Assembly: GCA_016871535.1 (NCBI GenBank) | Contig: VHCZ01000009.1 | Span: 1 to 56,599 of the forward strand | DNA from: Verrucomicrobiota bacterium | GTDB lineage: Bacteria > Verrucomicrobiota > Verrucomicrobiia > Limisphaerales > SIBE01 | Reading direction: 5' to 3' | Length of the DNA stretch: 56,599 nucleotides | Part shown: one piece after another, positions 1 to 56,599 of the stretch | Layout of the letters: each line of letters begins with the position of its first letter | How positions within the stretch are numbered: the stretch's first letter is position 1 | The notes under the pieces: generated by a model | Databases searched by the model: none | Told to the model about the DNA's origin: nothing | The model's input: the letters and a program-made list of their open reading frames with translations, nothing else | Translations under genes and position numbers: made by a program

Positions 1-124
1 GACGAGCCAAGGCCAGTGGATCCGATCCTGAGAACTCAACACGAGTCTGTAGTGAAGACTCCGAAATTGCCTCGGCTGCAAATCAACCGCTTACACCGAA
101 AAACACCCTCCAGTTGCGAAAGTC

Positions 125-361
125 GGGTTACACAGATAACACGGATAAAATCGCTTCTTCATCCGCGAAATCCGTGGTTAACAAACCGGTCAGGGGTTCC
201 ATGTGCGAAACGTTTTGGAGAATTCTCTCCCACGATCCTCGTTCAACCACGGATCACACGGATTAGATTTTCTTCCGCACCGTGAAATCCGTGGTCAAGA
301 AACCCGTTCAGGGCTTTCAATGCGCGGAGTTTTGCTTGGGAGCATTCTCTCCCCGGAACAC
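125..361. repeat. two degenerate tandem copies of a ~118-bp non-coding repeat
   Basis: Two imperfect copies lie head to tail, about 125-240 and 241-361. Each carries an ACACGGAT block, then an AAATCCGTGGT block, then an ACCGGTCAGGG/ACCCGTTCAGGG block, and ends with a GGAG-ATTCTCTCCC block. The last block recurs at about 2290-2307. No credible gene is seen in 1-400; short frames there only read through the repeats. Confidence 0.6.
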
Positions 362-400
362 GAAGCTAAAGTCTGCGCTCCGAACCGCGCCGGACAGATT

Positions 401-2167
401 CTACGCCAGAATCCCCTTCACCACTTCGCCGTGCACGTCCGTCAGGCGGAAATCGCGGCCGCTGTATCGGTAGGTCAACCGCGTGTGGTCGAGTCCCATC
501 AAGTGCAGGATGGTCGCGTGCAGGTCGTGGACATGGACGCGGTTCTCGATGGCCTGGTAGCCGAACTCGTCGGTCGCGCCGTACACCATCCCGCCTTTGA
601 TGCCGCCGCCCGCCAGCCACATGGTGAAGCCGATGCTGTGATGATCGCGGCCTTTGGCGCCCTCCGCGTAAGGCGTGCGCCCGAACTCGCCGCCCCAGAT
701 CACGAGCGTGTCCTGAAGCAATCCGCGCGACTTCAAATCCTTCAATAACGCGGCGATCGGTTTGTCGCTCTTGCGAGCATGATCGCGGTGGTTGTTGATG
801 TCCGCGTGATCGTCCCAGGGTTGGGCGTTGCCGTAGTAAATCTGGGTGATGCGCACGCCGCGTTCGGCGAGCCTGCGCGCGATTAAGCACGCGTTGGCGA
901 ACTCGCCTTCGCCGTACATCTTGCGCGTGGCTTCGGATTCCTTGCCGATATCGAAAGCGTCTTGCGCTTCAAACTGCATTCGGAAAGCCAGTTCCAGCGC
1001 GGAGATGCGCGACTCCAACTGCGGGTCTTGTTCCCGCTTTTCCAGGTGAAGCTGGTTCATCTGCTGCAACAGATCGAGCTGCTCGCGCTGCGCCGATTGC
1101 GAGAGATAACGATTCTCCAGATTGCGGATGATTTTCTTGGGATCGACTTCTTTGTTGTTGATGTGCGTTCCCTGGAAAATGCCAGGGAGAAAACTGTTGC
1201 CCCAGAGTTGCGGGCCGACCACGGGTTTGCCTGGGCAAAGCGCGACAAATCCCGGCAAATTCTGATTGTCCGTTCCCAATCCGTAGGTGATCCAGGAGCC
1301 GAGCGAAGGCCGGATGGGCTGCTGATTCCCCGAATTCATCATCAACAACGCCGGCTCGTGATTCGGATTGTCCGTGTGCATCGAACGGATCACGCAGAGG
1401 TCGTCGATGCAACCGGCCACTTCCGGATACAATTCCGTGACCTCGATGCCGCTTTGGCCGTACTTGCTCCACTTGAACGGCGAAGACATCAGGCCGCCGC
1501 GTTTGCGCCGGCCGGTTTTTGTTTGAATGGCTTCCGGCGTTTGACCTTCGTAGCGGGCCAGCGCGGGCTTCGGATCGAACGTATCGACTTGCGACGGGCC
1601 GCCGTTCAAACCTTTTTCTTCGAGCTTCGCGAGAATGAATTGATCGATCGGGCCGCGCGGCCAGTCCACTTTTTTCACGGCGGGCGGTTTGAAATCTCGA
1701 ATCGGCTGCCAGGCCCAATGTTCGCGCCGCCGTCTCTCTGTTTCACCATCGTCCTTGTTGGCTTCAGCGAGCTTCGGCTTTGCCTCCACCGGCCAGGGCG
1801 CGCCCATTTTGATCCACTCCACGAGGTCAGCGATCGCCGTAGCGGGAAGTTTCTTTTTGGGCGGCATCTGCAGATCGGGGTTCGAGTAGCGAATCGCTTC
1901 GATCAGCCGGCTTTTATCCGGATCGCCGAGCACGACGGCCACGCCGCTTTCGCCGCCCTGGAGCAACCCTTCGCGGTTGTCGAGATAGAGGTCGGCCTTT
2001 AATTTCTTGGTCTGATGCGAATGGCACTCGTAGCAATGCTCGGCGAGCACGGGTCGGATTTTTTTCTCGAAGAATTCGATGCCGGCGGAGTCCGGTGCCG
2101 CGGCTGAAACCCTCAGCCCCGTGAACGCCAGCAGCACCAGAAGAATCATGGTGGAAAAGACTTTCAC
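401..2167 (-). CDS. PSCyt1-DUF1501 fusion protein
   Basis: Predicted exported protein of 588 aa. I chose the GTG at 2167 because GGAGAGG lies 8 nt upstream and the result is a clean signal peptide (MKVFSTMILLVLLAFTGL...); the open frame extends further upstream only through a palindromic repeat. Residues ~25-125 are a PSCyt1 cytochrome-c-like domain with haem motif CYECH at 45-49. Residues ~135-187 are the start of the DUF1549 (PSD1) domain (HWAWQPIRDF, then FILAKLEEKGL). At about nt 1601-1612 the sequence jumps to GGPSQVDTFDPKPAL, normally close to the N-terminus of a DUF1501 (sulfatase-like fold) protein, which then runs to the end. In relatives these domains belong to two adjacent genes (PSCyt1-DUF1549-DUF1553, then DUF1501). 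Most of DUF1549, all of DUF1553 and the DUF1501 Tat leader are missing, so this looks like an in-frame deletion fusion. Function of both families is poorly known. Confidence 0.85.
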   Translation of the reverse strand: MKVFSTMILLVLLAFTGLRVSAAAPDSAGIEFFEKKIRPVLAEHCYECHSHQTKKLKADLYLDNREGLLQGGESGVAVVLGDPDKSRLIEAIRYSNPDLQMPPKKKLPATAIADLVEWIKMGAPWPVEAKPKLAEANKDDGETERRRREHWAWQPIRDFKPPAVKKVDWPRGPIDQFILAKLEEKGLNGGPSQVDTFDPKPALARYEGQTPEAIQTKTGRRKRGGLMSSPFKWSKYGQSGIEVTELYPEVAGCIDDLCVIRSMHTDNPNHEPALLMMNSGNQQPIRPSLGSWITYGLGTDNQNLPGFVALCPGKPVVGPQLWGNSFLPGIFQGTHINNKEVDPKKIIRNLENRYLSQSAQREQLDLLQQMNQLHLEKREQDPQLESRISALELAFRMQFEAQDAFDIGKESEATRKMYGEGEFANACLIARRLAERGVRITQIYYGNAQPWDDHADINNHRDHARKSDKPIAALLKDLKSRGLLQDTLVIWGGEFGRTPYAEGAKGRDHHSIGFTMWLAGGGIKGGMVYGATDEFGYQAIENRVHVHDLHATILHLMGLDHTRLTYRYSGRDFRLTDVHGEVVKGILA

Positions 2168-2184
2168 CGAGGATGCCTCTCCGT

Positions 2185-2272
2185 CCCCACGAACGGCCCC
2201 CTCTCCCGTGCCCTCTCCCCCTCGGAGGGGGAGAGGGTGTCCGTAGGACGGGAGAGGGGGCCGTTCGTGGGG
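2185..2272. repeat. long perfect hairpin repeat upstream of the PSCyt1-DUF1501 gene
   Basis: A perfect 25-bp inverted repeat (2185-2209 against 2248-2272, outer sequence CCCCACGAACGGCCCC) encloses a second perfect 12-bp inverted repeat (2211-2222 against 2226-2237, CCCTCTCCCCCT). It sits just upstream of the GTG start of the minus-strand gene. The following ~70 bp (2280-2340) carry another purine-rich repeat, GAGGGAGAGGGTTGGGGTGA. The rest of the gap to 2521 holds nothing recognisable. Confidence 0.75.
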
Positions 2273-2521
2273 CAAATGTGGAAGTCTTGCTTGGGAGAAT
2301 TCTCTCCCCGAGGGAGAGGGTTGGGGTGAGGGGAAACGAGGCGTTCAAACTGCCCACGGCGGGACGCAGTGGAAATAGCGAGGGGAAGACGGCAAAGCGC
2401 AGGCGCTCTCATAATGAAGAAATCGAATTTTGAGCGGCGAAAGTCAACGCCGAAGATGGTGCTGAATTCCCTGTCCTAACCCCAGCGGCTTGGCTAAAGA
2501 TTCGTGCGAACCTGAACCACC

Positions 2522-3652
2522 ATGCGCATCTTAATCGCCACCGTCACCGCCGGCGCCGGGCATTTGCAGGCCGCCGCCGCGCTGGAAGAAGCCTGGCGGC
2601 ACGCGCGTCCCAACGACGAATTGAAACGCGTCGATTTGTTGGACTACGTCCCGAAGCTCCAGAAGAAAGTCTATGTCGAAGGCTACGTGAAGCTCATCGA
2701 ACACGCGCCGGAGCTCTGGGGGATGATCTTCAAAACGACGGACAACCCCAAGCTGGTCCGGAACATCACACGCCTCCGACGCGCCTTCGCCAAACATACC
2801 AACCGGCGGTTTTTCAAATACGTCAAAACCTTCGGCCCGGACATTGTGTTGTGCACGCATTACCTGCCGGTCGAGATCATGGGTCACTTGAGGTCCGAGC
2901 AAGCGCCGCGGCATGCGTTCACGGTTTGTGTCGTCACCGATTTCGAGGCGCACGCGCTCTGGATGGATCAAGCGGTGGACCTCTACTGCGTCGCGGCGGA
3001 CGAGACCAAAGCCAGCCTGGTGGCGCGCGGAGTGGGTCCGGCACACATCGAGGTCACGGGGATTCCCATCGCGGCGAAATTTGCCGGGCACCCCAACGCG
3101 CGCGCTGTGCGCCGGCAGTACGGATTGCGGAACGACTTGCCGGTCTTACTGGTTCTGGGCGGCGGTTTTGGGATGGGACCGGTGGCGCAAATCCTGGCGG
3201 CGCTCGATTCTGCCGAGCAGACCCTGCAAGTGCTCGTCGTCACGGGGCGGAACGAATCGTTGCGCCGGGAACTGGCCTGCCAGAACTTCAAGCACCCGAC
3301 CAACATCCTCGGATTCGTGGCCAACATGCACGAATTGATGACCGTCGCGGATCTGGCAATCACGAAACCGGGCGGATTGACCAGCTCGGAAGCCATGGCG
3401 ATGGGCTGTCCGATGTTTATCTTGAATCCAATCCCGGGCCAGGAATCGGCGAACAGCGACTTCCTGCTTGAACGCGGCGCTGCGGTGAAAATCAATCGCG
3501 TTGAAGATTTGCCCCATCGAGTCGAGCAATTGATCCGCTCCCCGAAGCTGAAGGAAATGGGGCGAGCGGCGAAGGGACTGGGACGACCACACGCGGCGCG
3601 AGACATTTGCGCGGAGGTTCTGAAGCGAGCGGGGAAGATGGACAAAGCGTAG
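2522..3652 (+). CDS. MGDG-synthase/UgtP-like glycosyltransferase
   Basis: 376-aa GT-B fold glycosyltransferase resembling monogalactosyldiacylglycerol synthase and processive diacylglycerol glucosyltransferases. It has the N-terminal GAGH motif (residues 11-14) of the MGDG_synth domain, in which the acceptor lipid binds. The C-terminal half carries the nucleotide-sugar signature KPGGLTSSEAMAMGCP (about 281-296) followed by a conserved PGQE. Known family members glycosylate diacylglycerol at the inner face of the cytoplasmic membrane; lipid acceptor and sugar here are inference. It is followed by an MFS gene after 81 nt on the same strand. ATG start; length is normal for the family. Confidence 0.85.
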   Translation: MRILIATVTAGAGHLQAAAALEEAWRHARPNDELKRVDLLDYVPKLQKKVYVEGYVKLIEHAPELWGMIFKTTDNPKLVRNITRLRRAFAKHTNRRFFKYVKTFGPDIVLCTHYLPVEIMGHLRSEQAPRHAFTVCVVTDFEAHALWMDQAVDLYCVAADETKASLVARGVGPAHIEVTGIPIAAKFAGHPNARAVRRQYGLRNDLPVLLVLGGGFGMGPVAQILAALDSAEQTLQVLVVTGRNESLRRELACQNFKHPTNILGFVANMHELMTVADLAITKPGGLTSSEAMAMGCPMFILNPIPGQESANSDFLLERGAAVKINRVEDLPHRVEQLIRSPKLKEMGRAAKGLGRPHAARDICAEVLKRAGKMDKA

Positions 3653-3733
3653 AGAGACGTAGTCGCGCTGAGTCGCGCCTTGCGGCTTGCCACAGGTAGG
3701 GCGATTCCGTAACGTGGCGCGCAAATCAAACCT

Positions 3734-5062
3734 ATGAACAACCCCGTCCGCGTCAAACTTTTCATCATGATGGTCCTGGAGTTCTTCATCTGGGGCGCCT
3801 GGTTTCCGCTGGTTTTCGGATACCTTCCGAGCCTCGGATTCAATCCAGGGGAGCAGTCGTGGATTCTGAACACGTTTCCCATCGCGGCCATCGTAGGGAT
3901 GTTTTTCAGCAATCAATTCGCGGACCGGCATTTCGCGGCGGAAAGGTTCCTGGCGTTCAGCCACCTCGTCGGCGGGCTGGCGATGATCGGACTGGCCTTC
4001 ACGCGGGAGTTCTGGCCGTTCTTCGGTTTGATGCTCGTCCATTGCTTGCTCTACGTCCCGACGATCTCGATCACGAACTCGATCGCGTTTGCGAACATGA
4101 AAGACGCGCAGAAAGAATTCGGCATCGTTCGCATGGGCGGCACGATTGGCTGGATTCTCGCCGCGTGGCCGTTCACGTTCATTCTGGTGGACTGGGACAA
4201 AGTCAATGCGGCCAATCCGGAAGGCTTCGTCAATTGGTTGGGCACCGTGCTGGGATCGGGCCTCACGGGCCAGGCGCTGCAGAACGGCACGCGCTGGACG
4301 TTTGTCGTCGCGGGCATCGCTTCGCTGGCGCTGGCCGGATTCAGCCTCGTGCTGCCGCACACGCCGCCCAAGAAAGTCGAAGGAGGCGAAGATCGGTTCG
4401 CGTGGCTGGAAGCCGGGAAACTGTTGCGCCATCCCTTCGTGCTGGTGTTGTGGGTGGTGACGTTTATCGACGCGTTCGTGCACAACACTTATTTCAATTG
4501 GACCGGAACGTTTCTCGGCGCCAAAACCGAGGCCGGTGGAGTGGGCATCGCCGGGAACTGGATCATGCCCGTGATGAGCGTCGGGCAAATCGCGGAGATC
4601 CTGACCATGGCCATTCTGGGCGCCACACTCAAGCGGTTGGGCTGGCGGACGACCATGGTGCTCGGCATTCTCGGTCATGCCGCGCGGTTCGGGGTTTATG
4701 CGTTCTGTTCGCAGCAGAAGGAATTGATCATCCTCGTCCAGATACTGCACGGCATCTGCTACGCGTTTTTCTTCGCCACGGTCTATATCTTCGTGGATGA
4801 ACATTTCCCGAAGGACGCCCGCGCCAGCGCCCAGGGGCTGTTCAACGTGATGATTTTGGGCATCGGCTCGCTCGCCGCCAATTCGGTCTGTCCGTACCTC
4901 CTGCAAACGGTTTTCACCAAAGACAGCGTGACGGATTTCCGGGGGCTGTTCCTTGTGCCGATGGGTTTCGCGTTGTTCGCGGCGTTTCTGCTCTTCGCGT
5001 TTTTCCACCCGCCCCGAAAAGGCGAGGCCCAGTTGGACGGAGCGCCCGCTCCCGCGCATTGA
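3734..5062 (+). CDS. nucleoside:H+ symporter-like MFS transporter
   Basis: 442-aa polytopic inner-membrane protein with about 12 hydrophobic segments. The N-terminus (KLFIMMVLEFFIWGAWFPL) and the ITNSIAF...EFGIVRMGGTIGW stretch are typical of the Nuc_H_symport family (NupG/XapB relatives of the major facilitator superfamily). Family members take up nucleosides by proton symport; the substrate in this protein is not shown by sequence. It ends 23 nt before the next kinase gene and may be cotranscribed with it. No clear Shine-Dalgarno is seen before the ATG. Confidence 0.85.
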   Translation: MNNPVRVKLFIMMVLEFFIWGAWFPLVFGYLPSLGFNPGEQSWILNTFPIAAIVGMFFSNQFADRHFAAERFLAFSHLVGGLAMIGLAFTREFWPFFGLMLVHCLLYVPTISITNSIAFANMKDAQKEFGIVRMGGTIGWILAAWPFTFILVDWDKVNAANPEGFVNWLGTVLGSGLTGQALQNGTRWTFVVAGIASLALAGFSLVLPHTPPKKVEGGEDRFAWLEAGKLLRHPFVLVLWVVTFIDAFVHNTYFNWTGTFLGAKTEAGGVGIAGNWIMPVMSVGQIAEILTMAILGATLKRLGWRTTMVLGILGHAARFGVYAFCSQQKELIILVQILHGICYAFFFATVYIFVDEHFPKDARASAQGLFNVMILGIGSLAANSVCPYLLQTVFTKDSVTDFRGLFLVPMGFALFAAFLLFAFFHPPRKGEAQLDGAPAPAH

Positions 5063-5085
5063 AGCCCGGAGGATCTTTCCTGGTC

Positions 5086-6183
5086 ATGGCAGCGCTGGAA
5101 ACAAGTCGGCTGTTCGGAGGACTTACCGAATCCGAACTGCGCGTTCTCAAGGAAGCCGTGCGCACGCCCTCGTTTGCGCCCGGCAAAGTGATCTTCACGG
5201 AGGGCGACATCGGCGACGGCCTTTACGTCGTGAGATCGGGCAGCGTCCTGATTTCCGCTTTCGTCAATGAAGCCGAGCGGCGCCCTCTTTCGCACGTCGG
5301 TGAAGGTGATTTTTTTGGCGAAATGGCAGTCGTCGATAACGAGCCGCGCTCGGCGACGGCCACGGCCGAGGTGGAGACCGAAGTCTATTTCATCCCGCGC
5401 GAGGTCGTGCTGCAAATGCTCGAACGCTCGCCCAAGCTGGCGGTGAATTTGATGCGGGAATTCAGCCTTCACCGGCGCGAGTTCAACCGGCAATACATCC
5501 GCGAAGTGCTGGAATCCGAGCGCCTGACCCTGGTCGGCCGCTTTGCCCGCGCCATCGTCCATGACTTCAAGAATCCCCTCAACGTCGTGGGCATCGCCGC
5601 GGATCTGGCGGCGATGGACAACGCGTCCCTGGAGGTGCGGCAAATGGCGCGGAACCGAATCCGGGGTCAGATCGATCGCCTGACCGCCATGATCAACGAG
5701 TTGCTCGAATTCACGCGCGGCTCCGAGAGTTTGTCCGTGTTGGTCAAGACGAACTACCGCGAGTTCGTCCTGAGGCTCCTGGAGGAGATTCGCACCGAGA
5801 TGAGCGGCACGCCGATTTCGATTGAGTACGACCAGGATCCGCCCGCGGTGCCGCTGCTGGTCGATCCCGTTCGCTTGAATCATCTTTTCATCAACCTGAT
5901 CAACAACGCCACCGACGCCATGCCCGACGGCGGCAAGATCAAGTTTCGGTTCGCCGTGACGGAGAAGGAAGTCGTGACCGAGATTGCCGACACCGGGCAC
6001 GGCATCGCGCCAGAAATCTTTCCCCGCCTGTTCCAGGCGTTCGCGACCTACGGCAAGAGCCAGGGCACTGGCCTGGGCCTTTCAATCTGCAAGCGAATCA
6101 TTCAAGATCACCGCGGCCGGATCGAGGCGAGGAACGATCAGGGCAGCGGCGCGGTTTTTTCATTCACTTTGCCGCTTCAATAG
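5086..6183 (+). CDS. cNMP-binding-domain histidine kinase
   Basis: 365-aa cytoplasmic sensor kinase with an unusual order: a cyclic-nucleotide-binding/CRP-type effector domain (about residues 8-125, with GDIGDGLYVVRSG and GEGDFFGEMAVVD), then a HisKA-like helix pair with the phospho-acceptor His at about 159 (VHDFKNPLN), then HATPase_c with N box (INLINNATDAM, ~268-279), G1 DTGHGI (~303) and G2 GTGLGLSI. No receiver domain or response regulator is adjacent. I chose ATG 5086 with GGAGG 12 nt upstream; a TTG at 5059 overlapping the previous stop codon is an alternative. By domain logic it reads a small ligand or acts as a scaffolded switch, but neither the ligand nor the partner is known. Confidence 0.85.
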   Translation: MAALETSRLFGGLTESELRVLKEAVRTPSFAPGKVIFTEGDIGDGLYVVRSGSVLISAFVNEAERRPLSHVGEGDFFGEMAVVDNEPRSATATAEVETEVYFIPREVVLQMLERSPKLAVNLMREFSLHRREFNRQYIREVLESERLTLVGRFARAIVHDFKNPLNVVGIAADLAAMDNASLEVRQMARNRIRGQIDRLTAMINELLEFTRGSESLSVLVKTNYREFVLRLLEEIRTEMSGTPISIEYDQDPPAVPLLVDPVRLNHLFINLINNATDAMPDGGKIKFRFAVTEKEVVTEIADTGHGIAPEIFPRLFQAFATYGKSQGTGLGLSICKRIIQDHRGRIEARNDQGSGAVFSFTLPLQ

Positions 6184-6570
6184 GCGGAACACGGCGGTGG
6201 GCTGCGTTCCCGCGCAACCGGTTTTCAGTCGAAGCCGCGGGGCGGCACCGCCGGGTTCGAGGACGGTGCAAGCTTCCATGGCTCCCCTCTTGGGAGGGGC
6301 GAGGGCACTGCTGTGGACTTAAGCGCAACTGGATCTTTGAAGATCTCTTCCTCTCCCCGCGAGGCACGAGTGGGGAGAGGACCGAGGAGAGGCGAAGCCA
6401 ATAAAGACGGCCCTCCTCTCCCTTGCCCCTTGCCAGGGAAGTGAGGGAGTAATTCGCAACCAGATTCTTGATCTTAATCCGAATCATCCGAATCTTAATC
6501 TTACTCGCAGGCAGATAAACATGATGTCCTGTCGAGATCAGGATTAGGATTACGATTACGATTTTGAGGA
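6184..6570. other. repeat-rich intergenic region upstream of mutL
   Basis: 387 bp without a gene. It holds two C/G-rich palindromic stretches (about 6350-6385, CTCTCCCCGCGAGG...GTGGGGAGAGG, and 6410-6450) and a run of GATTA-type short repeats in both orientations (6465-6505 and 6535-6565, for example GATTAGGATTACGATTACGA). No promoter elements could be assigned with confidence. Confidence 0.5.
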
Positions 6571-8541
6571 ATGAACCGCATCCGACTTCTCCCGGACCAG
6601 GTGGCGAATCAAATCGCCGCCGGTGAAGTCGTGGAGCGTCCCGCCAGCGTGGTCAAGGAACTGGTCGAAAACGCGCTCGACGCTCAGGCCGGCCAGATCC
6701 ACGTGGAGATTCAGGCCGGCGGCCGCAGCTTGATCCGCGTCACGGACGATGGCCTGGGCATGAGCCGCGACGACGCGCTGCTCTCTCTGGAACGCCACGC
6801 CACCAGTAAAATCCGCGCAGCCACGGACCTGGCTTCCATCCGCACCCTGGGCTTTCGCGGCGAAGCCTTGCCCAGCATCGCCAGCGTGAGCCGGATGAGT
6901 TTGACCACGCGAGAACGGGATGCCGAGGCGCCGGAAGGGACCCAGATCACGATTCATGGCGGAAAGATTCTTGAAGTCCGGGCCGCGGGTTGCGCACCGG
7001 GCACGAGCGTGGAAGTGCGGCAATTGTTTTTCAATTTGCCCGCCCGCCGAAAATTCCTGCGCAGCGAAGAAACGGAACGGTCCCACATCCAGCATTACGT
7101 CACGCTGGCGGCCGCGGCTTATCCCGAAGTGGGGTTCACGTTCACGCAGGAAGGCCGGATGATCTGGCAGTTGCCCGCCGTGAAGTCGGAGCGCCAGGCC
7201 GGCGGCGGTCTGGGCGCGTTGCGCGAACGGTTGCGCGCGCTTTCCGGCGGCGAGACGAAATGGGTGGCGGTCGATCACTCCGCGCAACTGGAGCCGCCGG
7301 CAAACGCCCCGGATGAATTCACAGACGAAGCCGCGGGACGGTTTTGGGTCTGGGGATTCATTGGCGAGCCGGGCGTTTCGCGCGCCACCCGCGAAGAGCA
7401 ATTCGTCTTCGTCAATCGGCGGCCGGTGGAGAATCGCGGGCTGAACTTCGCGTTGCTCGAAGGCTACCACACCACGCTCATGAAAGGCCGTTATCCGGTC
7501 TGCTGCCTTTTTCTGGAGATCGATCCTGGGGCGGTCGATGTGAACATCCATCCGGCCAAACGCGAAGTGAAGTTCCACCAGGAACACGCCGTGCGGCGCG
7601 AGGTCACGCAAGCGGTCCGCGAAGCGTTGTTGAATTTCCATGCGCGGCCCCGACCGCAAGTTCCTTCGTCAGGCCCGCAAACGACTCCGGTCAAACCAGT
7701 GCCTGCCGTGCCTGATCTCCCGGCGCATCCTCCCAGTCGGGTCGAGAGCAAACCCGCGACGCGCGAGTTCGAGGCCATCGCGCCGCCGCCGCAGACTCGC
7801 CAGGCACTGCCGGCGGAACCCCGCCCGCAAACCGCGCGGACCAATCCGACGAATCAGACTCCATCGATCTCTGCGGCGGCCTCCGAGAAGGCCACGGCCA
7901 CGACGGCCCCCGCCGAGATTCTGCCGCCTCGCGCCGTGCCGGAGGCAGTTCCGCTGTTGAACGTGCCGCTTCGCATGGTGGGGGTGATCAGAAAACTCTA
8001 CGTCGTGCTCGAATCCGACCGCGGTCTGGTGTTGCTCGATCAGCACGCCGCCCACGAGCGCGTTCTGTTCGAGCAAATGCTTCATCGGCTGGAACAAGGC
8101 CAGGCTCCCTCGCAGCGGCTCCTGCTCCCGGAGACGGTCGAATTATCTCCGCGCGACGCGCAGTTCTTGCGGGAGCAACTGGCCACGCTCAACCGCCTCG
8201 GCGTCGGGTTGAGCGAATTCGGCGAACGCACATTCCTCCTCGATGCTTTGCCGCCGTTCGTGAAAGCGTCGGATGCGCGCCGGTTCGTTCTGGATTTGGC
8301 CGATGAACTCAAAGCGACGGGCCAGACGGTGAATACCCTGCGCCTGGGCGAACACACCATCGCGAAAACCGTCTGCCGTCACGCCGTCAAGGCCAACGAC
8401 ACCCTCTCCGGCCGCGAACTGGAAAACCTGGTCAACGATCTGAAGCAATGCCAGATGCCCTACACCTGTCCGCACGGCCGGCCCACGCTCATCGAAATGA
8501 GCTACCGCGAGCTGGAGAGGAAGTTTGGGAGGGTGCAGTGA
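6571..8541 (+). CDS. mutL: DNA mismatch repair protein MutL
   Basis: 656-aa MutL. The N-terminal GHKL ATPase (about 1-330) shows IAAGEVVERPASVVKELVEN, DDGLGM and GFRGEALPSI. A Pro/Ala-rich linker (about 345-465) leads to the C-terminal dimerisation domain. This carries the metal-dependent endonuclease motif DQHAAHERVLFE (from residue ~490, fitting DQHAX2EX4E) and the supporting CRHAVKAND and CPHGRP motifs (~633), so this MutL is predicted to nick DNA itself, like those of bacteria without MutH. No mutS is next to it. It acts in the cytoplasm with MutS and the sliding clamp. Start at ATG 6571 gives the conserved N-terminus (NRIRLLPDQVANQIAAGEVV). Confidence 0.95.
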   Translation: MNRIRLLPDQVANQIAAGEVVERPASVVKELVENALDAQAGQIHVEIQAGGRSLIRVTDDGLGMSRDDALLSLERHATSKIRAATDLASIRTLGFRGEALPSIASVSRMSLTTRERDAEAPEGTQITIHGGKILEVRAAGCAPGTSVEVRQLFFNLPARRKFLRSEETERSHIQHYVTLAAAAYPEVGFTFTQEGRMIWQLPAVKSERQAGGGLGALRERLRALSGGETKWVAVDHSAQLEPPANAPDEFTDEAAGRFWVWGFIGEPGVSRATREEQFVFVNRRPVENRGLNFALLEGYHTTLMKGRYPVCCLFLEIDPGAVDVNIHPAKREVKFHQEHAVRREVTQAVREALLNFHARPRPQVPSSGPQTTPVKPVPAVPDLPAHPPSRVESKPATREFEAIAPPPQTRQALPAEPRPQTARTNPTNQTPSISAAASEKATATTAPAEILPPRAVPEAVPLLNVPLRMVGVIRKLYVVLESDRGLVLLDQHAAHERVLFEQMLHRLEQGQAPSQRLLLPETVELSPRDAQFLREQLATLNRLGVGLSEFGERTFLLDALPPFVKASDARRFVLDLADELKATGQTVNTLRLGEHTIAKTVCRHAVKANDTLSGRELENLVNDLKQCQMPYTCPHGRPTLIEMSYRELERKFGRVQ

Positions 8542-8548
8542 GAATGTA

Positions 8549-9567
8549 GGGTCAGTCCCACATATTGACATTGCTTTGCTAGGCGCTTTTGGGCTTTTGG
8601 ACCGATAAACGGTTCGACAAGCTCGCCCCCGTCCCCATCTGCAACCGGGCCGCAATCCACTTCAGCGTCATGGTCGTCTCCGCCCGCAGCTTCACCGCCA
8701 GTTTCACCTTCGCCCGGTCGCCTTTTTTGCGTGCGGCCAGGTCGGCCTCCGTCCAGCCCAGCTTTTGCAGCCCCTCCCGCGCCAATCGCTCCGCCTTCTC
8801 GGTCGCGCTCTCCTGCAACTCCGCGCCGTAATGCGACGCCCCGCGCTTCTCCTCCACTTGGGCCAGCAGTTCCTTCCGAAACGCCTCATCGCCCCAGCAC
8901 CAGCCCCGCCGAATCCGTCCGTAGTCGTCCGCGCTGTCCTGCGCACGCCGCTCTTCCATCACCCGCTCGAACTGCTGGCGCCCAGCCGCGCTGTCCTTGG
9001 GAATCCCCATCTCCCCCAACACCCGCTCCACCCGCAGCCACGGCGCCCGCCGACCGGGCCGCTCCAGATACGCCGGATAACTGCTCCACCGGTACGCCCG
9101 CAGCGGCTTCTTCGCGCGCAACAGCTTCGCCCGCACCGGATTCAGATGCACGTACTGGCATACCGTCCGCAGGTAACCGGGGCTGGCCGCGTCCACCACC
9201 AGCGACTTGTAGCGCCCGCTGAACAGGTGCCCAAAGAGCTTGTGCCGCCGGTTGAACCGCGCCGTGTAGGTGCCCAGAAACCACTTCATCCCGGCGACCA
9301 AATTGCCTTGGGGCGTCTCCACCACCAGATGAAAATGATTCCTCATGAGACAATAGGCATGGACCTGCCAATCGGCTTTCGCGCACGCCTCGGCCAGCGT
9401 GGCCAGAAACAACTCCCGATCCCGGTCATCGTGGAAGATCGCCTCCCGTCGGTCGCCGCAGTTCATCAGGTGATAAATCGCGCCCGGATATTCAATGCGT
9501 AACTTGCGTGCCATGCAGGGAAATCTGCCCCGAAAGGACATATATTGTCAATATGTGGGACTGACCC
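8549..9567. mobile_element. REP/Y1-transposase unit bounded by perfect 22-bp inverted repeats
   Basis: The 22 bases at 8549-8570 (GGGTCAGTCCCACATATTGA then CA) are repeated exactly, inverted, at 9546-9567, enclosing a single transposase gene in a unit of 1,019 bp. Each end contains an inner GTCA...TGAC pair able to form a small hairpin, as expected for DNA recognised by HUH/Y1 transposases. It lies in the gap between mutL and the AsmA-like gene. I cannot see a target duplication. Confidence 0.75.
8579..9514 (-). CDS. REP-associated tyrosine transposase (RAYT, Y1/IS200-like)
   Basis: 311-aa HUH endonuclease of the Y1_Tnp family. The N-terminus MARKLRIEYPGAIYHLMNCG is typical. The metal-binding HxH is H60-F-H62 (MRNHFHLVVE) and the likely catalytic tyrosine is Y121 in QYVHLNPVRA. 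A long C-terminal extension (about 150-311), charged and ending in a helix-turn-helix-like KWIAARLQMGTG, is common in larger members. ATG 9514 was chosen over an upstream in-frame ATG (9541) because it begins the conserved motif. It should mobilise or process the flanking inverted-repeat DNA as single strands. The frame and active-site residues are intact. Confidence 0.9.
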   Translation of the reverse strand: MARKLRIEYPGAIYHLMNCGDRREAIFHDDRDRELFLATLAEACAKADWQVHAYCLMRNHFHLVVETPQGNLVAGMKWFLGTYTARFNRRHKLFGHLFSGRYKSLVVDAASPGYLRTVCQYVHLNPVRAKLLRAKKPLRAYRWSSYPAYLERPGRRAPWLRVERVLGEMGIPKDSAAGRQQFERVMEERRAQDSADDYGRIRRGWCWGDEAFRKELLAQVEEKRGASHYGAELQESATEKAERLAREGLQKLGWTEADLAARKKGDRAKVKLAVKLRAETTMTLKWIAARLQMGTGASLSNRLSVQKPKSA

Positions 9568-9570
9568 CGT

Positions 9571-9660
9571 TACCAGCCTAAAGGCTGCGGTCCGCACGGT
9601 TTTCGGTTCAAGGGCCGTGTGCACGGCTTTTTGGCCGTGGGAACTTCCCGTGAACCGGAC
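9571..9660 (-). repeat. dispersed repeat copy (CAGCCTAAAGGCTGCGGTCCGC family)
   Basis: About 85 bp here match, in reverse orientation, the left half of the repeat near 29360-29440: CAGCCTAAAGGCTGCGGTCC, then the CGGTTCA..GGGCCGTGTGCACGGCT block, then GGCCGTG..AACTTCCC. The sequence is internally palindromic. It lies directly beside the right inverted repeat of the transposase unit. Confidence 0.65.
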
Positions 9661-9703
9661 GGTAGGGCGAGCCTAGGGCGAGCTTGTCCTCGCACCACCA
9701 CGC

Positions 9704-12700
9704 TCATGGCGCAGGTTGTTTGCCTTTGGAATCCGACCGGGGTGACGCGGGGCTTGCTGCCGACGCCGGCGGAAGCACAGCGTCCTTGAGCACCTTGAGG
9801 GGGCGGAAGGGGAGCATGAGAAACCTGGGGAAGTACAGCAGCTCGGTCTTGGGGTGGTTCAACGTGCCCGTGACTTTGTACTCGAAGACTTTGGTCACGG
9901 GCCACAGCGCCAGGCTCAGGAGGCGGCCCACCGCCCAGGCGTCGCGCAGGATTTCCGCCTGGACGCGCGCGTTCACTTGGCCATCGAAGTCCACTGTGCC
10001 CACGTACTGGAGCCGCAACGCGGGCGCTTTCATTTCCAGATCGCTTGTGTGAATCAGGCTCTTGTCGATCATGAAATTCGCGGAGCTGGCGCTCACGCGG
10101 CTCTGGCCGAGTCCAGGCACAATCTTGTTCAGGGCCGGGGAGAAGAAACCGAAGATGGGAATGTTCCACAGGAAACCATCCCGGAGTTGAACGTCGCCGT
10201 AGCCTTGCCAACTCGACCAATCCCGCGTGTCCGCCGAGGTAATCACCAGGTCGGCGTCAAACGCGCCTTCGAGCGAAGAATTGGTCATGGTCAAATCGGA
10301 CACCAGCGACCGCAGATCGCTCTGCGCCGCATGGCCGCGAAACTGAAAGCGGGCGCCGGGCGGGCCGCTGAAATCGAACTTGCCGTCCCAGTTCAATTTG
10401 CCCCGGTAAAACGCGGCTTGAAGATTGGTAATCGTGACGGTGTCGCCCCGCCAATGCACGTCGCCGGAGATTTCCGGGACATTGAAGCGCCACCAATTGA
10501 AAGTTTTGCCGGCGATTTTGAAAGTGGCATCGGCGTCCGCTTCGGAACGCGTAGGCAAACGGCCATTGACCACGACCGTGGGCGGCGCCTGGAAATGATA
10601 CGGCGCAATGGCTGCGCGCACGGGCCGGCTGATGACGCGCGCGACGAAGTCCGGTTCCATGGTGCTGACCCCATTGGTGACGTGCACCACGTTCGCGGAA
10701 GCATCATACGCAACCCAGGGCGCCGTGATTTGCTCCCGGCCCCGGCGAAGGTGCACGCCGCGAAATTCCAGGAAGCGGTTGGTGAATTGCAGCGCGGCTT
10801 GAAAACTATCGAGCGCCTCCCCTCGGAAAGCAAAGTTGGTCAACGCGACTTCGGCTGAAAATCCGGTGAGTTCCGGTCTTCGCCACTGGCCGCGCACCCG
10901 TCCTTGAATGAGCGGCGGTTGGGAGAATCGAAAATAATCCAGCACCCGTTTTTCGGCGGGCGCCAACAGAGGCGCGATCGCCTGGGGATCGATGCGGCTG
11001 CGGATCGTCCAATCAAATTCGCGCGTGGCCGTGTTCTCGATGCCGTTCAGGTGAACCTGGCCTTCCGGCCGCGCGACCACCAGGTCCGGGACGCGCCAGA
11101 CAGAATTGGAAAAAGTGAAGGGCGAGCGGGCCGAAACGACGGGCACGCCTCGATAAGACGCGGCGGCGGTCTCGATGGAACCGGCGATCCAGAGCGTCTT
11201 AAGCGATTCTTTGAAACGACCCGGTTCGCGATTTGTCCAGGCCGGCAGAGCCAAGCGGGCTTCGGCCTGCACGCGCGGCGGCGTTTCCCAACTGTATTGG
11301 CGCAGCCACCGCTGTGCGTTCGTGGGCAGCAACGGCTGGACGCGGCGAACGTCAAAGTCAAAAGCGATCCGGGACTGCACCTCGCGCCGGGAGATGTCGA
11401 GCGCGGCGCTGGCGTCGAGTTGGCCGTCGGCGATCCGTGACGCGAGTTTGCGAATCGTCAAGGCGGGCGCGCGCCAATCGCCGGCGCTGGCGATCTCTTC
11501 GATCTCAACTCCGCTGGAACTGACCTTTCGGATTTGGGCCTCCCAATCCAGAAAGAGCGATTCGAGCTTCGCCCACGGGCCCCAGGTCTGATCCGCGCGC
11601 CTTTGTTCGGCGCGGATTGGAGAACGGCGGACGCGGCCCGAAAAGAGCGCCGATTCGGATTCGGACCGGCTCGACTCAATGCGTTTGAGGTCCAACTTCC
11701 AGTTTCCATCCAACGCGGCGATTTGATTGGCGGGCTGGACAAAGTCGGAAGTGAGCTGCGCGGAATCCGCTATTCCCCACGGCGTCTTAATTCCGCGCGC
11801 TTCCAGAGTCCATTCGACCTGGCGCTGGTCCGCGCTCGCGGCGTGGGGCGCGGCCTTGCCCGATAGGACCACTTCCTCCGCGCCGCCCCAATCGGTTTGC
11901 GGAGTGAACTGAAACCGCCACTGGCCCTGGCTGGAATTCAGATTCGTGACGACCAACGAAACTCTGGCGCTGCCCCGGGCGTTGGCGAAGCCGCCGATCG
12001 TGGTTTGCGCCGCGCCGACCTGGAGATCACCCGTGACTTCGAGAGTCCGGGACGCCGTGCTGGCCGGGGACATTTCTAAGTTCAATTGGAGATTCTCCAT
12101 CGTGCCCCAGGCGCCGGACATTTGCGGAATCCGGAAGCCGAGTTTGGCGCGCAACGATCCCAGATCTCGGCCATCTCCTTGAAACGTGAACTGAAGTTTC
12201 GACTCTGGACTGAAAGTGATCCGGTCCAAGGATGTGACGAGCTGGTGCAGCCGCTCCAGCCAGGCGGACACTCTCTTTTCGCCTGGCTCGCGAGGCGGAG
12301 CAGCCCGTTGGGCGAGCGCATTGGTGATTGTGCCGGATGCCTGGAGCGCGGCGTTCTTGCAGCGCGCGGTGAACCGGGCGAGGTCCCATTGGCCGTCGGA
12401 AGAAGAGCGGAGTTCTAGCTGGATATCTTCGAGAGGCAGGCGCGCGGGCGGCGCATTCGAACTGAGGAACGGGACGATCAAGCGACCCTGCCGAACGATC
12501 AGCGATTCCAGTTGCGCCTGAAATCGCCAGAGCGCGCCCGCTCGCAGCCGCAATTCCGCGCTGGCGACCCGCAGATCCGGGTGCAGCAGGTCTGGGGCTT
12601 TTCGCCAGCGCACGTTTTCCGCGAGGCACGTTCTCAATCCGCGCAAGCGAAGGCGGTCGAACTGAAGATCGATGCCGCGGGATTGGAGTTGGTCCTCAAT

Positions 12701-12853
12701 GCGGGCGGCCACAAAACCCGGCAGGCCGATTTGGTTCAAGTAAAGGAAGGCCAAGACCAGGAGAACCATCAACAAACCCAGCGCGCGGACGACGCGGAAG
12801 AGAAGGCGGCCGCGGCGCGAAGCTGGCGAATCTTCGCCAGGAGCCTTTTTCAT
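9704..12853 (-). CDS. large AsmA/YhdP-like membrane-anchored protein
   Basis: 1,049-aa protein with one N-terminal transmembrane segment (about residues 20-42, VVRALGLLMVLLVLAFLYL) followed by a long repetitive beta-rich region. The C-terminus (about 900-1020), with a stretch such as SSANFMIDKSLIHTSDLEMK, resembles the AsmA_2/AsmA-like C-terminal domain. AsmA-like proteins are periplasm-spanning or inner-membrane proteins linked to lipid transport and outer-membrane homeostasis; that role is inferred here. ATG 12853 is preceded by GGGGGAGG at 6-nt spacing. It is the last gene of a six-gene minus-strand operon, 31 nt after the DUF4340 gene. The Lys/Pro-rich C-terminal tail is low complexity. 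Confidence 0.75.
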   Translation of the reverse strand: MKKAPGEDSPASRRGRLLFRVVRALGLLMVLLVLAFLYLNQIGLPGFVAARIEDQLQSRGIDLQFDRLRLRGLRTCLAENVRWRKAPDLLHPDLRVASAELRLRAGALWRFQAQLESLIVRQGRLIVPFLSSNAPPARLPLEDIQLELRSSSDGQWDLARFTARCKNAALQASGTITNALAQRAAPPREPGEKRVSAWLERLHQLVTSLDRITFSPESKLQFTFQGDGRDLGSLRAKLGFRIPQMSGAWGTMENLQLNLEMSPASTASRTLEVTGDLQVGAAQTTIGGFANARGSARVSLVVTNLNSSQGQWRFQFTPQTDWGGAEEVVLSGKAAPHAASADQRQVEWTLEARGIKTPWGIADSAQLTSDFVQPANQIAALDGNWKLDLKRIESSRSESESALFSGRVRRSPIRAEQRRADQTWGPWAKLESLFLDWEAQIRKVSSSGVEIEEIASAGDWRAPALTIRKLASRIADGQLDASAALDISRREVQSRIAFDFDVRRVQPLLPTNAQRWLRQYSWETPPRVQAEARLALPAWTNREPGRFKESLKTLWIAGSIETAAASYRGVPVVSARSPFTFSNSVWRVPDLVVARPEGQVHLNGIENTATREFDWTIRSRIDPQAIAPLLAPAEKRVLDYFRFSQPPLIQGRVRGQWRRPELTGFSAEVALTNFAFRGEALDSFQAALQFTNRFLEFRGVHLRRGREQITAPWVAYDASANVVHVTNGVSTMEPDFVARVISRPVRAAIAPYHFQAPPTVVVNGRLPTRSEADADATFKIAGKTFNWWRFNVPEISGDVHWRGDTVTITNLQAAFYRGKLNWDGKFDFSGPPGARFQFRGHAAQSDLRSLVSDLTMTNSSLEGAFDADLVITSADTRDWSSWQGYGDVQLRDGFLWNIPIFGFFSPALNKIVPGLGQSRVSASSANFMIDKSLIHTSDLEMKAPALRLQYVGTVDFDGQVNARVQAEILRDAWAVGRLLSLALWPVTKVFEYKVTGTLNHPKTELLYFPRFLMLPFRPLKVLKDAVLPPASAASPASPRSDSKGKQPAP

Positions 12854-12884
12854 GGGGAACCTCCCCCGCACTCCAATGGCCGGT

Positions 12885-14684
12885 TCATGGCTGGCCGGCT
12901 TCCGGGAAGCTCAGAGCTCGCACCACGTCCTGATGCAACGAGGCCGGAAACACAAAAATGATCCACTGTCCTTCCTCGAGCACGACCGCGGCCAGCGGAC
13001 CTTCCATGACCCGCGGGCCAAACCTGAGGGTGTAGGGCTCAATCTTGCCGCCGTGGTTCACGTCCAGCGTGACCTGGTAATCGAATTCGTGAAATCTCCG
13101 CAGGCGCAATTGCTCTTCGCCTTTGGCCCGCCAACTGACCGCGTGCAATTCGCCCAACCGGCGCACGAGTTCTTCCAGCGCCTCGTTCTCGACGGCCTCG
13201 GAAAACCAGGCCCGTTGCGTGTTGCGTTCGAGTTTGCGCGTTCGTCCTTGCTGGTGAACCGTGACGCTCACGACATTGCTCGAAGCAAAGTTCCAGAGGC
13301 GGCGGTCGCGCATCTCGAAGGCGGCTTGCGGCAAGCGGGAAACGTCGCCCAGACTGACCGTGTACACGGCGGGCTCCTCGCCGCGCCGGGCGTAAATTCG
13401 ATCCACCTGGTTCGACCCGAAAGCCACTTGCGCCAGGACGACGTTGGTGGGGCCGAGCGCGTTGGTGATGGCGGTTTTCAGAACGTATCGGCGTTCCCCC
13501 GGATCGAGGCCATAGGGAGAAAAGTTCGGCACCAAATCTTTTTCGAACCGGTCGATTTTGAGCCGCGCCAGGTTTGTGAAAAACTCGCGCAACGACGCGG
13601 CGTCGGCGGGTGCGCGGAACGGCTCGACAATTTGCCACGCGCCGTTGGTTTGGAGTTGGAGAGCAAAGGCCTCCCGCCGGGACTGAATCTCGACGCGGCT
13701 GACCGAGGGTTCGTTGAAGTAAAGCAGCGTGCGGTCCCGGTAAGAGTCATGCGACTGGCGCAGCAAGTCCGCGAACTCTCGCGTCACCAGGACGACGTTG
13801 GTGTGACTGAGCCGCCGCGCGTAGATCAGGGCGGGATTGTTGGTGGGGCTGGAGCCGAATTGCAGTTGGAGCACGGCGTTGGTTCCTTGCGCCAGCGTCA
13901 TTTGCACTCGCGGCGGCTGCAATCCGTAGCGGTCCAGGTCCGCCGCCGGATCGTCCGTCACGAACTGGCTGACGCGGGTGTTGCGCAATTGCTGGATCAG
14001 GTAATCGACGGCGTTTCCGTTGGCGCGCGCCGCCACCGGACGAGCGAGCGTCCAGAGTTGATTGGTCGGATCGCGCACGATCCAGAAAAAGCTGGTTTCG
14101 TTCGTCACCGCGAGTTGATCGAACGCCAGCCGCTCCTCGTGCACGAGCATCGGATTGCGCCACTCTCGCGCCGAATCCGGGACGTGCTCCAGGAGCCGGG
14201 CATCCGTGATGAGAATGCGCGGGTCGCCAATGAGCTGAATGTACATTTGATCCGAGGTCGGCGTCCGTGAGCCGATGTCGAAGCCAATCCGATTCGTGCC
14301 CGAATAGACGGCAATCTTCGCCCTGGGCGGCTGCAGTCCGAAAGCCGCCAGGCCGCCTGGCTGGGAGGAGATGGTGTGCGCGGGAATCGAAGCGTGTTTC
14401 TCCAGGCGCGCGATCAACTCCAGGAATTCCTCGATCCCGGTGGATTGCGCAGGATACACCGGATTGGACAACTGCCAGCGATGGTTGACTCGTTCGACGC
14501 CGAGGTAGGAATTGGTGCGCCCGATGCCGATGGCGGTCACCTTCGCGGGGTCGAGATCGGGAAAGACCTTTTCGGTTTCGGCGGCGTTTCCATCGGAACT
14601 GGCGGAGTGCCGTTCGAAAATCAGAATGTATCCGAGCAACGCCGCCGCCAGCGCCAGCAAAACCCATGTCGATTTCGAGTTCAT
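12885..14684 (-). CDS. DUF4340 domain protein
   Basis: 599-aa protein with one N-terminal membrane segment (residues ~6-22, TWVLLALAAALLGYILI) and a large extracytoplasmic region. The early segment FPDLDPAKVTAIGI and following NRWQL-like strands are typical of DUF4340, which is repeated here (a second similar block begins about residue 330). DUF4340 proteins usually sit next to GldG-like ABC auxiliary proteins, as here. The ATG at 14684 is 8 nt after the gldG-like stop codon, suggesting coupled translation. Function unknown; probably an accessory subunit of the ABC system encoded upstream. Confidence 0.8.
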   Translation of the reverse strand: MNSKSTWVLLALAAALLGYILIFERHSASSDGNAAETEKVFPDLDPAKVTAIGIGRTNSYLGVERVNHRWQLSNPVYPAQSTGIEEFLELIARLEKHASIPAHTISSQPGGLAAFGLQPPRAKIAVYSGTNRIGFDIGSRTPTSDQMYIQLIGDPRILITDARLLEHVPDSAREWRNPMLVHEERLAFDQLAVTNETSFFWIVRDPTNQLWTLARPVAARANGNAVDYLIQQLRNTRVSQFVTDDPAADLDRYGLQPPRVQMTLAQGTNAVLQLQFGSSPTNNPALIYARRLSHTNVVLVTREFADLLRQSHDSYRDRTLLYFNEPSVSRVEIQSRREAFALQLQTNGAWQIVEPFRAPADAASLREFFTNLARLKIDRFEKDLVPNFSPYGLDPGERRYVLKTAITNALGPTNVVLAQVAFGSNQVDRIYARRGEEPAVYTVSLGDVSRLPQAAFEMRDRRLWNFASSNVVSVTVHQQGRTRKLERNTQRAWFSEAVENEALEELVRRLGELHAVSWRAKGEEQLRLRRFHEFDYQVTLDVNHGGKIEPYTLRFGPRVMEGPLAAVVLEEGQWIIFVFPASLHQDVVRALSFPEAGQP

Positions 14685-14692
14685 CGGGAGGC

Positions 14693-16162
14693 TCAACTGC
14701 GCCGGCGAGCCCACACCAGAATGCCAATGGACAAAACCGAGCCGGGCAGCACGCCCACGAGCAGCCAGCGGATCGCTTGCATTTCGGACTGCGTCATAGA
14801 AATGGTGAATTCTTTGAGCTTGCGCGGCCCGATACCTTCCAGAAGCAATTCGCGGTTGATCAGCCAGTTGATCGCCAGGCGCGCGAAATCGCGGTTGGCA
14901 TCGAAGTCGATGACGGTGTTTCCCAGGAACCAGGATTCGCCGGCTACGACCATGCGCGTTTCGCCGCGATCCGCGCTGATCCCCTGAATGGATCCCTTTT
15001 CGACGGCAACGATGAGCGGAATGATTCCCCGGCGCTCGATTTGATTTGGCCCTTTGTTCACAACTCCCTCCGGGCTGGTCACGGCCAGCGGGGTCACTTT
15101 GGCCGAATCCGCACCGCGCTGAGCGGGGCTGCGCAGACTGATCGATCGCGGCAACGCCAGCGCGAGCCGGGAACGGCGCAAAGGCTTGACCAAAGGATGA
15201 TCTCCGAATTCAGTGACAATGACGAGACGCGGATCGCTCGTGCTGCTCCGGGGTTTGTCGGTGACGAGATCCCGGCCGACCTCGACGCCCCAGTTGGCGA
15301 GCAACGCTTCCAGACCGGTCGCGACCTGGCGCGAATCATGGTTAAACAACGCCAGCATCCGTCCACCCTGGCTGAGGTACTTGTCGATTTTCTCCAGCTC
15401 TTCCTCGGCGATCGGATTCAAAGGGCTGGCCACAATCAGAAGCTGGCAGTCCGCCGGGATTTCGGCATTGAGGAGCGAGAGGCGCCCGATCGCCACATTA
15501 TTTTCCTGCAAAACCTTGGCGAAATCCATGTAGCCGATCTGATCCCGCCGGTCTGTGGGATCGTGTTCGCGATGGCCTTCCAGGAAGTAGGCTTTGGCCG
15601 TCCGCGTGTCGATCACGCTGCAAATCGCCGACGTGAACAATTGTTCCCCCCGGAAAGTCGTGCGCTTGACTTTGCGTTCGGTGAAGACGCCCGAGTAGTC
15701 GTATTCGGAAAGCTCGCCCGCGTGCACGACCTTCTTCTTGCCGTTGCACGCGAAAATAATTCGGTCGTCCTTGTCCGCCTCGGCCAGGTCGTACGCGGTT
15801 CGGATTTCCTCCGCGCGTCCCGGACTGAAGGTGTAATCGACATACTCGACGTCCAACCTGGAACATTGAACTTCGTATTGGTCGAGCACTTTGCGGACGG
15901 CGCTGAACAGCGGCTCGCGATGATCGAAGAAGACGATGATCTTGACCTGGTTGGTCAACGCTTCGAGCACGCGAAGCGTGACCGGCGAAAGCGGATCCTG
16001 CGTGCCGGCGCCCCAGTTGAATCGCTCGTAACGGCGCGCCGCAATGAAGTTGACCATCACCAGGATCGCGGACACGGCAACGATCGACAACGCGACGTTC
16101 AAGCCGATCCGCCAGCGACGACCCGGCCAGAAACTTGCCTGCGCTGCCGATTCTTCCGCCAT
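14693..16162 (-). CDS. GldG-like ABC transporter auxiliary protein
   Basis: 489-aa protein of the ABC_transp_aux/GldG family. It has a transmembrane helix near the N-terminus (about residues 19-41), an extracytoplasmic domain with the typical LSPVTLRVLEAL and VKIIVFFD segments and an AYFLEGHREHDP block (~190-200), and a final transmembrane helix before the RRRS tail. In Bacteroidota, GldG works with GldA and GldF in an ABC complex needed for gliding and type IX secretion function; in Verrucomicrobiota the role is not established. It starts 2 nt after the permease stop codon. Confidence 0.85.
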   Translation of the reverse strand: MAEESAAQASFWPGRRWRIGLNVALSIVAVSAILVMVNFIAARRYERFNWGAGTQDPLSPVTLRVLEALTNQVKIIVFFDHREPLFSAVRKVLDQYEVQCSRLDVEYVDYTFSPGRAEEIRTAYDLAEADKDDRIIFACNGKKKVVHAGELSEYDYSGVFTERKVKRTTFRGEQLFTSAICSVIDTRTAKAYFLEGHREHDPTDRRDQIGYMDFAKVLQENNVAIGRLSLLNAEIPADCQLLIVASPLNPIAEEELEKIDKYLSQGGRMLALFNHDSRQVATGLEALLANWGVEVGRDLVTDKPRSSTSDPRLVIVTEFGDHPLVKPLRRSRLALALPRSISLRSPAQRGADSAKVTPLAVTSPEGVVNKGPNQIERRGIIPLIVAVEKGSIQGISADRGETRMVVAGESWFLGNTVIDFDANRDFARLAINWLINRELLLEGIGPRKLKEFTISMTQSEMQAIRWLLVGVLPGSVLSIGILVWARRRS

Positions 16163-16164
16163 GA

Positions 16165-16917
16165 TTATCTCCAGCGCCGGCTCTCAACGGCGCGCAAGGT
16201 CAGGAACAGGAAAAACGCCGTCAGGCTGGTGTAGTAAATGACACTCCGCGTATCGACCAGCCCGGCGGCAAAAGTCTCCAGGTGTTCCGTCATGGAGATG
16301 TATTCGAAGACCTTCGTCGTCCAACCGGGTCCCGGCGCGGCCATCAAGGAACGCAAGCTGAGCAGGAACAGCCCCAGGCCCAGCGCGTAGCTGATCATCG
16401 CGGCTACGATCTGGTTGCGCGTGAGGGCCGAGGCAAAACAGCCCAGCGACAAATAAAGCGCGCCCACCAGCAGAATGCCGAGAAACGTGGCCAGTAATCC
16501 GCCGGGCTGCAGCAGGGTCGGGTCATTCGAGTAACGCCGGACCAACATCAGGTAGATCAGCAACGGAAGCCAGGTGATGGCGTAGAACAACAGCGCGCCG
16601 CTGAACTTGGCGAGCACCACGGGCAAGTCTGCCACCGGCGCGGTCATCAACGTCTCGTAAGTGCCAGAGAACTTTTCTTGCGCGAACGTGCGCATGGTCA
16701 TGATGGGAGTGGTGAGCAGAAGGATGAGCCAGAAATACACCGTCACGAAAAACTGTTCCGTGACCGGCGCGTCCGTCGGTTCCACGTTCAGTTTGGCCAG
16801 CATATCGGCAAAGCTCAGCCCCAACAACAGCAACACCGTCGCCATCAAAATGTAGCCCGTCAACGAACCGAAAAATCCGCCCAGCTCCCGGCGGACCAAC
16901 GTGAGATACACCTGCAT
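16165..16917 (-). CDS. ABC-2 type permease (GldF-like)
   Basis: 250-aa polytopic protein with about six hydrophobic segments, of the ABC-2 membrane family. The motif MRTFAQEKFSGTYETLMTAPV after the second membrane segment is the usual coupling-helix signature of these permeases. Its ATG overlaps the last base of the upstream ATPase gene and its stop is 2 nt from the GldG-like gene, so the ATPase, permease and auxiliary protein are almost certainly made together. The transported substrate is unknown. Confidence 0.85.
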   Translation of the reverse strand: MQVYLTLVRRELGGFFGSLTGYILMATVLLLLGLSFADMLAKLNVEPTDAPVTEQFFVTVYFWLILLLTTPIMTMRTFAQEKFSGTYETLMTAPVADLPVVLAKFSGALLFYAITWLPLLIYLMLVRRYSNDPTLLQPGGLLATFLGILLVGALYLSLGCFASALTRNQIVAAMISYALGLGLFLLSLRSLMAAPGPGWTTKVFEYISMTEHLETFAAGLVDTRSVIYYTSLTAFFLFLTLRAVESRRWR

Positions 16918-17879
16918 CAGAAGCCCTCCTCCTTGTCGCCGCGGATAATGTGCACGAAGATGTCTTCCAAAGTATGAGGGCTGCGCTTCAGCTCCCGCAT
17001 CGTCCAGCCGTGCAGCCGCACTTTCTCAAAGACGAGCGGCCGAATATCCACTCCGGCGCGCGGGGTCAGCGCGCAGCGCAGGTACTCGCCCTCCGCCGGC
17101 GCGATGTCATAATGCTCGATCAACTCCATCTCTTTCCAGCATTCCTGCAATGCCGGGAGCGGAGCCGCGATTTCCGCAATGACCTGGCCTTCCTGGCCCA
17201 GGCTCTTCTCCAGGTTCTCCTTCCGGTCGGCGGCCAGCAACTTTCCCTCATGAAGGATCAGGATGCGGCTGCAGGTCATTTCGACTTCGGGCAGGATGTG
17301 CGTCGAGAGGAGGATGGTGTGGGACTTGCCCAGTTCCTTGATTAATTGCCGAACCGCCCGCACCTGGTTCGGATCCAGCCCGATGGTTGGCTCGTCCAAA
17401 ATCAACAGCTCGGGCTGGTGCACAAGGGCATCCGCAAGACCGACGCGCTGCCGATAGCCTTTGGAGAGTTGGCCCACAATCCGCCGGCTGACGTCGGTCA
17501 AACTGCATTGTTCCATGAGGGTCCCGACGCGGTCGCGGGCCTGGCCGGCGCTCAATCCTTTCAACCGCGCGCGGAACTTCAAGTACTCCCGGACCCGCAT
17601 GTCGAGATGAAGCGGGTTGTTCTCCGGCATATAACCGATGCGCCGCCGCACCTCGCCGGATTGATAGAAGACGTCGAAGCCGGCCACGCGCACGGCTCCG
17701 GAAGTGGCAGGCAGAAAAGTGCTCAGGATGCGGAGGATGGTGCTTTTGCCCGCGCCATTGGGGCCGAGCAAGCCGACGATTTCGCCGCGCTCGACCGCGA
17801 AAGAAACGTCCTCCACCGCCGTGCGGCCCCCGTACCGTTTGGTCAGGTTGGAAACTTCGATCATCCAGGAATCGCTCAC
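16917..17879 (-). CDS. ABC transporter ATP-binding protein (GldA-like)
   Basis: 320-aa ATPase with Walker A GPNGAGKST (residues 39-47), signature LSKGYRQRVGLADALV, Walker B LLILDEPTIGLDP and a switch His in LLSTHILPEVE. The C-terminal ~90 residues form the extension common to GldA/CcmA-type subunits. It follows the protease stop codon after 3 nt. A second in-frame ATG (MIEVSNLTKRY) five codons downstream is an alternative start. It powers the adjacent ABC-2 permease. Confidence 0.92.
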   Translation of the reverse strand: MSDSWMIEVSNLTKRYGGRTAVEDVSFAVERGEIVGLLGPNGAGKSTILRILSTFLPATSGAVRVAGFDVFYQSGEVRRRIGYMPENNPLHLDMRVREYLKFRARLKGLSAGQARDRVGTLMEQCSLTDVSRRIVGQLSKGYRQRVGLADALVHQPELLILDEPTIGLDPNQVRAVRQLIKELGKSHTILLSTHILPEVEMTCSRILILHEGKLLAADRKENLEKSLGQEGQVIAEIAAPLPALQECWKEMELIEHYDIAPAEGEYLRCALTPRAGVDIRPLVFEKVRLHGWTMRELKRSPHTLEDIFVHIIRGDKEEGF

Positions 17880-17882
17880 AGA

Positions 17883-19268
17883 TCAACGAATCGTCGCGGT
17901 CTTGGTCGCGGAGAAAAGCTGCACAATTCGGCCAGTCCGGCGGGGCACGATGACGGCCATTTGGACGCGATCGCCTTTCTTTTTGGCGTAAAGAAAATGC
18001 GCCGCCCGGATAAGGTTGCCCGGCACATGTCCGTCGAACGTTTGAATCAACTCGCCATCTCTCAATCCCGCCTTCGCCGCGGGTCCGCCGGGTTCGACTT
18101 CCGCGACTACGAAGCCTTGAAATTGGCCGAAGCCCATGGTTCCGGCGAGAGCCGGAGTCAAATGCTGGAGCGTGGCGCCGAGTCTTTTCTGGATCAGCTC
18201 GGCGTTGAAGAAGGTCGCTTCCGGCACCAGCCGCACCTGGAGAGTTTTCTTCTCCTGGTCGCGCTGCACGACCAGTCGAACGTCTCGCCGATCGCCGGCG
18301 GCCATCAGCTCGCGATTGATCTCCACGAGGTTCCGGGGCGTTTTGTCGTTCACCGAGAGCACGCGGTCTCCGGGCCGCAGGCCGCTCTTCTCGGCAGGGC
18401 TTCCGGCTTCGACCACCGATACCGTCGGGCCCGCGGCGCTGGATTGAAAGTAGCCTCCGAACCAAAGGGAGCGCATGAATTCCGGCGTGAAGATTTCACC
18501 CAGCGCCTCCGCAACGCGCTTGACCGGGATGGCAAACCCGATTCCTTGAGCCTCGCGGAACACCGCCACGCTGATGCCGATGAGTTCGCCGCGCAAGTTC
18601 ACGAGTGGCCCGCCGCTGTTGCCGGGATTGATCGCGGCGTCAGTCTGAAGCCAGTCATTGATGTCCAGTGATTCATCCTCAGCACTGGGCCGCCGCGCCT
18701 TGGAACTCAAGATGCCCCGGCTCACCGAACCGCCGAGCCCGAACGGATTGCCCAGCGCCAGGACGGTTTCGCCCAGGAGCAAATCGTCGTCCGGCGCGAA
18801 CTTGATGGCCTTGAACTTCTCCCCCTGGGTGTCGAGCAACTGCAGCAAAGCCACATCCGTCTTGAGCGTTTGGACGACGTTTTGGGCTTCGAAGGTCCTT
18901 CCATCGGCGAGAGTCACGGTGATGCGGTTCGCCCGCCGGACGACGTGCATGTTGGTTAACACGTATCCGGTCTCGTCGATGATCACCCCGGAGCCGAGGC
19001 TATTCTGGCGGCGCGTCGATCGGCGGCCCCAGTACGGTCCAAAAAAATCGCGAAACACCTGATCAAACGGGTCACGGATTTCGACAATCGTTTCCGTGCT
19101 GATGTTCACGACGCTCGGCATCACTTCTTCGATGGCGTTGACGACCGGGTCGCGCCGGACGTCCGGAGGCGCGCTGGGCGTAGCCGCAGAGGCGAACCGG
19201 CCTTCGAGGGAGCCGTGCTCCACACCGCCGAGCATGAACAGTGCAGCCAAAGTGGTCGGCAGCTTCAC
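17883..19268 (-). CDS. DegP/HtrA-like serine protease with two PDZ domains
   Basis: 461-aa exported protease. The start chosen is GTG 19268 with GGAGA 9 nt upstream, giving a signal peptide (MKLPTTLAALFMLGG). The trypsin-like domain has the full triad: H108 (TNMHVV), D138 (KTDVALLQL) and S218 (NPGNSGGPLV). Two PDZ domains follow (about 270-360 and 375-445). HtrA proteins degrade or refold misfolded envelope proteins in the periplasm. It is the first gene of the operon, so envelope quality control and the ABC/GldG/AsmA set are probably coexpressed. An in-frame extension upstream to 19580 reads through a dispersed repeat and is not credible. Confidence 0.9.
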   Translation of the reverse strand: MKLPTTLAALFMLGGVEHGSLEGRFASAATPSAPPDVRRDPVVNAIEEVMPSVVNISTETIVEIRDPFDQVFRDFFGPYWGRRSTRRQNSLGSGVIIDETGYVLTNMHVVRRANRITVTLADGRTFEAQNVVQTLKTDVALLQLLDTQGEKFKAIKFAPDDDLLLGETVLALGNPFGLGGSVSRGILSSKARRPSAEDESLDINDWLQTDAAINPGNSGGPLVNLRGELIGISVAVFREAQGIGFAIPVKRVAEALGEIFTPEFMRSLWFGGYFQSSAAGPTVSVVEAGSPAEKSGLRPGDRVLSVNDKTPRNLVEINRELMAAGDRRDVRLVVQRDQEKKTLQVRLVPEATFFNAELIQKRLGATLQHLTPALAGTMGFGQFQGFVVAEVEPGGPAAKAGLRDGELIQTFDGHVPGNLIRAAHFLYAKKKGDRVQMAVIVPRRTGRIVQLFSATKTATIR

Positions 19269-19432
19269 GCAGGGATTCTCCAGTCGCAGGTTTCCTCTCG
19301 TTGCATGGGTGACTTCACGATCTCGGTATCTCGCCACGGGACCAGGAACGCAAAAGATCGGGCTCCGGCGCGCCAGCGTCTTGGCGCGCGGCAGATCTCT
19401 GCCGCTTTTGGACCCCGATCCGGAAAAAGCGG

Positions 19433-19530
19433 GCGGACCGCAGCCTTTAGGCTGCTTCCGCGCACTCTCCGGAGTCCAGCGTTGAAGCGGCCTAAAGGCC
19501 ACATGCCGGAAGACGGGTTCATGGGAAGTT
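19433..19530 (+). repeat. dispersed ~98-bp repeat, copy A
   Basis: Near-identical to 29417-29515: GCGGACCGCAGCCTTTAGGC at the left, CGCGCACTCTCCGGAGT in the middle, GGCCTAAAGGCCAC, and GGGTTCATGGGAAG at the right. The left and right parts carry the short palindromes CAGCCTTTAGGCTG and GGCCTAAAGGCC. The whole gap 19269-19781 has no gene I can support; besides this repeat it has a short imperfect inverted repeat around 19577-19630 (AATTCGGGGCGGACC / AATTCGTGGTCCGCC). Confidence 0.75.
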
Positions 19531-19781
19531 GCCTTGGCCTCGGCGCCATGCACATGGACCATGAACTCGTGATCCTCCACGAATTCGGGGCGGACCTCGA
19601 ATGGTTCCCCCTCAATTCGTGGTCCGCCCTGGATTTGCGGGGCCGGTTCATGGGAAGGAGGTCGCCGGCCAATTTAGCCGGCGTCTGCCAGAAATCGCGA
19701 CAGTTCACCGTGGATTTGCGCAAGCCGATCATTGTATTCACGCTTGACTTTGCAAGAGAGGTCGCGCAAAAGCAAGGCAAG

Positions 19782-21242
19782 GTGCGGTTGATCCCCAAAA
19801 ATCCTTACAGCCGTTGGCGCGCGCTCGTCGCGGCGTCGTGGACGTTGCAAGAGTCCGCCGATTCGTCCCGCGTCACGGAACGTTTCCTTCAGTCGCTCTG
19901 GCATCATCAGCGCTTGCAGCGCGATCATCTGACGACTTTGGACGGCGAGTCGCTCCGGGTTCTTCATCCGGGCTTCTGGAATCGCGAAGCCGGGCCGGAT
20001 TTCCGGGACGCGGTGCTCAAGTTCGGGACGGCGGCGCCCACGCAGGGCGACGTGGAGATCGATTTGCACCCGCACCTCTGGAAAAGCCATGGCCACAATC
20101 AGAATCCGGCCTACCGGAAGGTCGTTCTCCATGTGGTTTGGGAAGGTGAGCCGGCCACGCCCTGTGCTTTGCCCACGCTCGCGTTGAAACCGCACCTGGA
20201 TGCGCCTCTGTCCGACCTGAGCGCCTGGCTGGGCCAGAATTCGCTTCCTCGAATTCCACTCGATTTGTTTGGCAAGTGCGCGGCGCCGCTGCGGGATTTG
20301 CCCATCGCTCAAAGCGAGGCGTTGCTCAAGCAGGCAGCCGAAGTTCGATTGCAGGCCAAAGCCGCTCAGATCCAGGCGCGCGCTCAGCAGGCTGGCTGGG
20401 AACAATCGCTCTGGGAGGGCCTCTTCGGCGCCCTGGGCTACAAACACAATGTCTGGCCCATGCGGCTTCTGGCCGAGCAGTTGCCCTCGCCGGCCACTGA
20501 CACGGACCGAACCGCTCCTTCACCGGTTGTCTGGCAGGCGCGGCTCCTTGGACTCGGAGGGCTTTTGCCAACGCAACTGATCGGAACCGCGCCGCAGATT
20601 GATGCGTATTTGCGGGGGCTTTGGGACATCTGGTGGCGCGAACGCGAAGCGTATTCCGAATCTATTCTGCCGCGCGTGGCCTGGCGATTCAACGGCTTGC
20701 GCCCCGCGAACCATCCCCAACGCCGGCTGGCCCTCGCCGCTCACTGGCTGGCCTCCGGCGATCTGCCTTCGCGACTGGAGCAATGGTTCGCGCAATCCAT
20801 CGCTGACGAAAAACTTTCCGATTCGTTGTTGGATGTTCTTCAGGTCAAGCACGACGATCTCTGGTCGCGGCACTGGACCCTTCGATCTTCCCGCATGCCC
20901 CAACCGCAGCCGCTCATCGGACCGCAACGCGTCACCGACCTGGCCGTGAACGTGATTTTGCCGTGGTTTTGGATTCGGGCGGTGGCAGGAAAAAGCGCGG
21001 AGCTTCAGGCCCGGGCCGAGCAGCGATACTTTGCCTGGCCGAGGAGTGAAGACAATGCGGTCTTACGGTTGGCCCGGGCGCGCCTTTTCGGCGGGCAGAA
21101 AGTGCGGTGGATCAAAACCGCCTCGGCTCAGCAAGGGCTTCTCCAGATCGTCCGCGATTTTTGCGATCACTCCAACGCGCTGTGCGATCAGTGCCAGTTC
21201 CCGGAGTTAGTCCGCGAACTGGGGCGTGGTGACAGCTCGTAG
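19782..21242 (+). CDS. DUF2851 family protein
   Basis: About 486-aa protein of the DUF2851 family, conserved in Bacteroidota and Verrucomicrobiota. Conserved blocks visible are TERFLQSLWHHQRL, HPGFWNREAGPDFRDAVL, GDVEIDLHPHLWKSHGH and a C-terminal cysteine cluster (CDHSNALCDQCQFPELV). The acidic and His-rich blocks suggest a nuclease-like metal site, but no function is proven. The start is uncertain: GTG 19782 gives the usual N-terminus, TTG 19788 is possible, and the frame stays open further upstream through repeat DNA. It diverges from the DegP operon. Confidence 0.8.
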   Translation: MRLIPKNPYSRWRALVAASWTLQESADSSRVTERFLQSLWHHQRLQRDHLTTLDGESLRVLHPGFWNREAGPDFRDAVLKFGTAAPTQGDVEIDLHPHLWKSHGHNQNPAYRKVVLHVVWEGEPATPCALPTLALKPHLDAPLSDLSAWLGQNSLPRIPLDLFGKCAAPLRDLPIAQSEALLKQAAEVRLQAKAAQIQARAQQAGWEQSLWEGLFGALGYKHNVWPMRLLAEQLPSPATDTDRTAPSPVVWQARLLGLGGLLPTQLIGTAPQIDAYLRGLWDIWWREREAYSESILPRVAWRFNGLRPANHPQRRLALAAHWLASGDLPSRLEQWFAQSIADEKLSDSLLDVLQVKHDDLWSRHWTLRSSRMPQPQPLIGPQRVTDLAVNVILPWFWIRAVAGKSAELQARAEQRYFAWPRSEDNAVLRLARARLFGGQKVRWIKTASAQQGLLQIVRDFCDHSNALCDQCQFPELVRELGRGDSS

Positions 21243-21280
21243 CCATATGGAGTGCGTTTCTCCCTCTCCCATGTACACGT

Positions 21281-21464
21281 GTTCAGCGTGGTAGGGACGG
21301 ATTCCACTCCGTCCCCAATCAAGCCTTGAGGCAGACCGCCGCCCAGGAAGAGACGATGGGCCAACGAAGGCTCCTGGTTTTTCCGTGGTCCGTCTCTCCC
21401 TTCAAGAGACGCCTCAAGGATTAGTCAGGGACGGAGTGGAATCCGTCCCTACCCACGCTGAACA
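21281..21464. repeat. 184-bp inverted-repeat element (GTAGGGACGGATTCCACTCC family)
   Basis: The ends (21281-21315 and 21429-21464) are inverted copies of one another, differing by a single inserted C, each carrying TAGGGACGGATTCCACTCCG. A related shorter element is at 34027-34114. The interior has no reading frame of note. The gap 21243-21609 has no gene; purine-rich remnants follow the element. Confidence 0.75.
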
Positions 21465-21609
21465 GATAACTCTCTCCAGGAGAGGGCCGGGATGAGGGGG
21501 GAATGCCGTCTTACGCAAGGCAGGCAGCCAGAAACCGAGATGCGTTCGCCGAAAAGCTGGCTCCGCGGGAGCGTCGCCCCACCGACATCGCCACCGACGT
21601 TGCTTCCGC

Positions 21610-22143
21610 TCACTTTATCTTCCCTCTGATTTCAGCCGCTCCCGCCTGAGTTTTTGAAGTCTGCGCGGCCCGAGCCGTCAGAAATACACCGACAAAAAGA
21701 ACCAGCGCGCCTACCGGCACCAGGACAATGCCCAGACCCGGATCGCCCTGATACCTTTTGAAATCCGCAATGCCGCCGAGGAAAAATCCGCCCGGGATCA
21801 AAAAGCCGGCGCTGGTCAGACACGCCGAGGCCAATCCCCGCGAACGCGGATTCCACGCGGGCAGAAATTGCAGACTCGCGCCGAACGCGATGTGGACCAG
21901 AGAAAGCAAGGTCCCGTGCGCATGAGCCAGCGTCCACATGAGACGCCGCGTGGAATTGGACACATCGAGATACATGCCCGCTTTGAAGCCGTGCAAGGCC
22001 TCCAGCGCCATTCCCAGGGTCAGAAAGCAGAGCAACGACCACCAGCCGTACTGCAGATGCCGGCGTGTCAAAAAGGGAAGGCTTTCATCCGGCGCGGTTC
22101 GGGCTGCGACACCGCCCGTCTCGGAGTTAGGTGCAGGTTTCAT
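21610..22143 (-). CDS. small uncharacterised four-helix membrane protein
   Basis: 177-aa protein with four predicted transmembrane segments. The segments are separated by LEALHGFKAGMYLDVSNSTR and a histidine-bearing WTLAHAHGTLLSLVHIAFG stretch that could bind a metal or haem. I do not recognise a named family. It starts at ATG 22143 and diverges from the Gfo/Idh gene downstream. Confidence 0.65.
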   Translation of the reverse strand: MKPAPNSETGGVAARTAPDESLPFLTRRHLQYGWWSLLCFLTLGMALEALHGFKAGMYLDVSNSTRRLMWTLAHAHGTLLSLVHIAFGASLQFLPAWNPRSRGLASACLTSAGFLIPGGFFLGGIADFKRYQGDPGLGIVLVPVGALVLFVGVFLTARAAQTSKTQAGAAEIRGKIK

Positions 22144-22284
22144 TCGTGAAGCTCAAATCAACTGGCTGTTCCGCGTTGAAGCTGATGCTGGCGGACATGC
22201 TGCTTGATTCCTGGGTCCGGTTCAATCAGGAATTCGCCTTGTCATTCGAGGGTTCCGGGTGAATAAACCGCTGTTCACTCGCTG

Positions 22285-22305
22285 GTGATGTGTGAGACAC
22301 ATCAC
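22285..22305. promoter_or_regulatory. perfect 21-bp palindrome, candidate operator
   Basis: GTGATGTGT-GAG-ACACATCAC is a perfect dyad with 9-bp arms, 37 nt upstream of the Gfo/Idh start codon and in the divergent gap next to the membrane-protein gene. The size and place fit a repressor or activator site; a small RNA hairpin is possible. No regulator gene is nearby. Confidence 0.4.
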
Positions 22306-22342
22306 TAGACGAATCGCCAATCCTGCAACGCAAAAACCCACC

Positions 22343-23626
22343 ATGAAAACATTCAAAACCTCCCGCCGCGAATTCCTGAAATCCTCCGCTCTCGCCGCGA
22401 GCGCGCTGGCGTTGCCGCCCTCGTCCTATTCCGCCGTCCTCGGCGCGAACGATCGCATCAATTTCGCCGTCATCGGTTGCGGCGGCATGGGCACGGGCCA
22501 CGTGAACAGCCTGGTCAAACGCAGCCAGATCGACAACATCGTCGTCCGCGCTGTGTCGGATGTCTATCAACGCCGTGTCACGCGCGCCAAAGGCATTTGC
22601 AAAGGGGACGGCTACCTGGATTACCGAAAGCTGCTTGAGCGAAAGGATCTCGATGCGGTTTTGATTGCGACGCCGGATCACTGGCACGCCAAGATTTCCA
22701 TCGACGCCATGGAGTCCGGCAAGCATGTCTATGTCGAAAAGCCCATGACCCACACGGTCGAGCAAGCCATCGAGTTGCGCGACGCCGTCAAGCGCACCGG
22801 GAAAACTCTCCAGGTCGGCCCCAACGGCACGGCGAACGATTCCTACTGGCAAGCGCACGAGGCGATCAAAGCCGGGCGCATCGGCAAGGTCACCTGGGCG
22901 CACGGCAGTTACAATCGCAACGCCCGCATCTGCCTCTTCAACGAGCACCAGAAAATCGATCTCACCGCCGGACCGGACAAAACCGGCGAAGATTACATCG
23001 ATTGGGACATGTGGCTCGGACACCAATGGGGCCTGGCCCCGAAGATTCCCTGGACGCCCGAACACTTCTTCCGTTTCCGCAAATACTGGCCGTACAATGG
23101 CGGCGTTGCGACTGACCTGCTTTATCACAAGCTCGCGCCGTTGCTCATCGCGATCGCCGGACCGAACGGCGAGTACCCGCGCCGCGTCAACGCCAACGGC
23201 GGGCTTTACGTGGAGAAGGACGGGCGCGACATCCCGGACATGTTCATGATGACGGCCGACTATCCCAATGAATGGTCGATCTTTCTCGTGAGCACGTTGA
23301 CCAACGACGCCGGATTGCCCGACCGGATCTACGGCAAACACGGCACCATGGAACTCGGCGGCGAACCGTCCCTGCGCTGGAACGGCGAATTCAAAGAAGA
23401 ATTCAAAGCGAAGAACGACGGCAAAGAGGAAGTCCGCCTGCCGATCAAACAGCGCCGCGATCTCGAAGGCAATTTCATCGACGTGCTCCGTGGCAAAGAC
23501 AAGCTCGCCTGCAACGCCGACCTCGGCTGCGCCACCATGGTCGCGATCAAGCTGGCGGTCGAATCCTTCCGCCAGAGCAAGACGATGCTGTGGGATGCAC
23601 ACGCGGAGAAAGTGAAAACAATTTGA
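22343..23626 (+). CDS. Gfo/Idh/MocA family oxidoreductase, Tat-exported
   Basis: 427-aa oxidoreductase. The N-terminus has a twin-arginine signal (SRREFLKSSALAASALALPP), so it is predicted to fold in the cytoplasm and be exported with its cofactor. The Rossmann fold shows INFAVIGCGGMGTGHV, followed by LIATPDHWHA and the catalytic-type VEKPMTHT. Family members use NAD(P) on sugars, inositols or similar polyols; many such secreted paralogues occur in Verrucomicrobiota and Planctomycetota with unknown substrates. The start at ATG 22343 is set by the Tat motif. A broken copy of its 3' end lies 375 bp downstream. Confidence 0.9.
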   Translation: MKTFKTSRREFLKSSALAASALALPPSSYSAVLGANDRINFAVIGCGGMGTGHVNSLVKRSQIDNIVVRAVSDVYQRRVTRAKGICKGDGYLDYRKLLERKDLDAVLIATPDHWHAKISIDAMESGKHVYVEKPMTHTVEQAIELRDAVKRTGKTLQVGPNGTANDSYWQAHEAIKAGRIGKVTWAHGSYNRNARICLFNEHQKIDLTAGPDKTGEDYIDWDMWLGHQWGLAPKIPWTPEHFFRFRKYWPYNGGVATDLLYHKLAPLLIAIAGPNGEYPRRVNANGGLYVEKDGRDIPDMFMMTADYPNEWSIFLVSTLTNDAGLPDRIYGKHGTMELGGEPSLRWNGEFKEEFKAKNDGKEEVRLPIKQRRDLEGNFIDVLRGKDKLACNADLGCATMVAIKLAVESFRQSKTMLWDAHAEKVKTI

Positions 23627-23779
23627 ACAGCAGCTATTCAGGCAAGATGAGGAGCGCGGTCGTCTCGGCTGCATGCGTCGGCGTCTCGCCGACGGCATCG
23701 ACACGTGTCAGTGCCTCACTGGAAACCGAATTTCGCGGACGCTCCGTGTGTTCGGCGGGCCGCCGGGATCTGTTTAGCG

Positions 23780-23916
23780 TAGCGCAGATTTGCAATCTGC
23801 CGTATCGCGGAATTGCATTCCGCCGGGGATCGACAAGTTCTAGAGCTCTGGAACTCGCCGGAGCGCCGCCGATTGCAAATCGGCGATACGGCAGAGTGCA
23901 ACTCTGCGCTACGGCG
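23780..23916. repeat. ~137-bp palindromic repeat (GTAGCGCAGATTTGC family)
   Basis: The ends are inverted copies: GTAGCGCAGATTTGCAATCT at the left and its near-complement at the right (23887-23916). The middle has CTAGAGCTCTGGAACT. A second, more degraded copy is at 32880-32994. The flanking DNA 23627-24000 has no other feature I can name. Confidence 0.7.
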
Positions 23917-24000
23917 AAAGGTACACAAACACATATGGACCGGGACGCTTTCCGCGTTTCTACGTGCCACGTCTGTAGGATGATGCGCGTCGAGGCGGCC

Positions 24001-24088
24001 ATGGTCGCGATCAAGGATGACGGTCGAATCCTTCCGCCAGAGCAAGACGATGCTCTGGGATGGGAAGGAGGAGAAGGTGATTTCTTGA
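24001..24088 (+). pseudogene. duplicated, frameshifted 3' end of a Gfo/Idh gene
   Basis: This stretch matches the last ~88 bases of the intact Gfo/Idh gene (23537-23626): both begin ATGGTCGCGATCAAG, share GTCGAATCCTTCCGCCAGAG and end near a stop codon. A one-base insertion after AAG shifts the frame, so it cannot encode the original tail. It is probably what remains of a tandem paralogue or a partial duplication. Confidence 0.7.
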
Positions 24089-24128
24089 GGTCTTGGTTCA
24101 TTTCCTTCATTGTTCCATTGCTCACCAA

Positions 24129-24716
24129 ATGGAACCACTCAAACACAAAATTCGGTTGCTGCTGACGTTTCGGCCACTCACCCCTGAACGATGGCCTGAC
24201 CTGCAAGCCTTGTTTGGCGAGCGCGGCGCGTGCGGCGGTTGCTGGTGCATGACGTGGCGGTTGAAACGCGCAGATTTTCTCCGGCAGAAAGGCGACGGCA
24301 ACAAGGCGGCCTTCAGGAAAATCGTGAAGTCGGGCCAGGTGCCGGGCGTGCTGGCGTATGCGGACGGACAAGCCATTGGCTGGTGCGCCGTCGCCCCCCG
24401 GAAGGTTTATACTTTTCTGGAGCGGTCGCGTGTCCTGGCGCCCCCGGATGAAAGGCCCGTCTGGTCGGTGACCTGTCTGTTCGTCGCCAAACCGTTTCGA
24501 CAGGCGGGCGTGAGCTCGCAATTGTTGAGAGCCGCTGCCGAACACGCCTCCCGTCACGGCGCGCGGATTGTTGAGGGTTATCCTGTCGTGCCTCGGAAAA
24601 GCCGAATGCCGGATGCCTTTGCCTGGACCGGGACCCTTTCCGCTTTTCGGCGCGCAGGCTTCAAGGAAGTTGCCAGACGTTCCCCCACACGGCCAATCAT
24701 GAGGATCGACGTTTGA
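24129..24716 (+). CDS. GNAT family N-acetyltransferase
   Basis: 195-aa acetyltransferase-like protein. It has the cysteine-rich GACGGCWCMTWRL segment near residue 40 seen in a subset of GNAT proteins, a beta-4 strand VWSVTCLFVAKPFRQAGVSS leading into the acetyl-CoA-binding turn, and a final ARIVEGYPV...FRRAGFKEV block typical of GNAT C-termini. The substrate is unknown. ATG 24129 is the first start after the repeat DNA. Confidence 0.8.
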   Translation: MEPLKHKIRLLLTFRPLTPERWPDLQALFGERGACGGCWCMTWRLKRADFLRQKGDGNKAAFRKIVKSGQVPGVLAYADGQAIGWCAVAPRKVYTFLERSRVLAPPDERPVWSVTCLFVAKPFRQAGVSSQLLRAAAEHASRHGARIVEGYPVVPRKSRMPDAFAWTGTLSAFRRAGFKEVARRSPTRPIMRIDV

Positions 24717-24837
24717 AGGATAGGGGCCCCTCGTTTTAATGCCAACGAGGAATGGCTCGGCAGCCTCGCCCCACCATCACGGAGGGCCTCAGTCTCAGAC
24801 TTGCCTCGCGCGCGGCTTCAAGCGCACACTGCCGACC

Positions 24838-26340
24838 ATGAAACGGCCCCTCCTTGCTCTGCTGGTCGCCGCCGCCACTTACAGCGCTGCCGCGGCGGAT
24901 CGCCCGAACGTTCTCTGGTTTGTCGTCGATGACATGTCTGCGAACTTTTCGTGCTACGGCGAGAAGCTCATTCAAACACCCCATGTGGATCGCCTGGCTG
25001 CCGAGGGAACGCGGTTCTCGCGCGCTTTCACGACCGCGCCGGTTTGTTCGCCCTGCCGTTCGGCGCTCATCACCGGGATGTATCAAACCACGATCGGCGC
25101 TCACCACCATCGCAGCGGACGCGGCGTGGAAAAAATCCATCTGCCTGAAGGCGTCGTGCCGATTCCGGTGCTGTTCCAGAAGGCCGGTTACTTCACCTGC
25201 ATCGGCAGCGGTCTGACGAATGCCAATCGCGCCGGACGCCCGGCCAACCGCGGCGGCGGGCTCGGCAAGACCGATTACAACTTCGAGTGGGACGAGAAAA
25301 TGTATGACAGCCAGGACTGGTCGGACCGCAAAGCAGGCCAGCCCTTCTTCATGCAAGTGCAACTGGCCGGCGGCAAATTGCGCGGCGGCACGGACGCGGC
25401 CGCCCGCCAACTCCTCGAACGCGCGACCCGGGAGTTCGACAGCGCGACTGATCCCGACAAGGTCACGCTCCCGCCCTGCTACCCGCGCGATCCCGTGCAA
25501 CTTCGCGATTGGGCCGCGTATCTGGACACGGTTCGTTTCACCGACCGGCACGTCGGGCAAGTGCTCGCGCGGCTGGACAAGGAAGGCATTCTGGAGCAGA
25601 CCCTCATTCTTTTCATGACCGACCACGGCATCAGCCACGCGCGGGGCAAGCAGTTCCTTTACGACGAGGGGACGCACATCCCGTTCGTCGTGCGCGGCCC
25701 TGGCATACCAAAAGGCCGCGTGCGCGACGATTTGATCGAGCACCTCGACATGGCTGCCCTGTCGCTGGCGGCGGCGGGAATTCCCCTGCCCAGGGGCATG
25801 CAAGCGCGCGACGTGTTCGCGAAGGATTACCGGCCGCGCGACGCCGTCTTTGCCGCTCGCGACCGGTGCGATGAGACCGTGGAACACATTCGCTCGGTGC
25901 GGACGGATCGATTCCTGTACATTTCCAACTTTCTCCCGCTTCGCCCGCATCTTCAGCCCAACGCTTACAAAGACGCCAAGAGCATCGTGAAACGTTTGCG
26001 CGAAATGCACGCCGCGGGTCAGCTTGATGATTTGCAGGAGAAACTTCTGTTCAGTCCGACACGTCCGGCGGAAGAACTCTACGAATGGACGACGGACCGC
26101 TGGCAGGTGAAGAATCTCGCGGCCGATTCGAGCCAGGCCAAGACGCTTGCGGCCTTGCGCGCGCGCCTGGATCGCTGGATGGAAGAAACCCGCGACCAGG
26201 GCCGCCAGCCTGAGCCTGAAAAAATGTACGACAGCGACATGGCGGTTTATCTGGGCGGACGAGCCAGCAAGCCGAACCAGGAAAACGTCACCGAGAAAAA
26301 CATCCGCCTCATGAAACAGTGGGCGAAGGAGGGGAAGTGA
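24838..26340 (+). CDS. secreted type I sulfatase
   Basis: 500-aa sulfatase (alkaline-phosphatase superfamily) with a signal peptide (MKRPLLALLVAAATYSAAAA). Metal ligands are visible as D31-D32 in FVVDDMSANF. The formylglycine site is C70 in CSPCRSALITG, which has Cys where most members have Ser at the fourth position. A TDHGISHARGKQFLYDEG block holds the second metal site. The cleavage substrate (sulfated glycan or other ester) is not known. ATG 24838 is fixed by the signal peptide. A maturase (formylglycine-generating enzyme or anSME) would be needed; none is in the window. Confidence 0.88.
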   Translation: MKRPLLALLVAAATYSAAAADRPNVLWFVVDDMSANFSCYGEKLIQTPHVDRLAAEGTRFSRAFTTAPVCSPCRSALITGMYQTTIGAHHHRSGRGVEKIHLPEGVVPIPVLFQKAGYFTCIGSGLTNANRAGRPANRGGGLGKTDYNFEWDEKMYDSQDWSDRKAGQPFFMQVQLAGGKLRGGTDAAARQLLERATREFDSATDPDKVTLPPCYPRDPVQLRDWAAYLDTVRFTDRHVGQVLARLDKEGILEQTLILFMTDHGISHARGKQFLYDEGTHIPFVVRGPGIPKGRVRDDLIEHLDMAALSLAAAGIPLPRGMQARDVFAKDYRPRDAVFAARDRCDETVEHIRSVRTDRFLYISNFLPLRPHLQPNAYKDAKSIVKRLREMHAAGQLDDLQEKLLFSPTRPAEELYEWTTDRWQVKNLAADSSQAKTLAALRARLDRWMEETRDQGRQPEPEKMYDSDMAVYLGGRASKPNQENVTEKNIRLMKQWAKEGK

Positions 26341-29241
26341 CTACGGCTGGGTGTAATGGCGCTCGATGATCCGCTGGAGATAGAGCAACTGGATGTCGTC
26401 CGGAACGATTTTCAGACCCAGTTCGACGTCGCGCCGAGCGCCTTCCGCGTCGCCGTGAGTCAACCGCGCTCGCGCGGCCACGGACGCGAAGTGGCCTGGA
26501 AGCCAATCCACGATCGCGCCTTTTTCTTTCCCACTCGCTCGGGCTTCGAGAATTTTTTCGATGGATCGAACCCCCTCTTCCCAGAGCGTGGGCCGTGTAA
26601 AAATAAGCGCCTGGGCGAGCAACAAATCCGTTGCTTCCGAGGTCGAGTTGGGCGGGATCTCCGGAACGAGCGGATAAGACTCCGCCGGCCTGAAGACGAC
26701 GGGGAAGAACGGGCTGGCGTGATACACGTTGCGGCCATCGTTGCTCTGGAAGCTGGAGGAACGCCACTGGAGATAGCTGCGCAGTTCTCGATTGCTGAAG
26801 GTGTAATTGCCGAACGTCGCGTAGAGCAATTCATCCGGCAGCGAACGGAGAATCGTGCGTTTTTCCTCCGGCGCCAGGTCCATTTGCCAGGTGCGCTCGT
26901 CGAACAAAAAAACCTGCTGAGCTAACGCCGCGATGTAAAAAGCCTTGGGCGCCGCGTACTCCAGCACGGGAAACGCATCCGACTGGATCGGCCCATCCCC
27001 AGCCACGGCGAACGCCGTTCGCTGGGACGCCACTTGCCGCACGAACACGGCTTCCGGCGATTTGAGGCCGATGCGTTCCAGATCGGACCGGGGATCGTCT
27101 CGTGAAAACACTTCGCGGAACACCTCCGGAAACGATTTCCAAGGCAGGTGCGAGCCGAGCAGGACGATGTCGCCTTCCTGTGAATCCCAGATTTCAAGGT
27201 GTGGAAAAACGCGGGCGAAGGTTCGGAGGACCAGAAACGCGATGCCGTCGTGCATTTCGTACATGTGAAACCACTGCGCCATGATCCCGCCCTCCTTCAA
27301 CCGGCTCGACGCCAGTTCGTAAAACTCCTTCGTAAAGACGCTGGCGACACCGGCCACCCACGGGTTGGAGGGTTCACTGATGATGATGTCGTATTTCTCC
27401 GGACTCAGTTTCAGGACCGTTCGTCCGTCTTCCAGCCGGATTCGCGCGCGAGAGTTGGTCGCAACGCCGCGATTCCACGGCTCGAAAATCTTCGCGGCCT
27501 CCAGGACTGGCCGGCAATTCTCGGCGATGGTCAGGCGCTCGACGGGATGGCCCAACAGCGCGCCCGCCGTGATCCCGCTGCCGAATCCGAGCACGAACAC
27601 GTCTTTGCTCTGCGGCCGCGCCATTATCGGCAGATGAGCGAGCAAATATTGCGTCGATAGATCTCCCTGTGCGGAAGCGTCCGGCTTGCCGTTGACTCGA
27701 AGAACATAATCTCGGTTGGAGCTCTGTTTGGACCGGGTTTCCACGGAGACGGTCGCGTCCGGGCCGTCCTCGTAAAACACGAGATCGACGAGGCGCCGCC
27801 GTTGCTCGATCAAATCCCACGGAACCTCCGCCGTGCGCAGGCGGAAAATGCCGGAGGCCAACGTGTGTTTCCATTCGTCACCGTGTCCCAACCAGATCCA
27901 GACCACCACGCCGGCCAGCGCGACAGAAAAGGCCGCCGGCCAGGGCTGGCGGTTCACCCATGAAGTGGCTGCGGCAAACATCGCGACGAGCACGGCAAAA
28001 ACTCCCAGAGCGCCGCGCACCCCAAGCCCGGGCATCAGAATGAAGCCGGTCAGCAGCACGCCCGCCACCGCGCCCAGCGTGTTCCACGTGAGCAACCGGC
28101 CGACGCGATCGCCCAGCGTCGTGGTTGATCCGGCCAGGATGCGAATCCAGAGCGGCAGAACCGCGCCCAACAATCCGGCCGGCAACCCGATCACGAGAAT
28201 CGCAATCGCCGAGGTGAGAATCGCATTGAACAGGTAACCGGTCTCCGTTTGAGCCAGTCCCGTTCGCGCCTTGGCGTAAAGGATCGCCCATTCTTCAATG
28301 CTCACGATGAAGATCGCCACGCTGAATGCCGCGCACAGCATCAAGGGCACGGTGGTGGCCGGCTTTTGAAAACGGCTGAACCGCGGCGAAGCCACGACCG
28401 CGCCCCCGGCGCCAATTCCAAAAATGAACGCCATCAGCATGACGGCGAACGATTGGAGTGACGCGCCAAAGATGAGGGCCAGCGAGCGCGACGCCAGAAC
28501 TTCCAATCCCATCGAGACACCCCCCGTCACCGCCACAATCACGCTGGCCCAGGCCAGGCTTGCGTCAGAATCAAGTTCCCCTGGGAGGGGTAAGGGGTGG
28601 GTCGGGTCATGGGAAGGAGACGGCATCGCTTCGCTTGCCGCGCTAATCCGTCGTGAAAGCACGATGGCCACCGCGCCCACCAGGACATTGGCCAGAGCCG
28701 TCATCTGGAGCGTGGAGACCATTCCCAGTTGCTTGACCAAAACGAAGCCTGCCAGCCCCGCGCCTGCCACCGCGCCCAGGCTGTTGACCGAGTAAAAGCG
28801 CGCGGAGCGGCGCCCGGCGTCGCTTGATTCTTTCTGCAGCCACGCCGCCACCAGCGGCAAAGTTCCGCCCATGAGGACCGTGGGCAGGAGCAACAAGCAA
28901 ACACTGAGAATCGCTTTGAGGCCGAGCAGCACCAGTCCGTGCTCCAAAACCTTTGATCCGAGGCTCACAAAGACTTGATCCGCGCTCTCGTAAAGGAAGG
29001 GAAAGAAAAACGCGAAGAGGCCGATTCCGATTTCCAGGTAGCCGTACGCTTTGAGGGGATGGCGGAGGAAATCCGCGCGCGAGCCGATCAGCCGGTTGCC
29101 CAGCGCGAGGCCGCCCATGAACACCGCGAGCACGACGGTTTGCGCCTGGATCGTGCTGCCAAACATCAGCGCCAGGTATTTCGACCAAACGACTTCGTAG
29201 ATCAAAGCGGTCGCGCCGGAGCAGAAAAAGAGAAGAAGCAT
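26341..29241 (-). CDS. membrane-fused spermidine-synthase-like protein
   Basis: 966-aa protein. Residues ~1-470 hold about 12-14 transmembrane segments beginning FFCSGATALIYEVVWSKYLA, the standard start of fused spermidine synthases. Residues ~500-720 are a SAM-fold domain with VFVLGFGSGITAG and DIIISEPSNPW; the last ~150 residues are helical, TPR-like. True spermidine synthases have a different DTTDP catalytic motif, so polyamine synthesis is doubtful; proteins of this type are common in Verrucomicrobiota and Planctomycetota with unproved function. A repeat-derived stretch is embedded around residues 209-222. It converges with the sulfatase gene with no gap. Confidence 0.8.
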   Translation of the reverse strand: MLLLFFCSGATALIYEVVWSKYLALMFGSTIQAQTVVLAVFMGGLALGNRLIGSRADFLRHPLKAYGYLEIGIGLFAFFFPFLYESADQVFVSLGSKVLEHGLVLLGLKAILSVCLLLLPTVLMGGTLPLVAAWLQKESSDAGRRSARFYSVNSLGAVAGAGLAGFVLVKQLGMVSTLQMTALANVLVGAVAIVLSRRISAASEAMPSPSHDPTHPLPLPGELDSDASLAWASVIVAVTGGVSMGLEVLASRSLALIFGASLQSFAVMLMAFIFGIGAGGAVVASPRFSRFQKPATTVPLMLCAAFSVAIFIVSIEEWAILYAKARTGLAQTETGYLFNAILTSAIAILVIGLPAGLLGAVLPLWIRILAGSTTTLGDRVGRLLTWNTLGAVAGVLLTGFILMPGLGVRGALGVFAVLVAMFAAATSWVNRQPWPAAFSVALAGVVVWIWLGHGDEWKHTLASGIFRLRTAEVPWDLIEQRRRLVDLVFYEDGPDATVSVETRSKQSSNRDYVLRVNGKPDASAQGDLSTQYLLAHLPIMARPQSKDVFVLGFGSGITAGALLGHPVERLTIAENCRPVLEAAKIFEPWNRGVATNSRARIRLEDGRTVLKLSPEKYDIIISEPSNPWVAGVASVFTKEFYELASSRLKEGGIMAQWFHMYEMHDGIAFLVLRTFARVFPHLEIWDSQEGDIVLLGSHLPWKSFPEVFREVFSRDDPRSDLERIGLKSPEAVFVRQVASQRTAFAVAGDGPIQSDAFPVLEYAAPKAFYIAALAQQVFLFDERTWQMDLAPEEKRTILRSLPDELLYATFGNYTFSNRELRSYLQWRSSSFQSNDGRNVYHASPFFPVVFRPAESYPLVPEIPPNSTSEATDLLLAQALIFTRPTLWEEGVRSIEKILEARASGKEKGAIVDWLPGHFASVAARARLTHGDAEGARRDVELGLKIVPDDIQLLYLQRIIERHYTQP
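28575..28616 (-). repeat. repeat fragment inside a coding sequence
   Basis: Read on the minus strand this 42-bp stretch (TTCCCATGAC, ACCCACCCCTTACCCCTCCC, AGGGGAACTT) matches the left arm of the palindromic repeat at 52511-52613. It is in frame in the spermidine-synthase-like gene and supplies the Pro/His-rich linker HDPTHPLPLPGE in a loop between two membrane segments. Confidence 0.6.
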
Positions 29242-29265
29242 AGTGGATGGCTCAGGAACCGCCGG

Positions 29266-29352
29266 GTAGCAGGGCGAGTCCGTCCCGGCGAGCCGCTCGA
29301 CGTGCGTGGAACACGCCCGGTTCGGCTCGCTGGGGACAGGCTCGCCCGACCG
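29266..29352. repeat. palindromic repeat (AGTCCGTCCCGGCGAGCCG family)
   Basis: The left part GTAGCAGGGCGAGTCCGTCC and right part GGACAGGCTCGCCCGACC are imperfectly inverted. The same arrangement occurs at 53582-53668 (AAGTCCGTCCCGGCGAGCCG), with shorter pieces near 9660 and 32810. It lies just after the start of the membrane-fused gene. Confidence 0.6.
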
Positions 29353-29359
29353 TCTGGTG

Positions 29360-29515
29360 CATGGGAAGCTTCCACGGCCTTCGAGCCGTGCACACGGCCC
29401 ATGAACCTGAGACCGTGCGGACCGCAGCCTTTAGGCTGCTTCCGCGCACTCTCCGGAGTTGAGCGTTGAGGCGGCCTAAAGGCCACGGTCCGGGAGATGG
29501 GTTCATGGGAAGGTT
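29360..29515 (+). repeat. dispersed repeat, copy B, with extended left part
   Basis: 29417-29515 matches 19433-19530 closely along its length. The bases to its left (29360-29440, CCACGGCCTTCGAGCCGTGC and GAACCTGAGACCGTGCGGAC) match 9571-9660 in reverse. So three positions in the window share parts of one composite repeat about 150 bp long. No gene is seen in 29242-29549. Confidence 0.7.
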
Positions 29516-29549
29516 ACGTTGACAATTCGTGGGTGGACTGGGTTGGCAT

Positions 29550-30326
29550 TCACGCGGCGGTCCGTTTCTCCGAGTCCGCGATGAAACGCTTCAATTCCGT
29601 GAGCGTGTAGGGCGGGGTTTTGTTCCAGGGCGGCTCGTCAAGATGCACGTATTTGTCCGACAAATGATGAATCATCAGTTCCTCGAGGCGGTCGATCGGG
29701 ATGACCTTTTGCAGGCCGCACCCGATATACACAAACGAGGCGCCGACCTCGCGGTTCAAGGGATCGCCGCGATTGTAGTAATGGTAGAACGGGCTTTTCA
29801 TCGCGCATTTCAATTGCGCGCGCGTGAGGACCGAGCAACCCTGGTGCAGATTTCTCAGCCGCGCGCAACGCAGGCCGTTGAGAACGAGTTGGCCTTTGAG
29901 CACGCGGCCCCCGGAAGGGTGCGCGTCCGGCAAATACATCTCCGGATCGTCCGGTCTCTCCCGGTTGCGTTCGTACCGGATAAAGCCGGCGACGTAGGGT
30001 TCGGGCAACACCGCGTTCGTCTCACAAAACGCGCGCAAATTGTCTTCCGCAATCAACACGTCGTTCTCGGTGTAGATGAAGAGATCGTACTGGTCTTGCG
30101 CCTCGTCCATCACCTTCCGATGGCAAAGGGCCAGATCACGGCCCATCGCCGGATCGCACGGAATCTGCGTGGCGCGAAAGGCATACCGGCTGAGATCGAG
30201 TGGAACGGTGGTGTGCAGGACCACATCGACCTCAAATCCACTCATGTTGTCGTAAGCAATGAGGATCTGATGGAGATAAAGCAACTGGCCGTCCCCGTAG
30301 TTTGAAATGCAAACAAGCGTCTTCAT
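29550..30326 (-). CDS. possible glycosyltransferase, uncharacterised
   Basis: 258-aa soluble protein. The N-terminus MKTLVCISNYGDGQLLYLHQ and a DLFIYTENDVLIAEDNL block around residue 85 resemble nucleotide-diphospho-sugar transferases with an acidic donor-binding motif. I cannot assign a family with certainty. The start ATG 30326 begins the conserved beta strand. It diverges from the EEP-hydrolase gene. If it is a glycosyltransferase, it probably acts on cell-surface glycans. Confidence 0.55.
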   Translation of the reverse strand: MKTLVCISNYGDGQLLYLHQILIAYDNMSGFEVDVVLHTTVPLDLSRYAFRATQIPCDPAMGRDLALCHRKVMDEAQDQYDLFIYTENDVLIAEDNLRAFCETNAVLPEPYVAGFIRYERNRERPDDPEMYLPDAHPSGGRVLKGQLVLNGLRCARLRNLHQGCSVLTRAQLKCAMKSPFYHYYNRGDPLNREVGASFVYIGCGLQKVIPIDRLEELMIHHLSDKYVHLDEPPWNKTPPYTLTELKRFIADSEKRTAA

Positions 30327-30460
30327 TGTCGGGCTGGCCGTCCCCGGAGAGATACAAGCTGGGACTGGCGGCAACAAGACCGTTTTTGAGCGTGGAATTG
30401 TATTCACGAGAGACCCGGATCAATTATGCTCACTGCGGTCCGAAAATGTGTGATCCGACT

Positions 30461-31318
30461 ATGCTTACGATTCTCCTTGCGCTTGTTCTCACTTCAGCAG
30501 ACACGACCAGCCTTGTTTCATCCGCGGACTCGCCAAAGGACACCCTCTGCGTGATGACCTTTAACCTGCGTTACGCCAGCCCAAAACCGCCCAACGCCTG
30601 GCCTCAGCGGCGTCCAGTCATGCGGGAATGCATTCAAAAGCTCAACCCGGATTTGATCGGCACTCAGGAAGGACTCTATCCGCAGATCAAAGACATTGCG
30701 CAGGACCTGCCCCAGTACGAATGGCTCGGACTCGGACGCGAAGGCGGCAGCCGCGGCGAATTCATGGCCGTATTCTATCGCCGAGAGCGATTCGAGCCGC
30801 TGGAGTACGATCACTTCTGGCTCTCGGACACCCCCAACGTGATCGCGTCCAGCACGTGGGGCAATTCAAACCGGCGCATGGTAACCTGGGTGAAATTCCT
30901 GGACCGGCACACGCAGCGGCAATTCTACTTCTTCAACACCCATCTCGATCATCAAATCCAGGCCGCTCGCGAGAAAAGCGCGGCGCTGATCCGGGAACGA
31001 ATCGAGGGCTTGAAGACCGCCTTGCCCGTCCTGCTCGTCGGCGACTTCAATGCCGTCGCCGGAGGCAACAAAGCCTACGAAATCCTGGTCAATCAAAACG
31101 GACTGACCGACACCTGGAGCACCGCAGGCACGCGCCGCAACGAGCGGATGAGCACTTTCCACGGATTCGGCACCCCCCGGGAAGGCGGCGACCGGATTGA
31201 TTGGATTCTGGCGCGCGGACCTGTGGCTGCGGACGCCACCGAAATCGTCACCTTTCAGAAAGACGGCCAGTATCCGAGCGACCATTTCCCGGTCGTCGCC
31301 TGGCTGCGATTGCAGTAA
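30461..31318 (+). CDS. secreted endonuclease/exonuclease/phosphatase-fold hydrolase
   Basis: 285-aa EEP-fold protein with a probable signal peptide (MLTILLALVLTSADT). The metal-dependent site is visible as MTFNLRYAS (Asn), GTQEGLY (Glu), FFNTHLDHQ (His), VGDFNAVAG (Asp/Asn), DRIDWILA and the final SDHFPVVA (Asp-His). These are the conserved catalytic positions of DNase I-like and sphingomyelinase-like enzymes; the substrate is open. ATG 30446 is an alternative start. It converges with the second Gfo/Idh gene, leaving a 70-bp purine/pyrimidine-rich gap. Confidence 0.88.
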   Translation: MLTILLALVLTSADTTSLVSSADSPKDTLCVMTFNLRYASPKPPNAWPQRRPVMRECIQKLNPDLIGTQEGLYPQIKDIAQDLPQYEWLGLGREGGSRGEFMAVFYRRERFEPLEYDHFWLSDTPNVIASSTWGNSNRRMVTWVKFLDRHTQRQFYFFNTHLDHQIQAAREKSAALIRERIEGLKTALPVLLVGDFNAVAGGNKAYEILVNQNGLTDTWSTAGTRRNERMSTFHGFGTPREGGDRIDWILARGPVAADATEIVTFQKDGQYPSDHFPVVAWLRLQ

Positions 31319-31388
31319 TCACGGGCCCTCCTGTCCCCAGCCCTCAGTCCTCTCCTCCCTTACCAGGGAAGAGAGGGAGTTATCCGAA

Positions 31389-32741
31389 TCAGGCGACGGC
31401 GTGGATTTCCCAGCTTTGCCGGTACTGTTTGGTCAGCCGCGCACTGGCCTCAGCGTGATTCGTAATCCGCAAGGCTTTCGCGTCCCATTTCAACTCTTGC
31501 CCCGGGAAACGGGCCGCCACATTGCCCAGTTGCACGGCCTCCGCCAGCGGCCCTGCGTAATCGAAGCCATCGGAGGTCTTCTTGCCGGAGAGAACGCCTT
31601 CGACCCACACGTGCCAGTGGATGAGCTGCGACTCTGCTTTGATGTCGAAGTTCCTGAATTTCTTGACCGGGTAAAGTTGCGGCATACCCACGTGAGGCAG
31701 GACCATGTTGCCTTCTTCGCCGATGATCAGCGATCCGCTGCCGGGCAGTTTTGCGGACTCCGGCATTTGCGCCAGGGATTTGTCCGGTTGCCGGCCGCCG
31801 TCATACCAGGTCACGGGCAACGTGCCGTCCGCCGTGAAGCGCGTTCCCGGAAACAGGTAGTGCACGGTTTCCGAAACGGGCCAGACTTGCTGATTGATCC
31901 CATCATGTTCCGCCCGGACGGTCATCGGTTCGCGGATATCCAACGCGGTGAAGATCGGATCGAGAATGTGGCAGCCGAAATCCCCCAGCGCGCCGGAACC
32001 GAAATCCTGCCAGTCCCGCCACTTGAACGGATGATAAACATCCGGCGCGTAATCGCGCATCGGCGCCGTGCCGACCCAGACTTGCCAATTCAAGCTCGCG
32101 GGAACAGGCCCCGGCGAAGGCGGCGCTTGCAGCTTCGAGTAGTTGTTTCCCTGGACTCCGACCCACGAGTGCACCGCTTTGACTTTGCCGATGACGCCGT
32201 CGCGCAGGAGCTCCACCGCCGTGCGGTATTCTTTGTGGGAATGAATCTGGTTTCCCATCTGGGTGATGACTTTGGATTTCTCCGCTTGCAGGCGCATCTG
32301 CCGGGACTCCCACACCGTGTGCGTCAGCGGCTTCTGGCAAAACACGTGTTTGCCGCGTCGCATCGCGTCCAACGCAATGTAGGCGTGCATGTGGTCGGGC
32401 GTTGAAACCGAGGCCGCATCGAACTGGCCGCCGAGCTTGGAGAACATTTCGCGGAAATCCTGGAAATGCGGCACGCCGGGATGCGCCTCGTCCGCTTTGC
32501 CAAAACGCGTGGTGTCCACGTCGCAAAAACCCACGAACTTGACGGCCTTGTGCGAGCCGATCCAACTCACGTCGGTGAAGCCCATGCCGTTGACGCCGAC
32601 GCTGGCGACCTGAAGCCGGCTGTTGAGATTCGCGCCGCGCACGAAAGCGGGCGCCACGACGGAAGCCAAAGCACCCATTGCGGTCGCTTTGAGAAACTGC
32701 CGGCGTGAGGTGCAAGAATTGGATTCGAGGAGAGTTTTCAT
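31389..32741 (-). CDS. Gfo/Idh/MocA family oxidoreductase, Tat-exported (second)
   Basis: 450-aa paralogue of the gene at 22343 but clearly divergent. It has a Tat signal (SRRQFLKATAMGALASVVAP), the Rossmann fold start LQVASVGVNGMGF, STPDHMHAYIALDAM and the QKPLTHTV motif. The central WRDWQDFGSGALGDFGCHI block is typical of the Planctomycetota/Verrucomicrobiota subgroup. ATG 32741 is preceded by GGAG at 9-nt spacing. Located next to a DUF1080 gene on the same strand, a common neighbour for these secreted oxidoreductases, suggesting a shared role in processing exported or external sugars. Confidence 0.9.
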   Translation of the reverse strand: MKTLLESNSCTSRRQFLKATAMGALASVVAPAFVRGANLNSRLQVASVGVNGMGFTDVSWIGSHKAVKFVGFCDVDTTRFGKADEAHPGVPHFQDFREMFSKLGGQFDAASVSTPDHMHAYIALDAMRRGKHVFCQKPLTHTVWESRQMRLQAEKSKVITQMGNQIHSHKEYRTAVELLRDGVIGKVKAVHSWVGVQGNNYSKLQAPPSPGPVPASLNWQVWVGTAPMRDYAPDVYHPFKWRDWQDFGSGALGDFGCHILDPIFTALDIREPMTVRAEHDGINQQVWPVSETVHYLFPGTRFTADGTLPVTWYDGGRQPDKSLAQMPESAKLPGSGSLIIGEEGNMVLPHVGMPQLYPVKKFRNFDIKAESQLIHWHVWVEGVLSGKKTSDGFDYAGPLAEAVQLGNVAARFPGQELKWDAKALRITNHAEASARLTKQYRQSWEIHAVA

Positions 32742-32879
32742 ATAGCCAATCTCCAGAGTCTGCGCTTCCATGACAAGCGAGAAGTGCGTATTCCCTCAGT
32801 TGAGGTGGGGCGAGCGTAGGGCGAGCGTCCTCGCGAGCCGAACCGGACGTTTTCCGTATGTGGTAGCGTGCCTTCCGCC

Positions 32880-32994
32880 GTAGCGCAGAGTTGCCGTCGG
32901 CAGCGCTTTTGCGACTTCTAAAGCCCTGGAAACTTGTCGAGCCCTTGCAGAATGCAATTCTGCGATACGGCAGATTGAAAATCTGCGCTGCGGC
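32880..32994. repeat. degraded copy of the GTAGCGCAGATTTGC palindromic repeat
   Basis: Left end GTAGCGCAGAGTTGCCGTCG and right end CAGATTGAAAATCTGCGCTG resemble the ends of the element at 23780-23916. Between them lie CTTCTAAAGCCCTGGAAACT and TTCTGCGATACGGCAG. It fills most of the gap between the second Gfo/Idh gene and the DUF1080 gene. Confidence 0.6.
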
Positions 32995-33007
32995 GAGCTG
33001 TGACCGC

Positions 33008-33958
33008 TTACTTCGGTACGACCCAGATATTCCGATAGAAAACCGGGTTGCCGTGTCCCTGGAGTTGCAGGGGGCCGCCGCTGGAATCTTCCTTCTTTCC
33101 ACCGGGCGTGGGCCCTTTCAATTCCAGGCGGTCGTGGATCGTGACGCCGTTGTGCTTGAGAGTGACGATGGCGTTTTTGGTTTTCTTGCCCGTCTCGTCA
33201 AACCTCGCGGCCACAAAGTCGATATCGTAAGTCTGCCACGTGAGCGGCGGGTAACACAGGTTCGCGGACGGCCTGGCTTGCGAGTAGATGCCACCGCACT
33301 CGTCGTTCTCCCCTTTCAATCCGAAAGAATCGAGCACCTGGACTTCGTAGCGATCCTGCAAATAGACGCCGCTGTTGCCCCGGTCCTGGCCGCGTCCGAG
33401 TGGCTTGAACGGAAGCAGAAATTCGAGGTGCGCCGTGAAGTCGCCAAAACTCTGCTTGTTCTTGCAGCCGGCCTGAAGCAAGCGCCGGTCATCCAAATGG
33501 CCGTCGGCCCATGCGTCGGCGCTCGTGCCGTCGAACAGGACTGTGGCGCCCGCCGGCGGCTTGGAGCCAAGGGTTGGGCTTTTGCGTTCGGTCTTTTCCA
33601 TGATGTACGGCCCGCCGTTGGCAGTGTGGATCGTGATCTTGCCCTCCGCGAGCTCGGCGCGGTAGTTGTCTTCGCCGGTGAAGGCGATCTTGCGGCCTTC
33701 GCGTTTGCCCGGGGTTTCCGTCTTGAACTCCTGATTCCAGCCTTCGCCCGGGAAACCGCCCTGGTAAGTGACCATGCGGAAATTTCCCGCGCCCAGCGCA
33801 ATGACCTGAATGCCGCCCCAGTCGTTTCTGTATTCGCCCTGATCGAGGTAATCTTGTCCGGCCTTGGAGGGGTCGAGGAAGGTTTCGGCTTTCGGTTTTT
33901 GGTCGGCTGCCTGAACCGTCGCCGCCAGCAGGAGAAGGAAAATCGGGAGATATTTCAT
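33008..33958 (-). CDS. secreted DUF1080 (3-keto-disaccharide hydrolase-like) protein
   Basis: 316-aa protein with a signal peptide (MKYLPIFLLLLAATVQA). Residues ~130-316 show the concanavalin-like DUF1080 fold: TVLFDGTSADAW, FLLPFKPLGRGQDRGNSGVYLQ, YEVQVLDSFG, and a closing GNPVFYRNIWVVP. Some members hydrolyse 3-keto-glycosides made by Gfo/Idh-type dehydrogenases; this fits the neighbouring oxidoreductase but is inference. The N-terminal ~110 residues (WGGIQVIALGAGNFRMVTYQ) are an extra domain often found in the same family. It is separated from the Gfo/Idh gene by a palindromic repeat. Confidence 0.88.
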   Translation of the reverse strand: MKYLPIFLLLLAATVQAADQKPKAETFLDPSKAGQDYLDQGEYRNDWGGIQVIALGAGNFRMVTYQGGFPGEGWNQEFKTETPGKREGRKIAFTGEDNYRAELAEGKITIHTANGGPYIMEKTERKSPTLGSKPPAGATVLFDGTSADAWADGHLDDRRLLQAGCKNKQSFGDFTAHLEFLLPFKPLGRGQDRGNSGVYLQDRYEVQVLDSFGLKGENDECGGIYSQARPSANLCYPPLTWQTYDIDFVAARFDETGKKTKNAIVTLKHNGVTIHDRLELKGPTPGGKKEDSSGGPLQLQGHGNPVFYRNIWVVPK

Positions 33959-34026
33959 AGGTGAATCGAGTTAACCATCGGCTGGGTGCAGTGGCGAGAA
34001 ACAAAGCGATCACCCCCCTTGAACCT

Positions 34027-34114
34027 GGTAGGGACGGATTCCACTCCGTCCCTGAACTTACTCAACAGTCGAATGAGCCATTCCAGGGACGCGGTGGAAC
34101 GCGTCCTTACCAGT
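34027..34114. repeat. short inverted-repeat element (GGTAGGGACGGATTCCACTC family)
   Basis: Left arm GGTAGGGACGGATTCCACTC and right arm AGGGACGCGGTGGAACGCGT are imperfectly inverted. The same sequence is found in the larger element at 21281-21464. Confidence 0.65.
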
Positions 34115-34119
34115 TGGGC

Positions 34120-34299
34120 TTGCGTGATTCGGCTGTTCATCCAGGAATACTTCAACCTTCTGCCCGAACGCGGGCGCTACCACTTCGACACGCTGGATCG
34201 CTCCGTCAACGCGAGCCATTCTTCAATCTGAAGGCGGGGAATCAGAAACTGCCGCTGCTGTTGGAGTCCTATGGAATCCAGTACTGGTCGCTCGAATAG
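34120..34299 (+). pseudogene. possible gene remnant in two frames
   Basis: One frame reads RLFIQEYFNLLPERGRYHFD and then runs out; another then reads FFNLKAGNQKLPLLLESYGI and ends at a stop codon. Both stretches look protein-like and sit end to end, as expected of a 3' gene fragment with a frameshift. I do not recognise the family. Chance coding potential in repeat-flanked DNA is a real alternative. Confidence 0.25.
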
Positions 34300-34374
34300 C
34301 TGCGGTTTCTAGTGGCACACATTTGTCACTTGATCGAAACCAATTCGTCATCTCAGCTATGTAGGCACGAACCG

Positions 34375-35058
34375 ATGAAACCAAAAATCCTGGTGGTGGA
34401 TGACGAACCGGCCGCCCTGGAATTGATCGAGTTCAATTTGCGCGCCGGTGGATTCGATGTCGTCACCGCCGCGGATGGGGCCGAAGCGCTCCGGAAATCG
34501 CACGCCGTTGTGCCCGCGCTCATCGTTCTCGATTTGATGCTCCCGGAGGTGGACGGGCTCGAAGTCTGCAAAATGCTGCGCCGCAGTCCGGCCACGGCGG
34601 CCATTCCGATCATGATGCTCACGGCGAAGGCCTCGGAAGTGGACCGGGTCATCGGGCTGGAACTGGGCGCCGACGATTATGTGACGAAACCCTTTAGCCC
34701 GCGCGAACTGGTTTTGCGGGTGAAGAATTTGCTCCGCCGAGGCCAGGCTGCTGAAGGCAAACAGGAACTGATCCACGTGGGCCAGCTCTCGATTGATATT
34801 CCGCGCCATCAGGTCACCGTCCGCGGGCGAAAGATCGAACTGACTTCAACGGAATTCAAACTGCTGACTCTCCTGGTGCAACGCCAGGGCCGGGTCCAGA
34901 CCCGCGAGCAATTGCTCAAAGACGTCTGGGATTACGACACGTTGATCGACACGCGCACGGTGGATACCCACATGCGGCGGTTGCGGGAGAAGCTCGGCCC
35001 GGCCGCCAAACATCTCGATACCGTCCGCGGCGTCGGGTACCGCTGCGTGGAAGAGTGA
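34375..35058 (+). CDS. PhoB-like response regulator
   Basis: 227-aa OmpR/PhoB-family regulator. The receiver has the acidic pocket D9-D10, phospho-acceptor D53 (VLDLMLPEVDG) and K105 (TKPFSPREL). The DNA-binding winged helix contains ELTSTEFKLLTLL, RVQTREQLLKDVW and RTVDTHMRRLREKLG, with the closing VRGVGYR. It is translationally coupled to the kinase gene (the kinase GTG start overlaps its stop codon). No phosphate transport genes are nearby, so a phosphate role is suggested by similarity only. ATG 34375 gives the standard N-terminus. Confidence 0.92.
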   Translation: MKPKILVVDDEPAALELIEFNLRAGGFDVVTAADGAEALRKSHAVVPALIVLDLMLPEVDGLEVCKMLRRSPATAAIPIMMLTAKASEVDRVIGLELGADDYVTKPFSPRELVLRVKNLLRRGQAAEGKQELIHVGQLSIDIPRHQVTVRGRKIELTSTEFKLLTLLVQRQGRVQTREQLLKDVWDYDTLIDTRTVDTHMRRLREKLGPAAKHLDTVRGVGYRCVEE

Positions 35059-36242
35059 TTCTTCCGATGTGGCCGATTTACTTTTTCCTCGTTCTGGTCG
35101 GCCTGGTTCTTCTGGACGCCTGGCGGCGGGAGCGGCGCCACCAGAAGCAACGGGCGCAGGAGCGGGAAGAATACACCGCGACCATGCTGCGCCAGCAAAA
35201 GCAGACCAATGCGGAAGCCCAGGCGCGGCAACAGGCCTTGTTCAACAGCATGGTCGAAGGCGTTCTCCTGCTGGGGTCGGACGGCAAAATCCAGCTCACC
35301 AATCAAACGCTGGCCAAACTTCTCGACCTCGCGTCCGACATTCGGGGCCAAACCATCGCCGAAGCGTTGCGCTGGCCGGCGTTGACCGACCTGGTCGCAA
35401 AGGTCGCCGGCGAAAACCGCGCCGTGGAAACCGAGCTTGAGTTCCATGGCCGGGAACCGCGCTGCCTCGAAGTAGATGCCACGGCCTACATCGACCAGGA
35501 CGGCAAACCGCAGGGGATTATTCTGGTGTTTCACGACATCACGCGCCTCAAAGAATTGGAGAACACCCGCCGCGAGTTCGTCGCCAACGCCAGCCACGAA
35601 CTGCGCACGCCGCTTTCCATGATCAAAGGCTACGTCGAGACTTTGCTGGACGGCGCGAAAAGCGATCCCGAACAACTCACGCGCTTCTTGCAGATCATCG
35701 ACAAACACGCGGACCGGCTCACGTATCTGATCGAAGACCTGCTCACGATCTCGAAACTGGAGAGCGGCCAGATTGTCATGAACGCGCAGCGGGTGAACTT
35801 GCGCGAGCAGGCACAGCGCGTGGTGGAGGATTTGCGCGCCCGCGCCGGCGAGCGCCAGGTGACCGTCGAGAATCTTCTTGCGGCCGAACTCTGGGCCCAG
35901 GCCGATGCGGACCGGCTGCAACAGGTGCTCTTCAATCTGATCGAGAACGCGATCAAATATGGCCGAAGCGAAGGCCGCGTGGTCCTGGGCGCAAAAGCGA
36001 TTCCCGGCGGAATGATCCGGGTCTGGGTCCAGGACGATGGGCCGGGCATTCCGCCGGAAGCCCGGGAGCGCGTCTTCGAGCGGTTCTTCCGCGTCGATAA
36101 AGCGCGCTCGCGCGAAACGGGAGGGACCGGGCTCGGACTTTCCATCGTGAAACACATCGTCCAGGCGCACGGGGGAAAGGTCTGGGTCGAGAGCGAGGTG
36201 GGGCAAGGCAGCACCTTCTATTTGACGCTCCCGCAGGCGTGA
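35055..36242 (+). CDS. PhoR-like sensor histidine kinase
   Basis: 395-aa membrane kinase. One N-terminal transmembrane helix (IYFFLVLVGLVLLDAW), a coiled-coil-like basic linker, a PAS domain (about 65-165), then HisKA with H181 (SHELRTPLSMIKGYVETLL) and HATPase_c with N box, DDGPGI, and GTGLGLSIVKHIV. The GTG start overlaps the regulator stop (GTGA); ATG 35067 is an alternative. No periplasmic sensor domain is present, as in PhoR. It should phosphorylate the PhoB-like regulator encoded just upstream. Confidence 0.92.
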   Translation: MILPMWPIYFFLVLVGLVLLDAWRRERRHQKQRAQEREEYTATMLRQQKQTNAEAQARQQALFNSMVEGVLLLGSDGKIQLTNQTLAKLLDLASDIRGQTIAEALRWPALTDLVAKVAGENRAVETELEFHGREPRCLEVDATAYIDQDGKPQGIILVFHDITRLKELENTRREFVANASHELRTPLSMIKGYVETLLDGAKSDPEQLTRFLQIIDKHADRLTYLIEDLLTISKLESGQIVMNAQRVNLREQAQRVVEDLRARAGERQVTVENLLAAELWAQADADRLQQVLFNLIENAIKYGRSEGRVVLGAKAIPGGMIRVWVQDDGPGIPPEARERVFERFFRVDKARSRETGGTGLGLSIVKHIVQAHGGKVWVESEVGQGSTFYLTLPQA

Positions 36243-36351
36243 AGCGATCCTTCGGAGGGGACGGATTAGTGGATCATGGGATTGATAAGAATCCACCAAT
36301 CCATTCATCCACCAATCCAACACCCCACTCAAGCTTTTCTGGCCTTCTTCG

Positions 36352-36407
36352 ATGGCATTGGCTCGGCGGGAGCCTCGCCCAAGCCTCGCCCCACCTTAAC
36401 TGAGGGA
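36352..36407. repeat. GAGCCTCGCCCAAGCCTCGC / CTGAGGGA repeat fragment
   Basis: GGCATTGGCTCGGCGGGAGC, then CTCGCCCAAGCCTCGCCCCA, then CCTTAACTGAGGGA. This is one intact end of the palindromic repeat that surrounds the nested element at 39749-40128. Smaller pieces occur near 24755, 32787 and 41003. Just before it (36268-36330) are short CCACCAATCC repeats. Confidence 0.6.
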
Positions 36408-36411
36408 ACAC

Positions 36412-39400
36412 TCACTGCTCCAGATTGGCGGTTTTCTCATCGCCGAGCGGCGCGGCCAACCGCACGATGGTGCCTCCTTCCGGCCCGGCGCCAATGGTGA
36501 ACTGGCCTCCGATGTCCTCCATCCTTTTGCGCATGTTGCGCAATCCGTTTCTGGATCGAGCCGCCTGATTGTCCACGTCCGGGAGACCGCGCCCATCATC
36601 TTCGATTTCCAAAGCAAAAGCCGTTTGCTCCAGCCGCAGGCGAATGCGAACGCCGGAGGCTTTGGCGTGCCGCACTACGTTCGTCACGGCTTCCTTGGCC
36701 GCCAAAAACACGTTGTGCCGGACTTCCGGAGGAACGGGAGTGTTCGGCAATTGAGCCGGCACCTCCAACCGATAGCGCAATCCCGCCACCGCCAGATATT
36801 CCTGGGCGTACTTGCAGACATACGTGATCAGCGCGTCGAGCGTGTCGTTGGAGGGGTTGGCCGCCCACACGATTTCGTCGAGAGACCGCGTCGTGTCGCG
36901 CGCGGTTTGCGAGATCTGCCGGGCGTGCGCCTCCACTTCCGCGGGCGAGTCCTTGTCGCTCTCGACCAGTTCGCCGAGGAGCGCGACTTGGGTGAGGCTC
37001 GCGCCGAGTTGATCGTGGATGTCGCGCGCGATGCGGCCGCGTTCCTTCTCGACCGCCTCCTGTTGTCGGAACCGCTCAACCTGGCGCCGCAACCGCTGGG
37101 TGGAGAAATAATTCACCCCGGCCACGATTGCACCGAGCAGACTGGCTGAACCGGTCGCGAGAAACCACCAGGTCCGCCAGAACGGAGGTTCGACAATCAA
37201 CGCGAGCGCGCTGCCGGTTTCATTCCACACGCCGTCCTCGTTGCAAGCTGTCACCTGAAAACGATAGTCACCCGGCGGCAACTTGCTGTAGCGCGCGACG
37301 CGCGTGTTTCCCGCCTCGACCCAGGCCGACTCGTGCCCGTCGAGGCGATATTTGAAACGCGCCTGGTCTGGCGCGGAAAGGTTGAGGCTCGCGTAATGCA
37401 TCTCGACGCGTTCCCGCCCGGCCGGGACCGTGACGGTTTTGGGCAGCGTGGCGCGGAGACCATTGGTGTTCTGCGCCCGGCCGTCGATCCAGACGGACTC
37501 GATCGTCACCGGAGGCTGGTTGGTATTGGGCGCGAGCTGGCCGGGATCGACGGAGACGAGGCCTTTGATCGTGGGAAACCACAGTTTCCCGTCACGGCTG
37601 CGGCACGCGCCCGGTTGGGAACCCACGGTGCATTCCGGCGAGGGCATGCCGTCCAGCGTTCCGTAGGTGCGGCAATCCACGAACGTGGCCGCGCCGCGCG
37701 CGTAATCGGTCAACGCTTTTTTGGGAACTCGCATGAGGCCTGCGGTTGATCCAATCCACAAAAATCCATGTCCATCCTCCACCATGTAACCGACGTAATT
37801 GCTGAAGAGCCCTTCGCGGGTCGTATAGCGGGTCCACTGGTTTTGATGAAATCGGGCCAGCCCGCTGCCCGAGGTGCCGATCCACAGAACGCCTTCTTCA
37901 TCGAAGTACAACGACGAGACATCCTCGCTGGGCAGGCCATCTGCTTTGTGAAAGGCAGAGAACTTCCCCTCGCGAAGGCGGTTGAGGCCGCCGCCGCGCG
38001 TGCCGAGCCACAGATTGCCATCGGCATCCTCCGCGATGGCTTGCACTTCGTCCGCTGACAATCCATCGCGCGTGGTGAAAATCCGCCAGTTGTTCGTATC
38101 CCAGCGCGCCAAACCGCCGCGCGTGCCGAGCCAGATCTGGCCGCTTCGGTCTTGATGAATCGCGAGAATTCCCGGATGCAGCGCGCGCGATCCGGCGACG
38201 GATTGGAAGCGTCCATTCTGAAATTGGAACAGCCCCCCCAGCGTTCCGGCCCAGACACGCTGGCTGCGATCTGCAAACACGGACCAAACGGAAGAATTCA
38301 GCAACCCCTCACCGCGCCCGAACCACTGCAACTCTCCGTCCTTCGCGTAGCAAGCGCCTTTGACATTGAGGCCCACGACATTGAAGCCGATCCACAGTCC
38401 GCCGTCCGGCCCTTCCGTGACGGAACGCACGGTCAAACCGCGCGATTCTCCCTGCACTTCAAAGACGTGACGTTTGACGCGATTGAGGCCGCTGCCATCG
38501 GTCCCTACCCAGAGCGTGCCTTCGTGGTCCACTTGGAGCGACAGTATGAAATTGTCCGACAAACCCTGGTTCGTGGAAAGACAGGTGGCCTGGCCTTGGG
38601 AATCGAACCAGAAAACTCCCGCGCCTTGCGTCCCGACCACGAGGTTGCCGTCGCGGTCTTCGCACGCCGCGGTGACGGGAGCGCGATTCCAGGGATACGC
38701 GCCCAGGTCGCGTTCTTTCCGATTCGTTTTCCATTTTTGGACTTTGCCATCCGCCAGGCACCAAAATCCGCCGCGCCGGCTGGAGAGCAGGAAATCCAGT
38801 TTGCGCACCGGCAATTCGTGCTTCCTCAGTAGTTCGCTGGAAGCGCCTAGCTCGCTTGGGTCGATGGCAAACAAACTCCGATCCGTTCCAATCCATAACG
38901 GTCCCGAATCTTCCGCCACAACGACGCGCACGAGGCTCGACCGCTCCGCCCCCACCAGCCATACGTCGGCGTTGCCCTCGCGATAGCGGCACAGTTGGCC
39001 GTCCGCCGTGTAAAGCCAGACCGCCCCGGCCGCGTCCTGGCATGCCGACATCAAGCGGCCTTCGCGTGAGCCGCGGCCCAGGTCCACGCTGATGATTCGG
39101 CCGTCTTTGACGAGCACGACGCCGGCGGTTTCGGTGCCGATCCAGAGGTTCCTCTGGCTGTCCTCGAAGAGACTGACAATCGGGCTGCTGCTCAGTCCCG
39201 GCGTGTTGCTCTCGTTATAGACCATGAAACGAAAACCGTCGAAGCGCGCCAGACCGTTGAGCGTTCCCAACCACAGGTAGCCATCGCGCGTCTGCGTCAT
39301 GGAAATCACGGAATTCTGCGGCAGGCCATCGTCCGTCTGCCATACGTCGATCGAGAAAGGCACGCCCGACACCGCGCTCCGGCTGCTGGCCGCGGAAAGG

Positions 39401-39435
39401 TCGAACTCGCCGAGGAACAAGATCAGCGCCGTCAT
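36412..39435 (-). CDS. hybrid-architecture Reg_prop/Y_Y_Y sensor histidine kinase (HisKA_3)
   Basis: 1,007-aa sensor. After a signal peptide or membrane start come two seven-bladed-propeller-like sets of Reg_prop repeats (about 30-680; GYLWLGTLNGLARFDG, NLWIGTETAGV, GNLWLGTRGGGLNRLREG and others), a Y_Y_Y domain (about 690-755), one transmembrane helix (about 765-785), HisKA_3 with the His in ARDIHDQLGASL, and HATPase_c (GNG-type box GRGLPD, then GLRNMRKRMEDIGG). This is the layout of large periplasmic-sensing kinases that often respond to oligosaccharides. No response regulator (LuxR/NarL type) is adjacent. The start is unsure: ATG 39435 or TTG 39480, which adds a basic n-region. Confidence 0.85.
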   Translation of the reverse strand: MTALILFLGEFDLSAASSRSAVSGVPFSIDVWQTDDGLPQNSVISMTQTRDGYLWLGTLNGLARFDGFRFMVYNESNTPGLSSSPIVSLFEDSQRNLWIGTETAGVVLVKDGRIISVDLGRGSREGRLMSACQDAAGAVWLYTADGQLCRYREGNADVWLVGAERSSLVRVVVAEDSGPLWIGTDRSLFAIDPSELGASSELLRKHELPVRKLDFLLSSRRGGFWCLADGKVQKWKTNRKERDLGAYPWNRAPVTAACEDRDGNLVVGTQGAGVFWFDSQGQATCLSTNQGLSDNFILSLQVDHEGTLWVGTDGSGLNRVKRHVFEVQGESRGLTVRSVTEGPDGGLWIGFNVVGLNVKGACYAKDGELQWFGRGEGLLNSSVWSVFADRSQRVWAGTLGGLFQFQNGRFQSVAGSRALHPGILAIHQDRSGQIWLGTRGGLARWDTNNWRIFTTRDGLSADEVQAIAEDADGNLWLGTRGGGLNRLREGKFSAFHKADGLPSEDVSSLYFDEEGVLWIGTSGSGLARFHQNQWTRYTTREGLFSNYVGYMVEDGHGFLWIGSTAGLMRVPKKALTDYARGAATFVDCRTYGTLDGMPSPECTVGSQPGACRSRDGKLWFPTIKGLVSVDPGQLAPNTNQPPVTIESVWIDGRAQNTNGLRATLPKTVTVPAGRERVEMHYASLNLSAPDQARFKYRLDGHESAWVEAGNTRVARYSKLPPGDYRFQVTACNEDGVWNETGSALALIVEPPFWRTWWFLATGSASLLGAIVAGVNYFSTQRLRRQVERFRQQEAVEKERGRIARDIHDQLGASLTQVALLGELVESDKDSPAEVEAHARQISQTARDTTRSLDEIVWAANPSNDTLDALITYVCKYAQEYLAVAGLRYRLEVPAQLPNTPVPPEVRHNVFLAAKEAVTNVVRHAKASGVRIRLRLEQTAFALEIEDDGRGLPDVDNQAARSRNGLRNMRKRMEDIGGQFTIGAGPEGGTIVRLAAPLGDEKTANLEQ

Positions 39436-39748
39436 GATGAACAGATGGCGGCCGCGCCCGGAGCGTGTCTGGGACTTCAATCTTGGGTAGCACAGGCGAC
39501 TCGCCGGACGGAGCGGCCGCGACGCTCGGAGGCAATAATGACGGCCTTTCCGGGAAGTCGCCTTCCGCACTCCCGGTCGGCTGGTCGCCGACCGGGGGAG
39601 GCGCGTCGCCCGCACTGCCCGTTTTTCGGATCCGCTCTTAGATGAGGATGGCGTGGATGCTGAGAAATCGAGATGCGCCCGACAGCGATTCGGCATGGCC
39701 GATTCTGCGGACGGTTTAGTCCTTCTGTAAAGACGTTTGATGGCTGCA

Positions 39749-40128
39749 TCCCTCAGTTAAGGGTCCGTGCAAAAATAACTTCGGATTTTGGCGGAAGCGC
39801 CGCCTGGTCTGCGGCGAGGAGGGAGCGAGGGAGCATCCCCGCAGCGGGCTGTGACCGAGCGCACGACGAAGCCGCAGGCCAGGCGCCGCCCCGCCCCGAA
39901 GGGTTGGGGCTGTTTGGCTCTCTGGCGTTGTTGCTCGCTCCTTACAGACCGCGGCGGGTCTGCTCGTCGCTCGCGCCTAGCCAGAGAGCCGAACAGCCTC
40001 CAGCAAAATCCGAAGTTATTTTTGCACGGACCCTAAGGTGGAGCGAGGCTCCCGCCGAGCCAATGCCATTGAGGAAAGGCTCGGCAGGAGCCTCGCCCAA
40101 GCCTCGCCTCACCGTCGCAAACTGAGGG
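39749..40128. repeat. palindromic repeat interrupted by the 273-bp element
   Basis: If 39761-40036 (element plus one TAA) is removed, the remaining ~104 bp begin TCCCTCAGTTAAGGTGGAGC and end CGCAAACTGAGGGA, with inverted inner arms GGAGCGAGGCTCC...GGAGCCTCGCC and a central GCCAATGCCATTGAGG. Intact or partial copies of the same repeat elsewhere (36352-36407; 32787) read straight through TCAGTTAAGGTGG, which shows where the insertion occurred. Confidence 0.75.
39761..40033. mobile_element. 273-bp MITE-like element with 30-bp perfect terminal inverted repeats and TAA duplication
   Basis: The ends GGGTCCGTGCAAAAATAACT (39761-39780, continuing to 39790) are repeated exactly inverted at 40004-40033. 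TAA occurs on both sides (39758-39760 and 40034-40036); the uninterrupted form of the surrounding repeat has a single TAA. The element encodes no plausible protein; its interior is GC-rich with its own partial palindromes. These are the marks of a non-autonomous element moved by a DDE transposase. A 3-bp TNA-type duplication is known in some IS5-family groups, but family assignment is not proven. A partial relative is at the window end. Confidence 0.85.
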
Positions 40129-40195
40129 AGTTACTGATGCCGGACTTTTCTGATGCGTCCTCCGGGATTCTGGGGTAGGCTTCGGTTCACACAGG

Positions 40196-40999
40196 ATGAA
40201 TACACACGATTCCAATGCCACCATGGCGGTCTTTCTCGATCTTGAAAATATCGCGCTGGGCGCGCGCGACGCGCATTACCCGCGGTTCGATATTCAGAAA
40301 ATTCTCGAACGCCTCCTCGTCAAAGGCCACATCGTCGTCAAAAAGGCGTACTGCGATTTCGATCGCTACAAGGAATTCAAACGCGACCTGCACGAAGCCG
40401 CCTTTGAACTCATCGAGATTCCCCATGTGCGGCAGTCCGGCAAGAACTCCGCCGACATCCGCATGGTGGTCGATGCGCTCGACCTCTGCTACACCAAGAG
40501 CCATGTCGATACGTTCGTGATCATCAGTGGCGACTCGGATTTCTCGCCGCTCGTCAGCAAATTGCGCGAGAACGCCAAAACCGTGATCGGCGCCGGCGTC
40601 AAAAATTCGACGTCGGATTTGTTCATCAATAATTGCGACGAATTCCTGTACTACGACGACATGGTGCGCGCCAAGCCCTCCAAAGCGCGGCAAAAAGCCG
40701 CGGCGAGCCCCCCGGCGGCGAAGCCCGCGGAAGGGGAGAATAAAGGACCTTCTCTCGAAAAGGCGTTCGACCTGGTCGCCGAAACTCTGGAAGCTCTCAC
40801 CGAGGAACGCGACGAAGATGAAACGGTTTGGGGTTCCATGATCAAACAGGCTATCAAACGCCGCAATCCCGGTTTCAACGAGCGCGCCTACGGATTTCGT
40901 TCCTTCAACGAACTGCTCTTGGAGGCGCAGAAGCGCGGTCTCGTGAAGCTGGAAGCCGACGAGAAATCCGGCGGTTACACGGTGCACGCGGTGAATTGA
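40196..40999 (+). CDS. NYN-domain ribonuclease-like protein with C-terminal OST-HTH/LOTUS domain
   Basis: 267-aa protein. The NYN (PIN-like) domain (about 8-155) has acidic residues in VFLDLENIALGA, GKNSADIRMVVDALDL and IISGDSDFSPLVSKLRE, the metal-binding positions of LabA-type proteins. A Lys/Ala/Pro linker (about 160-185) leads to an OST-HTH/LOTUS-like domain (about 195-265, with NERAYGFRSFNELLLEAQ and GGYTVH), which in other proteins binds RNA. It is expected to be a cytoplasmic RNA-processing or decay factor. ATG 40196 is the usual start; the gene follows directly after the repeat DNA. Confidence 0.88.
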   Translation: MNTHDSNATMAVFLDLENIALGARDAHYPRFDIQKILERLLVKGHIVVKKAYCDFDRYKEFKRDLHEAAFELIEIPHVRQSGKNSADIRMVVDALDLCYTKSHVDTFVIISGDSDFSPLVSKLRENAKTVIGAGVKNSTSDLFINNCDEFLYYDDMVRAKPSKARQKAAASPPAAKPAEGENKGPSLEKAFDLVAETLEALTEERDEDETVWGSMIKQAIKRRNPGFNERAYGFRSFNELLLEAQKRGLVKLEADEKSGGYTVHAVN

Positions 41000-41079
41000 G
41001 TGTTCCCTCAGTTAACTGAAGGGTTGCTGAATTGATCGAAATCTTGTTGGATCGAGCCGAACTTTGGTAGCGTCGCCCC

Positions 41080-41960
41080 ATGGACAGCGACCCAGGCCGG
41101 CTTCACCTCTCCTTCAAACGCCCAAGGCTGAAACTCCGCCTTTGGTTCACAAACGCGCGGCGCCTTTTCCTTGCGGCGTGCTCGCCAATCTTTCTCATGG
41201 CCTTGGTCCGCGGCGCGGAATTGACGGCCGTTTTCTCGACGGCGCCGGAATCAGTCGCGAGCGGCGGTCGCGCGACCGTCTGGCTCAACGTCCTGAATCA
41301 CTCCAACCGGGAGGTTCTGTAGACATGGCCGGCCAAGATCGATTGCCGAATCGTGTCTTCACACCCAACTCTCGACGGGGCGCTGGAACTGCGCCCCGCG
41401 GCTGATGCCGTGCAAAACGCAATCGCCGCAGGCGCGTTCGCTCGCAAAGAATATCTGCTCCAAATGCCTGCGACGTTGATGGGCCAGGTGATCGTTGAGT
41501 TCCCCGGTTTTCGCGCCAACTCGACTTGCAGGGCGGCCTTCGGCACGAGTCCAACGGCAAAGGAGGCGTGGATTCGCGCGCGCTGAACATCGCGTATGTC
41601 CGCCCAAAAATCACCTTCGGCAAAGACGAAGGCCTGCAACTGACTTTGCAGCCCCGCGCATGGATTTACGCCGGCGACCTCGACGATAATCCCGATCTGG
41701 CCGACTACCGGGGTTACGCGGACCTCCGGGCCATTGTCGGCTGGAAGCGCGGTCTGCAATTGTCTGCGCTGGGACGAATCGGCCATGACGGCGACAACGA
41801 AAGTGTGCAGTTCGATCTCACTTATCCGATGATGAAATTGATGTCCGGCAGTTTCAGTTTGTATCTCCACGCGCAGTACTTCACCGGCTACGGCGAAAGT
41901 TTGCTGCGCTACAACGAAAGAGAATCCATGTTCCGGATCGGCTTCTCGTTATACCGGTAG
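41080..41960 (+). pseudogene. decayed outer-membrane phospholipase A (OMPLA/PldA-like)
   Basis: The first part (from ATG 41080) has a signal-peptide-like N-terminus and AELTAVFSTAPESVASGGRA, then a TAG stop at 41320-41322. The same frame continues after the stop as TWPAKIDCRIVS... At about 41512-41520 the sequence jumps frame into QLDLQGGLRHESNGKGG, which holds the OMPLA active-site motif HxSNG, followed by beta-strand repeats (LTLQPRAWIYAGD, FDLTYPMM) and a terminal FRIGFSLYR as in outer-membrane barrels. The central part of the enzyme (roughly the first strands of the barrel) is missing. A nonsense mutation plus an internal frame-shifting deletion make it non-functional. An intact OMPLA hydrolyses phospholipids in the outer membrane. 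Confidence 0.8.
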
Positions 41961-42017
41961 AATCGGCTGGAGACTCCGAGGCGTGACAGTCGCCCAAACG
42001 CAATCTATGCTTGCGCC

Positions 42018-42134
42018 ATGAAAAGTCCGTTTCCAGGTATGGACCCGTATCTGGAAATGCACTGGGGAGATGCCCGCCAGATACGATGCGAGCAGGGCGA
42101 CGCGGATTCTTGGCATTCGAGTGGTTCTCATTAA
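42018..42134 (+). pseudogene. 5' stub of a DUF4058 gene
   Basis: From ATG 42018 the frame reads MKSPFPGMDPYLEMHWGDA, the highly conserved start of DUF4058 proteins. The homology then stops and the frame ends after 38 codons at TAA 42132-42134. DUF4058 proteins are normally a few hundred residues, so this is a truncated relic next to the decayed phospholipase gene. Confidence 0.6.
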
Positions 42135-42187
42135 CCTTCAAACTGGCGCGGCGCCGACCACCTCGCCGATGAAATCCGGGCCGCCAA

Positions 42188-42826
42188 CTACTTTGCTTGA
42201 GCTCGCTGAGGAGAGGGGCTGATGCCGGGTAGGACTTGCGAACTGCCCTCGGTCAGCAGAATCGCGCGGTCGCTCGCGAGGTCGGCGAATTCCTGCTGCA
42301 ATCCGCTGGGCCAGACCACGGTGAGTTGATCCACTTTGGTCGCATTACCGAGTCCCAGGTGAACGTGCGCTGGTCCTTGCGCCTTGAATCCATTTACCGG
42401 ATAAAGCTCGCGGACAATTTGTTGTCCGCCAACTTTCGCGACCAACCGCGCGCCGATGCCAAGCCTATTGCTCTTTGTTCCACGCAACGACACGCGCAGC
42501 CAGTGTGTTTTGGGAAATCGATTCTCAAAAAGGAGCAGCGGTCCGCCGCCTGCCTGTCGAACCAGCAAGTCCTCCATCCCGTCGCCCGTGAAATCGACCG
42601 CCACGACCGAGCGCCCGTCCCCTTCACTGTCGGCTGCAGTGAGCGCGGAGACATCGTAAAACGTTTCTCCTTTCGAGTTCAAAAGCAGGCGGTTCCGCTC
42701 GTAACCGCTCAAGCTTTTGCCCTGGATGTTGATTTGCCAGGGATTTTCCACCCACCAATCCTTGAGCCGTTTGTCGGCTTCCTTCGGGGCTGGGATGCAC
42801 GCCGCGCGATCGAAAGGCTGTGACAC
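42188..42826 (-). CDS. C-terminal ASPIC/UnbV part of CRTAC1 protein, after in-frame TGA
   Basis: 212 codons counted from GTG 42826. They are in the same frame as the CRTAC1 gene upstream and separated from its TGA stop by only seven sense codons (PCLWQAV), so this is the continuation of that gene and not a free-standing one. A further FG-GAP-like element is present (AVDFTGDGMEDLLVR), then the ASPIC/UnbV domain with RLGIGARLVAKVGGQQIVRE, AHVHLGLGNATKVDQLTVVW. It may be reached by reading the TGA as an amino acid, translated separately, or not translated. No Shine-Dalgarno is apparent before GTG 42826. Confidence 0.75.
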   Translation of the reverse strand: MSQPFDRAACIPAPKEADKRLKDWWVENPWQINIQGKSLSGYERNRLLLNSKGETFYDVSALTAADSEGDGRSVVAVDFTGDGMEDLLVRQAGGGPLLLFENRFPKTHWLRVSLRGTKSNRLGIGARLVAKVGGQQIVRELYPVNGFKAQGPAHVHLGLGNATKVDQLTVVWPSGLQQEFADLASDRAILLTEGSSQVLPGISPSPQRAQAK

Positions 42827-42850
42827 GACAGCCTGCCAGAGGCACGGTCA
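42815..42850 (-). promoter_or_regulatory. stem-loop downstream of the in-frame TGA (bSECIS-like candidate)
   Basis: On the coding strand TGA (42850-42848) is followed by 13 nt, then AGGCTGT-CGTGTC-ACAGCCT, a perfect 7-bp stem with a 6-nt loop (42834-42815). The loop begins 20 nt after the TGA, and its second base is G. Published bacterial SECIS models require a hairpin whose loop lies roughly 16-37 nt after UGA with a G in the first two loop bases. The fit is suggestive only; short hairpins are common in GC-rich genes. Confidence 0.35.
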
Positions 42851-44689
42851 CCCGTCCGGTTCTTCTTTGTTTATGCTGGCGAAACCGCTCGTCACGTAAA
42901 TGTCGAGAAACCCGTCGTTGTCCGCGTCGAAAAACGTCGGGCCATAAGCCCAGCCGACGGCCCGAACGCGCAGCGCCTCGCCGGCCCGCTCGAATCTCGA
43001 ACCGCCCAGATTCCGATACAACTCGCTGCCGGGGAAAAACTGTTTCATTTTCGCCATGACGTCCGGCGCGTACGCGTCCGGCGCGAGATTGCCCACAATC
43101 CGCTGCCCGGACTTGCTGTACATGTTGGCGGTGTAGATATCGATGTAACCATCGTTGTTGATATCTGCGGCCGCCAGCCCCATGGAACCGAAATCGCCGA
43201 GATCACCTTTGATCAACGGCTGCTCGGTGAAGCTTCCTTTGCCGGTGTTGACCAGGAGAATCCCGCCGCCGAATTCATTGATGACGTAAAGATCGGGAAA
43301 ACTATCGTTGTTCGCGTCCAACCACGACGCCGTGAAGCACGAGCGGCGGCCGGCTCGCGCGTTGGCGCGGTCGGACACATCCTCGAACTTCCAGTTGCCC
43401 AGGTTCCGCCAGAGCTGGTTGCCCGGCCCGCCCGGACCGTCGATCCATGAATTCTTGCCGTAGCGGCCTTTCGGTCCATAACTGCGAGCCACGTAGATAT
43501 CGATCAATCCGTCCTTGTCAAAATCGCCAACGGTGTAGCCAACGAGATAAGCCAGGCTGCCGAATCGGAGATTGCATTGCCGCGTGATCTCATCGAAGCG
43601 GCCACCGCCTCGGTTCCGGAAAACGCGATTGTCGAGAATCAAATCGGGCCAGCCGTCCTGATCGAAGTCGCCGAAAATGGCGTTGACCACGGAATGCAAC
43701 TTGTGAGGCAGGCCGGACTTCTCCGCCATCTCCACGAAATGGCCGTCCTGCATTCGCTTGAACAAGAAGACTCCGTTAATGTCCGTGATCAGCACGTCGT
43801 CCCAGCCGTCGTTGTCCACGTCCGCCAGATAAACGCCGCCGCCTACGATCGTCGCCTTCTCGACCGGATTCCTCCAGTTGTCCCAGAGCAGGTCGGCGTC
43901 GATGCCGCGCTCCTTGCCGACCTCGGCAAACAAGTCGCGGTCGGCGGATGCCTCATAGCCTTCTATGACGCGCATGGATTGAATCCAGCCCGAATCCGAG
44001 GCAATGGCATCGACGTCCGCGATGCGGGCAAAATCGATACCGAGCTTCAGGAAGATTTCCGCCGGTTTGCCGCCCGGATAGCGGCCATAAAAGCGCAGGT
44101 TCGCATTGCCTCGCCAGGCACCAGACAGATCCTCCCGGCGGACGGGAGCCAGCTCAAGGAGCTTCATTTCAAGCTGCAGGTCGCGATCGAACCGTTTGAT
44201 AAAGCCGAACAAATACGAGGCGAATTGCTCGCGAGAAACCTGCCGCGCGTCCACGGAGGATTGTTCCTTGGCTGCGGCGCGACGGACCGTCAGCGCGGTG
44301 CTGGCCGGGCTTGCTCCCTTTGCCAGGTCGAGAGTTCGGCCCTGGAAGGAGGCCGGGAAGAATTGAACGACTTTCGCGAGGTCGTTCTCGCGCAGCGCGG
44401 TTTTGAACGCAGGAAATCCTCTCTTGGACAGAGTCAGGGCGCGATGTTCGATATCCGCGAGATAGACGCGCTCCGGCTCCGCGAGTGGAAGTTCCTCGGC
44501 GACGCTCTTGCTGGCTGCGGAGCGTGGCTTGACCGCGTTCTCGGCGCAAAAAGCTTTTGGCAAGGCGCTGAACGCCAAGACCAGAGTCAAGCCGGCGAGT
44601 CTGTGCCAGCCTGGTCTCTGAAGGAGCGCAATGTTGGTCCGATGGGTCACTGGAGCGCAAATCGTATCGACCGACCTCAGGGCGAACAA
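42848..44689 (-). CDS. CRTAC1-family FG-GAP/VCBS protein, N-terminal part up to TGA
   Basis: 613 aa before an in-frame TGA. After a probable signal peptide (LAGLTLVLAFSALPKAFC, residues ~30-48) and a ~180-aa helical N-terminal region, it carries at least six calcium-binding FG-GAP/VCBS motifs: ADVDNDGWDDVLI, GDFDQDGWPDLIL, GDFDKDGLIDIYV, WLDANNDSFPDLYV, ADINNDGYIDIYT and FDADNDGFLDIYV. These form a beta-propeller in CRTAC1/integrin-like proteins. The chain ends GFASINKEEPDG-TGA, but the frame resumes with PCLWQAVVSQ and an ASPIC/UnbV domain, which normally completes this family. It is exported, and follows the copper/haem protein gene by 21 nt in the same operon. Confidence 0.85.
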   Translation of the reverse strand: MFALRSVDTICAPVTHRTNIALLQRPGWHRLAGLTLVLAFSALPKAFCAENAVKPRSAASKSVAEELPLAEPERVYLADIEHRALTLSKRGFPAFKTALRENDLAKVVQFFPASFQGRTLDLAKGASPASTALTVRRAAAKEQSSVDARQVSREQFASYLFGFIKRFDRDLQLEMKLLELAPVRREDLSGAWRGNANLRFYGRYPGGKPAEIFLKLGIDFARIADVDAIASDSGWIQSMRVIEGYEASADRDLFAEVGKERGIDADLLWDNWRNPVEKATIVGGGVYLADVDNDGWDDVLITDINGVFLFKRMQDGHFVEMAEKSGLPHKLHSVVNAIFGDFDQDGWPDLILDNRVFRNRGGGRFDEITRQCNLRFGSLAYLVGYTVGDFDKDGLIDIYVARSYGPKGRYGKNSWIDGPGGPGNQLWRNLGNWKFEDVSDRANARAGRRSCFTASWLDANNDSFPDLYVINEFGGGILLVNTGKGSFTEQPLIKGDLGDFGSMGLAAADINNDGYIDIYTANMYSKSGQRIVGNLAPDAYAPDVMAKMKQFFPGSELYRNLGGSRFERAGEALRVRAVGWAYGPTFFDADNDGFLDIYVTSGFASINKEEPDG

Positions 44690-44710
44690 GACGAAATCCG
44701 TCCAGGCGGA

Positions 44711-46471
44711 TCACCGTGTTCTCTTGGCTCCCCTGGCTTTCAGAATCTCTTCCAGGCTCTCGCGGGAGATCGTGTCGTTGGGATTGATCGCGAGCGCACT
44801 TCGAAAGTGACTTTCTGCTTCATTGAGTTGGCCTTGTTCCAGGTGAATCAACCCCAGGTTCCCGTGCGCTTTGAAGTTCTGCGGATTGGCTCGAAGCGCG
44901 TTTCCAAAGGCCACTTTGGCCTCTGCCAGTTTCTTCTGGGTGCGCAGAAGCGATCCAAGGAAGTAATGGGCCTCGTCGAAGTCGGGCGCGTTCTCGACAG
45001 CGGCGCGCAGATAACGGAAAGCCTCGTCAAATCTCCGCTCCGACATCATCGCTTTGGCCAGTTCGGTCTGGGCCCGGCCGTCTTTTGGATTCGAGCGCAG
45101 CAAATAGGTATTATAGGCGACGGTCTCCCGGGCGACTTTGTGCTGGTAATCACGCGCCAGTGTTTCCCGGTCCTTCGCATCGCGGAGCGTGACTTGCAGC
45201 CAGAGCTCAGCCATTTCGTCCGAGGATTGCAGTCCATACTGAACGCGCCGGGGCGGCTGGTTCGGGTTGCGTGGATTTCCCAACGAATTGTCGTACACGA
45301 ACTCGATGGTCAGAGTCGTGCCCCTGGGCAAGGCGACCGGTTTGGCGTACCGATAATCCCCTTGCCAGTTGAAGTTCCATTCGCGGATCAGCAGGAGCCA
45401 CTGTTTGGCGCCGTTCGGCAACGTCGCATAGCTCTGGATTTTCTTGCCGAGGTAATGCGCGTGCGGCAGCACGGCAAGAACCTCGGCGTCCACCGGCAAT
45501 ACATAACTGTCTTTGACGGTGTAGGAATCTGCTCCGGCAGGAATGTCGATGTCGAAGGAAGTCAGCCGGATTTTGAAAGGCGTGCTGGTGGGCGGTTTGT
45601 CCGTGAAATAGAAGCCGACCGAGGATTGAACCGACTCGGGCTTGCCCGCGGGTTGCAGGTGCATTTGCAGCACCAAATCCGAGCCCTGCTCCAGTTTCCA
45701 GGCCAGCCCTTCGACGGGTTTGGCGGCGACCTTGCCAGGCTGCCAGCTCAGGAAATGGCCGTCGGGACTCTGCGCGCTGACCGGAAGGTGAATCCCGCCA
45801 AAACCGGGAGCGGCGTCCAGCGCATCCAGACGCCGCGATTCAGGCGTTGGATCAAACCGGATAAACGCGTGATGGACGACTTTGAGGTTCCCGGGGCGGA
45901 ATTCGATCCCTCGGACAAAACGAGAATTCGCGATCGGAATCGGAATGGCGAAGTTGCGATAAACATCCTGGCCTTCCGCCGGCAGCGTGTGGGCTTCTGG
46001 CATTTGCACGATCAAATCGGGTTCGCCCAGGCTCCAACCTTCAGTCCAGGTCGGAGGGCTCGGAAGATCCGAAGGCTCTCCTTCAACCGCGCCTTGGGCG
46101 ACCCATCGCTGAATCAATTCAATCTGCTCGGACTGAAGATTGCGCGCACCGAGGAAATCACCAACGCCAGGTTCGGGCAGCCACGGCGGCATGATGCGGC
46201 GCTGCGTGACATCGGCAATTTGTTTGGCCCGCTTCTGCGCATCGTGAAAGGTCAGGAGCGGAAAGGGCGCGGCCTGGTTCGGGCGATGGCAACTGGAACA
46301 GTGACTGAAAAGGATCGGAGCGATGTGTTTGTTGAAGGTCACCGGACCTTGCGGCTTGGCCGCGATGGCGTCGTTGGATCGCGTCCGTTTTGAACTAATC
46401 CAAACCACAAAAACGGCACACCCGGCGAGCAACGCGGCGAGCGAAAGCGAAAGCTTGGGGTGTCGAGTCAT
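44711..46471 (-). CDS. cytochrome c / copper type II monooxygenase-like / TPR protein
   Basis: 586-aa exported protein with a membrane anchor or signal (LAALLAGCAVFVVWI). Residues ~45-140 form a monohaem c-type domain (CSSCH, 58-62). The middle (about 160-440) resembles the copper type II, ascorbate-dependent monooxygenase fold: KVVHHAFIRF (paired His), DLVLQMHLQPAGKP and LPHAHYLGKKI (HxH) could be the two copper sites. The last ~120 residues are TPR repeats (RRFDEAFRYLRAAVENAPDF, AEAKVAFGNALRANPQN, NEAESHFRSALAINPND). The reaction is not proven. It lies between the multihaem cytochrome gene (78-nt gap) and the CRTAC1 gene (21-nt gap). Confidence 0.82.
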   Translation of the reverse strand: MTRHPKLSLSLAALLAGCAVFVVWISSKRTRSNDAIAAKPQGPVTFNKHIAPILFSHCSSCHRPNQAAPFPLLTFHDAQKRAKQIADVTQRRIMPPWLPEPGVGDFLGARNLQSEQIELIQRWVAQGAVEGEPSDLPSPPTWTEGWSLGEPDLIVQMPEAHTLPAEGQDVYRNFAIPIPIANSRFVRGIEFRPGNLKVVHHAFIRFDPTPESRRLDALDAAPGFGGIHLPVSAQSPDGHFLSWQPGKVAAKPVEGLAWKLEQGSDLVLQMHLQPAGKPESVQSSVGFYFTDKPPTSTPFKIRLTSFDIDIPAGADSYTVKDSYVLPVDAEVLAVLPHAHYLGKKIQSYATLPNGAKQWLLLIREWNFNWQGDYRYAKPVALPRGTTLTIEFVYDNSLGNPRNPNQPPRRVQYGLQSSDEMAELWLQVTLRDAKDRETLARDYQHKVARETVAYNTYLLRSNPKDGRAQTELAKAMMSERRFDEAFRYLRAAVENAPDFDEAHYFLGSLLRTQKKLAEAKVAFGNALRANPQNFKAHGNLGLIHLEQGQLNEAESHFRSALAINPNDTISRESLEEILKARGAKRTR

Positions 46472-46549
46472 CTTTTCTCTTCGTTCATAGTGAACCGGGA
46501 AACAGCATTGAACTCTTGTAACGATGTAACGTTCTAACGCTCCGCGCCC

Positions 46550-48529
46550 TCACTCGATCAATTCCACCTGGCGATTGTCACGCTGCTGCAGGAGTTGGTC
46601 GATGCGCGCCCGATCCGGGTTTCCGTCCGCGTGGATTAAGACCTCCGGGCCGGTTCGGTCCAGTTTGGTCTTGTGGGTTTGTTCCCAAGATTCCAGGACG
46701 TGTTTCCGCGCGGCTGCATGATCCTGGCTCGGTCCGACATAGTCGTATTTGAGCCGATCAAAGCCGGGCAGTTGACGCAATGAACGGTAAGCGATGTAAC
46801 GGACCGCCGAGTAGGGATCAGTCAACAGTTCGGCAAGGAACGGAACAAGCCAGAGTTCCCCGGACGCTTCACGCGCCGACTTCCAGCCGAGACTCCAGGC
46901 AATGAGCGCGCGTTGAGCGGCGTCTCCGCGCAACAGCCAGAGCAGCGCGGCGGAGGTATTCGTTTCGTGTTCCCCAAGATGAAGAGGTTCCTTGCCGTAC
47001 CATTCGCTCAAATGGCGCGCGGTCCAGTCGAGCGTTTTGTCCAGATGACAGAGATTGCAGGCATTGGGGCGACCGGATTCCAGGCTGGTCTCCACGCTTG
47101 GACTGGCAATGCGATGGCTCCTGACCGCTTTGAGCAAGCCATAGGTGTCGTGCGGCATGTGGCAATTGTAGCATTGGCTGCCACTGGAACCCGGTTTGTG
47201 GTGTGTGTGCTGTTCGAGCCGGCTTCGGTAGGAGTCGTGACACTTAAAGCAAGCCTCGTTGCCGTTCATGCCCGCCGCCAACTGGTCGTCCGGCTCACTT
47301 CGGTGCATGGAATGGCAGGAAATGCAAGAAAGGTTGCCGCGTTCGTAACACGCCGATTCAACCAATCCATTGTATTCTCGCCCCGTCACACGAATCACAC
47401 CGTCCGGCCAATAGATCATGTCGAGAAATGCGCGGTCGCGCTTCAGGGTCTCCGGAAGGCGAGGCTCGGAATCGAATTTGGATGGTTGCACGACAGGCGT
47501 GAACTTCTCCAGATCGTCACCGGGGCGGTATCGGAACCCGTTCTGCAGCCAATCTTCACGATGAACGTTCCACTTGATGCTGTGGCATTGCGCGCAGACC
47601 TGCGTGGACGCCCTGGACTGAAGGCGCTCCGGGTTCACAATCGTGGGATCGCCCTGGCCTTGATGATGGACGGAGTAACGGTGCCGGGGATCGAGGTTGC
47701 GTTTGACGTGGTCTTCCGCCGGGCCGTGGCACGATTCGCACGCGATGCCAATTTCCGCCACTCGAGTGGAGTAGAGGCCGGTTCGGAGATTCTGCCTCGG
47801 CTGGCCGGTCGTGCTGTGGCACTGAATGCAGTTCAAATTCCAAATCTGAATCGGGGACGGCTGGGTCGGGTCGCGGATAAAAGTGTCCTTTCGCGGAACC
47901 CAGCGCCCCTCTTCAATAAGCCACGCGAACGGAAAAGCGAACTGCACGTTCCCGTAGCGCGAACTTGGAACCCAGTACGCCTGAAAATGGTGGGAGCCTG
48001 TGAGCAGGCTGATTCGCTTTTTGGTGCGGGGTGGATTCAGGGTTCGAGCCGGCGGGGTTTTCCGCGCGCCAGTCGCGAAATCCAATTCCGCTTTAGCCCG
48101 ATCGTGTTTCCAGTCGGGATCGACCATTTCCGCCCAGAATTCGTCGCCGTGCTGTTCCAACACGAACTTCTCTCCGTCCACTTCCAGCGTGCAGTTGAAT
48201 GGGGCCATGACACTCATCTCGGATGGTGTTTGCGTCATCGTCCGATGAAAACTTCGATGCCAGCTTTCGTACTGCTTCGGATGACAGGACTGGCATTTGT
48301 CGGAAGACACGTAGCCGGAGAACTCGCTTTGATCGGGGATGCCATTGGTAAGGGACTCTCGCGCCTGAAGCCTGGCCAAGGCGCGGCTATCCCATCTTTT
48401 GGCGGCGCCGAACATCAAACCAGCGCCCGCGATGGCGAGGCCCGCTGCCAGGATGCTTGACCTCCATGATCTCGTCAGCAACGGAACCAGGCCCGCGACC
48501 GCGATACTACAGAACAACAGCCATTCCAT
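46550..48529 (-). CDS. eight-haem c-type cytochrome
   Basis: 659-aa protein with two N-terminal transmembrane helices (about 1-18 and 25-45) followed by a periplasmic or surface domain. Eight CxxCH sites are visible in order: CQSCH (~79), CIQCH, CESCH, CAQCH, CISCH, CFKCH, CYNCH and CNLCH. The cytochrome c554/Cytochrom_C3-like arrangement and histidine-rich spacers (QHTHHKPGSSG) fit a multihaem electron carrier or reductase. The last ~150 residues are a helical, HEAT-like tail. It is the first gene of the redox operon and starts at ATG 48529, only 50 nt from the terminator of the previous gene, so its promoter must overlap the terminator or the upstream gene end, unless the terminator is leaky. 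Confidence 0.88.
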   Translation of the reverse strand: MEWLLFCSIAVAGLVPLLTRSWRSSILAAGLAIAGAGLMFGAAKRWDSRALARLQARESLTNGIPDQSEFSGYVSSDKCQSCHPKQYESWHRSFHRTMTQTPSEMSVMAPFNCTLEVDGEKFVLEQHGDEFWAEMVDPDWKHDRAKAELDFATGARKTPPARTLNPPRTKKRISLLTGSHHFQAYWVPSSRYGNVQFAFPFAWLIEEGRWVPRKDTFIRDPTQPSPIQIWNLNCIQCHSTTGQPRQNLRTGLYSTRVAEIGIACESCHGPAEDHVKRNLDPRHRYSVHHQGQGDPTIVNPERLQSRASTQVCAQCHSIKWNVHREDWLQNGFRYRPGDDLEKFTPVVQPSKFDSEPRLPETLKRDRAFLDMIYWPDGVIRVTGREYNGLVESACYERGNLSCISCHSMHRSEPDDQLAAGMNGNEACFKCHDSYRSRLEQHTHHKPGSSGSQCYNCHMPHDTYGLLKAVRSHRIASPSVETSLESGRPNACNLCHLDKTLDWTARHLSEWYGKEPLHLGEHETNTSAALLWLLRGDAAQRALIAWSLGWKSAREASGELWLVPFLAELLTDPYSAVRYIAYRSLRQLPGFDRLKYDYVGPSQDHAAARKHVLESWEQTHKTKLDRTGPEVLIHADGNPDRARIDQLLQQRDNRQVELIE

Positions 48530-48577
48530 CGTCTTTTGCCACAGGAATTGCCGGATTTCGCTTGCGTGTAAAACAAA

Positions 48578-48603
48578 AAAGGCCGGGCACCCGCCCGGCC
48601 TTT
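48578..48603 (-). terminator. Rho-independent terminator of the PA14 gene
   Basis: On the minus strand AAAGGCCGGGC-GGGT-GCCCGGCCTTTTTT: an 11-bp stem (8 GC pairs plus 3 AU), a 4-nt loop and a run of six T. It lies 20 nt after the PA14 gene stop codon and just before the cytochrome gene, so the two are probably separate transcripts. Confidence 0.85.
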
Positions 48604-48623
48604 CTGCTTAACAATGTCAGCTC

Positions 48624-51600
48624 CTACTGCCGTAAGCGGTAGAATTTTCCACTCCCCGTTGTCGGGGCGCTGAATGGGCTTTTGGCGTTGGCCACTGCTG
48701 ACCACGGACCTGTGACAGAGTCTGCGGATTCCAGGGTCGCAGTGCCAGTCCACTCGATCTTGATATTAGCTCCGTCGCGCGCGGCTGCCAGCTTCGGACC
48801 AGACGGGGCCGGAGGGCCAGCCGGAATGAACAGGAGATAGTTGATGTCCAGATTGACCGGACCGGTTGGACCGACCGTGAAGCGCAGCGTTTTTTCGCCC
48901 CCGAGGGTGACCTTCGCCGCATTCCCTGCGTCGTCGCGGAATGCAACGAACGTAAAGGTATCCCAGTTGCCCGTAGTCGGCACATTCACCGAGCCGATTT
49001 TCTTGAGCGTCTGGTTCGGCGTGCCGTGGCCAGCCGTCACTTCATCCAGTTGAGCTTTGATGGGATTGTTGGGTTCACCAGACGAGAGTCGGCCAATCAC
49101 ATAGTAGTCGCCCGCCGGTGTTTGGCGCGTGTAGTTGTACCAGTCGCCGGCATCGTTCCAGCCAACGATATGGTTCACTTTCACATCGAAACCGGCGCGA
49201 GTCAAACCGTCTGTGCCGGGTTTGCCCGCTTCCACTCCCGTGGCTTTGCGATAGACGGGTTGGTCGTTACCTGGCGAATCGTTCCAGTCAACTCCGCGTG
49301 TGCCGCCTTTGTCCTTGTACAACCCGCCAGCATACGCGCCCGTAACCCCGATCGGTTGATCGGTCACGTATTTGCCGCCATCGAAGTCGAAGTCTTCGGC
49401 TTCAATGTACAGAGCCCCAGTCTGAGCTGTAAGCGGAGCCATCAACAAACCCAAATCGCTCGTCGCCGAGCCTTCAGCGTTCTTGACGGTGACCCGGTAG
49501 CGCCCGATATCGCTGGCGGAGAAGCTGCTGATTGTCAATGTGTCGCTGGTCGCGCCTTTGACGTCCACACCATCACGCTGCCACTGAAAGGAAAGCGGCT
49601 CTGAACCGAGCGAACTGACTTTCAATGTAGCCGGTGATCCGAAAGCGATCGTTTGGGACTCAGGATCCTTCGTTATTGTTGGTTTGCCACCCGATGGATC
49701 AACAAAGTGCCCAATGAGATTGCCCCCGAGCGGAGCAGAGCCGTCTGCCGGAAGCGGTGCGCCTTCCAGCCTCCATGTGATAGCCCCGTTATCGCCACCG
49801 CCACCTTCCTTGTAGAGGAGTTCCGTGTAATAGCGCCGACCCGCGGTGAGAGAAATGAATCCCGAACGGTTCTCGCAAGCATCCGGACAACCAGGCCGCC
49901 GATCTACCGAAGTCCAGGCCCGCACAGCGCCCCATTGCGGTTCGGTTGCGACCAGGGCTTTGTTGACGGGATTGTCGTCGGTGCTGACCCATAATTCTCC
50001 GTTGTCATCTGTGGAGAGGAAGAATTGGTAGCGACCCGTCGTCGCGGGAATGACGTAGCCGCTCAATCTTACGCCGTAGGATTCATCGTAGTTAGTAACT
50101 CCTTCAAACAGATTCATGTACCTGACCTCGTCCGGTTGGTCGTTCTTGAACTTGTCTGAGTCGGTCAGGGCCGAGACCGCGTTTCCGCCAATTCCTCGGA
50201 AGGCTTCCCACTTCGCCAATCCGCTCGTGAACTTGAATGAACTGAACGCTTTCGTGGCACCGGCCGTCGCGATGGGATTCGCCGGAGAGGCCGTGTCGGT
50301 GACATTCTTGACCGTCAAGGTGTACGGGGTGTTTTCCGCTTGCTTGCTGGTGGTCAGGACAATGGTGTCGGGCTTGGTTTGCTTGGCGGCGCTGATCGTC
50401 AATCCCGTGATCGCGTAATTGGCGGCTGTTGTCGCCGTCGCCGCATTTACGGCCTCGCTGAAAACGACCGTCACCTGCGTGAACTTGTCGCTGCCAGTCA
50501 CTTTGGCGACGGCTGGAGGCGTCTTGTCTTGAGTCACCGTCAAGGTGACTTCGGCGCTCTCCGCGACCGCACCCGGAGCAGCCGCGATCGCCTTGATCTT
50601 CGCCCCATTGTCCGCCAACTTCACCGGACCCACAGTTATTTCCTTTGCGGTGGTTGCGAGCGGTACGCCATTCTTCGACCAAGTGAACACCAAGGGCGTG
50701 TGCGAGGCCGTGGCGTCCACGCTAAACTTGACCACGTCGTTTTCCGCAACCGTCGCCGCCACTGGTTGTTTGGTGATCGTCACGCTTCCCTTCGAGGGCA
50801 TCATCGCCGCAAGGAACGCGCCTGAAATCGGCTGAAGCGTGGCCGCGGCAGCAGGATCGCCAACCTTGCGGAACGCAACCATGGCCCAATCGCCACCGCC
50901 ACCTTCTTTATAGAGCAGTTGAATGAAATAGCGCTTCCCGGCCTGCAACTGGATCGGAGCAGAGGTCTCGGTTGCGCCGGTCTCTTCAAAGGCGCCGCAG
51001 CAGCCAGTCTCTTCGGCGATTTGCTGCAAATTGGCTTCTTTGTCATCGGTGCTCAGGAACAATTGGGACGCGTCATCGCTCCGAGCGAAGAATTCGTACT
51101 GGCCGGTCTCGGGTGGCGAGAACAACCCCGAAATCCGGGCGCCGTAAGCTTCGTGGCTGTCATCCGGGAACGCGTTCCTGCTGTTAAAAGAAGAGATATA
51201 GTAGGTCTCCCCTGGTGCGTTTGCGGCGTAATTTGGATCGTCCAGAAGGTTCTGGACAGGGTTCCCGGGGATGCCCGGGAAGTAATCAAACTTCAAGAAG
51301 CCCGGAGTCAGGATCGGTGGCCCAACCGCCAGCACGGTCAGAATCGCTTCCTTACTGGTGATGTTTTGTCCGCCCGCGGTCACGGTGACGGTTATTTTGG
51401 CTCCGTTGTCTGCCACGGCCACGTTGGCCAAAGTGAGCTCTGCGGAAGTCGCTCCAGCGATGTTGCTCCCGTTTTTCTTCCACTGATAGGTGATGGGAGA
51501 GTCGGGACCAAGGCTGTTGTGATTGACAGAGAATTTAGCGGTCGAGCCCGCATCGCGCGTCGAAGGCTTAGGATCGACGGTGATCTTTAGCGTCGTGTCC

Positions 51601-52256
51601 GCAACGGCAGAAAGAATGTCGCCCGTGAGCGGCGCTGCGCCTGCCTCAGGATCCGCATCTCCCTTCTTGATCCATGTCACCGCCAGATTGTCGCCGCCGA
51701 GACCTTCCTTAAAGATCGCTTCGATGAAATACTTCTTGTTGGCTTCCAATTTTACAGGATTGGACCGGTTTTCGCATTTTGTGCCGCCGTTGTCCGGACA
51801 GCCAGGCCTTCTGCTGGTGGCTACCCAGGCGCGCACGCCGTTCCACTCGGGCTCAAGGGCCAGGAGCTTCTTGTTGGCCTCTTTGTCGTCGGTGCTGAGC
51901 CACAATTCACTCGGATCGTCCGAAGCAACGAAGAACACATATTCGGCGGTATCTTTTGGCGTCAGAAAACCCCACAGGCGGGCGCCGTAGTTATCATAAA
52001 CGTTTCCGGGCGGTGGGCTGCCGTCGTCCGCACCGGGCGGGAACTCGTAGAACTTCAAGAACCGTGTTTCGGTGGGATTGTTTGGGTAGCGCGGATCATT
52101 CGTCACATTGGCCACAGTGTTGGCTGTGGAAATGTTGAAGAATAGGTCGCCACGGATAACGCCTTTGAATTCCTTCGTCTGGGCAAAAACGTCGGAAGGC
52201 GCCAAGGCAAGAACGGCAATGAGCGGGGCAACCGCCTGGAGCAGTCTTTTTCGCAT
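48624..52256 (-). CDS. secreted PA14 / Ig-like / CBM-like multidomain protein
   Basis: 1,210-aa exported protein (signal peptide MRKRLLQAVAPLIAVLALAP; ATG 52256, AGAGG 6 nt upstream). Three PA14-type modules are visible (about 45-225, 335-480 and 690-850). The first and third share a cysteine-bearing motif RRPGCPD...CENRS and a common YKEGGGGDN/FKEGLGGDN close. Ig-like domains follow the modules (YQWKKNGSNIAGATSAEL, FTWSKNGVPLATT, FQWQRDGVDVKGATS), with one SwmB/Big-like segment (about 600-680). The C-terminal ~200 residues begin LYIEAEDFDFDGGKYV and resemble a carbohydrate-binding module 6/35 fold. It likely binds glycans at the cell surface or outside; no catalytic domain is seen. Confidence 0.85.
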   Translation of the reverse strand: MRKRLLQAVAPLIAVLALAPSDVFAQTKEFKGVIRGDLFFNISTANTVANVTNDPRYPNNPTETRFLKFYEFPPGADDGSPPPGNVYDNYGARLWGFLTPKDTAEYVFFVASDDPSELWLSTDDKEANKKLLALEPEWNGVRAWVATSRRPGCPDNGGTKCENRSNPVKLEANKKYFIEAIFKEGLGGDNLAVTWIKKGDADPEAGAAPLTGDILSAVADTTLKITVDPKPSTRDAGSTAKFSVNHNSLGPDSPITYQWKKNGSNIAGATSAELTLANVAVADNGAKITVTVTAGGQNITSKEAILTVLAVGPPILTPGFLKFDYFPGIPGNPVQNLLDDPNYAANAPGETYYISSFNSRNAFPDDSHEAYGARISGLFSPPETGQYEFFARSDDASQLFLSTDDKEANLQQIAEETGCCGAFEETGATETSAPIQLQAGKRYFIQLLYKEGGGGDWAMVAFRKVGDPAAAATLQPISGAFLAAMMPSKGSVTITKQPVAATVAENDVVKFSVDATASHTPLVFTWSKNGVPLATTAKEITVGPVKLADNGAKIKAIAAAPGAVAESAEVTLTVTQDKTPPAVAKVTGSDKFTQVTVVFSEAVNAATATTAANYAITGLTISAAKQTKPDTIVLTTSKQAENTPYTLTVKNVTDTASPANPIATAGATKAFSSFKFTSGLAKWEAFRGIGGNAVSALTDSDKFKNDQPDEVRYMNLFEGVTNYDESYGVRLSGYVIPATTGRYQFFLSTDDNGELWVSTDDNPVNKALVATEPQWGAVRAWTSVDRRPGCPDACENRSGFISLTAGRRYYTELLYKEGGGGDNGAITWRLEGAPLPADGSAPLGGNLIGHFVDPSGGKPTITKDPESQTIAFGSPATLKVSSLGSEPLSFQWQRDGVDVKGATSDTLTISSFSASDIGRYRVTVKNAEGSATSDLGLLMAPLTAQTGALYIEAEDFDFDGGKYVTDQPIGVTGAYAGGLYKDKGGTRGVDWNDSPGNDQPVYRKATGVEAGKPGTDGLTRAGFDVKVNHIVGWNDAGDWYNYTRQTPAGDYYVIGRLSSGEPNNPIKAQLDEVTAGHGTPNQTLKKIGSVNVPTTGNWDTFTFVAFRDDAGNAAKVTLGGEKTLRFTVGPTGPVNLDINYLLFIPAGPPAPSGPKLAAARDGANIKIEWTGTATLESADSVTGPWSAVANAKSPFSAPTTGSGKFYRLRQ

Positions 52257-52510
52257 ATGAGTCCTCTGATGTTGGCAACGCAATAAAGACAGGAAAGCAA
52301 AGACGCCGTGGACACTCATCCACGCATCAACCACGTAACTGGTTTACGACTTTCGCTGCCTTCGTCACGGGAATTGTTTGTTTTGGTACCGGCTGTATGT
52401 TCGGGAACTGGGGCGGACTTCACCATAATTTGCCCATGAGGGCAACAGAAAAGTGGCGAAAAATCTTGTCCGAGCTGTCGCCAAATCTGGTGACAGGTTC
52501 GCCGCAACTT

Positions 52511-52613
52511 CCCATGAAGCAACCCACCCCTTCGCCCCTCCCAGGGGGGGGAACTGAACTCTGCGACGTCGAACGAAGATCCCCTCCTGGGGAGGGGAAA
52601 GGGTGGGTTCATG
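52511..52613. repeat. palindromic repeat (CCCATGAAGCAACCCACCCC ... GGGTGGGTTCATGG)
   Basis: The outer arms CCCATGAAGCAACCCACCCC and GGGTGGGTTCATGG are inverted, as are the inner CGCCCCTCCCAGGGGG and CCCCTCCTGGGGAGGGG. A half copy is embedded in the coding region at 28575-28616. The gap 52335-53002 otherwise holds only GC-rich repeat remnants and no gene I can support. Confidence 0.7.
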
Positions 52614-53002
52614 GCCCGTGAGCAGGTCCGTGAGGAACAGAAAGCTTCCCAAGAACACGACGGTAGAGCTGCGTTGCCGCGCAGCCGGTCTGCTGTCGAG
52701 TCGGCGGCGCAGCAGCACCGCCCTACCGGGCGATGGGAACTTTGTCCCACAATTTGTCGCAGCCTTTGTCCGGTTTGTTTTCCGCGGGAAATCGACAAAG
52801 CTTCAAACAAAGTTTCAGACAAAAGCGGAGAAAACCGCATAAGCGGCGTTGCGGGGACGCGCCGGGTCGGAGACCGGCGCTCCGCACCACAGATTTGCCG
52901 AACCGTTTTGGGAACGCGTTAATTTCTTGCCAGCCTTGAATTGAGTTGAACAATGTCCCGCGACAACGGTTCGGCGTTCTGTGTCTTATTCAACGCCTTC
53001 GC

Positions 53003-53518
53003 ATGAATCTTGATGCCCAACAAAAGGAAAAGGTAGAGGCCTGGATCCGGGAAGGTCTCTCGCTGTCGCAAATCCAAAGCCGGCTGGCGTCGGAGCTTGG
53101 CCTTTCTTTGACCTATATGGAAGTCCGTTTCCTCCTGGACGACCTGAAGCTGAAGCCGCGCGACAAGGAAGATCCTAAGCCGGGAGAAGTCGGCCTCGCC
53201 GCGGCCCCTGGCAAGACCGCCCAACAAGGCGGGCCAAAGGCTCCTGCCCCCCGGCCAGGCGGACGCACGCCTGCTCCTCAATCGACGACTCCAGCCGCGG
53301 ATGGCCGAGTCTCGGTCACTGTGGACCAGGTCGCCCGTCCCGGCTCGCTTGTAAGCGGACAGGTGTCCTTCACGGACGGCAATTCCGCTGAATGGTACCT
53401 CGATCAATTCGGGCGCCTGGGGCTCGCGCCAAAGCAGACCGGTTACAAGCCCTCTCAGCAGGACCTGATGGCTTTCCAAGCCGAGCTTCAGAATGAACTG
53501 GCAAGACTGGGGTTTTAG
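53003..53518 (+). CDS. conserved hypothetical protein with N-terminal HTH-like region
   Basis: 171 aa. The first ~55 residues (MNLDAQQKEKVEAWIREGLS, then LSQIQSRLASELGLSLTYME) have a helix-turn-helix look. A Pro/Lys/Gly-rich linker follows (about 60-110), then a C-terminal beta-rich stretch VSVTVDQVARPGSLVSGQVS and FTDGNSAEWYLDQFGRLGL. No enzyme motif is visible. ATG 53003 is preferred over an upstream TTG. Likely a small regulatory or structural protein, function unknown. Confidence 0.65.
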   Translation: MNLDAQQKEKVEAWIREGLSLSQIQSRLASELGLSLTYMEVRFLLDDLKLKPRDKEDPKPGEVGLAAAPGKTAQQGGPKAPAPRPGGRTPAPQSTTPAADGRVSVTVDQVARPGSLVSGQVSFTDGNSAEWYLDQFGRLGLAPKQTGYKPSQQDLMAFQAELQNELARLGF

Positions 53519-53581
53519 GCGTGGGCCAAGCAGCCAGAAATTCTCATGATGACTGCTTCTGATGAAGGCGCACGTTTCCAT

Positions 53582-53668
53582 GGTAGGGCAAGTCCGTCCC
53601 GGCGAGCCGGGTTCGACGTAGTGGGAACACGTGCGAGGCGGCTCGCTTGGGACAAGCTCGACCTACCG
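53582..53668. repeat. palindromic repeat, second copy of the GTCCGTCCCGGCGAGCC family
   Basis: GGTAGGGCAAGTCCGTCCCG at the left and GCTTGGGACAAGCTCGACCT at the right are imperfect inverted arms; the order of blocks equals that at 29266-29352. Confidence 0.6.
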
Positions 53669-53693
53669 AAGTCAAGCTGAGAATTGCTGCCAA

Positions 53694-54413
53694 GTGTCTT
53701 CCTGGGCTGCCATATTCGATTGGGATGGAGTCATCATTGATTCCTCGCGCCAGCACGAACAAAGCTGGCAAAGATTGGCCGAGGAGCGAAAACGTTCCTT
53801 GCCGTCAGGGTTCTTTCTTCGGAGCTTCGGGATGAAGAACGAGCGAATCATTCCCGAATTGCTCGGATGGACCGCCGACGCGGATCAAGTCCAGAAGCTC
53901 TCGCTGCGCAAGGAGGCGCTCTATCGTGAAATCATCGGGCGAGAAGGCATCTCGCCGCTGGCAGGGGTGGAGAATCTCCTGCGTCAACTTCAGCGCGACG
54001 CGGTTCCATGCGCCGTCGGGTCTTCGACGCCCCGGGAGAATATCGACTGCGTGATCGACATGCTGGGGATTCGCGAATTCTTCCGGGCCATCGTTTGCGG
54101 CCAGGATGTCAAGCACGGCAAGCCAAATCCCGAAGTGTTCCTGCTCGCCGCCCGCAAGCTCGGCACGCCGCCGTGCCAATGCGTGGTTTTTGAGGACGCC
54201 CATGTCGGGATCGAAGCGGCTCTCGCCGGCGGCATGAAAGTGGTGGGCGTTGCAACCACCCATCCACCCGAATCTCTGAAGGGCGCGGACCATGTTGTGG
54301 GCCGGTTGGATGAACTGAGGGTCTCTCAGTTGCGGAAATGGTTTCAGTCGCAGAAAAAGCCCAATCAAGGCGCAGGATCCGGTCGTATGGGGGAGTCATT
54401 TGCCAAACCGTGA
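53694..54413 (+). CDS. HAD-superfamily phosphatase, beta-phosphoglucomutase-like
   Basis: 239-aa HAD hydrolase. Motif I FDWDGVIIDSS (nucleophile D9, acid/base D11), the alpha-helical cap about residues 15-85, motif II VGSSTPRENID, motif III Lys in HGKPNPEVF and motif IV VFEDAHVGIEAA are all present. The subgroup includes phosphoglycolate phosphatases and beta-phosphoglucomutases; the substrate is not determined. The start is GTG 53694, which begins the conserved strand; the frame extends upstream through a repeat and is not believed. Confidence 0.85.
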   Translation: MSSWAAIFDWDGVIIDSSRQHEQSWQRLAEERKRSLPSGFFLRSFGMKNERIIPELLGWTADADQVQKLSLRKEALYREIIGREGISPLAGVENLLRQLQRDAVPCAVGSSTPRENIDCVIDMLGIREFFRAIVCGQDVKHGKPNPEVFLLAARKLGTPPCQCVVFEDAHVGIEAALAGGMKVVGVATTHPPESLKGADHVVGRLDELRVSQLRKWFQSQKKPNQGAGSGRMGESFAKP

Positions 54414-54435
54414 CGAAAGAGTAAAGTGACGCACC

Positions 54436-54849
54436 ATGGGCAGGATTGTTGTTAAAATCAAACTGGCCAACTACCTGGACGAGCAGTTGAAGAAACTCAA
54501 GCTACGCAAGGAGAAACCGCGTTCGCTTGAAACCGACGCGCTCGTGGACACCGGGGCAACCCGACTGTATCTGAAATCGAGCGCCATTCGCGCGCTAGGC
54601 CTGAGAAGGGAGGGCACTGTTACCTCCAAAACGACGAATGGTTCACGCAAACGAGGTGTTTATCAGCCTGTACGCTTGGAACTCATGGGCCGGCACGGCG
54701 CGTTCCAGGTGGTCGAGGTAGATGACGACGTGCCCAACTTGCTTGGTCAAATCCCTCTCGAGTATCTGGACTTCGTGGTCGATCCGAAACGCCAAAAGCT
54801 CATTCCCAATCCCGAACACGGCGATAAACAGATGAGCGAGGAATACTGA
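54436..54849 (+). CDS. clan AA (retropepsin-like) aspartyl protease
   Basis: 137-aa single-domain aspartic protease. The active-site triad is visible in ALVDTGATRLYL (DTG), with a downstream hydrophobic flap/strand (VEVDDDVPNLLGQIPLEYLDFVVD) as in bacterial clan AA proteins. It would act as a dimer, each chain giving one Asp. The gene is followed after 24 nt by asnS on the same strand. The target is unknown. Confidence 0.8.
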   Translation: MGRIVVKIKLANYLDEQLKKLKLRKEKPRSLETDALVDTGATRLYLKSSAIRALGLRREGTVTSKTTNGSRKRGVYQPVRLELMGRHGAFQVVEVDDDVPNLLGQIPLEYLDFVVDPKRQKLIPNPEHGDKQMSEEY

Positions 54850-54873
54850 GGGGCTGGTGTTGAATTTCCGCGC

Positions 54874-56277
54874 GTGGCACAAACAATCACTATCGTGCAG
54901 AGAACACTGGTCAAAGACGCACTTCACTCGGAGTCGCCGATCCCCGCATTGCTTGTTCAGGGCTGGATCAGGACGCGAAGGGATTCCAAGGCGTTTTCCT
55001 TCGTGGAGATCAACGACGGTTCTTGCCTGAAGAACCTTCAGATCATCGTGGATGCCGCGCTCCCGGACTACGCCAAGATCGAGCAACTCACCACCGGCGC
55101 CGCGATTTCCGTCGAAGGCAAGCTCGTTCCCTCCCAGGGCAAAGAACAGAAATGGGAGATGGTCGCATCCAGCCTCCATGTCCTCGGTCCAGCCGATCAA
55201 ACATATCCCCTGCAGAAGAAGGGCCACACGCTGGAATACCTGCGCGAGATCGCCCACTTGCGTCCGCGCTCGAACCTCTTCGGGTGCGTGCTGCGCGTGC
55301 GAAGCCGGCTTGCCTACGCCATTCACACTTTTTTCCAGGAACGGAATTTTGTGTACGTTCACACCCCCATCATCACGTCGAGTGACTGCGAAGGGGCGGG
55401 CGAACTGTTCCGAGTCACGTGCATCGATCCGGCTAAACCGCCGTTCCACGAAGGAAAGGTCGATTACACGAAAGACTTTTTCGCGCGGCCGACTTACTTG
55501 ACCGTGAGCGGGCAATTGGAAGGCGAAATCCTGGCGTGCGCGCTCTCGAACATTTACACCTTCGGGCCGACCTTCCGCGCGGAGAATTCGAACACTTCCC
55601 GCCACGCCAGCGAATTCTGGATGATCGAGCCGGAAATGGCCTTCTGCGACCTCCATGGCGACATGGATCTGGCGGAAGAATTCGTGAAATATTTGATCAA
55701 GGATTTCCTGGCCCATTGCCGCGAGGATCTGGAATTGTTCATCCGGTTCGTCGATAAAGAACTGCTGCAGCGGCTGGAGTTCGTGCTGAACCGCCCGTTC
55801 AAACGGGTCAGTTACACCGAAGCCATCGATATTCTGGCGAAGTCGGGGAAGACGTTCGAGTTTCCCATCCAGTATGGCGCCAATCTTCAGTCGGAACACG
55901 AGCGTTTCCTGACCGAGGAACATTTCAAATGCCCGGTGACGGTTTTCAATTATCCCAAGGAAATCAAACCGTTTTATATGCGCGCCAATGACGACGGCAA
56001 AACGGTGGCGGCGATGGACGTGCTTGTGCCGCGCATCGGCGAAATCGTCGGTGGCAGCCAGCGCGAGGAGCGGCTGGACGTGCTTCAAGAAAACATGGTG
56101 CGCCACAACATGAATCTGGAGAATTACGCCTGGTATCTGGACCTGCGCCGCTACGGAACCGTGCCGCACGCGGGTTTCGGCCTTGGCTTCGAGCGCATGC
56201 TCATGTTCGTCACGGGTGTTGGAAATATCCGCGACGTGATCCCGTTTCCCAGGACCCCGGGGCACGCGGAGTTTTAG
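54874..56277 (+). CDS. asnS: asparaginyl-tRNA synthetase
   Basis: 467-aa class IIb aminoacyl-tRNA synthetase that charges tRNA-Asn with asparagine. The N-terminal OB anticodon-binding fold (about 25-115) has [20 protein letters not shown]. Catalytic class II motifs are present: motif 1 near [13 protein letters not shown], motif 2 [21 protein letters not shown], and motif 3 [12 protein letters not shown]. The asparagine-specific form is indicated by [23 protein letters not shown] start at 54874; the full length is normal. Confidence 0.95.
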
Positions 56278-56339
56278 CGAGTCCGACTCTGAACTCTGAA
56301 GTCGCCCGCCAAACACGCGAACCACGCGATACAGACCGA

Positions 56340-56470
56340 GGCCATGGAGACTCCCCTCGCTTTCCGGCTTCGTTTCTCCTCAGAGCCCTGGCTATGCTCC
56401 TTCGTCGTGCCTCGCCAGAAAGCGAAATCACCTCCAGCAAAACCGGAATTTATTTTTGCACAGACCCTTA
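56340..56470. mobile_element. partial copy of the 273-bp element (right end)
   Basis: CCTCCAGCAAAACCGGAATT followed by TATTTTTGCACAGACCCT (56431-56468) matches the right terminal repeat of the element at 39761-40033 with a few changes, and the sequence CGTCGTGCCTCGCCAGAAAG before it matches the interior. The left end is not found and would overlap asnS if it were at normal distance, so this copy is truncated or rearranged. The rest to 56599 is featureless to me. Confidence 0.55.
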
Positions 56471-56599
56471 GCCGTAACTATTCAGTAGTGCATCACTTTT
56501 AGGGCACACGCCACCTCCGTGCCGTCAACCGACTGACCGGTCCAGACACACACAGCGCGCCGAACTTTCGCGGCCGCGACAGGTTCAACGCTCTGGACC

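Follow-up and report, generated by a model that had tools for sequence, protein, structure and literature searches.

Comparative evidence for a selenocysteine-containing CRTAC1-like protein family in Verrucomicrobiota

Most characterised selenoproteins display a thioredoxin-like fold (PMC13188914). Bacterial redox selenoproteins with the selenocysteine (Sec, U) two residues before a cysteine include the SO_0444 family Cu/Zn efflux transporter and the thioredoxin-like selenoprotein Sec.2 (PMC13188914, Table 1), and in Proteobacteria the selenoprotein gene fdhA has been found near a Sec-insertion operon (PMC4807772). The CRTAC1/ASPIC-UnbV proteins with FG-GAP repeats (PF13517, PF07593; structure 9etn), by comparison, form a common and functionally obscure bacterial family. 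No CRTAC1, FG-GAP or ASPIC family is among the 119 families of prokaryotic selenoproteins inventoried in May 2026 (PMC13188914, Table 1), which include those of Haft and Tolstoy 2025. Likewise, no such family appears among the new ones in the relevant sections of deep-Sep (PMC12013277), and none is named in the main-text selenoprotein passages of PMC4807772 (the supplementary table of Planctomycetes candidates was not covered). Our literature search found no selenoprotein with CRTAC1, ASPIC, UnbV or FG-GAP, unpublished GenBank annotations not being covered, and the reviews searched do not mention Verrucomicrobiota.

The window studied here is the whole stretch of 56,599 nucleotides, contig C9 of a 6.67 Mb host assembly that is 97% complete. 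On its minus strand, an in-frame TGA at 42850-42848 divides a single frame into 42848-44689 and a remainder that extends to 42188, and after this TGA the frame stays open for 219 further codons before it ends in a TAG. Read through, the CRTAC1-like gene (42188..44689, minus strand) encodes 833 amino acids with Sec as residue 614 (42848..42850). FG-GAP repeats flank the TGA on both sides and the ASPIC/UnbV domain (PF07593, 42263..42460) lies downstream of it; the Pfam scores of the read-through protein (142.5, 58.5 and 61 bits, the last for ASPIC/UnbV against a cut-off of 23.4) all exceed the respective cut-offs, and no NCBIfam 20.0 model scores above its cut-off. The residues directly 3' of the TGA are Pro and then Cys, the latter (residue 616, 42842..42844) completing a U-x-C pair. 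The start of the gene is uncertain: there is no ATG, and only TTG and GTG candidates precede a signal-peptide-like stretch, which was judged by eye. The original prediction, made from the sequence alone, rested on the in-frame TGA and the open frame after it, both of which are real, and on the U-x-C motif, which holds for the window and, as a general feature, is restricted to the subfamily of the window.

The prediction also placed the gene in an operon with haem and copper proteins and noted decayed genes nearby, and both claims held in part. The upstream neighbour (44711..46471, minus strand), whose stop codon lies about 20 nt ahead of the TTG at 44689, probably shares an operon with the selenoprotein gene; a copper protein was not confirmed there, as Pfam gives TPRs only and the sequence carries a CSSCH haem motif. 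The haem part of the claim is borne out by a multihaem c-type cytochrome (46550..48529, minus strand; Paired_CXXCH_1 and Cytochrome_C7 in Pfam). A single decayed gene was seen: an outer-membrane phospholipase A1 gene (41526-41960, plus strand; PF02253, profile positions 126-257) adjoins the selenoprotein gene with only its C-terminal half open; the N-terminal half is not in frame, which indicates decay or a frameshift. Just downstream, a NYN-domain protein with an OST-HTH/LOTUS domain is encoded on the opposite strand (40196-40999, plus strand).

With the read-through protein as query, the genomes of 97 relatives yielded four homologues (35-50% identity), each with one in-frame TGA and always at the same column. 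A 54-column profile (A2), run over the order, the class and the phylum, added many further homologues, and the TGA was found at exactly this column in homologues down to ~25% identity, across the order, in other families of the class and in one genome outside the class (G445); a search of the class of G445 revealed no TGA copies besides that genome's own three. The tables hold 56 TGA rows plus 12 added later, with near-duplicates among them. To eight aligned homologues of its own subfamily with the same TGA, the window protein shows 41-53% identity. The original prediction had proposed this column as a check, and the outcome is TGA in many lineages and Cys in outgroups, together with a Glu clade and one Met.

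Several observations concern individual copies. Genome G874 harbours an unusual expansion of eight TGA-containing CRTAC1 copies (L206-L213, on contigs C46, C30, C68, C22, C5, C78, C29 and C37). Among these, the divergent copy at L211:5690 (plus strand) has a U-A-C motif (DLUACFWSTVV) and a stem of its own, GAGTAC[GGTC]GTGCTC, so that U-x-C occurs again outside the window's subfamily. In G000, only one of ~80 CRTAC1/FG-GAP-type matches has the full motif and the TGA. The TGA copy L176:6007 (G484:C19) is in short pieces and seems to be a duplicate of the L166/L167 type that has decayed. The TGA of L034, a second paralogue in the window's own genome, was rejected, being at a different column in a protein read past its own end.

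A FastTree phylogeny was built for 83 proteins; the Sec column holds TGA in 63 of its rows, Glu in 14, Cys in 5 and Met in 1, and the Sec label requires three changes as against 18 when shuffled. Sec falls into a single deep clade, in which it gave way once to Glu and once to Met, and the Cys forms (TGC or TGT, in the outgroup homologues L180, L181, L182, L218 and L219) lie outside it. Several joins in this tree are long-branch joins, and the exact history is not firm. Glu is found in a single nested clade and also in paralogues from the window's own genome. The Glu members L149-L163 and L183 have GAA or GAG at the column, often with selA still in the genome, and some of them (L149, L152) retain a FATWCPSC tail. 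Met is confined to one Acidobacteriota homologue, L047. Where dS is unsaturated, the region after the TGA has dN/dS values of 0.08-0.22, similar to those of the preceding region; comparing the window gene with L126 and L143 over its post-UGA region (42188..42847, comprising the last part of the propeller and the C-terminus) gives 0.21-0.22 at high dS. Because purifying selection acts after the TGA as it does before it, we conclude that this downstream part is both translated and functional.

Bacterial SECIS elements are generally hairpins that follow closely on the UGA and carry a G near the start of the loop, and the window gene meets this rule. Its hairpin (42815..42834, minus strand) has a perfect 7-bp stem (AGGCTGT-CGTGTC-ACAGCCT; arms 42834-42828 and 42821-42815) that starts 13 nt after the TGA, and a 6-nt loop (42827-42822) that starts 20 nt after it and has G as second base. 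The predicted stem, loop position and loop G have thus held, and the structure is above chance and recurs in the subfamily: the inner 6 bp arise in 1.25% of synonymous recodings, and all nine other members have the same TGA and stem position. Within this subfamily, the synonymous codons +5 to +8 agree in every comparison (100%), as against an identity of 45% ahead of the TGA and 42% past the hairpin; covariation is limited to one compensatory pair (C-G/U-A).

The stem of the larger subfamily is 6 bp long, begins 11 nt past the TGA and encloses a loop of 5 nt, mostly GGTCG or GGTCA. Among 32 distinct sequences, 97.9% of cells are paired and three pairs change on both sides, and the covariation of 0.421 (0.152 in shuffled data) was not reached in any of 500 shuffles; three members added later have mispaired stem positions. 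Stems were present in 30/30 distinct members tested, and in the f21 group stem and protein change together (RQVV to RRVT). The evidence from the stem is weak alone in the SNLWRT subgroup (27% by chance). The Glu clade has ATG or ACG in place of the GGTC-type loop, the stem being kept in several members, and the Cys forms have no such hairpin. Folding energy of the window copy is unremarkable (z -0.30), an Rfam search gave no match at the hairpin site, and comparison of minimum free energies with synonymous recodings did not separate TGA members from Glu members. Since the free-energy comparison did not discriminate, we relied on exact-register stems, covariation and synonymous-site conservation, and on the latter two grounds the hairpin behaves as a SECIS.

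The original prediction had noted that the window lacks sel genes, which is correct, and had proposed a genome-wide search, in which tRNA-Sec, selA, selB and selD were all found. The host tRNA-Sec (68.6 bits, tca anticodon) is supported by ARAGORN, selA (391 bits) and selB (323 bits) are adjacent on contig C102, and selD (370 bits) contains an in-frame TGA of its own at the active site CAGUASK and therefore serves as an internal positive control. As the host carries these genes on contigs other than the window's, their absence from the window is no evidence against Sec. In two families of the order, the TGA gene is located 0.6-5 kb from selB, selD or selA: in f2 it is followed by selD, selA and selB, and three copies in f25 have selB ~0.65 kb downstream and selA and selD close by. 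These clusters were identified from selA coordinates and from reading SelD- and SelB-like sequences.

Within the order, 25 of 32 TGA genomes and 66 of the remaining 288 have selA (p = 9e-10, odds ratio 12), a p value that overstates independence because the genomes are related by ancestry. Six of the seven TGA genomes without detected selA belong to one genus of f2, and their gene-bearing contigs end close to the position of the sel cluster in relatives; in one f2 genome without detected selA (G008), selD still stands beside the TGA gene. The seventh, G488, is 85% complete, and its TGA copies are the nearest relatives of the window's. Outside the class, G445 with its three TGA copies has a true selB (326.8 bits). 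Neither of the two Cys-type genomes tested (G386 and G435) has a true selB, only matches at the level of EF-Tu.

An AlphaFold2 model based on 29 aligned read-through sequences (mean pLDDT 83, pTM 0.87) has murine CRTAC1 (9etn) as its closest fold, ranked first by both Foldseek and VIA-align (Z 36.1 over 449 residues, 21% identity). In the model, Sec (model residue 566) is predicted at the start of a short helix (566-574) within an insertion of the propeller, with a poorly predicted loop after the helix. Helix N-termini are a typical place for a reactive selenol. U-[PS]-C occurs in 10/10 members of the window's subfamily and is not general outside it. The larger subfamily is without Cys at U+2 and has a fused WCxxC thioredoxin-like domain, which nearly all long members carry downstream of the UGA, mostly 265-280 residues on, followed by TPRs; this domain is absent from the window protein, whose C-terminus lies 219 amino acids past Sec. 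We favour an exported redox selenoprotein, and the inference that Sec is the redox or catalytic residue is one towards which we lean only slightly, in the absence of protein-level data.

Could the TGA be a chance stop, i.e. a nonsense mutation in a pseudogene or a sequencing error? The decayed phospholipase gene nearby speaks for it, as does the fact that a single base change suffices to create a TGA. Against it stand the purifying selection on the region after the TGA and synonymous sites that are frozen only in the hairpin; moreover, because dozens of independent assemblies share the same TGA, a read error or fresh mutation, a check likewise suggested by the original prediction, is excluded. 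This reading is as good as ruled out, and at the level of the family it is refuted. Alternatively, the UGA might be read through without Sec, either by a near-cognate tRNA or as programmed partial read-through giving two products. Some termination is usual at Sec-UGA codons, and a short product is possible too. This explanation is nevertheless highly improbable in view of the linkage and co-occurrence with sel genes, the exchange of Sec and Cys at the column, the hairpin at the bSECIS position and the use of TGA as the ordinary terminal stop for many of the same genes in these genomes.

A third reading accepts Sec and regards it as a metal ligand or structural residue instead of a redox catalyst. 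The replacements Cys, Glu and Met are all potential metal ligands, the Glu clade and the Met homologue are unusual for a catalytic redox Sec, and the neighbours include haem proteins. Against this reading stand the fused WCxxC thioredoxin-like domain of the larger subfamily, the U-x-C pair shared by the window's subfamily, the position of Sec at a helix start and the tail of the Met homologue, which is without WCxxC. We regard it as the less likely view, and with the Glu and Met forms in mind a role as metal ligand remains conceivable.

We thus return to Sec insertion at UGA 42850-42848 in an exported protein of the CRTAC1 fold, which we consider highly probable in spite of the lack of protein-level or selenium data. 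Comparison supports it by a conserved Sec-type UGA, constraint on the SECIS and linkage to sel genes. In substance the original prediction of a selenoprotein is upheld; proof at the protein level is missing. Under this explanation, the hairpin at 42834-42815 would direct the ribosome, with tRNA-Sec and SelB, to place Sec at the UGA, and the product would be an exported selenoprotein with a CRTAC1/ASPIC-UnbV beta-propeller fold; without Sec insertion the protein would lack the ASPIC domain and the last part of the propeller. The Cys at U+2 may act as resolving partner in the window's subfamily; recycling of the selenol in the larger subfamily may fall to the TlpA/ResA-like thioredoxin domain (WCxxC) fused there. 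A bolder reading is that of a large exported selenoenzyme family with the CRTAC1 beta-propeller as catalytic scaffold, a resolving Cys or fused thioredoxin domain, and an expansion to eight Sec copies in a single genome, which would go far to explain the persistence of the Sec trait in several Verrucomicrobiota lineages; we offer it tentatively, as it falls a little short of being the more probable view.

The window gene and its many relatives in Verrucomicrobiota very probably constitute a selenoprotein family outside the 2026 inventory. Sec in an FG-GAP/ASPIC propeller would give this family a testable chemistry and offers a reason for the use of Sec in Verrucomicrobiota, and the natural Sec, Cys, Glu and Met variants are a means to ask what Sec contributes; annotation that stops at the TGA appears to truncate the whole family. 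With known CRTAC1 proteins, the family shares the domain order, the propeller fold and the ASPIC domain, and it differs from them by Sec in the propeller insertion, no selenoprotein of this fold being represented in PMC13188914. Like the SO_0444 family transporter and Sec.2, the window protein is UGA-decoded with U two residues before Cys, but the domains are unrelated. A TlpA/ResA-type domain (AhpC-TSA/Redoxin in Pfam) with WCxxC follows ASPIC in the larger subfamily; it does not occur in the window's protein, and Sec lies outside it. Finally, as with fdhA in Proteobacteria, a selenoprotein gene is found near sel genes, but in two families of this order that neighbour encodes a protein of the CRTAC1 type.
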